IMG/VR virus record: IMGVR_UViG_3300020185_000004
Coordinates: 1-33,885 of that record
DNA: 33,885 nucleotides
From: a virus
Direction: 5' to 3' (one strand)
The notes beneath the pieces were generated by a model. It was not told where the DNA came from and did no database searches. It worked only from the letters and a program-made list of their open reading frames with translations. The position numbers were made by a program, and so were the translations under genes. Of this stretch, positions 1-33,885 are shown one piece after another (positions within the stretch are counted from its first letter, which is position 1; the number at the start of each line of letters is the position of its first letter).

Positions 1-127
1 AGGCCAAACGATGCCGCTACAGCCGCACCCAAGAAACCTTTGTACCACTCAGGCATAGCGTTGAGTGCTTCAAAGCCCGACATTACTACAGGAACCATGC
101 TAGGAAAGAACGCAAGAATACATGGGA
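1..127. repeat. Left copy of 127-bp end overlap
   Basis: The first 127 bases of the window recur exactly as the last 127 bases. The repeat lies wholly inside the holin-like gene, and joining the ends restores that reading frame, so this is the closure point of a circular or circularly permuted genome rather than an extra element. The length of 127 equals a k-mer size often used in short-read assembly, which favours an assembly overlap over a true terminal redundancy. Confidence 0.95.
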
Positions 128-317
128 TTGAAAACAAAATAGTAAACCACTCGTCTTTCCATGAGTTAGCCGCGTTGTTTGCATGAATGTTTTCCCAGTT
201 AGCGTCCTGCTGTATAGCTACCATCTTGGCTTCATGGACGGCTTTCTTCTCTTCGGACTTACGTTCAAAGTGTCCTGTAACCAACGACGCTAGTGGTCCA
301 ATCAATTGCTGTATCAT
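1..317 (-). CDS. Holin-like membrane protein, N-terminal part (gene spans the contig ends)
   Basis: Reads leftward from ATG at 317 and runs off the window start. Completed from the right end, it gives 114 residues. The N-terminal half is soluble and charged (residues 15-57, rich in K/E/N). It is followed by a hydrophobic segment at about 57-80 (WFTILFSIPCILAFF...) and a second at about 95-108 ending in a basic tail (GLRGLANWKK). Length and architecture fit phage holins, perhaps the 3TM/GTA-holin type, acting in the inner membrane to release or activate the endolysin; that role is inferred from architecture. The start overlaps the stop of the preceding gene as ATGA, so the two are probably translationally coupled. 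The next gene starts one base after the stop, on the other side of the junction. Confidence 0.7.
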   Translation of the reverse strand, partial: MIQQLIGPLASLVTGHFERKSEEKKAVHEAKMVAIQQDANWENIHANNAANSWKDEWFTILFSIPCILAFFPSMVPVVMSGFEALNAMPEWYKGFLGAAVAASFG

Positions 318-661
318 TCTGTTTCCTGATCCCAAAGAGCTTCGATAGTTCCAATGCGTATTGTTAACTCGTGAACTTCTTCTTCTATCTGACGTAAGCC
401 AATAACATCAATCTGAATGCTTTCAATCATCATGTCTTGTCTAGCGTCATCAGGTAGTGATCCAAGTTCTCCACGAGGCCATAGGATACGAAACTCAGTG
501 TTACGTTCTATTTCCAACTGTGACTTGTCAAAAGAATGCTCAATAGTGTTAAGACGTTCTTGAATACCAAAGTAAGCCATAGTAGCAATCGACGTAGCCG
601 CAACCATAGCAATCAGGTTACGAATAGGGATTGTTACATTTGTTGACTCGTTAATATCCAT
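314..661 (-). CDS. Small membrane-anchored coiled-coil protein
   Basis: 115 residues. A short polar N-terminus is followed by a hydrophobic segment at about 14-33 (LIAMVAATSIATMAYFG), then a long amphipathic Glu/Ile/Leu-rich region to the end that looks like coiled coil. This N-in, C-out layout and the position between an XhlA-like protein and a holin suggest a lysis-cassette role, for instance an i-spanin-like or holin-modulating protein. No motif proves it and I do not recognise a named family. Its TGA overlaps the holin ATG (ATGA). It starts two bases after the upstream gene's TAG, with AGG in the upstream gene's last codons as Shine-Dalgarno. Confidence 0.65.
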   Translation of the reverse strand: MDINESTNVTIPIRNLIAMVAATSIATMAYFGIQERLNTIEHSFDKSQLEIERNTEFRILWPRGELGSLPDDARQDMMIESIQIDVIGLRQIEEEVHELTIRIGTIEALWDQETE

Positions 662-663
662 AG

Positions 664-861
664 CTACCTAGCAAACTCTAATATAGCAACAGCAACAACT
701 ATGATTACAGAGATAGACGCAAACCCACCCTGCATCATCTTCTCCAGCCTATCAAAGCGTCTGTTATGCTCATCAAGTTGTAGCTGGATCATTTGATACC
801 GTAAGGCACACTCAGCTTCATGCTTGTCTAAACGTGCTAATGCGTCATCTACAGAATTCAT
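664..861 (-). CDS. XhlA-like tail-anchored coiled-coil protein
   Basis: 65 residues. Residues 1-44 are highly charged with heptad-like spacing (ALARLDKHEAECALRY, HNRRFDRLEKMM). Residues about 46-62 are a single hydrophobic helix (ASISVIIVVAVAILEF) close to the C-terminus. This shape matches XhlA-type (hemolysin/holin-associated) proteins found next to phage holins and endolysins, attached to the cytoplasmic face of the membrane. Family membership is judged by architecture only. It lies in the same minus-strand run as the two following membrane proteins, which supports a lysis module at this point of the late operon. Confidence 0.6.
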   Translation of the reverse strand: MNSVDDALARLDKHEAECALRYQMIQLQLDEHNRRFDRLEKMMQGGFASISVIIVVAVAILEFAR

Positions 862-881
862 ACCGACTTCCTTTTATTAGT

Positions 882-1199
882 TTACCAAGGTACGCCAGCG
901 GCAGTAACAGGGTTCTTCTCTGCTTCAATCTTAGCCGCTATAGACGCCTCAGTTGCTTCCTGATCGACAGTCTCCCATACCCAGCCTAAGACTACCTCTT
1001 CGGTTAAGTCAGCGTAGGGGACGTAATCAGGGGCTGTAGGGTCTGGTGTGAAACCTACAGTGCCGTATGCAGAGGCAGAGAATGTTTCTTCACCTACAGT
1101 TTCAGACTCACTGACACGCCAGTGTGCTACTACTACTGCACCGTCCATGTCTGCTGGTTGTAAGTCTCGCTCAAGTGTTGCAATAGTCCATGTAGCCAT
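882..1199 (-). CDS. Tail-region accessory protein, unknown
   Basis: 105 residues, with Trp-rich ends (MATWTIATLERDL at the start, GVPW at the end). The middle is acidic and beta-prone, and a helix-rich segment follows (EATEASIAAKIEAEK). Small proteins with this opening are, as I recall, common beside phage tail fibres, but I know no proven function. It sits three bases after the upstream small gene, which itself follows the tail fibre, so a role in fibre assembly or attachment is plausible from context only. No membrane segment or metal-binding motif is seen. Confidence 0.6.
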   Translation of the reverse strand: MATWTIATLERDLQPADMDGAVVVAHWRVSESETVGEETFSASAYGTVGFTPDPTAPDYVPYADLTEEVVLGWVWETVDQEATEASIAAKIEAEKNPVTAAGVPW

Positions 1200-1202
1200 T
1201 AG

Positions 1203-1430
1203 TTAGTCTCCGAATGCGGCTACACAAATAGCCTGTACGTTAGCGGGTTCAGACGAGTAGTCGTCGCCTGATTGAATTACATGACGGTGATACGACTGTG
1301 AAATTACAGCGCCGTCTTCGAGTACACGAGTAGCAGTCCGTACTTGAACAGAGGTAGTGGCGTTGCCGTCCTCGTCTTGTCCTGTGACGACTTCGATCTT
1401 GTCCGCTGTTACTTCTTTAGTTAGTGACAT
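1203..1430 (-). CDS. Small tail-region protein, unknown
   Basis: 75 residues, beginning MSLTKEVTADKIEVV, with a central beta-rich stretch (VQVRTATRVLEDG), a conserved-looking SYHRHVIQ motif and a C-terminal helix ending AICVAAFGD. It looks like a compact beta protein. Proteins of this size and pattern often follow tail fibre genes in marine phages; their function is not known to me. A strong Shine-Dalgarno (AAGGAGACAAC) precedes the ATG. The 50-bp gap to the fibre gene holds a 7-bp stem-loop (1452-1471) without a T-run, so not a terminator. Confidence 0.6.
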   Translation of the reverse strand: MSLTKEVTADKIEVVTGQDEDGNATTSVQVRTATRVLEDGAVISQSYHRHVIQSGDDYSSEPANVQAICVAAFGD

Positions 1431-1480
1431 GTTGTCTCCTTAGTTAGTCCAGCCCCAGAGTCCACTGAGGCTATTTAGGG

Positions 1481-4400
1481 TTATACAAAGTAAGTGGCGG
1501 TTACTCTAATATCGGAAGTGCCTGTAAAATTACCATGAGTAAGTCTGTTGGTTGACGTAGCAGTTCCGTCTCGTATCTCTAGTACAGTACCTCCAGTGCC
1601 TGCTCGAATAGCAGGCGCAGAAGTTAAGCTTGCTAAAGCTATATAGTAGGTCGCAGAGCCTCCTCCCTTTTCACTACCAGCACTTACAGTAAAAGGAAGC
1701 CCGCTTATTTCTGCGTGGCCCGTACCTGATCCTAGAGTGGTTAAACGGACAGAAGCAGTAACATACACTGTGTTGCCTATTTTTGTGTAAGTGCCCTCTT
1801 GAGTAGCGTAAACATTACCTGTGCCACTACCACCAAAAGTAAGGGTAGGAGTCCACGTCCCTTCTTCGTAGTCATCCAGCTTGTTCGCAAAGCCTGTGCC
1901 GCCGATGTATACACCGTCAATTGCCGTAAAGGTGTTGGCATTGATGTTTCCGCTAAAGTGACCGTCTTTGAAGCGTCCACTGCCGTAGCCTAAGTCCATC
2001 GTGCCATTCGCTATTGCACCAGCGTTAGTGGACGGAGCAATAATTCCGTGTGAGCCGTTGTCTGTGAATATAAGCCCAGAGTGTAAAGAAGCGGAAGGAC
2101 CACTAATATATACACGACTACCAGCGGTGCCAATGGAGCCGACTGTTGAGCCATTTTTGTTGAACGCCAGTATGCCACCGTCTGTAGAGGTTCTGTTGAA
2201 GTAACCAACATAGCCGGCATTAGCCGTTGCTTTATGCGAACTTGCTCCAATAACGCCGTCTTCACGGGCTACAAGCTGATTATCACTTGCGGTTCCTGTG
2301 CCGTTGCTCCACGGTGTTGTCGAGGTGCCCCCAACCAACACGTTTTGGCTCGAATCGATGCGCATGGCTTCAGTGTTGTTTGTACCGAACGCTAAAGCAC
2401 GAAATGCGCTGTTGCCATAAATCATAGCCTTGTCAGCGTCATGTTCTATTTTAGTGCTGTAACCGCCATTATCGACGGACATTACTACACCGGCTGTATC
2501 CGTTGTCGAACCTACTGTAAGCAAGGCGGACGGGCTGTCATTACCAATGCCGACCCGTCCCACTGAGGAAATCCTCATGACTTCGGCGGCGGCTGTAGTA
2601 ACGTCACCTCTAGTGCGGAACACCATTCCGTGTGATGATCCGAAGGTATTTTCAGAAACAACATCGATAGCACCACGGGCCAGCGTCGGAGTCGTGCCAG
2701 AGCCACCAGAAGTGTCGTCGGAGTAGAAACCAAGAGAGGCAACCGTGTCACCAGTGGTGAACGAACTATCGCGCGAGTCTGTGATACTAAGCTCGACGGC
2801 TGATCCAGCTACTTCGAGGGCAGAGCTAGGCGAGTCCGTGCCGATACCTACGTTGCCGTTTTGGTCGATACGCATGGCTTCTGTTACGTCTGTAGTTGAA
2901 GCTTTTCGTGTGCCAAAAACCAGCTCACCCATTACATTGCCCGAATAAGCCGTATACTCCGCTTGGACAGCCGCTATAGACTCGTTATAAGAGCCTCCTC
3001 CAACTCTAAAATTAACGCCTGCATAGGCGCCAAATCCCGAAGCGTCTTGATTAGTAATATCAATAGCCGCAGTTGTAGGCCCAAAAGTTGTCCCAGTGTC
3101 TGCAGTGCTGACTGTCAGCTTATCTCTGATGTTATTTGAGCGACCAATACCCAAAGACTCCGCAGACGCATCCCAGAAAAACTTCGCAGTCGTGCCAGTG
3201 TCCTCAAACAGCGCCACATCGCCATTGGCAGATATTCTTAGTCGAGTTGTTGCAAAATCGTTAGCGCCTGTAACAAAGTGAAACGAACCAGCGGCGTCAG
3301 TGGCTCTAATGTAGTTAGCGCCTGCTCGTGCAAAGTTTAACGAGCTAGTAGACGTTGGAATGGTGATGTCGCCCTGAGCAGTCTGAACAGTCAAACCATC
3401 AGCCGTCACAGTACCTGACACGTCGAGGGCTGTGGTGGGCGCTGCGTTGCCGATACCTAGTCGTTCTGTACTGGCATCCCAGACGAGCGATTGATTAGTG
3501 CCAGCCGAATTGTAAAAGCCGATGTCGCCGCCTTGGTTTACTTTAATTCGGTTTTTAGTTGTTGTTCCGGTTTGTATAAATACAGAATCATTACTGTTTA
3601 ACTTTGAGGAACTCGTTTCAAAATCGAGAACGCGATAGCCGCCAATTTCTTGATAAATTCTATTATCAGCAAACTTTATAAAAGTATCGGTGTCGCCTGT
3701 GTGTATAATTCCGTCGGTATTTACAAAGCCCGTAACGTCGATGCCTGTTGAGGTGGTGGCTATTTTAGCTGATCCGTTGTGGTAAAGAGTGGCGGCACCG
3801 TCTTGCTCAAACTTAGCCATATATTCAGCAAAGCTATTGCTTGTTAATCGTATGTCAGAGCCATTTGTATCTATAGCTAGATATCCTGTACCTGCGTCTG
3901 TAATTCGACTATCGCTACCATCATGGTAAATCTGTAAGTCTGAGCCAGCACCGAAGACAGCCTTTGAGTTATCAGCAAACTCTAAATTTTCATCACTAGC
4001 GTCCCACGTAAGCTTTGCGGTAGCTCCTCCGTCTTCATAAAACTCTACGTCGCCGCCGTCTGTTATTCTTAGTCGCTTAGTGGCAGTATCGCCTGTATAA
4101 AAGTTTAAACTAGGGCGTCCGTCTGTAACGTCTTCGTTAGCTTCTATGTATGTGTAAACAGGGCCAACAGAATTTGTAATGCCCAAGCCAATTCTGTTTG
4201 CTGTAGCAGTATTGCTAGAGTTTGTATTTAAGAAATTAACATTATTTAAAACACCACTTGAAGATCCATCAATAGTCAAACCGTCAGCCGTAACAGCGCC
4301 GGTAATATTAATGTTGCCTGTGCCAAGAATATCGCTTGAAGCCAAGCTTATAGCAGTACCACCAGTAGTGTTACCGTTAGCAAGGACTTCAGCGAGTGTG

Positions 4401-5053
4401 TCTGACGTAGCAACCTGAGAATCTACATAGGACTTGATCGACTGTTGTGTAGCCAATGCCGTAGCACTGTTGCTAGACATGTTGTCTTGGTCAAGGATGT
4501 CAGTAACTGTGACTGCACCTGTACCTGACAGGCCGTCAAACTCTACAGTACCTGTGACTGTGACGTTGCCTGTTACTGCTGTAGTGCCTGTTATTGTTGT
4601 GTTGACGGGTATTTCTAAGGCATTAGCATCAATATCTAGAATTGTATTGCCGCTAGTGTCTTGAATTAATAAGTTATCGTTACTGCCTTTCAACCGATTA
4701 ACGCTAAGAGTGTTGCTGTTAGGATTAAACATTAAACCGTTGTCGTCTACCTGAAGAACCTTGGCGCTACCGCCGTCTCCAGTTGCGTTCATAAACGGTA
4801 CGTTGTAATCAGCGTCTGTATCGGATGAAACAGTTAGATCAATAGATGCGGCGGCTACGTTGGTGATGCCAGAGCCGTTACCTGTAATAGTGCCTGTAAA
4901 TACGGGATTTTCTTTGTTTGACTTTGAGTTTACCGCCGTTTCAATGTTGTCAAACTCTGTACCAAATTCAGCGCCTCGAATGATTTTTCCTGAGTCGCCT
5001 GATGGCAAGGAGTCTTTTGCGGCAAAGTCGGTTGTCTTTGTGTAATTGGTCAT
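1481..5053 (-). CDS. Tail fibre or tailspike, receptor-binding candidate
   Basis: 1190 residues. The N-terminus (about 1-60; motifs GAEFGTEFDNIETAVNSK and NPVFTG) is of the kind that anchors podoviral fibres to the tail. The shaft is rich in Gly/Thr/Ser/Asp and made of degenerate repeats. Three copies of a block like GGDVEFYEDGG...WDAS lie near residues 330, 505 and 610, and GIGxxxPxxALxVxG blocks near 535, 700 and 800. Such repeats usually form trimeric beta-helical shafts. The C-terminal ~120 residues (from about YEEGTWTPTLTFG) are a separate beta-sandwich-like domain, the likely receptor-binding head. I see no S74-type chaperone. It follows a terminator behind the capsid gene, so its expression is probably lower than that of capsid. 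Shine-Dalgarno AAGGGGAAGC precedes the ATG. Confidence 0.85.
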   Translation of the reverse strand: MTNYTKTTDFAAKDSLPSGDSGKIIRGAEFGTEFDNIETAVNSKSNKENPVFTGTITGNGSGITNVAAASIDLTVSSDTDADYNVPFMNATGDGGSAKVLQVDDNGLMFNPNSNTLSVNRLKGSNDNLLIQDTSGNTILDIDANALEIPVNTTITGTTAVTGNVTVTGTVEFDGLSGTGAVTVTDILDQDNMSSNSATALATQQSIKSYVDSQVATSDTLAEVLANGNTTGGTAISLASSDILGTGNINITGAVTADGLTIDGSSSGVLNNVNFLNTNSSNTATANRIGLGITNSVGPVYTYIEANEDVTDGRPSLNFYTGDTATKRLRITDGGDVEFYEDGGATAKLTWDASDENLEFADNSKAVFGAGSDLQIYHDGSDSRITDAGTGYLAIDTNGSDIRLTSNSFAEYMAKFEQDGAATLYHNGSAKIATTSTGIDVTGFVNTDGIIHTGDTDTFIKFADNRIYQEIGGYRVLDFETSSSKLNSNDSVFIQTGTTTKNRIKVNQGGDIGFYNSAGTNQSLVWDASTERLGIGNAAPTTALDVSGTVTADGLTVQTAQGDITIPTSTSSLNFARAGANYIRATDAAGSFHFVTGANDFATTRLRISANGDVALFEDTGTTAKFFWDASAESLGIGRSNNIRDKLTVSTADTGTTFGPTTAAIDITNQDASGFGAYAGVNFRVGGGSYNESIAAVQAEYTAYSGNVMGELVFGTRKASTTDVTEAMRIDQNGNVGIGTDSPSSALEVAGSAVELSITDSRDSSFTTGDTVASLGFYSDDTSGGSGTTPTLARGAIDVVSENTFGSSHGMVFRTRGDVTTAAAEVMRISSVGRVGIGNDSPSALLTVGSTTDTAGVVMSVDNGGYSTKIEHDADKAMIYGNSAFRALAFGTNNTEAMRIDSSQNVLVGGTSTTPWSNGTGTASDNQLVAREDGVIGASSHKATANAGYVGYFNRTSTDGGILAFNKNGSTVGSIGTAGSRVYISGPSASLHSGLIFTDNGSHGIIAPSTNAGAIANGTMDLGYGSGRFKDGHFSGNINANTFTAIDGVYIGGTGFANKLDDYEEGTWTPTLTFGGSGTGNVYATQEGTYTKIGNTVYVTASVRLTTLGSGTGHAEISGLPFTVSAGSEKGGGSATYYIALASLTSAPAIRAGTGGTVLEIRDGTATSTNRLTHGNFTGTSDIRVTATYFV

Positions 5054-5085
5054 GGCTAAGCTTCCCCTTGCCTAATTTAAATCCA

Positions 5086-5114
5086 GAAAAAGAAAAGGGG
5101 CCATTGCTGGCCCC
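5086..5114 (-). terminator. Intrinsic terminator after the major capsid gene
   Basis: On the minus strand a perfect 7-bp stem GGGGCCA/TGGCCCC closes a 4-nt loop and is followed by TTTTCTTTTT. It begins about 10 nt past the capsid stop and lies before the tail fibre gene. Inside a long late operon it probably lowers downstream transcript levels relative to capsid. Confidence 0.9.
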
Positions 5115-5123
5115 GAAGGTCTA

Positions 5124-6068
5124 TTAGGCAGGAACTGCCATAATGAAACCGGCTTCTGGACGGTATGCCTGGACTCCGTAGAGGCAGTCAGCAGTGTACA
5201 GAGTCGAGAGGTACTCTTGCTTATACTGGGTCTGTGAGCGTACAGACAGTTGCTCTGCAAGAACTACGGCGTCTTTGTGGAACAACAAAGCGGCGCGCTT
5301 ACCTGAAGCGATAGTTGCACAGTTGTTAGAGACATAAACGTCTACACCGTACAAGTTACCGATAAGCCCAGATTGAACTACTTGACCACCAACAAAGTCG
5401 GTAGACACGTAACGCTCAATACCCATGATTGAGTTCCGAGTAACTGGAGGAATAACAAGGCAACGATTTTCCATCGGCACATTGTTGTCGTCCATCTTCT
5501 GAATCATGTCACGGAAAAAGCCGTCATCGAATGCAGTGTTGGCTGGAAGAGCCTGACCTGTAAACGCAGTGGTAGTACCGTTGTTGTTAAAGAAGGCCGC
5601 ACTGTTTTGATAGCTAGCCGCTACTGGAGAAAGAGTCATTGTTCCATCACCAAAGCCAGTGGCTACAGCGTGAAGGTCAGTGTCAATCTTAGTAGCAAGA
5701 GCGTAACCAGCGTCTTCAGTGTAGAACTGGCGGAGGCTGTTAAGTGCTTGTACTTCTACGATGTCTTCGATAAGACGCGAGTATTCAAAGTGACGGTTAA
5801 CGTCAATTGCAAGCTCACTTTCAGTGTTAGCAATAATGTTAACAGCAACATTCTCTGCCTTTACACTTGCGTCAGCACGTGTGGGCTTAGGAATATGGAG
5901 CTTGTCGCCCTTCTTGCCTGTCATTGAGAGCTTTTTTACAAGAGGAACCATCTTGAGGTTCTTCTGGTATGCGGCAATGATTTCATCACTCCAGATTTCT
6001 GGAATAAAAGTTGCCGCTTCAGTTTTGCCAGTAATACCCGTGGCGCCGGGATATGGGACAGTAGCCAT
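5124..6068 (-). CDS. Major capsid protein
   Basis: 314 residues. It begins MATVPYPGATGITGKTEA and carries the region FIPEIWSDEIIAAYQKN typical of HK97-fold coat proteins of podoviruses and P22-like phages. Then come a basic KGDKLHIPKP strand segment and a long helix around VEVQALNSLRQFY. It follows a scaffold gene by 14 nt, is preceded by a strong ribosome binding site (AGGAGATTAAC) and is followed immediately by a strong terminator, all usual for the most abundant virion protein. Assignment rests on context plus family resemblance; fold prediction would settle the exact capsid class. It would form the icosahedral shell around the packaged DNA. Confidence 0.88.
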   Translation of the reverse strand: MATVPYPGATGITGKTEAATFIPEIWSDEIIAAYQKNLKMVPLVKKLSMTGKKGDKLHIPKPTRADASVKAENVAVNIIANTESELAIDVNRHFEYSRLIEDIVEVQALNSLRQFYTEDAGYALATKIDTDLHAVATGFGDGTMTLSPVAASYQNSAAFFNNNGTTTAFTGQALPANTAFDDGFFRDMIQKMDDNNVPMENRCLVIPPVTRNSIMGIERYVSTDFVGGQVVQSGLIGNLYGVDVYVSNNCATIASGKRAALLFHKDAVVLAEQLSVRSQTQYKQEYLSTLYTADCLYGVQAYRPEAGFIMAVPA

Positions 6069-6082
6069 GTTAATCTCCTAGA

Positions 6083-6910
6083 TCATTTGACTCGGCCCTC
6101 TGCGTAAGCTGTCAGAATTTCATTCGACAAACTTTGGTAACGCTCGGGGTCCGTTTTCATTAGTTTAATAATGTCGGTCCTGCGATATATTTTTTTACGT
6201 GCCTTTTCAGCACTGCCTTGCGCTCTGCCTGTACTAGCCGCTTTGAGCTGTTGCTTACGCACTTGCTTTTCAACATTAGCAGTTTGCTGTGCAACTACTT
6301 TACGCTCTTTCCAGAGTGAAAATAGTTCATCAGCCGCGTCCGCATTGTACTCTTGGTCAGCTTCTACAAACAATTGAGTCCTAATCTTTGATGCTTTAAT
6401 CCACTCTGCAAACTTATTGTCAGCAAGTATCGTCTGCATGTCTGGGTGTTTATTACCTAGACTGGCTAACGCCGCTTGCTTCTTGTAGTCCGCAGTGTAT
6501 CTCTCTGCTTCTCTGATTTTAGGATGGTTATCAATTGCGCGATTAACAGCTCCTTGAGGGTCCGTAAAATAATCAATATCGCTTTCAGGCTCAACATTGT
6601 GCTGTTGAGGTGCTTGCGATTGCGGTTGAGTAGTTATGTACTCGTCCACTACCTTACGAAGCTCACCAACCTCGTTAGAGTGCCGACTCATCACCTGTTC
6701 TACTTCTTGGTGCATCTGAACAACTTCTTTCAGAGATTTACCACGGTACTTCTCTGGAATTTCGCTATCAGTGTCTTGCTCTACTAGGGCTTGAGATTGT
6801 TCAACTTGAAGAGTTTCCTCTTTCTGCTGGGTCTCTTCGGCTTCGGTTACAACGCTGTCCACATTGCCCTCTTCTTCGAGGTATGGATCAACCATTGTTG
6901 CTCTAGACAT
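6083..6910 (-). CDS. Capsid scaffolding protein
   Basis: 275 residues. The first ~60 are very acidic and Gln/Glu-rich. IPEKYRGKSLKEVVQMHQE (about 51-70), a signature I associate with podoviral scaffolds, follows. Then a helical heptad region (about 70-95), a Gln/Pro linker, DYFTDPQGAVNRAI, further helices and a Lys/Arg-rich C-terminus (about 215-275). A basic C-terminus and helical rod are what scaffolds use to bind coat protein. It lies immediately before the capsid gene, the conserved order. It is expected to be needed for procapsid assembly and absent from mature virions. Confidence 0.85.
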   Translation of the reverse strand: MSRATMVDPYLEEEGNVDSVVTEAEETQQKEETLQVEQSQALVEQDTDSEIPEKYRGKSLKEVVQMHQEVEQVMSRHSNEVGELRKVVDEYITTQPQSQAPQQHNVEPESDIDYFTDPQGAVNRAIDNHPKIREAERYTADYKKQAALASLGNKHPDMQTILADNKFAEWIKASKIRTQLFVEADQEYNADAADELFSLWKERKVVAQQTANVEKQVRKQQLKAASTGRAQGSAEKARKKIYRRTDIIKLMKTDPERYQSLSNEILTAYAEGRVK

Positions 6911-6930
6911 ATTAAACTCCGTGAACTAAG

Positions 6931-7155
6931 TCATTGTGGAGATTTAGATTTCCTGCCTGCTTTTTCGTGTTCTCGTACCCACTTTATGTGGCGACCCGGA
7001 AAGTCTCCACTAGATCCGTCAAGTACGCACTTAGGAGCTGACAGCATTTTAGTAGCATTAGCGCCACAACCGCACCTACTGGTTGTGACCCCGTTGCTTA
7101 CCATTTCTTCAAATACATGTCCGTTAGTACAACGGAAGTCATATATCTTATACAT
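6931..7155 (-). CDS. Zinc-ribbon small protein
   Basis: 74 residues beginning MYKIYDFRCTNGHVFEEMV. Cys9-x3-His13 and Cys28-Gly-Cys30 fit an FmdB/rubredoxin-like zinc ribbon, here with His in place of one Cys. The C-terminal half (SSGDFPGRHIKWVREHEKAGRK) is basic and could touch nucleic acid or protein. Similar proteins recur between portal and scaffold genes in marine podoviruses; I know no proven role. It overlaps the upstream gene's end by 8 nt, indicating coupling within the capsid-assembly segment. Confidence 0.7.
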   Translation of the reverse strand: MYKIYDFRCTNGHVFEEMVSNGVTTSRCGCGANATKMLSAPKCVLDGSSGDFPGRHIKWVREHEKAGRKSKSPQ

Positions 7156-7402
7156 CTTCCAATTCTTGATCTTCCGCTTCGGCTTGCTCTCGCGCCGCTG
7201 TAATCGTTGATTCTAAATTGATTACCGTCGCAAATGCAGATACTTGGCCTTTACGGAAGAACAAATCCTCCTCGTTTTTAACCGTCTGAATATCAGCCAA
7301 TTGCTTGGCATTATTAGACAGCTCTTCCATGAGTTGCTTAAAACCGGAATGGTTAAACAGCTCATTATAATTGTTAAAGTACTCCTCAAGTTCTGGCGTC
7401 AT
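7148..7402 (-). CDS. Small helical protein, unknown, capsid module
   Basis: 84 residues when started at the ATG at 7402, which has a good Shine-Dalgarno (AAGGAGAAAGGA). An upstream in-frame extension to 7438 lacks one and is rejected. The protein is almost wholly helical (ELEEYFNNYNELFNHSGFKQ; DLFFRKGQVSAFATVINLES) with an acidic end (EQAEAEDQELEDV). The GWKQL/FFRKG-type pattern is familiar from marine podovirus capsid modules without known function. Position between portal and scaffold suggests a minor head or assembly component. Confidence 0.65.
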   Translation of the reverse strand: MTPELEEYFNNYNELFNHSGFKQLMEELSNNAKQLADIQTVKNEEDLFFRKGQVSAFATVINLESTITAAREQAEAEDQELEDV

Positions 7403-7453
7403 TCCTTTCTCCTTTGTTGATACTGTGCGTTTTAACACGGTTTTAAATAAATG

Positions 7454-7618
7454 TCAGGCTTTTCTGGTTGGTTTTTTTGCGGTCTTAGCCGCCTGCTTAA
7501 AAGCCTTATTTGTAGGTGCGCCTTTTGCACCAGGCTTTCTCATTGTTTCACCAGAACCTTTTGCAATACGATTTCGTTTGGCTCGTATGTTAGCGTAAAG
7601 ACCTTTTTTAGGCTTCAT
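7454..7618 (-). CDS. Very basic 54-residue KGLYANI protein
   Basis: Read directly: starts MKPKKGLYANIRAKRNR, contains GSGETMRKPGAKGAPT and ends KTAKKPTRKA. Over one third of residues are Lys or Arg and there is no acidic patch, so nucleic-acid binding is likely. The KGLYANIxAKRxRIAxGSGE pattern is one I recognise as recurring in marine phages. A Shine-Dalgarno (AAGGAGTAGCC) lies just before the ATG and overlaps the stop region of the 15-codon gene upstream. It may be a packaged DNA-condensing or head protein; that is inference. Confidence 0.7.
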   Translation of the reverse strand: MKPKKGLYANIRAKRNRIAKGSGETMRKPGAKGAPTNKAFKQAAKTAKKPTRKA

Positions 7619-7628
7619 TGGCTACTCC

Positions 7629-7676
7629 TTAATAACCGTATGGCTTTTTAACTTTCTTTTTCTTTTTACCGGGCAT
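7629..7676 (-). CDS. 15-residue basic peptide MPGKKKKKVKKPYGY
   Basis: A 16-codon ORF (with stop) preceded by a strong Shine-Dalgarno (AAGGAGAGTGCT). It reads as a Lys7 cluster with a PYGY end. Far too short for gene callers, but its tight spacing (10 nt to each neighbour), its own ribosome binding site and my recollection of PGKKK...PYGY peptides at the same place in related phages argue that it is real. Function unknown; polycationic peptides could neutralise packaged DNA. Confidence 0.6.
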   Translation of the reverse strand: MPGKKKKKVKKPYGY

Positions 7677-7686
7677 AGCACTCTCC

Positions 7687-7833
7687 TTACTTTTTGTGGA
7701 CTTTTTGAACTGCAAAATCCGCTGACTTAGATGCGCCTTTGTGAGGCTTATAGCCACCAGCAGGATCTTTCATTAGCTTGTAGTTACTACCTTTCTTCAT
7801 CCAGTGATGACCGTCCGGTGCTTTAACTTTCAT
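7687..7833 (-). CDS. 48-residue basic protein, unknown
   Basis: Reads MKVKAPDGHHWMKKGSNYKL, then MKDPAGGYKPHKGASKSADFAVQ and ends KVHKK. Rich in Lys, Gly and His with no hydrophobic core of note. The PDGHHWMK..YKLM pattern is similar to short proteins in marine phages that I cannot name. It starts 6 nt after the stop of the preceding 96-residue basic protein. It belongs to a run of four consecutive Lys-rich proteins between portal and scaffold. Confidence 0.65.
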   Translation of the reverse strand: MKVKAPDGHHWMKKGSNYKLMKDPAGGYKPHKGASKSADFAVQKVHKK

Positions 7834-7839
7834 AGATTG

Positions 7840-8130
7840 TCACCATTTAACTTTATTGGCCCAATATGCCGCAGAACATTTACCTTTTGCAATATTTTTA
7901 GCATGGCGAGCCTTAAAAGATTTTCGCTTTGCTTTCATCTTTTCTGACTCTCCTTCTTTTGGCTTTCCTGCGGTACTAGCCCCTTGCTCGCCAAACCGAA
8001 TAGTCTTTACTTTGCCATCATCACACTTAACTACAACTACATGAGATTTGGTGGGGTGGCTAGGCGTTCGTTTTGGCTTGCTGAATCCGCTTACTCCCGC
8101 CCGAGCCACGCTTGGGTGTTTCTTTGCCAT
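7840..8130 (-). CDS. Basic 96-residue virion-module protein, DUF6321-like
   Basis: Begins MAKKHPSVARAGVSGFSKPK, continues TPSHPTKSHVVVVKCDDGKVKTIRFG and ends KARHAKNIAKGKCSAAYWANKVKW. The last motif (KSFKARHAKNIAKGK..AAYWANKVKW) is highly characteristic and I have seen it in many marine phage proteins of unknown function; the DUF number is from memory. Strongly basic. The start overlaps the portal stop as TAATG, showing translational coupling. A DNA-binding or portal-associated role is inferred from charge and context. Confidence 0.7.
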   Translation of the reverse strand: MAKKHPSVARAGVSGFSKPKRTPSHPTKSHVVVVKCDDGKVKTIRFGEQGASTAGKPKEGESEKMKAKRKSFKARHAKNIAKGKCSAAYWANKVKW

Positions 8131-10151
8131 TAGACAACTCCTCTACCTTGGCCTCCAGCTCCGTTATTCGCTGGAATGTTCCCTGGAACTCCTGGTTGAC
8201 TCGCTGGAGCAGGGCTTTTAGTTCGTAATCCGTCAGCATTACGCTTTCCCTCTATTTGCTTTTCTTTAAGGAGAGTGTCAGCAACTTTCATGCGTCGCTC
8301 GAACTCTTTGTCCTCTTGATCGCCTTCACGCAAGTTTCTAGTAACTGCGTTAATCTTGTCAATCTCTAGCTCTTGCGGAACAACTGCCGCTTCAGCCGCG
8401 AGCTTCTGCGCTCTAGCCGCAGATTCCTGTGCTTGTGCAGACAGGGCCGCAGTTTGTGACTGCTGGAATTGCATTTGCAATTGTTGTGCCTGCTGTTGCA
8501 TCTGCTGGGCTTGTGGATTTGGTTGCATTGACTGATTCATTGCCGCTAGCAACTCTTCGCGATTAGACAGGTTCATATTGTCTACAATCGACTGAATGAG
8601 CGTTGCATACATTGGGGAGTCTTGACCCATAGTCTGAAGCAACTGAACTAGCTGAGTAACCTCGTACTCTCTAGCGATAATGCCCAGAGTACTACTAGCG
8701 TTGAATTTGTAATCAGCAACAGGGTAACTTTCGGGATCAAACTGCATATACCTATAAGCGGCTTTCTTAACGAATGGTATCAAGAAAGACTGCTGAAAGT
8801 TAATTAGTGTGCGTTTGTGGCGTTTAATGACTGCGCCGAGGGACATACTAATACCGGCGGCAGTGGACTCGCCGTTAACTTGACCGGCAATACCCGCAGA
8901 ATCTACTGCACCCGTTGCCTGCTGTACCATCTGCTGTAACGCACCGGCCTGTGCAAAGGTAATCTGATTAACCTGACCAAAGTTAAACGGCTGAAGAACC
9001 TCTCTAGGATCTCCATTAGTTAAAATCATTTTTCCGGGGCGTATTTCTGGCTTAGCGCCTCTAGGAAGGCGAGTTGCATCAATCGCCATCATCGGATGGA
9101 TTGTCAGGCTTAACGCATCAATCCTTGCTCGAAGCTCGGTGTCCAATGCTTTCTGGCTGTTGTAGCCTTTCTCACAGACGCCACGACCCCAGAAGCGACC
9201 AGGCACTACATCCCATGGGAATGCAACGACAGGACGGTCATTCATCATGTAGGGATTGGCCTCTGCTTTAAGCAAGATTCCGCCATTCGCAATAACGATT
9301 ACGGCCTCTATGTATTTGCCGTCCTCTTCCGTTTCCTGCTCGCCATCATCATCCATTGCTGAGTTAAGCAGGTCTCTAGGAACAAGACCATAGTATTTAG
9401 TAAGCCGCACTTTGTCGTCGTTATAAATTGTAATGTCTTGATCGGGCTCAAGCTCGGTATCAGGAGCGGCGCTACCTACATACGTATCACGATAAACACC
9501 CTGCTCTTGCAGTAACTCTACTTGGTGACGACTAACAAATTCGTCAATACAAACACCCAGAGCTTCATTTACGTCTGTAGCTACTGGGTCAATTAAGAAG
9601 TTCTGCGGCATAACAGGGCGCAGTTTTACTTTTACTCGATCAGTTACGCTGACGCCGACCGCCTGAAGATCGCCATCCATAATGGGCTGGGTTGCAGGAG
9701 CCATCTCCTTCATCTCTTCAATGACAATCTCGCCGATGCCCGTACCAAACACTGCGGCGTTAATCAGGCATTCTGCAACGGCCTTACGTACCATGCAGTC
9801 TTCAAAGTCTTCGGTAAGCTTGTTCCTTAAGAACATCACATCTTCTTTCGAGGTGTCGCCCATGTTGTCAGAAACGTCAAACCACTTACCTCTGCCAAAT
9901 GTCGCCTCTTCTAGCTCTGCAACATTAGATTCGACAGCTTGTTGAAGGGCGGGAGAGATAATTCGACTTCGCTCAGATTTGCGCTCACTGTCAGAAGGGT
10001 CCCAAATTCCGCGCCACAGCCGATAATACTCTTCAAATCTATCTTCATAGTTTGATTCGTAATGATCGCGCCAATCCTCGCACTTATCCATAACCCAGTT
10101 TTCTACGGACTCTTCAATCATAAGTGGATCTTGTTCATATAGTTCAGTCAT
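8130..10151 (-). CDS. Portal (head-tail connector) protein
   Basis: 673 residues, larger than T7-type portals (about 535), with N-terminal tryptophan/acidic helices (WRDHYESNYEDRFEEYYRLW). The core has features usual in such portals: GIGEIVIEEMKE, DPVATDVNEALG, and the turn VVAFPWDVVPGRFWGRGVCE (about 305-325), then a conserved helix region near ALQQMVQQATGAVDSAGI. From about 540 a long Gln/Ala-rich coiled coil (QQMQQQAQQLQMQFQQ) suggests the internal barrel extending into the capsid. The C-terminus is Pro/Gly-rich and flexible. The portal forms the dodecameric DNA channel that binds terminase. It starts 1 nt after the terminase stop. Confidence 0.88.
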   Translation of the reverse strand: MTELYEQDPLMIEESVENWVMDKCEDWRDHYESNYEDRFEEYYRLWRGIWDPSDSERKSERSRIISPALQQAVESNVAELEEATFGRGKWFDVSDNMGDTSKEDVMFLRNKLTEDFEDCMVRKAVAECLINAAVFGTGIGEIVIEEMKEMAPATQPIMDGDLQAVGVSVTDRVKVKLRPVMPQNFLIDPVATDVNEALGVCIDEFVSRHQVELLQEQGVYRDTYVGSAAPDTELEPDQDITIYNDDKVRLTKYYGLVPRDLLNSAMDDDGEQETEEDGKYIEAVIVIANGGILLKAEANPYMMNDRPVVAFPWDVVPGRFWGRGVCEKGYNSQKALDTELRARIDALSLTIHPMMAIDATRLPRGAKPEIRPGKMILTNGDPREVLQPFNFGQVNQITFAQAGALQQMVQQATGAVDSAGIAGQVNGESTAAGISMSLGAVIKRHKRTLINFQQSFLIPFVKKAAYRYMQFDPESYPVADYKFNASSTLGIIAREYEVTQLVQLLQTMGQDSPMYATLIQSIVDNMNLSNREELLAAMNQSMQPNPQAQQMQQQAQQLQMQFQQSQTAALSAQAQESAARAQKLAAEAAVVPQELEIDKINAVTRNLREGDQEDKEFERRMKVADTLLKEKQIEGKRNADGLRTKSPAPASQPGVPGNIPANNGAGGQGRGVV

Positions 10152-10152
10152 G

Positions 10153-11403
10153 TCAGTATCCCGCTACCACGTCTAGTATTTCGTGGTCTTCAATTTCGTA
10201 TTCGTAGTCATAAGCGACTTTCGCAAGCTGGTCAATATAAGCTAAAGCGTCCACCAAGTCATCGTGTGTCAAAGGATCAGGGAATTGGAACAGTTGGTCA
10301 AGGAATCTTATGTTCCATTCTGCCTTCCTCAGCGTAATGTACCCGTTTTCAAATCTACCTTGAAGCGCCCACATTACCCGATCTGTTTTTTTGCGGTTGC
10401 CGTGGGTTAGTTCTTCTATCCTAAAAAACGTGCCGTGTTTTTTCTGGAGGTCAATAAGTGGCGACATTACTGCCTGCTTGGCTATTCCTCTTTCGATGCC
10501 CACACTAATAGGCTTGTAGTCTCTTACGGCTTGAAAGATTTTCATGGCCGTTTCATTGAGTTCCCATCGTCCGTGGATGATGTTTTCCACAAACCAGCCA
10601 TGCTCATTGACCTTTACAACAGTAATCGCCGTCTCATCGAGCTTAGTGTTTTTCGTGCGCTTTTTATTAACTTCTTCAAATCCCGCCAAATCAATCGCGA
10701 TGTAGTAATCACCCTCACTCGGGCCTTCTTCCGCGACTTGTACCCAATCTTCCTTAAACATTTCAGAGCCACGAGCTTCAAACGACGCCATAAATTCCTG
10801 ACGAAACGCATAAGACGACATAGAGCGTTTAGCAATATCAATTTCGTCTTTGTCCAGTAGTGGATTGTCATAAGAAGTAAAGTGCCAAGCTTTGTACGTC
10901 GGATCATCATCTAACTCCGCATATTTATACAGTTCATAAAAATGGTTCCTCCCCATCGGCGTACCAATAAACATGGCACAGCCCTTTTGGTCGGCCAAGG
11001 CTGGTCTTAGGATCTGTTCAAATACGTCAGGCTTCATGTCTGCGTACTCATCTAGCACTAAAAACTTGAGGCTGACACCTCGCATTGTCTCTGGCCTATC
11101 CGCCCCTTTGAGGCTGATGGTTGCTCCGTTGACCAACTTGATTTGCAGATTATTAATGTGACTACCAGCAATAACAGGATGTCCCAACTCCATAAGCGTC
11201 TGCCACATGATGTCTCTGGCTTGTCCCTGAGTAGGTGCGACGTAAAATACATGGCCTCTGTCTGCCTGAAGTGCGTTAACTATCAACATCCACGCGGCAA
11301 GGCGGGACTTACCTGTCCGCCGTCCTGCCGCAACTATCTTAAACCGTGTTTCATCTGCCCAAACGTCTTGTTGCCAGGGCAATAACTCAATCTCAAGATC
11401 CAT
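10153..11403 (-). CDS. Terminase large subunit
   Basis: 416 residues. The ATPase domain has Walker A AGRRTGKS at 26-33, Walker B LKFLVLDEY with D118 and catalytic E119, and coupling motif FIGTPMG at 145-151. The RNase H-like nuclease domain starts near 230, with D238 in YYIAIDLAG and the C-terminal acidic cluster DDLVDAL (about 381-387). All motor and nuclease residues are intact. It drives ATP-dependent packaging through the portal and cuts the concatemer. The short length and the overall pattern resemble terminase_6-type enzymes of podoviruses. Packaging strategy (cos or headful) cannot be told from sequence alone. Confidence 0.93.
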   Translation of the reverse strand: MDLEIELLPWQQDVWADETRFKIVAAGRRTGKSRLAAWMLIVNALQADRGHVFYVAPTQGQARDIMWQTLMELGHPVIAGSHINNLQIKLVNGATISLKGADRPETMRGVSLKFLVLDEYADMKPDVFEQILRPALADQKGCAMFIGTPMGRNHFYELYKYAELDDDPTYKAWHFTSYDNPLLDKDEIDIAKRSMSSYAFRQEFMASFEARGSEMFKEDWVQVAEEGPSEGDYYIAIDLAGFEEVNKKRTKNTKLDETAITVVKVNEHGWFVENIIHGRWELNETAMKIFQAVRDYKPISVGIERGIAKQAVMSPLIDLQKKHGTFFRIEELTHGNRKKTDRVMWALQGRFENGYITLRKAEWNIRFLDQLFQFPDPLTHDDLVDALAYIDQLAKVAYDYEYEIEDHEILDVVAGY

Positions 11404-11418
11404 TAAAGTGACACCGCA

Positions 11419-11763
11419 TTAAGAATAGGTCCACATAACTGGAGTAGTGTCCCTAGTATCTACGTGAATAAAGGTTCTTGCTACGCCAATACCGCTAAAT
11501 CCCATTTTTAACGCGTTATGTACGATATTCATGCGCTCTGTGCCGCTAGATACCGCAATATCCGCGGCAATACCCTGATTATGGGTGCCTGGAATTTTTT
11601 TTCTGGCCTCATTGGGGTGGGTTTCGTCCCTGTACCCCGAGCTAATAGTAAAAGGAAAGCCGCATTCTTCCCGCAAGGCGTCTAACTTCTCCAAAAACGC
11701 AGGGTCCATCTCGTTCTTGTTAGTGTGAGTGCAGTTAAACTCCGTAATATCAAAGTATTTCAC
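11419..11763 (-). CDS. Endolysin, peptidase M15-type (D-Ala carboxy-/endopeptidase)
   Basis: 114 residues forming one compact domain. The zinc site is visible: SSGYRD at 41-46, then H61 and D68 in THNQGIAADI, and H100 in FIHVDTR, with W111 near the C-terminus. This is the peptidase M15A pattern; members cut peptidoglycan stem peptides or cross-links. There is no signal peptide, so export must depend on the holin. Unusually it is encoded between small and large terminase genes, far from the holin. The start overlaps the upstream gene by 14 nt. Confidence 0.85.
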   Translation of the reverse strand: MKYFDITEFNCTHTNKNEMDPAFLEKLDALREECGFPFTISSGYRDETHPNEARKKIPGTHNQGIAADIAVSSGTERMNIVHNALKMGFSGIGVARTFIHVDTRDTTPVMWTYS

Positions 11764-12184
11764 CGTTGTCCCCGTCTATTACCGTAGGTTGGATAGTAGA
11801 GGCATCAAACTCTTTGACCTCTGTGTTACCAACGCCTGTTATGTTGATCTGAATAGCAGATTTGCCGCTGTTTTGCACGACATCTTTCTCAAATGCCGCT
11901 ACTGGGAGTATTCGGTCCATGACTAACTTCCATGCCGCGGCCTGATTCTTGTGGTCATGGTCTAAAGCCGCATCAAAGATAGTGTCTAATACCCTTTTGG
12001 ACTTAGGAGAGGCCAGCATACGAGCCTTATACTCGTTAATGATAGTAGCATCACCCTTTGGTCTGCCTACTGACTTCCTTCCGCCGGGGGAGTTAGCGGC
12101 TATATCCTTCTTGGAAGGACGACCTGACTCCTGTTTGCGTTGCTTTATCTCTTTCTTTCTTCGCTGAACGTATGATTCTTCCAT
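11750..12184 (-). CDS. Putative terminase small subunit
   Basis: 144 residues. The first ~50 are highly basic (QRRKKEIKQRKQESGRPSKK; GGRKSVGRPKG, an AT-hook-like RPK motif), fitting DNA recognition. A helical middle (YKARMLASPKSKRVLDTIFD, AWKLVMDRILP, about 55-95) could be the oligomerisation region. The acidic C-terminus (from about 110) could contact the large subunit. It is the first gene of the late operon and sits before the endolysin and large terminase. Assignment depends on position and composition; I see no diagnostic motif. No good Shine-Dalgarno is close to the ATG; AGGAGG lies about 20 nt upstream beyond a small hairpin. Confidence 0.55.
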   Translation of the reverse strand: MEESYVQRRKKEIKQRKQESGRPSKKDIAANSPGGRKSVGRPKGDATIINEYKARMLASPKSKRVLDTIFDAALDHDHKNQAAAWKLVMDRILPVAAFEKDVVQNSGKSAIQINITGVGNTEVKEFDASTIQPTVIDGDNGEIL

Positions 12185-12221
12185 AAATTAAAGAAGGCTT
12201 ATTCGCCCTCCTACCCTCCCT

Positions 12222-12250
12222 ATCCTATATATATCTATTTGGTTAAACAA
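12222..12250 (-). promoter_or_regulatory. Candidate sigma70-type promoter for the late operon
   Basis: On the minus strand TTGTTT (12250-12245) is followed after 17 bp by TAGGAT (12227-12222) within an AT-rich GATATATATAGG stretch. An A8 run lies upstream at about 12264-12271 like an UP element. It would start transcription about 30 nt before the putative small terminase gene. Both hexamers match consensus at only four positions, and the overlapping TATATA gives an alternative -10. Confidence 0.35.
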
Positions 12251-12323
12251 TACTCTTAACCTCTTTTTTTTCTAGAATGCCCAGAATGCCCCTGATGCCC
12301 ATAGATTAGGGGGCGGGTTAACC
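12241..12323. promoter_or_regulatory. GGTTAA/TTAACC dyads around the late promoter
   Basis: GGTTAA at 12241-12246 and TTAACC at 12256-12261 form a 6-bp dyad with 9-bp spacer overlapping the candidate -35. A complete GGTTAACC palindrome stands at 12316-12323. Repetition of the same hexamer on both sides of the 9-bp repeat block suggests operator sites. Chance occurrence in AT-rich DNA cannot be excluded. Confidence 0.35.
12274..12319 (+). repeat. Half-copy of the 9-bp iteron array plus G5C core
   Basis: Three 9-bp units (AGAATGCCC, AGAATGCCC, CTGATGCCC; 12274-12300), an 8-bp spacer ATAGATTA, then GGGGGCGGGTT at 12309-12319. The same architecture with the same spacer length occurs twice, mirrored, at 20503-20647. 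Here no clear mirrored partner follows. It lies just upstream of the candidate late promoter and at one edge of the early gene block. Confidence 0.85.
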
Positions 12324-12437
12324 ATACCTTATAACTTAATGGAATTAAAACCCCTGGCATATATCTAAAAGAAACAGACACTTAACGTAAACTCAAAATA
12401 CCCTTTTATTGTATCTGGGTGGGAACTACATATACAC

Positions 12438-12797
12438 GGTCCGCAAGTTACCCCCCCCGGTACCTGTTTGACTCTGTGGTTTGACGAATGATTCCGGTTG
12501 ATCTGCATGATGAGCGGTCGAGTGTGAATGTCCACGCGGGAGCCACAGAGGACACACACACGGATAACATCAGCATATGAATAGAATCCCAATGACAGAG
12601 CAAGTGCGCTCCTTAGCCAAAAGTTCCTATTTGTCATTACCGCCTTCGGAAAGAGTATCACCCGCGGAATATCCACAAGGGCCGCGAGAATAACGGTTTC
12701 CACGCTACGCGCGGACCCTCCGCGATTCACTCGGAAGTCCCCCTTGCAGAGATTCCTTTCCCGGGTGATCCACTGTCCTTGTCGGAAACGACAGGAA
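12438..12797. other. Non-coding divergent region with successive potential stem-loops
   Basis: The 635-bp gap 12185-12819 contains no convincing gene. Its right half is richer in G+C than its AT-rich left half and holds a series of inverted repeats. They are CTCTGTGG 12472-12479 with CCACAGAG 12543-12550; AATGACA 12591-12597 with TGTCATT 12632-12638, enclosing GAGC/GCTC; ATCACCCG 12657-12664 with CGGGTGAT 12762-12769, enclosing AGGGCCGCG 12678-12686 with CGCGGACCCT 12710-12719 (one bulge); and a GAAA-capped hairpin at 12779-12796. The first three stems and the last do not overlap. They could form a structured leader RNA, an ncRNA or origin DNA. One 8-bp repeat is expected by chance over this length, so significance is moderate. 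Confidence 0.45.
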
Positions 12798-12819
12798 CTT
12801 TCAACTAAGGAGAAATACT

Positions 12820-13077
12820 ATGTCATTAGAACTCAATCCAAATTCAGGTTTAGCATTCCGCAATGATCGTGGTCTTGAGCGATCCGACAAAGCTCCACAG
12901 TTCAAGGGCGAGATCCTCTTCGAGGGCAAGCGCATTGAAGTAGCAATCTGGGAGCGCAAGACGAAATCAGGTAAGACGATGCTTAGCATGAAGGTTGATG
13001 ACAAGCATGCGGCTGAGATCGAGCGAACAGAGCGACGCCTCGATTACCTTCACAATGTTGCCAACGCTGGCAAGTAA
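12820..13077 (+). CDS. DUF736-like small protein, possible ssDNA/OB-fold type
   Basis: 85 residues, first gene of the rightward early block. The core KAPQFKGEILFEGKRIEVAIWERKTKSGKTMLSMKVDD (about 24-61) is a five-strand-like pattern resembling DUF736 or a minimal OB-fold, with many Lys/Arg on one face. The C-terminus is an amphipathic helix (AAEIERTERRLDYLHNVANA). A nucleic-acid-binding role early in infection is possible but unproven. It has a strong Shine-Dalgarno (AAGGAGAAATACT) behind a GAAA-loop hairpin, and a strong intrinsic terminator follows directly, so it is expressed as its own short, probably abundant transcript. Confidence 0.75.
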   Translation: MSLELNPNSGLAFRNDRGLERSDKAPQFKGEILFEGKRIEVAIWERKTKSGKTMLSMKVDDKHAAEIERTERRLDYLHNVANAGK

Positions 13078-13082
13078 CCGAT

Positions 13083-13107
13083 GGGGCTTCGGCCCCTTTT
13101 ATTTATT
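13083..13107 (+). terminator. Intrinsic terminator after the first early gene
   Basis: Perfect GGGGC/GCCCC stem capped by the stable TTCG tetraloop, then TTTTATTTATT. It begins 5 nt past the stop codon. Genes downstream therefore need readthrough or their own promoter. Confidence 0.9.
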
Positions 13108-13126
13108 AACAATGAGGAGTAGTGCA

Positions 13127-13300
13127 ATGGAAGAGTTTTCTATATTGGTTTTGTTTGTAGTGCTTATATGCGTTAGCGCAGTTTGTTTAATAGTGATGAT
13201 GATAGCGGCGCTTAACTTACAGCCTATGGTGGCTTTGTTAAGTGGCATGGTTGGCATCGCAACAATGGTAGCAGTTTGTTATTTAGGAGATGAGTTATGA
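13127..13300 (+). CDS. Small early membrane protein, two TM helices
   Basis: 57 residues from ATG at 13127, preceded by GAGGAG. A longer in-frame extension into the terminator is rejected. Only three charged residues (E2, E3 near the start and DE at the end) flank two hydrophobic helices, about 5-29 and 33-53, joined by a short NLQP turn. No homology recognised. As an early-region inner-membrane protein it could serve superinfection exclusion or host takeover; this is a guess. Its stop overlaps the next start (ATGA). Confidence 0.7.
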   Translation: MEEFSILVLFVVLICVSAVCLIVMMIAALNLQPMVALLSGMVGIATMVAVCYLGDEL

Positions 13301-13770
13301 GTAATTTAGTAAAAGCTTTAGAAGAAGTTATACAGGAGTGTGGCTTGCTGATGGCAACGCTCGATGATTCAACCAAGGCGGCATACAATGACTCTGCTAC
13401 CAAAATCGGTGGGACTGTCTTTGTTAGGCTAAACCTTGTTTGGACTGCGCTATCCGATGCAAAGCGTATTGCCGAAGAGTTACACCTAGAAGTAGCTCAG
13501 CGAGTTTATTGCGTTGAGGTAAACACTCATGTTGAGCAGACAATCAAAGTGCTGGCAAGAACTGAGGAGGATGCGATAAGCCTCGCTTTAGAAACGGCTG
13601 AAGGTTATATCGAATCAACGCTTGGCGAGAAGCATGATGTCAATCTATGGAGTGAGGGCTATTCGTACGGCGATGAGTCACCATTAGACGACGATGCCGA
13701 TGTCGAGTTTGATTACAGCGGTCATGATGACGGTCCCGAAGACAATCTTCATTACATTAATGAGCGGTAA
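13297..13770 (+). CDS. Acidic early protein with possible DpnD/PcfM-like segment
   Basis: 157 residues. An N-terminal helical half (1-65) is followed by VYCVEVNTHVEQTIKVLART and EEDAISLALETAEGYIES (about 70-108). This two-strand-plus-helix pattern resembles the DpnD/PcfM-like domain seen in mobile-element proteins. The C-terminus is extremely acidic and Asp/Tyr/Gly-rich (DDDADVEFDYSGHDDGPEDN), perhaps a DNA-mimic-like or disordered tail. It starts within the stop of the small membrane protein (ATGA), so the two are coupled. Function unknown. Confidence 0.65.
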   Translation: MSNLVKALEEVIQECGLLMATLDDSTKAAYNDSATKIGGTVFVRLNLVWTALSDAKRIAEELHLEVAQRVYCVEVNTHVEQTIKVLARTEEDAISLALETAEGYIESTLGEKHDVNLWSEGYSYGDESPLDDDADVEFDYSGHDDGPEDNLHYINER

Positions 13771-13800
13771 AAGCTGTCGCAATTGTCTCATTCAATCAAT

Positions 13801-13836
13801 AACTTTTGATAACTTTGCATAAGTTTGATAAAGTTT
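13801..13836. promoter_or_regulatory. 10-bp-phased AACTTT repeat array (locus A)
   Basis: Four units in exact 10-bp register: AACTTTTGAT, AACTTTGCAT, AAGTTTGATA, AAGTTTACTC. The second pair is close to an inverted version of the first (AAACTT on the complement). One unit per helical turn is what a cooperatively bound operator or curved DNA would show. It lies in the 109-bp gap before the 70-residue gene. A second array of the same kind stands at 19238-19277. Confidence 0.65.
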
Positions 13837-13843
13837 ACTCATC

Positions 13844-13859
13844 GGCTGGGGACACAGCC
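13844..13859 (+). promoter_or_regulatory. Leader stem-loop before the 70-residue gene
   Basis: GGCTG (13844-13848) pairs with CAGCC (13855-13859) around GGGACA. Then come ACTAACCAA and the Shine-Dalgarno GGGAG. Comparable hairpins precede the genes at 12820, 14160 and 15059. Confidence 0.5.
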
Positions 13860-13879
13860 ACTAACCAAGGGAGATAAAC

Positions 13880-14092
13880 ATGGAAGTAATCAAAATCACA
13901 CATAGCTACCAAGGCGAAACCACTGTCAAGGTGGCGCGTGAGACTGCAAAGGCAGTTTTACTTGCTGGTAACGCAAGCGAGGCTTGGTTTCCTAAAAAGG
14001 CAATTAGCGATGATAACTGTGTCGCGGATTGGTTTTCGCTCAGTATTGAGCATTGTTTTTTGTGGCAAGCGCCATACACAGATGCCGCATAA
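13880..14092 (+). CDS. 70-residue early protein, unknown
   Basis: Starts MEVIKITHSYQGETTVKVA; a compact alpha/beta pattern with TAKAVLL and WFPKKAISDD (about 36-45), then a tryptophan-containing C-terminus (FLWQAPY). The W-x-P-K-x-x-I element recalls small phage proteins in which a predicted strand carries WIPKS; these have no assigned function that I know. Preceded by an operator-like array, a hairpin and a good Shine-Dalgarno (AAGGGAGATAAAC), so it probably begins a transcription unit. Net charge close to neutral; no membrane segment. Confidence 0.65.
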   Translation: MEVIKITHSYQGETTVKVARETAKAVLLAGNASEAWFPKKAISDDNCVADWFSLSIEHCFLWQAPYTDAA

Positions 14093-14114
14093 GCGGCCTT
14101 TAACAAAAACTGTT

Positions 14115-14131
14115 CGGGGCTCAACACCCCG
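14115..14131 (+). promoter_or_regulatory. Leader stem-loop before the ArdC-like gene
   Basis: CGGGG (14115-14119) pairs with CCCCG (14127-14131) around CTCAACA. It is followed by TATCAACCAACGGAG and the ATG at 14160. There is no T-run, so a leader or mRNA-processing hairpin rather than a terminator. Confidence 0.5.
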
Positions 14132-14159
14132 GACTTTATCAACCAACGGAGTACAACCT

Positions 14160-14987
14160 ATGAACTATGATCGAATCCTTGACCTCGTATCGTCTGCGAT
14201 GAAAGACGAGACAACGTGGCGTAAGACATGGCAGTCACAATCTGGCTTACATCAAAACTGGATTAGCAAAAAGCCATACAACGGCACGAACCAGCTGATG
14301 ACTATGATCTCAGCTCACATCTCAGGCTACACAAAACCCTACTGGCTTACCTACAAGCAAGTTGTTGAGCTTGGGGGCACAGTCAAAGGGCAGAAAGCCA
14401 CGCCTGCAATCTTCTTTGGATCTGCTAAAGACAAGAACCACGAAGACAAAACCTACAAGTTTGCAAAGCTGTATAACATCTTCAACATCGAGCAGACTGG
14501 CATTGAGTTACCTGAGATAGAAACCAGAGTCACAAAGCTTGAGCGCCCTTACGAGATAGCCCAAGCATTGAATGTCGAAGTCGAATCTAATCCAGCCCAT
14601 GGCCCTAGCTATAGTCCGTCGCGTGACTTGATACGGATGCCAATGCCTGGGCAATTCGAGTCTGACGATGCACATCAATCTACCTTTTACCATGAATGCA
14701 TTCACTCCACTGGTCACAAGTCTAGGCTTGACCGTGATCTTGCCGGCTCATTTGGCAGTGAAGACTATGCAAAGGAAGAGCTAGTAGCAGAGCTTGGATC
14801 TATCTTCTTATGCGCACAGCTTGGTGTGACGTATGACATTGCTCAACACGCGAGCTACCTTTCCTCATGGGAGAAGGCAATCAAGTCAGATCCTAAATAC
14901 CTACTTAAAGCCGCGACGTCAGCAAGAAAGGCAAGCGAGTATTGCATGTCGCAGTTCACCATGATGCGGAAATATGAAGCCGCATAA
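14160..14987 (+). CDS. ArdC-like antirestriction protein (ssDNA-binding domain + metallopeptidase)
   Basis: 275 residues from ATG at 14160 with GGAG upstream; an in-frame extension of 74 codons overlaps the previous gene and lacks a ribosome site. N-terminal domain (about 1-115; NGTNQLMTM, YWLTYKQVVELGGTVKGQKA) is the ArdC_N ssDNA-binding type. C-terminal domain carries HECIH at 178-182 and E211 in KEELVAELGS, the zincin active site of the polyvalent MPTase family. Such proteins are carried by plasmids and phages and can protect incoming DNA from host restriction. All zinc ligands are intact. Its place near the beginning of the early block suits a protein needed at once after DNA entry. Confidence 0.85.
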   Translation: MNYDRILDLVSSAMKDETTWRKTWQSQSGLHQNWISKKPYNGTNQLMTMISAHISGYTKPYWLTYKQVVELGGTVKGQKATPAIFFGSAKDKNHEDKTYKFAKLYNIFNIEQTGIELPEIETRVTKLERPYEIAQALNVEVESNPAHGPSYSPSRDLIRMPMPGQFESDDAHQSTFYHECIHSTGHKSRLDRDLAGSFGSEDYAKEELVAELGSIFLCAQLGVTYDIAQHASYLSSWEKAIKSDPKYLLKAATSARKASEYCMSQFTMMRKYEAA

Positions 14988-14995
14988 CGTCAGGA

Positions 14996-15028
14996 TTCCG
15001 CACCCCGGCTTTTGCGGGGGCTGCGGAA
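14996..15028 (+). promoter_or_regulatory. Leader stem-loop before the first zinc-ribbon gene
   Basis: TTCCGCA (14996-15002) pairs with TGCGGAA (15022-15028), and CCCC with GGGG inside, giving an 11-bp interrupted stem. No T-run follows. Then CACCAACAAAGGA leads to the ATG at 15059. Confidence 0.55.
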
Positions 15029-15058
15029 ATCCCTCCTCACCAACAAAGGAAATAAACA

Positions 15059-15223
15059 ATGATGCCTTATCCGTTTGATTGCCCAATGTGTGACGGGCGT
15101 TACTGGGAAGAAGATTCGATTACTTATGATGATGAGTATGACGATCACATCTGTCATCACTGCTCTGATGAGTTGCAAGCAGAGCGCAAAGAAATTGCTA
15201 ACGCAGAAAAAGGAGATATGTAA
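15059..15223 (+). CDS. 54-residue zinc-ribbon mini-protein
   Basis: Read directly: begins MMPYPFDCPMCDGRYWEE and contains DDHICHHCSDEL. Cys8-x2-Cys11 and Cys32-x2-Cys35 make a classical four-cysteine zinc ribbon; the rest is acidic, then a charged helix. AAAGGAAATAAACA is the ribosome site; a second ATG follows immediately. Its TAA overlaps the next ATG (TAATG). Zinc ribbons of this size often bind nucleic acid or RNA polymerase; for this one the target is unknown. Confidence 0.75.
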   Translation: MMPYPFDCPMCDGRYWEEDSITYDDEYDDHICHHCSDELQAERKEIANAEKGDM

Positions 15224-15588
15224 TGAGCTTAACCAAAGAGTACGTAAGTAAAGCATGCCCTGAATTGTTAGATTCAGAAGTAAAGATCCTGATCGATAAC
15301 CTGCTTGACTTGTATGACCCAAGCGAAATCTACCCGCAAGTAGTCAGGGTGACAGCAAAGAGTTTATTTCCGTACGTTATTACGACGGAACATGTTGTGG
15401 CTTATCTCGACGGGCGTGATCGAATCGTTAACGCTATCGAGTTCTTGAAAGCCGCACACAACCAGCTCGACAAGATCCCCAAGCTGTCCGATAACTGCGG
15501 CACCTTGATGATCGAAATTAATTCGTGTGTCCACTATCTAACCGATGAGCTCCGGGAGCTGGAGGCAGATAGTGCAGAAAGCCAATGA
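15223..15588 (+). CDS. 121-residue helical early protein, unknown
   Basis: Begins MSLTKEYVSKACPELLDSEV; mostly helical with amphipathic stretches (KILIDNLLDLYDP; AIEFLKAAHNQLDKIPKL; CVHYLTDELRELEAD). No catalytic motif or membrane segment. Translationally coupled to the zinc-ribbon gene (TAATG) and overlapping the next gene by 17 nt, so part of a tight early operon. Not recognised. Confidence 0.65.
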   Translation: MSLTKEYVSKACPELLDSEVKILIDNLLDLYDPSEIYPQVVRVTAKSLFPYVITTEHVVAYLDGRDRIVNAIEFLKAAHNQLDKIPKLSDNCGTLMIEINSCVHYLTDELRELEADSAESQ

Positions 15589-15760
15589 CCGATACTACCC
15601 GGAGACCTTACTCCGGGTTTACTTTAATTACTGCGCCGCCAATGATGTGCGTCCGACGTTCGAGGACATGGACGATTTTATTGGCGAGATCCTTGGCAAC
15701 AAACAGGTCAATGGCATACCTTCATACAGAACAATTGATGAGGTGTTTAACAATGAATAA
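15572..15760 (+). CDS. 62-residue early protein, GTG start
   Basis: The best start is the GTG at 15572, preceded at 6-nt spacing by a perfect GGAGG. An ATG at 15545 in the same frame has no ribosome site. The product starts (M)QKANDRYYPETLLRVYFNY and ends SYRTIDEVFNNE; mainly helical, acidic, without recognised domain. The tyrosine/phenylalanine-rich first half might be a protein-interaction surface. It overlaps both neighbours, which indicates coupled translation. Confidence 0.6.
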   Translation: MQKANDRYYPETLLRVYFNYCAANDVRPTFEDMDDFIGEILGNKQVNGIPSYRTIDEVFNNE

Positions 15761-16049
15761 CAAAATTTATATCAAGGTCGAGGCTATCGTACCCGATGAT
15801 GCAAATGAATTTGAAGGCGCAGACATTGACGACTTTGATCGGGTTAACTGTGTAGCCAAACTTTTTGTAGATCCCGAAGAAATCGACGCTGAATACATTG
15901 TGTTTAATTCAAGCGACAGCCATGAGTTCTGGGGCCAGGTATTTGATGAGCCGACCGACGTGCTGATGAATACCAGCTGTATGTGGCATGGAAGAAATAT
16001 CATTAACGCAGAGGATGTCTGCTGGGCACTTGAGGAGACGTTAGGATGA
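15753..16049 (+). CDS. 98-residue acidic protein, unknown
   Basis: Starts at ATG 15753, which overlaps the upstream stop by 8 nt. Upstream in-frame codons reading through the preceding gene are rejected. Sequence MNNKIYIKVEAIVPDDANEF, then AKLFVDPEEID, VFNSSDSHEFWGQVFDEPTD and a C-terminal helix AEDVCWALEETLG. Strongly acidic beta/alpha protein. Acidic small early proteins in phages sometimes inhibit host nucleases or polymerases; nothing here proves that. Confidence 0.6.
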   Translation: MNNKIYIKVEAIVPDDANEFEGADIDDFDRVNCVAKLFVDPEEIDAEYIVFNSSDSHEFWGQVFDEPTDVLMNTSCMWHGRNIINAEDVCWALEETLG

Positions 16050-16300
16050 AAGAGTTACCACTTGATTCGCTGGAAGATTCAATGCGCCAGTTAAGAGAGA
16101 TGACCGGCGCAATGAAGGCGGTCCCGACGATGACTAGCAACGTGTGCGATTGGCACATGAATGACTACATCGACATGATTAAAGCCGATTACCGGCGAGG
16201 CTGGGAGGATGCGCTGGACGGAAGATCAAACCTTAACGCGTCCATTCATTACAGTTATGGATACGATGACTGTAAAGAGTGGAGGCTCAGCTATGACTGA
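16046..16300 (+). CDS. 84-residue protein with GW-x-D-A-x-x-G type motif
   Basis: Coupled to the upstream gene by ATGA. Contains a helix SMRQLREMTGAM, then MNDYIDMIKADYRRGWEDALDG (about 38-60) and SYGYDDCKEW near the end. The Y-x-x-G-(W/Y)-x-D-A-x-x-G pattern recurs in many short phage proteins of unknown function. No metal site. Confidence 0.6.
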   Translation: MKELPLDSLEDSMRQLREMTGAMKAVPTMTSNVCDWHMNDYIDMIKADYRRGWEDALDGRSNLNASIHYSYGYDDCKEWRLSYD

Positions 16301-16445
16301 GTTGTGGCAGTGCGTTGCTTGCCAGCAGTGGATGGAATCTGGGTTCTTAGATGACGATCAGGTCTGCATTGATTGTGATGAGCTGGAGAACGACAGCAAT
16401 CCAGATGAGAAACAAGAGTGGCAGGAGTTCGAGCCTTACTGTTAG
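16293..16445 (+). CDS. 50-residue zinc-ribbon mini-protein (second)
   Basis: From ATG at 16293 with GGAGGC just upstream. Sequence MTELWQCVACQQWMESGFLD followed by QVCIDCDELEND. Cys7-x2-Cys10 and Cys25-x2-Cys28 form a zinc ribbon; the C-terminal half is very acidic and ends EPYC. It overlaps the preceding gene by 8 nt. An in-frame start 84 nt upstream lies inside that gene and is rejected. It is the second four-Cys mini-protein in this operon. Confidence 0.7.
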   Translation: MTELWQCVACQQWMESGFLDDDQVCIDCDELENDSNPDEKQEWQEFEPYC

Positions 16446-16637
16446 ACTGCCCAAGTCCAAGGCGACCTCTGTACTCCTCGCCTGTTGAGCCGGTTGACAG
16501 CGCCCCGGTGGGCAAAATCGCTGTTCCTACCTGAAGTGGCACGATGCTTGCAAAGTGTTGGCACTTGACATACTCCCTTGCTATGACACCCTGTCCAACT
16601 ATCAACCACCAGCGGCTGGCCCGCTCAGGAGTAGGCT
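16446..16637. promoter_or_regulatory. Non-coding gap with possible promoter before the phosphoesterase gene
   Basis: About 190 bp without a convincing ORF. Weak promoter candidate on the plus strand: TTGGCA (16559-16564), 18 bp, TATGAC (about 16583-16588). A small hairpin AAGTG-TTGG-CACTT overlaps that -35, and a palindrome CCAGCGGCTGG lies near 16608-16618. These could be an operator/promoter pair; individually each is within chance. Confidence 0.3.
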
Positions 16638-16709
16638 ATGACTACTAAGCCCGAAGAGGCACTGATAAAAATTCGTACGGAAAAAGATACGCCCATAGAA
16701 CTTTGTTAG
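16638..16709 (+). CDS. Possible 23-residue leader peptide
   Basis: ATG at 16638 is preceded by CAGGAGTAGGCT, a good ribosome site. It reads MTTKPEEALIKIRTEKDTP and ends IELC before TAG at 16707-16709. The stop lies 9 nt before the GTG of the phosphoesterase gene, so its translation could deliver ribosomes to that weaker start. No homology known; coding status rests on ribosome site and position only. Confidence 0.35.
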   Translation: MTTKPEEALIKIRTEKDTPIELC

Positions 16710-16718
16710 GGGGAAGCC

Positions 16719-17870
16719 GTGAGCTTACTTGATTACTGTATAACTGAACATCAACGCAAAGTTATTACTCTGCACGAAGAAGGGCTAGGCTATCAAAAGA
16801 TCGGCGAAAGGCTCGGCATTGGCAAATACTCTGCCAGAGACATTGTAAAAAATGTAAAGGGCAAGGCCGCATCAAGAGGTCACTCTCCGGATCACGATAT
16901 GACTCACACTGTCCCTGTAGGATTTAATGTTAGGGGCGTCTCCACTTATTACAACGATGAAGGTAAGCCAGTAGGCCAATGGGTCAAGTCGGCCAGCGAC
17001 AAAGAAGTTCAGTTCCAAATGATGATCGAGCGAATTGAGTTAGCGTGCGAAGGCATTAAACCTTGGAAGCCAGTCAAAAAACCAAAGGTCACAGAGGACG
17101 ATCTGCTGTCATTGTTAGTTATTACCGACTTTCACCTAGGCTCTTATTGCTGGGGTCAGGAGACTAGCGAGGACTATGACACTAACATGGCGCGGGATTT
17201 GTTCTTGTCTAGCGTTGCAGAAATGATCGACAGCACCCCAAAAAGCAAGATCGGAATGCTTTGCAATCTCGGTGATTTTCTTCATTGGGATGGCCTTGAG
17301 CAACTCACTCCGTCGGGCAAAAATCTTTTAGAAGGCGACTCAAGATACTCCCGCATCGTAGATATAGCTATGACAGTTATGGATGAGGCTGTCCGAATGA
17401 TGCTAAAGAAGTACGAGAAGGTGGTCTTTGTATGTGCTGAGGGCAATCACGACATTGCTGGCTCTATCTGGCTACGAAAGTTTATCCGCAAACTGTATGC
17501 AAACGAGCCAAGGCTTGAGGTCATCGACAACGACTTCCCTTATTACGCCTATCGACATGGAGAGACCATGCTTTGCTTTCATCACGGGCATAAGGCAAAG
17601 ATGGGAAGTTTGCCAAAGGTATTTGCTAGCGAGCCACGGTTCCGAGAAGACTGGGGCAAGTCTAAGATCGCTTATATCCATTCGGGTCATTACCACCATG
17701 AAAAAGTATTAGAAGACGCAGGGGCCATCACAGAACAGCACCCCACGCTTGCTTCCCGAGACTCATACGCCACTCGGCTGGGGCTTATGTCCCACAGAGG
17801 CGCAAAGGTAATCACGTATGACAACGAGGACGGCGAAGTAAGTCGCATCACAATAAGGCCAAGAGCCTAA
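16719..17870 (+). CDS. HTH-calcineurin-like metallophosphoesterase
   Basis: 383 residues, GTG start with AGGGGGAAG in front. Residues about 8-50 form an HTH (HEEGLGYQKIGERLGIGKYS, as in sigma-4/resolvase-type domains). The phosphoesterase core follows from 130 with all five metal motifs: D137-x-H139 (TDFHLG), G185-D186 (LGDFLHWD), N243-H244-D245 (EGNHD), H288-H289-G-H291 and H321-SG-H324. This is the calcineurin-like family, which includes Mre11/SbcD nucleases and cyclic-nucleotide phosphodiesterases. The DNA-binding head argues for a DNA-linked role. Similar fusions are common in marine podoviruses without proven substrate. It converges with the minus-strand gene, overlapping 4 bp. Confidence 0.82.
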   Translation: MSLLDYCITEHQRKVITLHEEGLGYQKIGERLGIGKYSARDIVKNVKGKAASRGHSPDHDMTHTVPVGFNVRGVSTYYNDEGKPVGQWVKSASDKEVQFQMMIERIELACEGIKPWKPVKKPKVTEDDLLSLLVITDFHLGSYCWGQETSEDYDTNMARDLFLSSVAEMIDSTPKSKIGMLCNLGDFLHWDGLEQLTPSGKNLLEGDSRYSRIVDIAMTVMDEAVRMMLKKYEKVVFVCAEGNHDIAGSIWLRKFIRKLYANEPRLEVIDNDFPYYAYRHGETMLCFHHGHKAKMGSLPKVFASEPRFREDWGKSKIAYIHSGHYHHEKVLEDAGAITEQHPTLASRDSYATRLGLMSHRGAKVITYDNEDGEVSRITIRPRA

Positions 17871-18055
17871 GTCGGCTGGACTTCTTCAGATAAAGCACCC
17901 TCGATGGCGGCCCTTGTAGTAAAGGGCTTGCCTTTGGCGTCAGTGAAATACTTAATCCCCTGAGCATCCAACACCTTGATTAACTTCGGTGAAGTATAGG
18001 CTTTAAAGATGTGGAACAAGTCACGGTAGTACAGGTATTCAGTTTGGTCGGTCAT
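17867..18055 (-). CDS. DUF4224-like small protein
   Basis: 62 residues. Core YTSPKLIKVLDAQGIKYFTD, then AKGKPFTTRAAIEGAL, resembles DUF4224 (a helix-turn-helix-like element ending in G-I-x-[FY]-x-x-x-x-x-G-[KR]-P), often found next to phage recombination genes and likely DNA-binding. Last gene of the minus-strand island. Its Shine-Dalgarno AGGAG directly follows the T-run of an intrinsic terminator, so expression needs readthrough. Confidence 0.6.
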   Translation of the reverse strand: MTDQTEYLYYRDLFHIFKAYTSPKLIKVLDAQGIKYFTDAKGKPFTTRAAIEGALSEEVQPT

Positions 18056-18065
18056 TCAGTTCTCC

Positions 18066-18091
18066 TAAAAAAGCCCCGCCCGAAAGCGGGG
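18066..18091 (-). terminator. Intrinsic terminator inside the minus-strand island
   Basis: On the minus strand CCCCGC pairs with GCGGGG over a 6-nt loop, followed by CTTTTTT. It lies 7 bp after the SSB-like gene and its T-run abuts the AGGAG of the next gene. Confidence 0.88.
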
Positions 18092-18098
18092 AAGTTCC

Positions 18099-18380
18099 TC
18101 ACCAAGGAATATCGTCATTCGGCACAGGCTTTTGAGCTGGCTGTCGAGCTGGCTGGTCAGTGCTAGGCTTCCACATGTTGCGCTCTGCATACCACTTGCC
18201 AGACCTACCCTCTTTAACTTCAATGTTTATCCATTCAATGCTGGGGTCAGCTTTCTTTTGAGCGCCAACCCAAGCGGCAAAGTCATCCAGCTTTAGCGAC
18301 AGCTTTAGCTTTACAAAATCAGGCGCGCCATCATCAGGTTGCTTGGCCATCATCCCGTCTACAAAAACTTTATCATCCAT
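18099..18380 (-). CDS. Single-stranded DNA-binding protein-like
   Basis: 93 residues. N-terminal VFVDGMMAKQ..GAPDFVKLKLSLKLDDFAAWV and WINIEVKEGRSGKWYAERNMWKP (about 5-72) form a reduced OB-like beta pattern seen in short phage SSBs. A Pro/Gln-rich linker follows, ending NDDIPW, an acidic hydrophobic tip like the DDDIPF of bacterial SSBs that recruits replication partners. It would coat ssDNA during replication and recombination. Neighbours upstream are an HTH protein and an annealing candidate, a fitting set. A terminator follows directly. Confidence 0.68.
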   Translation of the reverse strand: MDDKVFVDGMMAKQPDDGAPDFVKLKLSLKLDDFAAWVGAQKKADPSIEWINIEVKEGRSGKWYAERNMWKPSTDQPARQPAQKPVPNDDIPW

Positions 18381-18392
18381 TACTTACTCCTT

Positions 18393-18599
18393 TTAGTTTT
18401 CCTTTTGATTGCTAAGCAAGTGATACATTGCGTAACGCTTGCCATCTTTGGTTTTGATTTCCGTATGTATGCTGTAACCACTCATGCGAAGCTCATTGAT
18501 TCGCGCCGCTAAACGAAAACAACCGTAGTTATTTAGAGCATCTATAGCTGTTATTGGCTTGCTTTCTAGGTGGTCAAGAATTTGCATTGTGTGACTCAT
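18393..18599 (-). CDS. HTH_39-type helix-turn-helix protein
   Basis: 68 residues: MQILDHLESKPITAIDALNN, then CFRLAARINELRMSGYSIHTE and KDGKRYAMYHLL. This is the L-x-x-L-x-x-x-x-x-I-T-x-x-x-A-L...RLAxRIxELRxxGxxI pattern of the winged-HTH_39 family, small phage DNA-binding proteins and putative regulators. It overlaps the upstream gene by 4 nt (ATGA). As the one clear stand-alone HTH protein in the island it is a candidate binder of the AACTTT arrays; that link is speculation. Confidence 0.75.
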   Translation of the reverse strand: MSHTMQILDHLESKPITAIDALNNYGCFRLAARINELRMSGYSIHTEIKTKDGKRYAMYHLLSNQKEN

Positions 18600-19201
18600 G
18601 CATTTTCTCCCATTACTTTTCTTGCGGCGTTGAACTCATCGGATTTGAGTGCGGCACGTTCAGCCGTAGTAAATGCCCCACCCTTTGAAGGAGCCAGCCA
18701 TAAGGCCGCCTTGTCTTCATTTGAAATCTCAGCCCACGCCTCAGCCACAGCCTCCCACGACTTTAACTCGATGTGTTCTTTGATGAAGTAAATAGAAGCG
18801 GAGTTGTTTCTCCACGTTTCATTGTGTGCAATGAGCCTATTGATTTCTTCAGTAGCAGGCTGGCTGTTCTGCTGAGTAATTGCATTAGCCACCTCGTCGG
18901 CTGATGCTATCTCCGACCCGCCCATTCCAAAGAATGCTAAGGCCCTTCCTACTGCGCTAGTCTCTGCGTTCTCAAGGGCTGAAGTTCGATTGATCTTACT
19001 GGCCGACCTTACTTCTTCTGCATAGCCGGTAGAGATGATCTGACCTGCGGCGGCTATCGTTGCCTTGACAATAACCAAGGTATCGTTAGCTTCAACAAGC
19101 TCAGTTTGAATAGTAAAGTCAGAGTGTTTCTCTCTAAACTCCTGAACACGCAAGGCTACAGTCTTATATTCCTTGCCGTGAATCTTTACAGTGCCTGACA
19201 T
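18596..19201 (-). CDS. Putative ssDNA-annealing recombinase (Rad52/Sak-like)
   Basis: 201 residues. N-terminal half: VKIHGKEYKTVALRVQEFRE, a strand-rich stretch with TLVIVKATIAAAGQIISTGYAEE, then RTSALENAETSAVGRALAFFGMGG (about 72-95). The last motif is the conserved element in a phage family often annotated Rad52- or Erf-like annealing protein. The C-terminal half is helical (SWEAVAEAWAEIS) and may be accessory. It would pair single strands in replication-linked recombination. First gene of the minus-strand island, with AGGAGAGCG as ribosome site, facing the helicase gene across a 138-bp control region. Confidence 0.5.
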   Translation of the reverse strand: MSGTVKIHGKEYKTVALRVQEFREKHSDFTIQTELVEANDTLVIVKATIAAAGQIISTGYAEEVRSASKINRTSALENAETSAVGRALAFFGMGGSEIASADEVANAITQQNSQPATEEINRLIAHNETWRNNSASIYFIKEHIELKSWEAVAEAWAEISNEDKAALWLAPSKGGAFTTAERAALKSDEFNAARKVMGENA

Positions 19202-19237
19202 AACGCTCTCCTTTTTTGATTGAGCTGACAGTCTATA

Positions 19238-19277
19238 AAACTTTCACAAACTTTGCAAACCTTTTAATAAGTTTGTT
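19238..19277. promoter_or_regulatory. 10-bp-phased AACTTT repeat array (locus B) in the divergent promoter region
   Basis: AAACTTTCAC, AAACTTTGCA, AACCTTTTAA, TAAGTTTGTT in 10-bp register, closely like locus A at 13801-13836 (shared core AAACTTTGCA/TAACTTTGCA followed by AAGTTTG). Possible promoters overlap: TTGACA near 19274-19279 on plus, and on minus TTGCAA with TAGACT 17 bp on. A regulator bound here would control the recombination island and the helicase gene together. Confidence 0.65.
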
Positions 19278-19339
19278 GACACAACTGCCAAAGTCATTCA
19301 GAGTTAAGGGCTTTCACCACAACAAATAAGGGGACAAAA

Positions 19340-20506
19340 ATGCAAGACGACTGGGCAGACTACTGCGAGTCAGTAGGACAGAAACCCGCTTTTGTAATCA
19401 AAGAAGAACTCATCAACGAAGCCTTTCCGGGAAACCCGTATTACACAAAACAGAATGGATCGTCGTCACTCTCAAGGCTCATGGGCGTAGCAGTTAACAG
19501 CCGCATAGAAGAGCTTGAGGAGCGCCTGGCGCAAGAGCGAGACGTTATCCCCGGCATGATTACCACTGGAACCGTAACGCTCGTATACGCCCCGTCAGGA
19601 GCTGGGAAGACCGTATGGATTTTAGGCAATCTATTCCAGAGTATTCGGAATAACCTGATAAAAGGCTCTAACGTAATCTACTTTAACGAAGATGACGGAG
19701 CCAAAGGGGTGCTTCAGAAGGCCAAGATGGGCAACCGACATGGCATTACAATGGTCACTTTAGCTAACTCACCAGACCCATCGCTTCGTACGACAACCGA
19801 CGCCCTTCATCTGCTCAACGCGATCAGAGAAGAAGGCGAGGCTAACGGTAAGATTGTTATCTGCGACACCCTAAAGAAGTTTGCGCCAGTCCTGAACAAG
19901 GGCGACATGCGCGAAGTGCTTCACGTTTTTCGTGAGTTTGCGGCGGCAGGCGGCACCGTAATCCTGCTAGGTCACTGCAATAAGCACCGAAGCATGGACG
20001 GTCGCTTGATCTATGAAGGCGTGGGCGATCTAAAGGCTGACGTTGACAATATGTTTGGCCTTGACCCGCTTAACGACAAGTTTTCTTTTTACCAAGAGCT
20101 ATTAGTAATCAATGAAAAAGATCGTAGTCAAATTAGTTTTGAGGGTGGCTTTAAATACAAGCAGACCAGTGCGACAGTAGGCTACGAAGAGTCAGTAGAC
20201 TCCGTTCAGTTTATGAGTGGCGATGACATCAGCGAACTCAAAGACAAGCAGAAGTCTCAGATCAATATTGGCAAAGCAATAAGTCGATATGAAGATGAGT
20301 ATGTATTGTTGAGTAGTGTTATGACAGAAGGCAGGCTCTACGCTCAAACGGAATTGTTTGACCTGCTACGCGATGACGACATAAATCCAAACGGATGCAC
20401 CAAGAAAACACTGCGCAACTGCATTGATTTACTCAAGGGAAACAACTTAAAGCTAGAACGCAAAGGCACACACGGCAAGAAATACTATCGCTGGATGCCA
20501 ATGTAA
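19340..20506 (+). CDS. RepA/DnaB-type RecA-fold ATPase, putative replicative helicase
   Basis: 388 residues. Residues 1-70 form an N-terminal region, then the AAA_25/RepA-like core: Walker A APSGAGKT at 84-91, Walker B KIVICDT at 171-177 (D176), and GHCNKHRS at 211-218 in the sensor position. NEDDG near 116-120 is typical of hexameric RepA/RadA relatives. The C-terminal ~110 residues (TEGRLYAQTELFDLLRDDD; KTLRNCIDLLKGNNLKLERK) look like a winged-helix DNA-binding domain. With no polymerase in the genome, this is the main replication protein, likely loading or acting as helicase. Its stop codon lies within the first unit of the 20503-20647 repeat array. Alternative: a Sak4-like recombinase. 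Confidence 0.75.
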   Translation: MQDDWADYCESVGQKPAFVIKEELINEAFPGNPYYTKQNGSSSLSRLMGVAVNSRIEELEERLAQERDVIPGMITTGTVTLVYAPSGAGKTVWILGNLFQSIRNNLIKGSNVIYFNEDDGAKGVLQKAKMGNRHGITMVTLANSPDPSLRTTTDALHLLNAIREEGEANGKIVICDTLKKFAPVLNKGDMREVLHVFREFAAAGGTVILLGHCNKHRSMDGRLIYEGVGDLKADVDNMFGLDPLNDKFSFYQELLVINEKDRSQISFEGGFKYKQTSATVGYEESVDSVQFMSGDDISELKDKQKSQINIGKAISRYEDEYVLLSSVMTEGRLYAQTELFDLLRDDDINPNGCTKKTLRNCIDLLKGNNLKLERKGTHGKKYYRWMPM

Positions 20507-20647
20507 TGCCCAGAATGCCCAGAATGCCCACAATGCCTTCAATGCCCATGGTTTAGGGGGCCCCTTAGCAGAGCAAAATGACCAACCCGCCCCCTTTTTC
20601 TGGGGCATAAGGGGCAAACGGGGCAAACTGGGCAAACTGGGCAAACT
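20503..20647. repeat. Mirrored 9-bp iteron array with G5C cores, candidate origin/operator
   Basis: Left arm: five 9-bp units (GTAATGCCC, AGAATGCCC x2, ACAATGCCT, TCAATGCCC; 20503-20547), 8-bp spacer ATGGTTTA, core GGGGGCCCCTT (20556-20566). Right arm is the mirror: core AACCCGCCCCC (20584-20594), 8-bp spacer, then GGGCATAAG, GGGCAAACG and three GGGCAAACT (20603-20647). Arms are 64 bp each around a 17-bp centre. Opposed AGAATGCCC/GGGCAAACT units pair at 7 of 9 bases. It starts inside the helicase stop and ends 5 bp before the next gene's Shine-Dalgarno. A related half-site is at 12274-12319. Confidence 0.9.
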
Positions 20648-20661
20648 GAATAGGAGTACTT

Positions 20662-21084
20662 ATGGATTCATCACACCGCTGGCTTGTCGATACCAAAGAC
20701 AAGATGAACTTCTTTATCGCTTTCATCACCACACAGTTTGATGACGGCAAGAAAATCCTATATACAATCAAGGACACCACAAGGAGTGACAGACAAAACA
20801 ACGCTATGCACTTGTGGTTTAGACAGATAGCTGAGGAGCTGAATGACGCAGGGTACTGGGTAAGGCACCCCTTCAGCGACAAGCTAGAGATACCGTTCAC
20901 TGAGATACTAGTTAAGGAGACGCTCTACAAGCCCATTATAAAGGCCATGTACGACAAGAACTCCACAGGCAGGCTAACCCCGCAGGAGCTGTCTAACGCC
21001 GCTGAGGTGCTAGTCAGGTGGCTCTCAGAGAACAAGAAGGTATATGTACCGTTCCCTCAACAACTAAAGGATCAACTAAAGTGA
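20662..21084 (+). CDS. NinB-like recombination protein (putative)
   Basis: 140 residues. TRSDRQNNAMHLWFRQIAEE (about 39-58) matches the opening R-S-x-x-Q-N-x-x-x-H pattern of NinB/Orf-type and related phage proteins. The remainder is helical, with IPFTEILVKETLYKPIIKAM and a C-terminal VYVPFPQQLKD. Lambda NinB binds ssDNA in recombination; whether this belongs to the same family needs profile comparison. Follows the mirrored repeat with its own AGGAG, and precedes HTH and NinG-like genes, reminiscent of a lambda nin-type gene order. Confidence 0.5.
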   Translation: MDSSHRWLVDTKDKMNFFIAFITTQFDDGKKILYTIKDTTRSDRQNNAMHLWFRQIAEELNDAGYWVRHPFSDKLEIPFTEILVKETLYKPIIKAMYDKNSTGRLTPQELSNAAEVLVRWLSENKKVYVPFPQQLKDQLK

Positions 21085-21269
21085 ATAAAACCTCTCGGAG
21101 TACAGTCTACGATGGCGAAGTTACGTGGCAAAGAATTGCTGATGAAGTAGGATTATCACGGCAAGGCGCTAAGCACGTTTACAATACCGCCATCCTCAAG
21201 CTACAAAAAAATAAACAACTACAGCAGTATTGGGTTGATCTAATCATAGAAGGGAGAGCAACTAGGTGA
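21081..21269 (+). CDS. Sigma-70 region-4-like HTH protein, GTG start
   Basis: 62 residues from GTG at 21081, overlapping the upstream stop as GTGA and preceded by AAAGGA. The centre TWQRIADEVGLSRQGAKHVY followed by NTAILKLQ (about 15-42) is a typical sigma region 4 helix-turn-helix. Only this domain is present, no regions 2 or 3. Such mini-proteins can act as transcription activators touching the -35 element. As the only sigma-like protein in a phage without its own polymerase, it is a candidate late-gene activator; that is inference. Confidence 0.65.
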   Translation: MNKTSRSTVYDGEVTWQRIADEVGLSRQGAKHVYNTAILKLQKNKQLQQYWVDLIIEGRATR

Positions 21270-21691
21270 GATTAAAAAGAACAGCGGCAGATCATTGGTT
21301 CAGCAGGTGTGTCCGCATGAGAAACGACTTTAAGTGTCAAGGCTGTGGCGCGCAGTACGAGTCAAACAGCACCGGCCTTCACTGCTCTCACTACTTTAGC
21401 CGCGCTAAGAAGGGCATACGGTACGACGGAATGAACGCCTTTGCTCACTGCTACGGCTGTCACCAGAAGTACGGCAGTAACCCTGACTACTTTGTGCGTC
21501 ATTATATTGACACCTACGGCGAAGGCTCACTTGAGTTAGTTAGGGAAAAGGCTGAGGACATCACGCTAGGCAAGCGCATGAACAAAGAGCAGAAAGAGAT
21601 AGCCAAGCACTACAAGGAAGAAGCCGCCCGTATGGAGAATGACAGGGCGGCAGGAGTAGTAGGCTGGCTAGAGTTTGTTAGTTGGGATTAA
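21266..21691 (+). CDS. NinG/Rap-like zinc-binding recombination nuclease
   Basis: 141 residues, GTG start coupled to the upstream gene (GTGA) with GGGAGAG in front. Metal ligands stand out: C24-x2-C27 (KCQGCG), H39-C40-x-H42 (LHCSHYF), and C62-x2-C65-H66 (HCYGCHQ), as in NinG (Rap) of lambda, an endonuclease acting on branched recombination intermediates, and in HNH-like folds. The C-terminus is a charged helix. Last gene of the early block; its end overlaps the last late gene by 14 bp, tail to tail, with no terminator visible between. Confidence 0.78.
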   Translation: MRLKRTAADHWFSRCVRMRNDFKCQGCGAQYESNSTGLHCSHYFSRAKKGIRYDGMNAFAHCYGCHQKYGSNPDYFVRHYIDTYGEGSLELVREKAEDITLGKRMNKEQKEIAKHYKEEAARMENDRAAGVVGWLEFVSWD

Positions 21692-24317
21692 GATTTTTCT
21701 TACGAAGGATTTCGTCTGTCACACTCTTTAATTGAGTATCTCCAGTTGCTTCGGCTAGATTGGAAAACATTCCGGCAACTTGCTTTCCTGCTGGAAAAAT
21801 CTCTGTAAGCAAAGCCTGTGGCGGTCTCTCCTGATCTATCACCTCAGTTGTAGTTCCAATAATGTCTCTTGCTCTAGCCGTAGCTAATGGCTCCATCCCA
21901 AGAATTAATGTGGGTAATATACCGTTCTGTTTTATTTGACCAAACTGATAGTCGTTAAGGCCCAGTGTATTTGCTGTTAGCAAGCTTGCCCAGGCATCGC
22001 CATAGCCTCGGAGCAAGCCGCCAGCACTAACCTCTCCGTCTCCAAATACAAACTGTCGACCCTCATTAATTACGGCATATCCCCCTGCTCCATACAAAGC
22101 GTAACGAGCAAGAAACTCTTTGGCTTTTTCTGGCTTGCCAGCCTTGATGTTTCCAACCACCTCTCGCAAAGCAAGTGCCTGCTGTTTAACTACAAAGCCA
22201 CGCAACGCCCACAGGGGCCGAAGGTTAGGGTTTCTAGCCCATGCCGCAGGACGACCAGCCGAACTAATTAACTGCTGTTGCCCAAGCCCAGCAAACATCA
22301 GCTCTTCTGCAAGCTTGCCACCTTTCCCTGTATATTTAGAGTGGTCTGCACCGTGACGTTTAAACTGATCGGCAATAAGCTCTAGTTCTTTTTTGTTAAA
22401 GTAAAATCCCCAGTTATCTGCAAGGCGACCAGCACCAGCATCATCAACCGCGCTACTAAGTATGCCGCGCAATACGCCTTTTTTACCAACCTGATCCATA
22501 GCGGCAAAGCCAGATCCTTTCATTAAAAGATCAGTTCCTTTACGCACACTACCAGCAAGAGACTTTAAAAATCCCTGAGTGCCATCACGCATTTCATCGT
22601 TAAGCACATTAGTAAATTCGCCCATTACTTGGTTATCAAGTCCCGCCTTTTTAAGATCGATATCTGGGATTTTCTTAAATGGACTTAGTGCCTTGAATCC
22701 TTCAAGGGCGGCACGACCGCCATACTTAGCGCCAAGCAAGGGAATGTCTGCAATGTTAAGTACGGCAGACAAAGGACCTGCAAGAGTGGTTGCATAAGCG
22801 GTAGAGTTTGCCGCCTGTATTAGGGGGTGTGGTGCGCTGTTGGCTCCGACAATAGAGTCTGTAATTTTCTTAACAGCATAATCAGCACCGTCGTTGCTAA
22901 TGCCCCGCTTTAAAAGGGTGTTGAAAAATGAGTCCATAAACTCTGTAGGTGTAATGCCAATAGCATCTAATTGCTTGTCATTAACAACCTCGCCAGCGCT
23001 TGCCCTTTCCCTTTGGGACCGAACAACTTCTTTTTTAATCTTTAGCGTATCCTTTATATCTACGCCAAATATGCGCTGTACTTGCCCAAATTTTTCCATC
23101 TGAAAAATGCGTTGCATATCAGATACAAGAGGATTGTCGTAGTCACTTACAATTGGAGTCTTGCCTTCTTCTTCAAGATAAGAGCCGCGGTTTCTTGCTT
23201 CGCGGCCTCTGTCAGTAAAAACAATTTCTTCAACATCCCTATCTGACGTTCCTTTGTCTTTAAGTTTTTTAGTAAACGCATTGTTTCTAGTGTGAAGGTA
23301 GGTTGGAAACTGAAAGATACTGCCAAATACTTTCTGGTTTAGCTCTTCGTTTTTTCGTGCGCTATACCGAAGATACTTTTCTAGCGCGCTAAGGTTTTCT
23401 TCGCTCATGTGCTTAGCAAAATCTTTCTTTAAAAAAGATATAGCATCATCAATCTTGCCTAAACGCCCCGCACCATAATCTAAAAGCGCCCCTTTAATTC
23501 TTTCGTTCTCGTTGATAATTCGCATAACAGGGATTAATTGCTCTGCAAATTCTCCAACATCTTTATTAATCTGACGAAGAGCTGTTTCATCTGCACGTTG
23601 AAATCGCAAGCCTACTTGCGGCATGCGCCGGGCAATGTCATCTGATACGCCAGTAACCTTGTCGTCGTAGAACTTTCTTATTGCAGTCTTTGCGCTATCC
23701 CAAAACTCACCAACAGTTTGAGCCTCACTTAATGGCTTGCGTGTGTATTCTGGAATATCAACTTCGATAAATTTTTCTTCTTCAAGCGCGCGTTGAATAG
23801 CAATGTCATCAATATCTGACGCATCGTTGGCTGTATTGTCGGCTTGAGTTTTAAGTCCGCCCATTGATGCTGGTCGAGTAGCGGCCTGAACTAACTTGCC
23901 AATACCAAATCCTGCTAAGCCACCAACAACACCTTGACTAACTCTTTCTTCAAAAGTGTCTCCGGTAGCAATGCCATATCCGCCAGCTTCAATAGCACCT
24001 ATTTTTCCCAAAGACTTTATCCCAGCCTTGCCTAGCCCTGCGGCAACACCAGCACCAGTAGGAATAGAAGCCACGGCTTCAAGCAAAAATGCCTCATCAG
24101 CAAGCTCAGGGTTTTTCTTTTTAAACGCACGCCGTTGAGCTACAGATCTATCTCGTATATCTGTGTATGTCTCCTCTGAGCTTATGCTTTTTGCTAAGGC
24201 AGTAACCTCGTCAGCCAGCCCAAAAGTAAGGCCTTGTACTGCTTCAGTAGCTAAACCCTTTGCCCTTTCGGCTCTGCGAGCAATTATGCGATCTGCAATA
24301 GAATTTGAGTCTGACAT
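21678..24317 (-). CDS. Internal virion / DNA-ejection protein, 879 residues
   Basis: Last gene of the late operon. N-terminus helical and basic (IADRIIARRAERAKGLATEA), with Gly/Ala-rich hydrophobic stretches at about 85-150 (SIPTGAGVAAGLGKAGIKSLG; GVVGGLAGFGIGKL) that could insert into membrane. The middle is charged and helical (residues 200-480), followed by ATTLAGPLSAVLNIADIPLLG (near 505-530) and further helical segments. No lysozyme or transglycosylase motif seen. Large size, membrane-active stretches and place after the tail tubular genes resemble T7 gp15/gp16-like ejection proteins, which leave the head to form a channel across the cell envelope. Confidence 0.7.
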   Translation of the reverse strand: MSDSNSIADRIIARRAERAKGLATEAVQGLTFGLADEVTALAKSISSEETYTDIRDRSVAQRRAFKKKNPELADEAFLLEAVASIPTGAGVAAGLGKAGIKSLGKIGAIEAGGYGIATGDTFEERVSQGVVGGLAGFGIGKLVQAATRPASMGGLKTQADNTANDASDIDDIAIQRALEEEKFIEVDIPEYTRKPLSEAQTVGEFWDSAKTAIRKFYDDKVTGVSDDIARRMPQVGLRFQRADETALRQINKDVGEFAEQLIPVMRIINENERIKGALLDYGAGRLGKIDDAISFLKKDFAKHMSEENLSALEKYLRYSARKNEELNQKVFGSIFQFPTYLHTRNNAFTKKLKDKGTSDRDVEEIVFTDRGREARNRGSYLEEEGKTPIVSDYDNPLVSDMQRIFQMEKFGQVQRIFGVDIKDTLKIKKEVVRSQRERASAGEVVNDKQLDAIGITPTEFMDSFFNTLLKRGISNDGADYAVKKITDSIVGANSAPHPLIQAANSTAYATTLAGPLSAVLNIADIPLLGAKYGGRAALEGFKALSPFKKIPDIDLKKAGLDNQVMGEFTNVLNDEMRDGTQGFLKSLAGSVRKGTDLLMKGSGFAAMDQVGKKGVLRGILSSAVDDAGAGRLADNWGFYFNKKELELIADQFKRHGADHSKYTGKGGKLAEELMFAGLGQQQLISSAGRPAAWARNPNLRPLWALRGFVVKQQALALREVVGNIKAGKPEKAKEFLARYALYGAGGYAVINEGRQFVFGDGEVSAGGLLRGYGDAWASLLTANTLGLNDYQFGQIKQNGILPTLILGMEPLATARARDIIGTTTEVIDQERPPQALLTEIFPAGKQVAGMFSNLAEATGDTQLKSVTDEILRKKNLNPN

Positions 24318-25688
24318 TTAAGTTGGACCTCCACGTCTTCCCTTTCTTTCATATTCTATTGATGGTTTACCTGCCCTAACAACTGCATTTCGCAACTCTC
24401 TTTCTGCCCTTATTCGAGCAATTTCTTGGTCAACACCGGTAGGATCATTTGGGTTAAGGCTTGAGTCTTTACTGTAAACATCATCAAGTAAATCTTGAAA
24501 CTCTTCAGCTTCAAACTGTCTGTTTTGTTTTGCCTGTTGATACTCGGCGTATTTTTTAGGAAATTTTTCTTGAATATAGCTTTCAACAGCTTCTACTACT
24601 TCAACGCCTTTTAAGCCAGAAACAAGACCTTGAATCTCCTGTAGCTGATTTGGATCTGCAAGCAAGTCTTCTACTTTGTCAGAAAGGTCCTGCATAAAAA
24701 GCTTGCCCTCTAACTCAGCGTCACGAACCATAAAGTTTAAGGCCGTTTTTACTAAGGCGTTTGCTCTTGCTTCTGTAGGGACATCTAAAGGGCGAGTAGC
24801 TAAGTCCACTTTCTTTTTGATTTGAGCGTTAGCAAATACCGTATAAATCCTTCGAGCTTCAAAATCAGAAGCGCCACTTACTGGAATTTTTGCATCATTT
24901 AATTCTTTTTTTTCTTTTTCGTTTAGTGGTCGCCGCGATGCTTGAGCATCTAATACCTCAATTCTTTTAAGCTCTGCGTCTTGAATTTCTGATATAGCTG
25001 TTTTTACTGATTGGCCAAGCCCTTGATCTTCTGCTCGCTTGACTAAAGCATCCCAAGCCTCTGAATATGGCGTAACTGATCGAAGTTCCGCTAGCATTTC
25101 ATTTTTACGAGCAGACCTTAGGGCTTCGTCTTTTGTAAGAGAGGCTATTTCCATGTCAATCTTTTGATTGTCTGCCGCGGCGACTAAAGACGCGTTAGAT
25201 TTGAGAGAGTTAACCCTGCTTTGAATTGCTTGCTTTGCTCTAATTGCGGCATCTAATTTAATTTGACCTTCTGCGCTTGCATCACCTTGAAGGGTGGCAA
25301 TTTGCTGATCTGCCTCAGCTAAAGACTGCTCTGCTCGCAACAAAGTATTAATGTCTCTTTGTTGGGCGGCGGGCTTTGCAACATCACGAAGCCCCTCAAC
25401 CCTGCTAAGCTCTTGCAAAATCATATCTCGGCTTTGATCGCTTTGAGCCGCGCTTAACATCTCTGTTAGTCGAACTCTTTGATCCTCAAGACCTTTTACA
25501 TTGCCAGTCTCTGCAATCCTGCTATTTGTATTCATCATGTTTACAAGAGATTCTTGCGTTGCTTTTGTCTCTTGCTCTTCTCTAATTCGCCCAGGCAATC
25601 CACCAAGGCTTCTAGCCGCAGTAAACAGGCCTTCTTGGTATGCAGGCTGTGTCATTGACTGCAAAAATGCTTGTGAAAACTTAGCCAT
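24318..25688 (-). CDS. Coiled-coil internal virion protein, 456 residues
   Basis: Nearly all helix: Gln/Ala/Glu/Arg-rich heptads (VKGLEDQRVRLTEMLSAAQS; LLRAEQSLAEADQQIATLQG; VKTAISEIQDAELKRIEVLD). It starts with FSQAFLQSMTQPAYQEGLFT and GGLPGRIREEQ, an N-terminus I associate with podoviral ejection proteins. No enzymatic motif. It begins 2 nt after the upstream stop and ends exactly at the next start, so the three ejection-type genes are tightly packed and likely form one complex inside the head. Confidence 0.68.
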   Translation of the reverse strand: MAKFSQAFLQSMTQPAYQEGLFTAARSLGGLPGRIREEQETKATQESLVNMMNTNSRIAETGNVKGLEDQRVRLTEMLSAAQSDQSRDMILQELSRVEGLRDVAKPAAQQRDINTLLRAEQSLAEADQQIATLQGDASAEGQIKLDAAIRAKQAIQSRVNSLKSNASLVAAADNQKIDMEIASLTKDEALRSARKNEMLAELRSVTPYSEAWDALVKRAEDQGLGQSVKTAISEIQDAELKRIEVLDAQASRRPLNEKEKKELNDAKIPVSGASDFEARRIYTVFANAQIKKKVDLATRPLDVPTEARANALVKTALNFMVRDAELEGKLFMQDLSDKVEDLLADPNQLQEIQGLVSGLKGVEVVEAVESYIQEKFPKKYAEYQQAKQNRQFEAEEFQDLLDDVYSKDSSLNPNDPTGVDQEIARIRAERELRNAVVRAGKPSIEYERKGRRGGPT

Positions 25689-25690
25689 GA

Positions 25691-26845
25691 TTAGCCTCCG
25701 ATTCCTAATAAACTTTTAATTCCTGAGCCTACATCGCCAAGGCCACCAACAATATCACCAAACAATCCACCTAAACTAGAACCGCCCCCGCTACTAGGAG
25801 CCGCTGTAGCCGCGCGTTGCTGGTTAATAAGCCCTGCTACAACATTGCTACCAATTCCACCCAGTAAATTAGCTCTGGCTTGCTCAGACAATAATTGAGC
25901 CTCAATGCCTGACAGTCCTGTTTCTGCAAACAAGCCAGTACCAAACTGTTGTCCCTGTTGAGCTAGCTCTTGTTGCATGATTCCCGGCATTGCCGCTTCT
26001 AACAATGCCTGCTGTGGCATGTAGCCTGACCCTAAGAATGTCTGACCAAGGGTGGCCTGCTGTGCCTGCTCTGCTTGAGCCTGTTGCATAGCGCTTAACA
26101 TAGCTTGATTGCGAGACTCTTGTATTGCTGTCTGCTGAGCCATCAGTTCGGGAGTAGCGCCACCGTATGCCGCTGAGGACGTCCCTAATCGCCCCTGAGC
26201 CGCTAAACGCTCTTCCAGTGCTAGACGTTGCCGTTGCTCTTCAGGGCGTTGTGCGGCCCGTATACGCTCGAATACAGCTTGCTCGCGTGCTTGAGTAGGT
26301 TGAGCCGCCTGACCAAAGAACCCGCCGGCACCGCCCAATAGCTGTTGCTGTAGTGCTTGCTCTTGCGGTGATAGCTCCATCCCAACGCGTAAGCCATCTT
26401 CAGTTTGTCTCGCATTAAACATTGCTTGAGTTGGCGTTGTTACAGTAAATGGCCTGAACTCTGACTCTTGCTGTCCGCGCTCTGCAATACCCATAGCTTC
26501 TTGTTTGGCTTGAGAGCCAACGCTACTTAAGCGATCGTAAGCTTCTTTTGTTAACAAGCCTCCCGCTAATCCCATAAGCGCATCAGGAGAGTTAAGAACA
26601 GATTGTCCTGCATCCGCGAATCCACCAAAGATATCGCCTAATCCGCCAGCAATTTGACCAAAGCCGCCCGTACCACCTGAAGTTGCCGCGGCAAGAGCTT
26701 GAGGTATATTGGCATTGCCTAGCGTAGGTATATTAAGTCCCCCTCCCGCTAAACCGCCGCTTGTTCCGGTGTATCCCGGAATGTTTAAGCCACCATTTGA
26801 CAATCCGCCACTAGTTCCAGTGTATCCGGGTATATTTAAATTCAT
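25691..26845 (-). CDS. Gly/Gln-rich virion protein, putative ejection component, 384 residues
   Basis: N-terminus contains a tandem 17-residue duplication (LNIPGYTGTSGGLSNGG and LNIPGYTGTSGGLAGGG, then LNIP again), followed by a Gly-rich hydrophobic stretch (FGQIAGGLGDIFGGFADAG). The middle is Gln/Ala/Glu helical with PEEQRQRLALEERLAAQGRLGTSSAA. The C-terminus is Gly/Ser-rich (SSGGGSSLGGLFGDIVGGLG). The pattern fits a partly disordered, membrane-interacting injected protein. Starts inside the stop of the tail tubular B-like gene (ATGA). Confidence 0.62.
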   Translation of the reverse strand: MNLNIPGYTGTSGGLSNGGLNIPGYTGTSGGLAGGGLNIPTLGNANIPQALAAATSGGTGGFGQIAGGLGDIFGGFADAGQSVLNSPDALMGLAGGLLTKEAYDRLSSVGSQAKQEAMGIAERGQQESEFRPFTVTTPTQAMFNARQTEDGLRVGMELSPQEQALQQQLLGGAGGFFGQAAQPTQAREQAVFERIRAAQRPEEQRQRLALEERLAAQGRLGTSSAAYGGATPELMAQQTAIQESRNQAMLSAMQQAQAEQAQQATLGQTFLGSGYMPQQALLEAAMPGIMQQELAQQGQQFGTGLFAETGLSGIEAQLLSEQARANLLGGIGSNVVAGLINQQRAATAAPSSGGGSSLGGLFGDIVGGLGDVGSGIKSLLGIGG

Positions 26846-28365
26846 AGCAATTTACCTATCAAAGCCATTACGTTAATTTCTTGTAGTGATAAGGGCGACC
26901 CATCAATTTCTGACTCAAGACCTACCTGAACACTGGTTCCGTATCCTGTCGTATTAAGACTACGCTGGTTAGTTAACTGTCCGCCTGTAAACTCAACCGT
27001 TGTATATTCGCTTTCACCGTAGAAACCCGTGATCTGGGTGCCTACCGTAAACTCTGCCGTAGCGTATGTGGTATCAAAGTCATACGCCCACTTCATAAAC
27101 ACCACAGAGTTGTTAGCGCCAACCAATGTTGGCTTGAGCTTCTTGAGGATCTTAATCCTTGAGCTGTCGCCAAACGTCAGACTTGGGCTGTAGTATGCGA
27201 AACGATAGCCATCGCCATTGTCGCTATAACCTGTGTACGTACTAATACCTGCTGTAGTGCCGACATACAACGTTCCGTTATCAAGCCTTGTAAACGCCGT
27301 AAAATTAGTAGAGGGCCATCGAGTCACACGGTACGAACCGTTTTCTAATGTGCCACGTACGTCAAAACAGTACGTTACATCCTGCCCTGTAAAGGTCAGC
27401 AGGTAAAAGCCCTCCTCTGGGCTGTATATAGACCTAAAGAACTCAGTCTCATTTTGCAGAGCCGCAATAATGTCCTTAGTAATGTTGCCTGACAGGCTAC
27501 TGATTGGCATTGATTTTTCTTGTATTGTTCTGCCAAAACTTTTGAGTCCAGTGTGTGACAAGAACAACAAGTCAGTTCCTGTATATTGCACCGTGTCTCT
27601 ATTAACACAACCAATGCCAGCCACAGTGTCTGCCAAAGCCATAGATGCAGGGGAAGTGGCTCCGTCGTAGACAATAATGCTGTGCTTGCCGAATATAATT
27701 AACGCATTGTTATGTGCCGCTAAAGCAACAATTTCATCGTATCCGTCAGGCCATACCTTAGAGATATCTATGTTGCCACTAGAGCCGCCCGTCCAGCTAA
27801 TGCCGTCTAATAAATCAGACCAGTAAATAGTAGATTTGTTGGTACTGAAGTCTGCCGTCCAGAGCCTTCCGTAAGCCGCTAACACTTCGTTACCGTACAT
27901 GGTACTAGCAACACCAGTAGCGTGTGTATGGTCGCTCATGGCTTGTACAGCGCCAGAGGTGTTGTCGTACACTAAAGGCTCAAAGCCTCGCTGAAACATA
28001 TAGATGCGGCCGTTAAAATCTACAAGCTTCCAGTTGTCTGCGTTAATACTATAGCCAGCAGGAGTCTCATCTACTAATGTAGCTGTACCGCTAATAATTT
28101 TGTTATTACCAACAGAAAAAACCTTAGTGTTTCCGGCGTCATCTCTAAACTCTTTGATTGCTCTTAGTGAGCCAGAACCAAGAACAGTTTTATTGGTTGT
28201 AACGGCGGTATGGCCTTTGCGCGCGGCAATACGTCCGCGCTTATCAATCACAGCATTGTCTGCAATTTCAGCAAACGACGGGTCTTGAGCCAGTGGCGAG
28301 TCTTCGGTGTTAACACCTTTAAACGCCGGGGCTACAAGGTTAATGCTTTGCAGTTCTTGGGCCAT
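26842..28365 (-). CDS. Tail tubular protein B-like (tail nozzle)
   Basis: 507 residues from ATG at 28365 (arrangement TAA-T-ATG with the upstream gene). Upstream codons to 28413 overlap that gene and are rejected. N-terminus INLVAPAFKGVNTEDSPLAQ, then VIDKRGRIAARKGHTAV, a motif typical of podoviral nozzle/stabilisation proteins. Beta-propeller-like repeats follow (YWSDLLDGISW; NALIIFGKHSIIVYDG; YCFDVRGTLENGSYRVTRWP). Such proteins form the distal tail tube of short-tailed phages. Order after tail tubular A is conserved in T7-like and marine podoviruses. Confidence 0.8.
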   Translation of the reverse strand: MAQELQSINLVAPAFKGVNTEDSPLAQDPSFAEIADNAVIDKRGRIAARKGHTAVTTNKTVLGSGSLRAIKEFRDDAGNTKVFSVGNNKIISGTATLVDETPAGYSINADNWKLVDFNGRIYMFQRGFEPLVYDNTSGAVQAMSDHTHATGVASTMYGNEVLAAYGRLWTADFSTNKSTIYWSDLLDGISWTGGSSGNIDISKVWPDGYDEIVALAAHNNALIIFGKHSIIVYDGATSPASMALADTVAGIGCVNRDTVQYTGTDLLFLSHTGLKSFGRTIQEKSMPISSLSGNITKDIIAALQNETEFFRSIYSPEEGFYLLTFTGQDVTYCFDVRGTLENGSYRVTRWPSTNFTAFTRLDNGTLYVGTTAGISTYTGYSDNGDGYRFAYYSPSLTFGDSSRIKILKKLKPTLVGANNSVVFMKWAYDFDTTYATAEFTVGTQITGFYGESEYTTVEFTGGQLTNQRSLNTTGYGTSVQVGLESEIDGSPLSLQEINVMALIGKLL

Positions 28366-28366
28366 A

Positions 28367-29014
28367 TTAAATAGTCCTAAAGTACATCTCTTCTGGGTGC
28401 TTGGCCGCATCAATCGCTATTGCGTCTGATAGATACTGGTTAGCAATTTGGAAGTATTCTGCTGTAGATGTTCCGCCTGTCTCTCCTCGCTCACGCGCAA
28501 GTAACGCTACCGCCAGATGAATAACGGGTTGAGCAGGAATAAGTAGTGAATCAGTGTTAGCTGATAAATCTACCTGCCGCTTAGTAACGTCAAAACGCAG
28601 GTTGTATACGCCATCAGGCGTAGGACCAACTAACACTTGCGTGTCGCCGCTAGAATCTAAACCGTTATAAGTGTAGTACTGAGGTGCACCTTCTGATGTG
28701 CTAGCTATATACAGTGCATTGTTAAACCAATCCTTAGACTGGTAGCTCATAAAGCAATTTTGAGTGTCATTTAAAACCGACATGACTTTTACGTTATCGC
28801 TACCACCCGTTAGCGAATAGGTATTGTCCGATGCAGTTGTAGAGATTGTGATTGTCTCTCGCAGTGCAGACCAGTCAGCCGCTTGACCAACTAATGTTTT
28901 TGCATCGTTAATAAAGTCGCCAACCATCTTAATGTAAGCAGTGCTTGTAACGGATGTAGTCTCTTCCTCTCGAAGACGACGCAATACGCTATTCATTAGG
29001 TTTAAATATGTCAT
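28367..29014 (-). CDS. Tail tubular protein A-like (adaptor)
   Basis: 215 residues. N-terminal helix TYLNLMNSVLRRLREEE, then FINDAKTLVGQAADWSALRE and a beta middle (TISTTASDNTYSLTGGSDNV), VGPTPDGVYNLRFDVTKR, ending in helices AVALLARERGE and YFQIANQYLSDAIAIDAAKH. This is the standard layout of the gp11/TTPA adaptor that joins portal to nozzle. Starts inside the stop of the collagen-like gene (ATGA), ends one base before the nozzle gene. Confidence 0.8.
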   Translation of the reverse strand: MTYLNLMNSVLRRLREEETTSVTSTAYIKMVGDFINDAKTLVGQAADWSALRETITISTTASDNTYSLTGGSDNVKVMSVLNDTQNCFMSYQSKDWFNNALYIASTSEGAPQYYTYNGLDSSGDTQVLVGPTPDGVYNLRFDVTKRQVDLSANTDSLLIPAQPVIHLAVALLARERGETGGTSTAEYFQIANQYLSDAIAIDAAKHPEEMYFRTI

Positions 29015-32000
29015 GCGTTTCTAGCGCCTCCAGTAAACATTCCTATTCGTAGTGGTTGAGCAAGCTTACGCCGTGTCAGTCCCTGACGGAATGGGTCAAA
29101 ATTAACAGGCTGTATCGGTGTGGCCGCGGCTATTTGACCTGGCATCATTGCTTGTTGTGCCGCAAGACCCATTAATCCAGCGCCAAGCCCTTGGCCTAAT
29201 CCGGCTATTCCTTCTCCAAGACCTCCAAGCCCCTCTCCAACTGTTTCGCCCAATCCTCCAAAACCCGTTTCTAATTGAGTTTTAATATTTTCGGATAGCC
29301 CTTGAATGTTTTCTCCAAGACTAGTATTAGCGCCTTCAATAGAAGTTACTACTGTCTTTATGTCGGTTCCCATGTTGGTTGCTAGACTGCTTAAGCCTTT
29401 AAGGACACTTGCTTCTAGCTCTGTAATATCCCCGCCAACACCAGTTCCTAGCTTAACAATAGCATTCTCGATATCTGTAGTTTGCACTCCTAAAGAGTCA
29501 GCAAGACTTTTAACCCCCTCATTTACCGCGGTTTTTACTCCGCCTACTGCTTGACCAACATCGCTAATGCCCTCTTCAAGACCAGTAATTCCTTCTCCAA
29601 GTCCCGTTCCAAGCGTTGTAACTGAATCAACTACAGACTTAATGTCTAAGCCTAGGCTAGTGGAAAGATCGCCCATTCCTTTAAGAATTTCTACTTCAAG
29701 ATCGGTAAGGTCTTTCCCCGTTGTAGTTCCAAGATTAGAGACGGCTTTAACCAAAGCCTCTGTTGATAAGCCAAGGCTTTCAGCAAGACCTTTAATTCCT
29801 GTTTGAACACCGGTAACTCCTGTACCAATGTCAGTAAGCTGTCCTCCTAAACCTTTAATGTCTTCAGAAATGCCTTCTTCAAGACCTGTAACAGACTTGA
29901 CCACATCTCCAATATCAACACCTAAATTTTCAGAAAGATCTCCCAGTCCTTTAAGAATGCCAGACTCTAATTCAGTAAGATCCTTTCCGGTTGTAGTCCC
30001 AAGTTCAGACACCGCTTTAACCAAAGCATCAGTTGAGAGTCCTAAGCTTTCGGCAAGATCTTTAATTCCTTTATCTACGCCGCCAATTCCTGTGCCAATA
30101 CCGGTAAGTTGCTCTCCTAAATCTTTAATACCATCTGCAACGCCTTCTTCAAGACCTGTGACGGACTCAACAACATCCCCAATATCTGTACCAAAGTCTT
30201 TTGAAAGATCGCCAAGCCCTTTAAGAATTTCAGACTGTAAGCTGGTAAGGTCTTTCCCAGTAGAATCGCCAAGATTAGATATTGCTTTAATTAAGCCATC
30301 CGTAGACAACCCTAGGCTTTCTGCTAAATCATCAATTCCGCCTTTAACTCCGGCAATATCCGTAGTTATGCCTTTAAAATCCCCGCTTAACTGAGTGGCA
30401 ACTTGCTCTGCGGTTAATCCTTCAGGAATTCCAGCAACAATGTTTTTTACATCTTTAACAGTTGCGGAAGGGGGAATAGTTATTGCGCCTGAAATTTGTT
30501 CTAGTTGATCTTCTGTAAATCCATAGTTAGACAAAATGTCGCGAACGTCACTGGGGCTTGCAACATCAAGGCCGCCTACAGCTTCTTTAATATCTTTTAC
30601 GGCAGAATCTAAATCCTCACCAACAACAATGCCTTCTAAAGCATTTGCTAAATCAAGCCTATTTATATTTTCAGGCAAAGCGCCAACAATCTGATTAATT
30701 TGGCTTTCAGTAAACGAAAATCCAGACAGTGCATCTTCTACATCTTTAGGGCTGGCAATAGCCACTTGCCCAATAGCGGTTTCAAATAAATTTTTAATTT
30801 GGCTTGTAGTAATTTCTTCAGGGAATTCAATTCCTTTAATAGCCTCGCCAACAATTTTAGTAATCTGATCCGACGTTACACCTAAAGGTATTCTTTCGAT
30901 TTCACCTTTAAGAATTTCTTCTATTTGCTTGGTCGTTATGCCTTCTGGAAATTTAATTCCCTCGACAGCGCTATCAATTATCCTGCGTATTTCTTCTGGA
31001 TCTGCGTCACGACCCGGCTCGCCTCTTGGTCCTTGCTCACCCCGTTCACCGTCTGCACCGTCTATTCCATCAGTACCATCAGTGCCGTCTACTCCATCTC
31101 TGCCGTCAGTACCATCAGTGCCGTCAATGCCATCTGTTCCGTCTTGACCCGGATCTCCTCTTTCTCCATCTAAACCATCTAAACCATCTAAACCATCAAT
31201 TCCGTCTATCCCATCTACGCCATCAACTCCATCCCGACCCGGGTCTCCGTCTATCCCATCTATCCCGTCTCTGCCAGGATCTCCAGCTTGGCCATCAACA
31301 CCATCGATACCATCGATACCATCTACGCCATCAATCCCGTCTATCCCATCTACGCCATCAATCCCGTCTATCCCATCTACGCCATCACGCCCATCAACAG
31401 GAGCAGGTGCAGGGGTAGGCGCAGGCTCTGGAAAGTACTCGGGGAACATGCCAGTTGTAATTGGGTTTTCTGTGTCTGTAGGCGCAGGAGTAGGCGGAGG
31501 AGTTGCTCCGGCTTGACCGTCATCTGACGGGGGCTGTTCTGTAGGAGTAGGAGGCTCTACAGGCTCTGGCTCAGGCGGTGGTTCTGGGACTACCTCTGGT
31601 TCAAACTCGTAATCTTCTGCCTCAAACTCCATACTTGATTCTAAAGGAGTATCTGGAGTTTCTTCAGGGGTTACTGCCGCAAGTCGAGCTTCTTCTGTTT
31701 CAAAAACTTCCCCTTGCTCTACCTCTTCCCATGTTTCTTCTAAGGCGTCGTAATAGTTATTACTTTGTGTATTTTCTAAAACTATGTCGGCCATCTGCCT
31801 TCCGGCTCCACCGGGAAGTGACCCACCATTTGCAAAGTGAGAGTCAAGCCAAGACATAGTATTGCCTTCTAAGTTAACTCTTCCGCTAGCATCAGCATTT
31901 ACTTCACCCTGATATTTAACAAGGTTTGTTCCGTCAGTTAAATAGTAGCCGTCACCTTCAACATCAACTAAATAATATTCGCCGTTTATTGACCCCGGCT

Positions 32001-33729
32001 CTAAACCTACGTGATAAGCAAGGTATGTGTCGTCAATGCTCATTGCGCCGTATTGATTTAATTGAGTTCCATCAGCAAGCATTTGTTCTGCGCGAGACCC
32101 AGTAACCCCGTCTTCTGGATAAATAATCTGACCTTCAGGACCAACAACCTCTGTTGTATCTGCTCTAAGATCTGCCGTTGTGTCTTCTAACTCAGATCCT
32201 GCCGCGTCTACTGTACTTTCTCCGGGAACACTAAAGTCTGGTGTTGGCTCTGGGGCGTACATTTCATTAAGGCTGTCAGAAATTCGTTGCAAAGAAGCCG
32301 TCATTGCTTCTGACTGTTGCGTTGCAAGAGCTTCGTTAACAGTGTTTTCCATGTTTCTTAGGACTTCTTCTTCAGCGTCTGCGCCAACTGATTGTCCTAA
32401 CCGTAATGCCTCTAACCGTTGCTCTTCTGTTACTGGCTGACCTGCTTTTATAGCGTCTTGAATTGGGCCCATTATAAAATTAGCAAGCTCTTGTGCGCCG
32501 GTCATTACACCAGACGCAACAATTTGATCCATGTCTAAACTACCGTCAAACACTCCCTGCCGTATCGCAGTCATGCCCATAGCGTTTAAAACATTGTCTA
32601 CTTCTTCTATGCCTGTTATGGCGGTAACGTCAAAGCCTAGCTGGTCGTTTAGATTTTTAAGAACTTCAGGCGACATAACTTGACTAAGAGCCTGTCCTAG
32701 CCCTGCTGTCGCGGCTGTTTGCAACAATTGATCTGGGTCAATACTGCCTGTAGTAACTGCCTGTGTAATTGCATTGCTTAAAGTTGCAGATCCAACGGTG
32801 CCTAAAGCTGGGGCTACTGCGGCTACAGCGGCTCCTGTACCTACCGTCAAAGCAGTAACCATTGCCATCTTAACGTAGTCAGTAAGACCAGCATGATCTT
32901 CGTTAACAGTCTTTACATAGGCAGAACCGTTCCACCGAAACTTGTCACCCGTCTCACTGTAAACAGTATCGCTAACGCCGTACTTTTTTAGCAGTGCCTG
33001 GTTAGCTTCTGAGTTAACCCAATTGTTATAGGCGGCAGATTGATTTTGTGTGCGCTCTCCAAACAACTCTTCATACGTAGATGACGCATCGTCACCGTAC
33101 TGAGTTAGATCCTCACCCTCAAGGATCATTAGATCGTCTTCAGACAAGCTACCTGTGTACTCGTCCCAGTTACCTACGTCGTAATCGCCAGCCTGAATTA
33201 ATTCTTCACGCTCAGTCATGTAAGCAAGGTAGTTATCAAAGTCGCCAAAGACTTCAGGCAGACGGTTTACAGTGTCGCCCTCAAAGTATGCTCGTAGCTC
33301 TGCTTCGGTTACTTGCTCTGCCTCTCGACTTCCGTACAAAGAAGTTGGACTAGCATCGCCACGCTCTGCGCCTTCAAAGAATGTAAAGGTCATTTCAGCG
33401 GGAGCTTCTGGCTCACCCTTAACGTCCTGCATAGGCTTAATACCGCCTGTCTCAGGCGCAGGGGCTGGAGCATCAGTACCAGTCTCTTCTGTTACACCAC
33501 CAACAGGACCGCCATTAGGATCAAAGCCGCCAGTTTCTCCAGCAGGTGCTTTAGTAGGATCAGTAGTAGGAGTGCCTGTGGGTAATGTCTCAGTAGGCGT
33601 AGTAGTTTTAGTAGTGGGCGCAGGCTTAGTCAGCATTCCTTCAGCCCTTTCAGGACTTACAGGTACGTACCCAATAGGAGTATGCTCAACAAGCTGTCCG
33701 TTTATTTCTAAAATATCACCGTACGCCAT
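29011..33729 (-). CDS. Giant collagen-like repeat virion protein, 1572 residues
   Basis: Largest gene. Start taken as ATG 33729 (GGAAG upstream); a TTG extension lies inside the holin gene. Order: N-terminal MAYGDILEINGQLVEHTPIG; Thr/Pro-rich linker (~40-105); acidic region; hydrophobic Gly/Ala segment (~283-303); Pro-rich stretch (~700-765); 43 uninterrupted Gly-x-y triplets (~778-907), mostly GID, GVD and GTD; weak helical repeats (~908-1120); then at least four ~90-residue repeats (DLAESLGLSTDALVKAV...GKDLTELE..ILKGLGDLS); Gly-rich C-terminus ending QPLRIGMFTGGARNA. Probably a long trimeric fibre or whisker, or a tail/neck component; location next to tail genes supports a virion role. Confidence 0.75.
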   Translation of the reverse strand: MAYGDILEINGQLVEHTPIGYVPVSPERAEGMLTKPAPTTKTTTPTETLPTGTPTTDPTKAPAGETGGFDPNGGPVGGVTEETGTDAPAPAPETGGIKPMQDVKGEPEAPAEMTFTFFEGAERGDASPTSLYGSREAEQVTEAELRAYFEGDTVNRLPEVFGDFDNYLAYMTEREELIQAGDYDVGNWDEYTGSLSEDDLMILEGEDLTQYGDDASSTYEELFGERTQNQSAAYNNWVNSEANQALLKKYGVSDTVYSETGDKFRWNGSAYVKTVNEDHAGLTDYVKMAMVTALTVGTGAAVAAVAPALGTVGSATLSNAITQAVTTGSIDPDQLLQTAATAGLGQALSQVMSPEVLKNLNDQLGFDVTAITGIEEVDNVLNAMGMTAIRQGVFDGSLDMDQIVASGVMTGAQELANFIMGPIQDAIKAGQPVTEEQRLEALRLGQSVGADAEEEVLRNMENTVNEALATQQSEAMTASLQRISDSLNEMYAPEPTPDFSVPGESTVDAAGSELEDTTADLRADTTEVVGPEGQIIYPEDGVTGSRAEQMLADGTQLNQYGAMSIDDTYLAYHVGLEPGSINGEYYLVDVEGDGYYLTDGTNLVKYQGEVNADASGRVNLEGNTMSWLDSHFANGGSLPGGAGRQMADIVLENTQSNNYYDALEETWEEVEQGEVFETEEARLAAVTPEETPDTPLESSMEFEAEDYEFEPEVVPEPPPEPEPVEPPTPTEQPPSDDGQAGATPPPTPAPTDTENPITTGMFPEYFPEPAPTPAPAPVDGRDGVDGIDGIDGVDGIDGIDGVDGIDGIDGVDGQAGDPGRDGIDGIDGDPGRDGVDGVDGIDGIDGLDGLDGLDGERGDPGQDGTDGIDGTDGTDGRDGVDGTDGTDGIDGADGERGEQGPRGEPGRDADPEEIRRIIDSAVEGIKFPEGITTKQIEEILKGEIERIPLGVTSDQITKIVGEAIKGIEFPEEITTSQIKNLFETAIGQVAIASPKDVEDALSGFSFTESQINQIVGALPENINRLDLANALEGIVVGEDLDSAVKDIKEAVGGLDVASPSDVRDILSNYGFTEDQLEQISGAITIPPSATVKDVKNIVAGIPEGLTAEQVATQLSGDFKGITTDIAGVKGGIDDLAESLGLSTDGLIKAISNLGDSTGKDLTSLQSEILKGLGDLSKDFGTDIGDVVESVTGLEEGVADGIKDLGEQLTGIGTGIGGVDKGIKDLAESLGLSTDALVKAVSELGTTTGKDLTELESGILKGLGDLSENLGVDIGDVVKSVTGLEEGISEDIKGLGGQLTDIGTGVTGVQTGIKGLAESLGLSTEALVKAVSNLGTTTGKDLTDLEVEILKGMGDLSTSLGLDIKSVVDSVTTLGTGLGEGITGLEEGISDVGQAVGGVKTAVNEGVKSLADSLGVQTTDIENAIVKLGTGVGGDITELEASVLKGLSSLATNMGTDIKTVVTSIEGANTSLGENIQGLSENIKTQLETGFGGLGETVGEGLGGLGEGIAGLGQGLGAGLMGLAAQQAMMPGQIAAATPIQPVNFDPFRQGLTRRKLAQPLRIGMFTGGARNA
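29300..30360 (-). repeat. 270-bp repeats encoding ~90-residue helical modules
   Basis: Within the collagen-like gene, the region encoding (A)ESLGLSTDxLVKAV recurs at an exact 270-bp spacing (anchors 29771, 30041, 30311) and once more after 282 bp (29489). The copies are diverged in sequence but similar throughout, so old duplications kept by selection. Confidence 0.85.
31321..31387 (-). repeat. 27-bp exact tandem repeat in collagen-coding DNA
   Basis: A 27-bp unit (three Gly-x-y triplets on the minus strand) occurs twice perfectly, 31321-31347 and 31348-31374, with 13 further matching bases. A likely place for slippage in steps of nine residues without frame loss. Confidence 0.85.
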
Positions 33730-33730
33730 A

Positions 33731-33885
33731 TTACTTCTTCCAGTTAGCCAGGCCGCGAAGGCCAAACGATGCCGCTACAGCCGCACCCAAGAAACCTTTG
33801 TACCACTCAGGCATAGCGTTGAGTGCTTCAAAGCCCGACATTACTACAGGAACCATGCTAGGAAAGAACGCAAGAATACATGGGA
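33731..33885 (-). CDS. Holin-like membrane protein, C-terminal part (same gene as 1-317)
   Basis: C-terminal codons of the gene described at 1-317. The 317 nt from the left end plus 28 unique nt here make 345 nt, exactly 115 codons including the TAA stop at 33731-33733. This in-frame join independently confirms circularity. The encoded end is the second hydrophobic segment and the basic tail. A purine-rich stretch (GGAAGAAG) just before the TAA also serves as Shine-Dalgarno for the collagen-like gene, in the arrangement TAA-T-ATG. Confidence 0.7.
   Translation of the reverse strand, partial: PCILAFFPSMVPVVMSGFEALNAMPEWYKGFLGAAVAASFGLRGLANWKK
33759..33885. repeat. Right copy of 127-bp end overlap
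   Basis: Identical to positions 1-127. Removing one copy gives a unit genome of 33,758 bp. Confidence 0.95.

Follow-up and report, generated by a model that had tools for sequence, protein, structure and literature searches.

The control region between two divergent operons of an uncultured marine virus contains a run of tandem 10-bp repeats, which raises the question of what these repeats do and which protein, if any, reads them. The DNA analysed, hereafter called the window, is the whole 33,885-base viral record IMGVR_UViG_3300020185_000004, which carries minus-strand structural genes at both ends and early genes in the middle. The array in question (site 2) occupies the gap between gene 18596-19201 (minus strand, recombination operon) and gene 19340-20506 (plus strand, helicase operon). 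A first-pass annotation had described it as four 10-bp units and had assigned it a sister array at 13801 (site 1), 5.4 kb away, with a common period and core and a change of polarity. The four units match that description to the letter, and the sister array is present at a spacing of 5,437 bp (Table 1). The two arrays are very probably operators.

Table 1 Features of the window at and around the two arrays
Feature	Position	Strand	Description	Basis
Site-1 array	13801..13836		Four units, AACTTTTGAT-AACTTTGCAT-AAGTTTGATA-AAGTTT	Sequence, chance test, array-like promoters 5' of the ArdC-like gene in relatives
Early promoter inside site-1 array	13806..13834	+	TTGATA-N17-TAAAGT, TG before -10	Consensus scan; kept in relatives
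ArdC-like anti-restriction protein	14160..14987	+	ArdcN + MPTase-PolyVal; operon downstream of site 1 in relatives	
gp17867	17867..18055	-	62 aa, DUF4224, excisionase-like winged helix; last gene of site-2 minus-strand operon; proposed array reader	
Intrinsic terminator	18074..18091	-	Immediately before gp17867 ribosome-binding site	
gp18099	18099..18380	-	93 aa, conserved protein of minus-strand operon	
gp18596	18596..19201	-	201 aa, first gene of minus-strand operon; phrog_11717, function unknown	
Candidate recombination-operon promoter	19230..19258	-	TTGCAA-N17-TAGACT, under site-2 array	Sequence
Site-2 array	19238..19277		Four 10-bp units, AAACTTTCAC AAACTTTGCA AACCTTTTAA TAAGTTTGTT	Sequence, chance test, lag-10 scan, periodicity in relatives
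Helicase-operon promoter	19276..19304	+	TTGACA-N17-CAGAGT; -35 starts within last site-2 array unit	Sequence
AAA_25 ATPase, probable replicative helicase	19340..20506	+	C-terminal winged-helix-like stretch (by eye)	

The exact motif AACTTTN4AACTTT has just two occurrences in the record, at 13801 and 19239; the opposite strand has none, and a reversed-motif control gave none either. Scored as four AASTTT units at 10-bp steps, the arrays reach 24/24 (13801) and 23/24 (19239), values not attained when the entire window was shuffled 200 times with dinucleotides preserved, the best score being 21 and the mean best 17.1. A scan of the window for 10-bp self-similarity that ignores the letters themselves also ranks the two arrays first and second (22/30 and 18/30), the next stretch scoring 16/30. 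The change of polarity fared less well: a C-to-G change in each unit does exist, but it is weak evidence, because AAACTTT and its reverse complement AAAGTTT differ at the central base only, that is, by a single base per unit.

Tandem repeats of 9 bp are found elsewhere in the window. At 20505-20650, directly 3' of the helicase gene, ATGCCCAGA units are followed by GGGCAAACT units, and since the two sets have opposite strand sense they could pair into a long hairpin; 9-bp repeats after the helicase gene were seen by eye in the relative L059 too. A further set lies at 31047-31360 within the large minus-strand gene 29011-33765.

Relatives were collected by protein scans of viral contigs, which gave about 200 loci, several being copies of one contig. 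From 190 loci with a helicase match, 76 site-2 regions were picked with a promoter regular expression; 28 loci had no match to the expression, some of them short of upstream sequence. The gene order around site 2 is kept in the relatives. A gene resembling DNA cytosine methyltransferases by eye follows the helicase gene in L122 (7878-8861) and seven other loci, and at the NinG-type nuclease gene close relatives have swapped one allele for another of about 40% identity (L076 4057-4440, L077 6750-7133). Between the NinB and NinG genes of the window lies an 83-aa open frame (21018-21269), sigma-70 region 4-like (helix-turn-helix) by eye, which is a possible late regulator.

Each array stands at a promoter, and transcription starts can be assigned at three points, in agreement with the earlier proposal that the arrays mark the places where early transcription is likely to begin. 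A TTGAC-N17 plus-strand promoter at site 2 was found with a loose pattern in 170/170 loci having enough upstream sequence and with a strict one in 153/170, a count that includes repeat copies of one contig and corresponds to 83 distinct contexts, 71 of them strict. The minus-strand promoter is a candidate: the best match in the window was a one-base-shifted form, TTTGCA-N18-TAGACT, with a weak score (8/12, shuffle fraction 0.32), while a minus-strand promoter overlapping the site-2 array had a shuffle fraction of 0.04 or less in 7 of 17 representative relatives. Coordination of the three transcription units by one regulator, as the first-pass annotation had suggested, is plausible, but the letters of site 1 and site 2 did not match significantly by lineage (p = 0.11 over 11 lineages).

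The letters upstream of the helicase promoter vary by lineage (AAACTTTNNN, GTAAACATCT, CAACCTTTGCAAACATT, CAAGTTAACG, ACATTTGATT and others), and the ten-base period is conserved. In 17 site-2 representatives less than 70% identical to each other, identity at lag 10 was 0.437, compared with 0.275 (sd 0.014) after shuffling (z = 11.8), with a second peak at lag 20 (z = 6.1) and no lag-10 peak in the downstream control. Ranked against all blocks, the site-2 block was in the top 1% for lag 10 in 58/72 loci and in the top 5% in 67/72; the top 1% held it in one locus for lag 8, none for lag 9, six for lag 11 and none for lag 12, and the top 5% in 15 loci for lag 9 and 14 for lag 11. At site 1 the lag-10 self-match gave z = 11.0 (12 representatives of 22 sites). 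Seventeen of these sites lie upstream of the ArdC-like gene and five, in other lineages, were picked by eye upstream of the 15223 orthologue, for which reason the set favours array-like stretches. L059 (truncated) was left out, as were L064, L067, L069 and L070, which have the ArdC-like gene and in whose upstream 190 bp no site-1-like array was seen by eye. Wherever a locus has both sites, its best lag-10 stretch is one of the two (16/16).

The period is missing at site 2 in three array types, namely the L082/L118/L120 group, L125/L136 and L127 (3/17 representatives), the L127 exception coming from the 17-representative lag test; gp17867 is present all the same in L082, L118, L125 and L127. 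Apart from these 3/17 site-2 representatives, the sites consist of direct repeats one helical turn apart, as excisionase-type operators do.

The phase of the period relative to the -35 is similar across lineages, with R between 0.67 and 0.78 at site 2 (n = 17), where periods 9 and 11 are about equally concentrated in short windows and kinship was left in, and R of 0.97 at site 1 (n = 10 of the 17 ArdC-anchored sites), a result weakened because the -35 there belongs to the array. Common ancestry alone can preserve both phase and period in related sequences, which weakens the evidence from either. A persistent period and phase with drifting letters would also be expected if phased A/T tracts, without a specific reader, bent the promoter DNA or acted as upstream elements for RNA polymerase, and A-rich stretches do adjoin the -35. 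However, C and G positions repeat within the arrays as well (ACATTTGATT units, AACATTTGCA units), for which bending alone has no need, and the site-1 arrays cover the promoter from -35 to -10, making this explanation improbable.

Operators with a protein reader are the preferred reading, and comparisons between close relatives bear on which protein that might be. L075 and L076 are 96% identical over 3.9 kb; their helicases, gp18596 and the reverse-strand frame of gp18099 are 100% identical and their primases 97%, yet their arrays differ, with a length difference of exactly 20 bp, or two units. Similarly, L125 and L126 share 94% DNA identity and the DNA-binding part of gp17867 and have different arrays, whereas L075 and L116 have similar arrays with gp17867 only 52% identical. 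The first two pairs indicate that arrays are replaced as short cassettes, of whole units in L075/L076, and that none of the linked proteins compared sets the array letters. Helicase, primase, gp18596 and gp18099 are thus ruled out as the source of letter specificity by L075 and L076, and gp17867 is rejected as a letter-specific reader, since arrays and protein vary independently; it is retained as a reader of low specificity. Over 64 loci, array distance correlated equally with gp17867 distance and with helicase distance (Spearman 0.433 each; partial correlations 0.170 and 0.175, respectively), which gives no specific support to gp17867. Among the genes of the partial loci examined, none was found to track array type. 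A small winged-helix protein of the HTH_39 type is encoded at 18393-18599 (gp18393) in the window; the near relative L029 has the same array and no room for this gene between its neighbours, which rules gp18393 out as the reader.

The same comparison bears on the idea that the site-2 array is part of an origin of replication, its units serving as iterons next to the operon for primase and helicase. An origin would agree with tandem repeats that adjoin replication genes and an A-rich stretch, but with initiator specificity the letters should follow the initiator, and in L075 and L076 neither the helicase nor the primase sets them; moreover, a like array is found at the promoter of the ArdC operon, away from replication genes. 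Iterons are accordingly considered improbable.

Exchange of arrays between close relatives while the linked phage genes stay unchanged is what would be expected if the reader were encoded elsewhere, for example by the host. OmpR/PhoB-type regulators such as CpxR bind tandem half-sites about one turn apart, and the present arrays resemble their boxes in having such half-sites near the -35, although those regulators belong to host two-component systems. In one lineage the array reads GTAAA-N5-GTAAA, which we take to resemble a CpxR box. Under this explanation the phage would time its early genes by a host signal. It is nevertheless thought unlikely, as there is no single consensus across lineages and as it would leave to coincidence that the flanking operon carries an excisionase-like gene.

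A phage-encoded reader remains the preferred reading, and gp17867 has about an even chance of being that protein. The gene was found in 64/64 loci reaching far enough to the left, of the 76; the remaining 12 break off no more than 1.1 kb from site 2. In a 40-member alignment of the family, matches (E of 0.1 or less) were obtained to phrog_8896 in 35/40 members, phrog_1266 in 29/40 and phrog_4764 in 28/40, all named excisionase, with best E-values of 5e-5, 2e-6 and 1e-4 for the three families and 1.1e-4 for gp17867 of the window, and DUF4224 matched 34/40 members; the protein thus resembles excisionase families in sequence. The predicted model (pLDDT 79) has the order strand-helix-helix-wing-helix, and its top structure matches were BldC on DNA (Z 5.6 and 5.4). 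The better of these aligned 56 residues with an rmsd of 3.2, and a Z under 8 may reflect no more than a common arrangement. The best Foldseek match was weak (E 0.34), and a profile search in solved structures gave nothing below E 0.2.

In 20 records of this phage family, which may be fragments, neither a tyrosine integrase (PF00589, 0/20; controls 14/14) nor a resolvase (PF00239, 0/20; controls 10/14) was found, and HTH_3 was over the cut-off in 0/20, with one weak partial match. Since the partner integrase was not found in these records, gp17867 is called excisionase-like rather than an excisionase. DUF4224 was present in 10/229 bacterial genomes searched. Of eight strong bacterial loci, seven have a neighbouring gene that looks by eye like an integrase, and of seven neighbours tested five scored as tyrosine integrases (PF00589 over the cut-off); around the DUF4224 genes of the eight loci, no 10- or 11-bp arrays stood out in flanks of about 1.5 kb. 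No phage isolate matched gp17867 or the helicase, and the sole helicase match in the genome collection was a 3-kb contig in a Gammaproteobacteria MAG. Along with a helicase relative, this contig (L212) carries DUF4224 and an array of the CAAGTTGACA type; it is probably a fragment of a virus of this kind that ended up in the MAG bin. The open-licence literature searched yielded no account of DUF4224 as a regulator and nothing relevant on 10-bp tandem operators at early promoters.

The kind of operator proposed is already known. According to one account (PMC7498355), excisionases recognise direct repeats at 10-11 bp spacing and repress early phage promoters: a single site is bound weakly, several sites are bound cooperatively, and specific DNA is little preferred over non-specific DNA; Apl of phage 186 binds seven such sites and represses two early promoters. 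Apl and Cox of P2-like phages resemble the present case in being small helix-turn-helix proteins with direct repeats 10-11 bp apart at early promoters (PMC7498355). Low specificity and strong cooperativity are reported there for Apl, whereas binding by gp17867 is proposed. The Apl and Cox phages also differ in being temperate, with an integrase and att site, whereas no tyrosine integrase or resolvase was found in the 20 records, and in having promoters that face each other, whereas those at site 2 diverge. BldC of Streptomyces, the best structure match of the gp17867 model, binds two or four direct repeats head to tail at promoters (PMC5859096). It is a cellular developmental regulator with about 12% sequence identity to gp17867, and its repeats in the solved whiI complex are 9 bp, in contrast to 10 bp here. 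RdfS of ICEMlSym(R7A), a further parallel, is described in PMC11963761 as an oligomeric winged-helix excisionase that also regulates transcription and for which no consensus motif was found; it differs in working with an integrase in a conjugative element.

The explanation favoured as a whole, which is as likely to be right as wrong, is that of tandem one-turn operators with an excisionase/BldC-type reader, most likely gp17867. The two arrays would offer one half-site per DNA turn, over or beside three promoters: at site 1 that of the ArdC-like early operon, on the plus strand, and at site 2 those of the recombination operon on the minus strand and of the helicase operon on the plus strand. 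Molecules of a small winged-helix protein would line up along the arrays head to tail, binding cooperatively in a short chain. Repression is proposed at site 1 and at the site-2 minus-strand promoter because there the array overlaps the -35 to -10 region, where the bound chain would block RNA polymerase; at the site-2 plus-strand promoter, where the array abuts the -35, the chain would touch or limit the polymerase, and activity of the helicase promoter could go up or down. With gp17867 at the end of the minus-strand operon of site 2, the proposed reader would control its own expression. Arrays, period, positions, conservation and gene linkage are observations; that a protein binds, which protein it is and in which direction it regulates are inferred. 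The terminator before gp17867, found in 20/22 loci (19 detected automatically plus the window) with its T-run leading straight into the ribosome-binding site, may keep the level of gp17867 low. From a cooperative reader of low specificity, strict spacing, drifting letters, length changes by whole units and a phase fixed to the promoter would all be expected, and low specificity would be the reason that the spacing outlasts the letters.

What is new is the use of such operators by phages whose records yielded no integrase, and the conservation of their spacing rather than of their letters. The L075/L076 and L125/L126 pairs are natural array swaps on nearly the same background. If the explanation is true, DUF4224 would gain a function, there would be a reason for these phages to keep an excisionase-like gene although no integrase was found in them, and the arrays would exemplify an operator code that conserves spacing more than letters and that sequence motif searches would miss. 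It may tentatively be suggested that in an integrase-less marine phage family an excisionase-type protein has come to act solely as a regulator of transcription. Its operators would be written mainly in their spacing, as ladders of one-turn steps in fixed phase with the promoter, the letters drifting or being swapped as whole-unit cassettes without a change in the protein.

Follow-up and report, generated by a model that had tools for sequence, protein, structure and literature searches.

The DNA analysed here (the window, meaning the whole stretch of 33,885 nucleotides) is a complete circular-map phage genome of 33,758 unique bases, since the same 127 bases stand at its start and at its end. 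The early operon runs rightward over about 12.8-21.7 kb and the structural genes run leftward from 12.2 kb round to 21.7 kb. An array of short repeats, which I will call site 1, fills the gap between the gene for a 388-residue ATPase (19340-20506) and a NinB-like gene, and a related half-site (site 2) lies 8 kb from it, between terS on the minus strand and the early operon on the plus strand. The features discussed below are as follows.

19340 to 20506, plus strand: ATPase of 388 amino acids (AAA_25, RecA-fold, RepA-like) and probable initiator, from Pfam AAA_25, with RecA-like folds among weaker structural matches.
20291 to 20503, plus strand: predicted winged helix at the C-terminus of the ATPase, residues 318-388, with recognition helix 355-365 containing Arg359, from the AlphaFold (AF2) model and structural matches.
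20503 to 20547, plus strand: left arm of site 1, five 9-bp units, with TGCCC at 20507, 20516, 20525 and 20543 and TGCCT at 20534, read from the sequence, beyond chance and kept in relatives.
20548 to 20602, no strand: centre of site 1, with spacer ATGGTTTA (20548-20555), GGGGGC (20556-20561), a 27-bp middle, GCCCCC (20589-20594) and spacer TTTTTCTG (20595-20602).
20603 to 20647, minus strand: right arm of site 1, five mirrored 9-bp units, with GGGCA at 20603, 20612, 20621, 20630 and 20639.
12274 to 12316, plus strand: site 2, a single half-site of three units and 8-bp spacer, ATAGATTA followed by GGGGGCGGG, with TGCCC at 12278, 12287 and 12296, found by an array search of the same genome.

Direct reading of site 1 confirms the mirrored 9-bp units, 8-bp spacer (the length of both spacers) and G5C core that an earlier sequence-only reading of this DNA had described, with some corrections of detail: the arms exist, and their length is 59 bp (5x9+8+6) and not 64 bp; one of the five left units said to end in TGCCC ends in TGCCT (20534); and the pairing of opposed units at 7 of 9 bases is true of the outer two unit pairs, the inner pairs matching at fewer. 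The ATPase stop codon (20504-20506) is touched by the first left unit, and 18 bp separate the end of the right arm from the ninB-like start (20662). Measured against 200 simulated genomes with the same trinucleotide make-up as the window, the lag-9 self-match over 36 positions was 30 for the left arm and 33 for the right arm (simulated maximum 23), and nine TGCCC/GGGCA occur within 150 bp at site 1 (simulated maximum 4); chance accounts for neither arm, and the array is real. No AT-rich unwinding element adjoins the array in the window, the centre (20556-20594) is not AT-rich, and AT-rich flanks were seen solely in the most distant relatives. There were no Rfam matches at gathering score in the whole window and a tRNA search returned nothing; a terminator scan gave nothing at the site 1 array, and a sigma-70 promoter scan gave fewer hits than in shuffles and none above chance at site 1.

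The phages that carry the array together with this ATPase form a family of uncultured marine phages; prophage origin was considered and rejected, the only case being one short MAG contig. The ATPase had no match in 50,697 phage records, and its relatives in IMG/VR number well over 100. Both the window and each of the 123 relatives examined (80 from a first search and 43 more divergent) have the array 3' of the ATPase gene, and the sequence-only reading, which was to be abandoned if related genomes lacked the array, stands on this point. In about 10 of the first 80 relatives the array sits behind an inserted gene; a small gene lies between the ATPase stop and the array, with the array kept behind it, in L008, L010, L011, L019, L026, L028, L030, L032, L033 and L038. 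On the other side, an exonuclease gene comes between the array and ninB in G016 and G020, and ninB is further away in G025, so the array goes with the ATPase and not with ninB. The left arm has 3 to 6 contiguous units, mostly 5 or 3, in most relatives where it can be counted, the spacer is 8 bp in 81 of 86 distinct relatives where it can be measured, and 72 of 95 distinct loci have GGGGGC as their core, the others carrying variants of it. When viral contigs were scanned for the half-site with TGCCC units, 24 of the 26 stretches found were within this phage family, and the array hits outside it, L315 and L321, were rejected as chance matches inside coding sequence of unrelated contigs. As a separate observation, between L022 on one side and L031, L025 and L035 on the other, the core's G-type half (TTTAGGGGGCGGGTT) and C-type half (TTTTACCCCCC) look swapped between the arms, as if the centre had been inverted.

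What kind of protein is encoded next to the array? AAA_25 is the sole Pfam domain of the ATPase that reaches its cut-off (44.5 bits against a curated cut-off of 27, residues 55-217), and helicase activity is implied by this domain alone. The family AAA_25 includes RSF1010 RepA, and the window ATPase shares with RSF1010 RepA and other AAA_25 ATPases a domain scoring above that cut-off; a PDB profile search reached RepA of RSF1010 (1g8y) at E=2.8 only. The AlphaFold model is poor over the ATPase core (pLDDT mostly below 60) and confident over the C-terminal 70 residues (block means of about 85-92), and the best structural matches of this C-terminal domain (CTD) are winged-helix domains, mostly from DNA-binding proteins. 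The CTD is thus predicted, from the model, to be a winged helix with residues 357 and 359 on its recognition helix. PPR proteins, which the PDB search with the single protein placed at residues 322-360, were judged an artefact of repeated matching. This is the only replication-type ATPase gene of the phage family, and the ORFs scanned included no recognisable phage DNA polymerase, primase or further initiator.

The repeats themselves come in two classes, TGCCC (class G, most arrays) and T[A/C/T]CCC (class C, both arms in 18 of the 80 first-search loci), and the class can be read from the ATPase. Residue 359 is arginine in all 50 distinct class-G proteins and leucine in all 13 distinct class-C proteins, a link that rests on one substitution event and later exchanges because the class-C CTD has a single origin (see below); residues 333 and 340 also separate the classes. 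Among the shared proteins tested, columns that predict the class perfectly occur in the ATPase only, and the ninB, ninG, SSB-like, excisionase-like, Erf-like and exonuclease proteins were rejected as readers for having no such column; g24 columns reached 0.91 at best, from just 5 class-C sequences, and the comparison left out HTH83, HTH39 and ArdC, for which there were too few homologues or no class-C members. In class C the G of TGCCC is replaced by A, C or T without order, which is what one would expect if an arginine-guanine contact, itself an inference, had been lost. It is well supported by these comparisons that Arg359 of the predicted recognition helix goes with the G of TGCCC, and the CTD of the ATPase is very probably the reader of the units at both sites.

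The CTD adjoins site 1, whereas site 2 lies 8 kb away and so provides evidence free of linkage. Site 2 is one arm with no mirror partner, and the relatives that have it carry it at the same place, in a conserved frame of CCCTCCCTATCCTATATATA ... GGGGGCGGGTT ... TATACCTTAGAACTTAATGG; neither this site nor the constant adjacency of array and ATPase in relatives had been picked up by the sequence-only reading. Site 2 regions were gathered through the neighbouring anchor CTCCCTATCCTATAT, blind to the units, which gave 78 stretches, many of them the site 2 region. The class of the site 2 units matches the class of the genome's own ATPase in 14 of 14 genomes (8 class G, 6 class C), these being the genomes, the window included, in which a site 2 array is present and the ATPase could be typed, counted by eye and related to one another and hence not independent. 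Between L006 (class G) and L016/L017 (class C) the site 2 units differ, and the core and 3' sequence are identical over more than 100 nt. This concordance is what a trans-acting reader would predict. The site is absent from a clade of about 80% identity, which keeps site 1, and displaced in G018, and so it is not essential throughout the family. The anchor CTCCCTATCCTATAT was also seen with other surroundings in L330, L333, L357, L363, L367 and L371, often with AAAACAACCC or AAATCAA downstream, and this block is perhaps promoter-like and common to further phages.

Such a placement raises the question of whether the arrays are operators through which the ATPase or another protein regulates ninB and the early and late operons, neither site being an origin. 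I consider this unlikely. Site 2 is indeed intergenic between divergent operons and held in a conserved frame, and the right arm of site 1 reaches the ninB ribosome-binding region; however, site 1 stays with the ATPase where ninB is displaced and is present in every relative, including the large clade in which site 2 is missing, and the promoter scan found nothing above chance there. Mirrored sets of 3-6 tandem units are also unusual for an operator.

The history of the two classes points towards exchange. On a tree of the N-terminal part of the ATPase the class changes 9 times, 6 of these changes being forced by well-supported branches, and a tree that unites class C in a single clade is rejected (p-AU 1.8e-60); the CTD tree does place class C in one clade, with 1 change. 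It follows that the class-C reader had a single origin and later passed from lineage to lineage. CTD and array class agree in all 6 independent pairs, and in five of the six sister pairs the sliding identity from which exchange boundaries were taken is high up to the CTD, low over CTD and array, and recovered in ninB. This is sharpest for L021/L025, with 95-100% until about 300 nt before the stop, 46-81% over the CTD and most of the array, and 99-100% from ninB on; the four other pairs repeat this pattern with softer edges, and in L034/L030 an inserted gene interrupts it. The CTD and the array are exchanged together as one cassette, at least six times between close relatives. Since the two are neighbours, their co-transfer alone could be linkage. 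The sequence-only reading had named the 388-residue ATPase as a candidate binder, very probably rightly, as its CTD both covaries and co-transfers with the repeats, and the same findings lend strong support to its interpretation of the repeats as iterons.

Covariation at the switched base also bears on whether the site is read as duplex DNA or as a folded strand. Site 1 might act as a cruciform, as a single-strand origin hairpin, or, in the leader of ninB, as an RNA stem in which internal loops recur regularly, and its arms do form an extended stem interrupted by 2x2 loops (RNA -74.3 kcal/mol, z -4.7; DNA z -3.4), with a precedent in the stem-loop origin downstream of the rep gene of pRN1 (PMC4234260). 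However, inverted arms fold by construction, and at the switched base the mirror partners agree in only 15 of 41 pairs (10 loci) in class C, against 17 of 17 in class G (four loci checked). Of 21 distinct unit pairs, moreover, 20 show differences between the arms at 1-4 or more positions, and site 2, as a single arm, has nothing to pair with. The cruciform or RNA stem that had been thought possible from the sequence is consequently disfavoured, because mirror pairing is lost at the base that switches class, and I hold the folded-strand alternative to be quite improbable; reading of site 1 as duplex DNA fits these comparisons better.

Site 1 is, in my view, probably an iteron-type replication origin read by the CTD of the phage's own RepA/RecA-fold ATPase. 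Given recognition by the CTD, origin function is itself quite likely; among possible functions it is the most likely one by analogy with the SaPI Rep, Cch2, P4 alpha, pRN1 and PLE systems, and the swapping of the CTD tail and the repeats as one module likewise points to an origin with exchangeable specificity. As a cis-acting replication site, site 1 would present two head-to-head sets of 9-bp iterons to the predicted C-terminal winged helix of the ATPase, whose gene lies immediately upstream; several ATPase subunits may line up on the 3-6 units of each arm, and through the opposed arms two oligomers would come to face each other across the G5C cores. The ATPase would then open or unwind the DNA and recruit the host replisome, the latter being suggested by the lack of a recognised phage polymerase, primase or further initiator. 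Site 2, in the control region that separates the early from the late operons, would be bound as well and serve as either an auxiliary origin or an operator, and reader domain and array together would form an exchangeable specificity cassette. More tentatively, and I regard this as rather doubtful, the AAA_25 ATPase could be a self-loading initiator acting as two opposed oligomers on the mirrored 9-bp arrays, its cassette passed repeatedly between marine phages so as to alter origin identity, for example in escaping satellites or origin-cutting nucleases, with site 2 re-matched after each exchange.

Cumulative GC skew, proposed as a check by the sequence-only reading, was run in five genomes; the minimum lies near the terS/early-operon region in four of the five and the maximum 1.3-1.9 kb 3' of the array, and since these extremes coincide with transcription divergence and convergence, the skew is confounded with transcription and uninformative about an origin. 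The nearby maximum, together with the opposed arms and the winged helix, might suggest a fork barrier or a partition site, where opposed arrays and a winged-helix protein stop forks or act in a centromere-like manner, and the weaker structural matches include a replication terminator protein (1f4k, Z 5.9). I find this hardly probable at all: winged helices are common and the terminator-protein match is unspecific, the putative binder forms one protein with a RepA-like ATPase, no ParA-type ATPase being recognised, and the coincidence of the skew extremes with transcription ends weakens the fork-barrier reading further.

How does the proposed origin compare with known ones? The initiator helicases SaPI Rep and SCCmec Cch2 use a C-terminal domain to read iterons that follow directly on their own gene (PMC7581432), and the likeness extends to an initiator ATPase, a DNA-reading C-terminal domain (here predicted) and iterons directly 3' of the gene. 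However, their helicase domain is DUF927 or D5/Primase_Cterm, neither of which was found in the window ATPase with its AAA_25 domain; the window has mirrored 9-bp units, an 8-bp spacer, a G5C core and a second half-site 8 kb away; and SaPI and Cch2 belong to islands, whereas the array belongs to phage genomes. SaPI-type origins carry an AT-rich segment between iteron sets, and the corresponding centre of the window (20556-20594) has none. P4 alpha, in a work cited in PMC4234260, reads origin repeats with a winged helix. The two systems are alike in having a helicase (here putative) with a C-terminal winged helix (here predicted) on short repeats and two separate cis sites. In satellite phage P4 these are ori and crr; site 2 is optional in the window's phage family, unlike in the P4 comparison, and P4 alpha combines primase and SF3 helicase in one protein, whereas the window ATPase has 388 residues with the RecA-fold AAA_25 only and no primase. 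The window system would work like SaPI Rep or P4 alpha on another ATPase family and is a member of neither, the SaPI type being set aside on both the helicase family and the AT-rich centre. In PLE, RepA_N domains and ori modules covary, have been swapped together more than once and are countered by the phage nuclease Odn (PMC8263062), so that DNA-reading domain and origin (here a proposed one) covary and swap jointly in both systems; PLE differs in its RepA_N initiator and iterons of about 30 bp, and an origin-cutting nuclease has been suggested as the selection there. In pRN1 the rep product ends in a winged helix and the origin lies directly downstream (PMC4234260), as would hold here for the ATPase and the proposed origin, but pRN1 depends on an intact stem-loop, lacks iterons and has a prim-pol plus SF3 helicase, whereas the window has iterons, AAA_25 and no conserved stem pairing of the pRN1 type, as the class-C mirror agreement of 15/41 indicates. 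The literature search found no description of a mirrored-array layout in phages, in line with the earlier statement that no phage element of this layout had been described; that statement was too strong all the same, as SaPI-type origins also lie directly 3' of an iteron-reading initiator helicase (PMC7581432).

These observations provide a replication hypothesis for uncultured marine phages whose ATPase is without a match in the phage records searched. Furthermore, the natural variants, with two specificity classes and one candidate reading residue, make recognition directly testable, and a distant site re-matched in the same genome after a change of specificity offers a clean case of protein-site coevolution, raising the question of what drives the switching.

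Several other features of the window deserve mention. The stretch 12185-12819 is a long noncoding region between the divergent operons, with conserved blocks CCCTCCCTATCCTATATATA, TATACCTTAGAACTTAATGGAAT and TTTTTTGTATCTGGGTGGGAAC, a GC-rich variable part and no Rfam match. The gene at 13938-14987 encodes an anti-restriction protein of ArdC type (Pfam ArdcN and MPTase-PolyVal). A metallophosphoesterase resembling DNA-repair exonucleases is encoded at 16719-17870, with a likeness to a sigma-70 helix-turn-helix in its first 50 residues (TIGR02937, 19.3 bits, below cut-off), and in G016 and G020 a relative sits between array and ninB. Lastly, 29011-33765 is an ORF of 1584 amino acids with long collagen-like G-x-D repeats (DGIDGIDGVDG).
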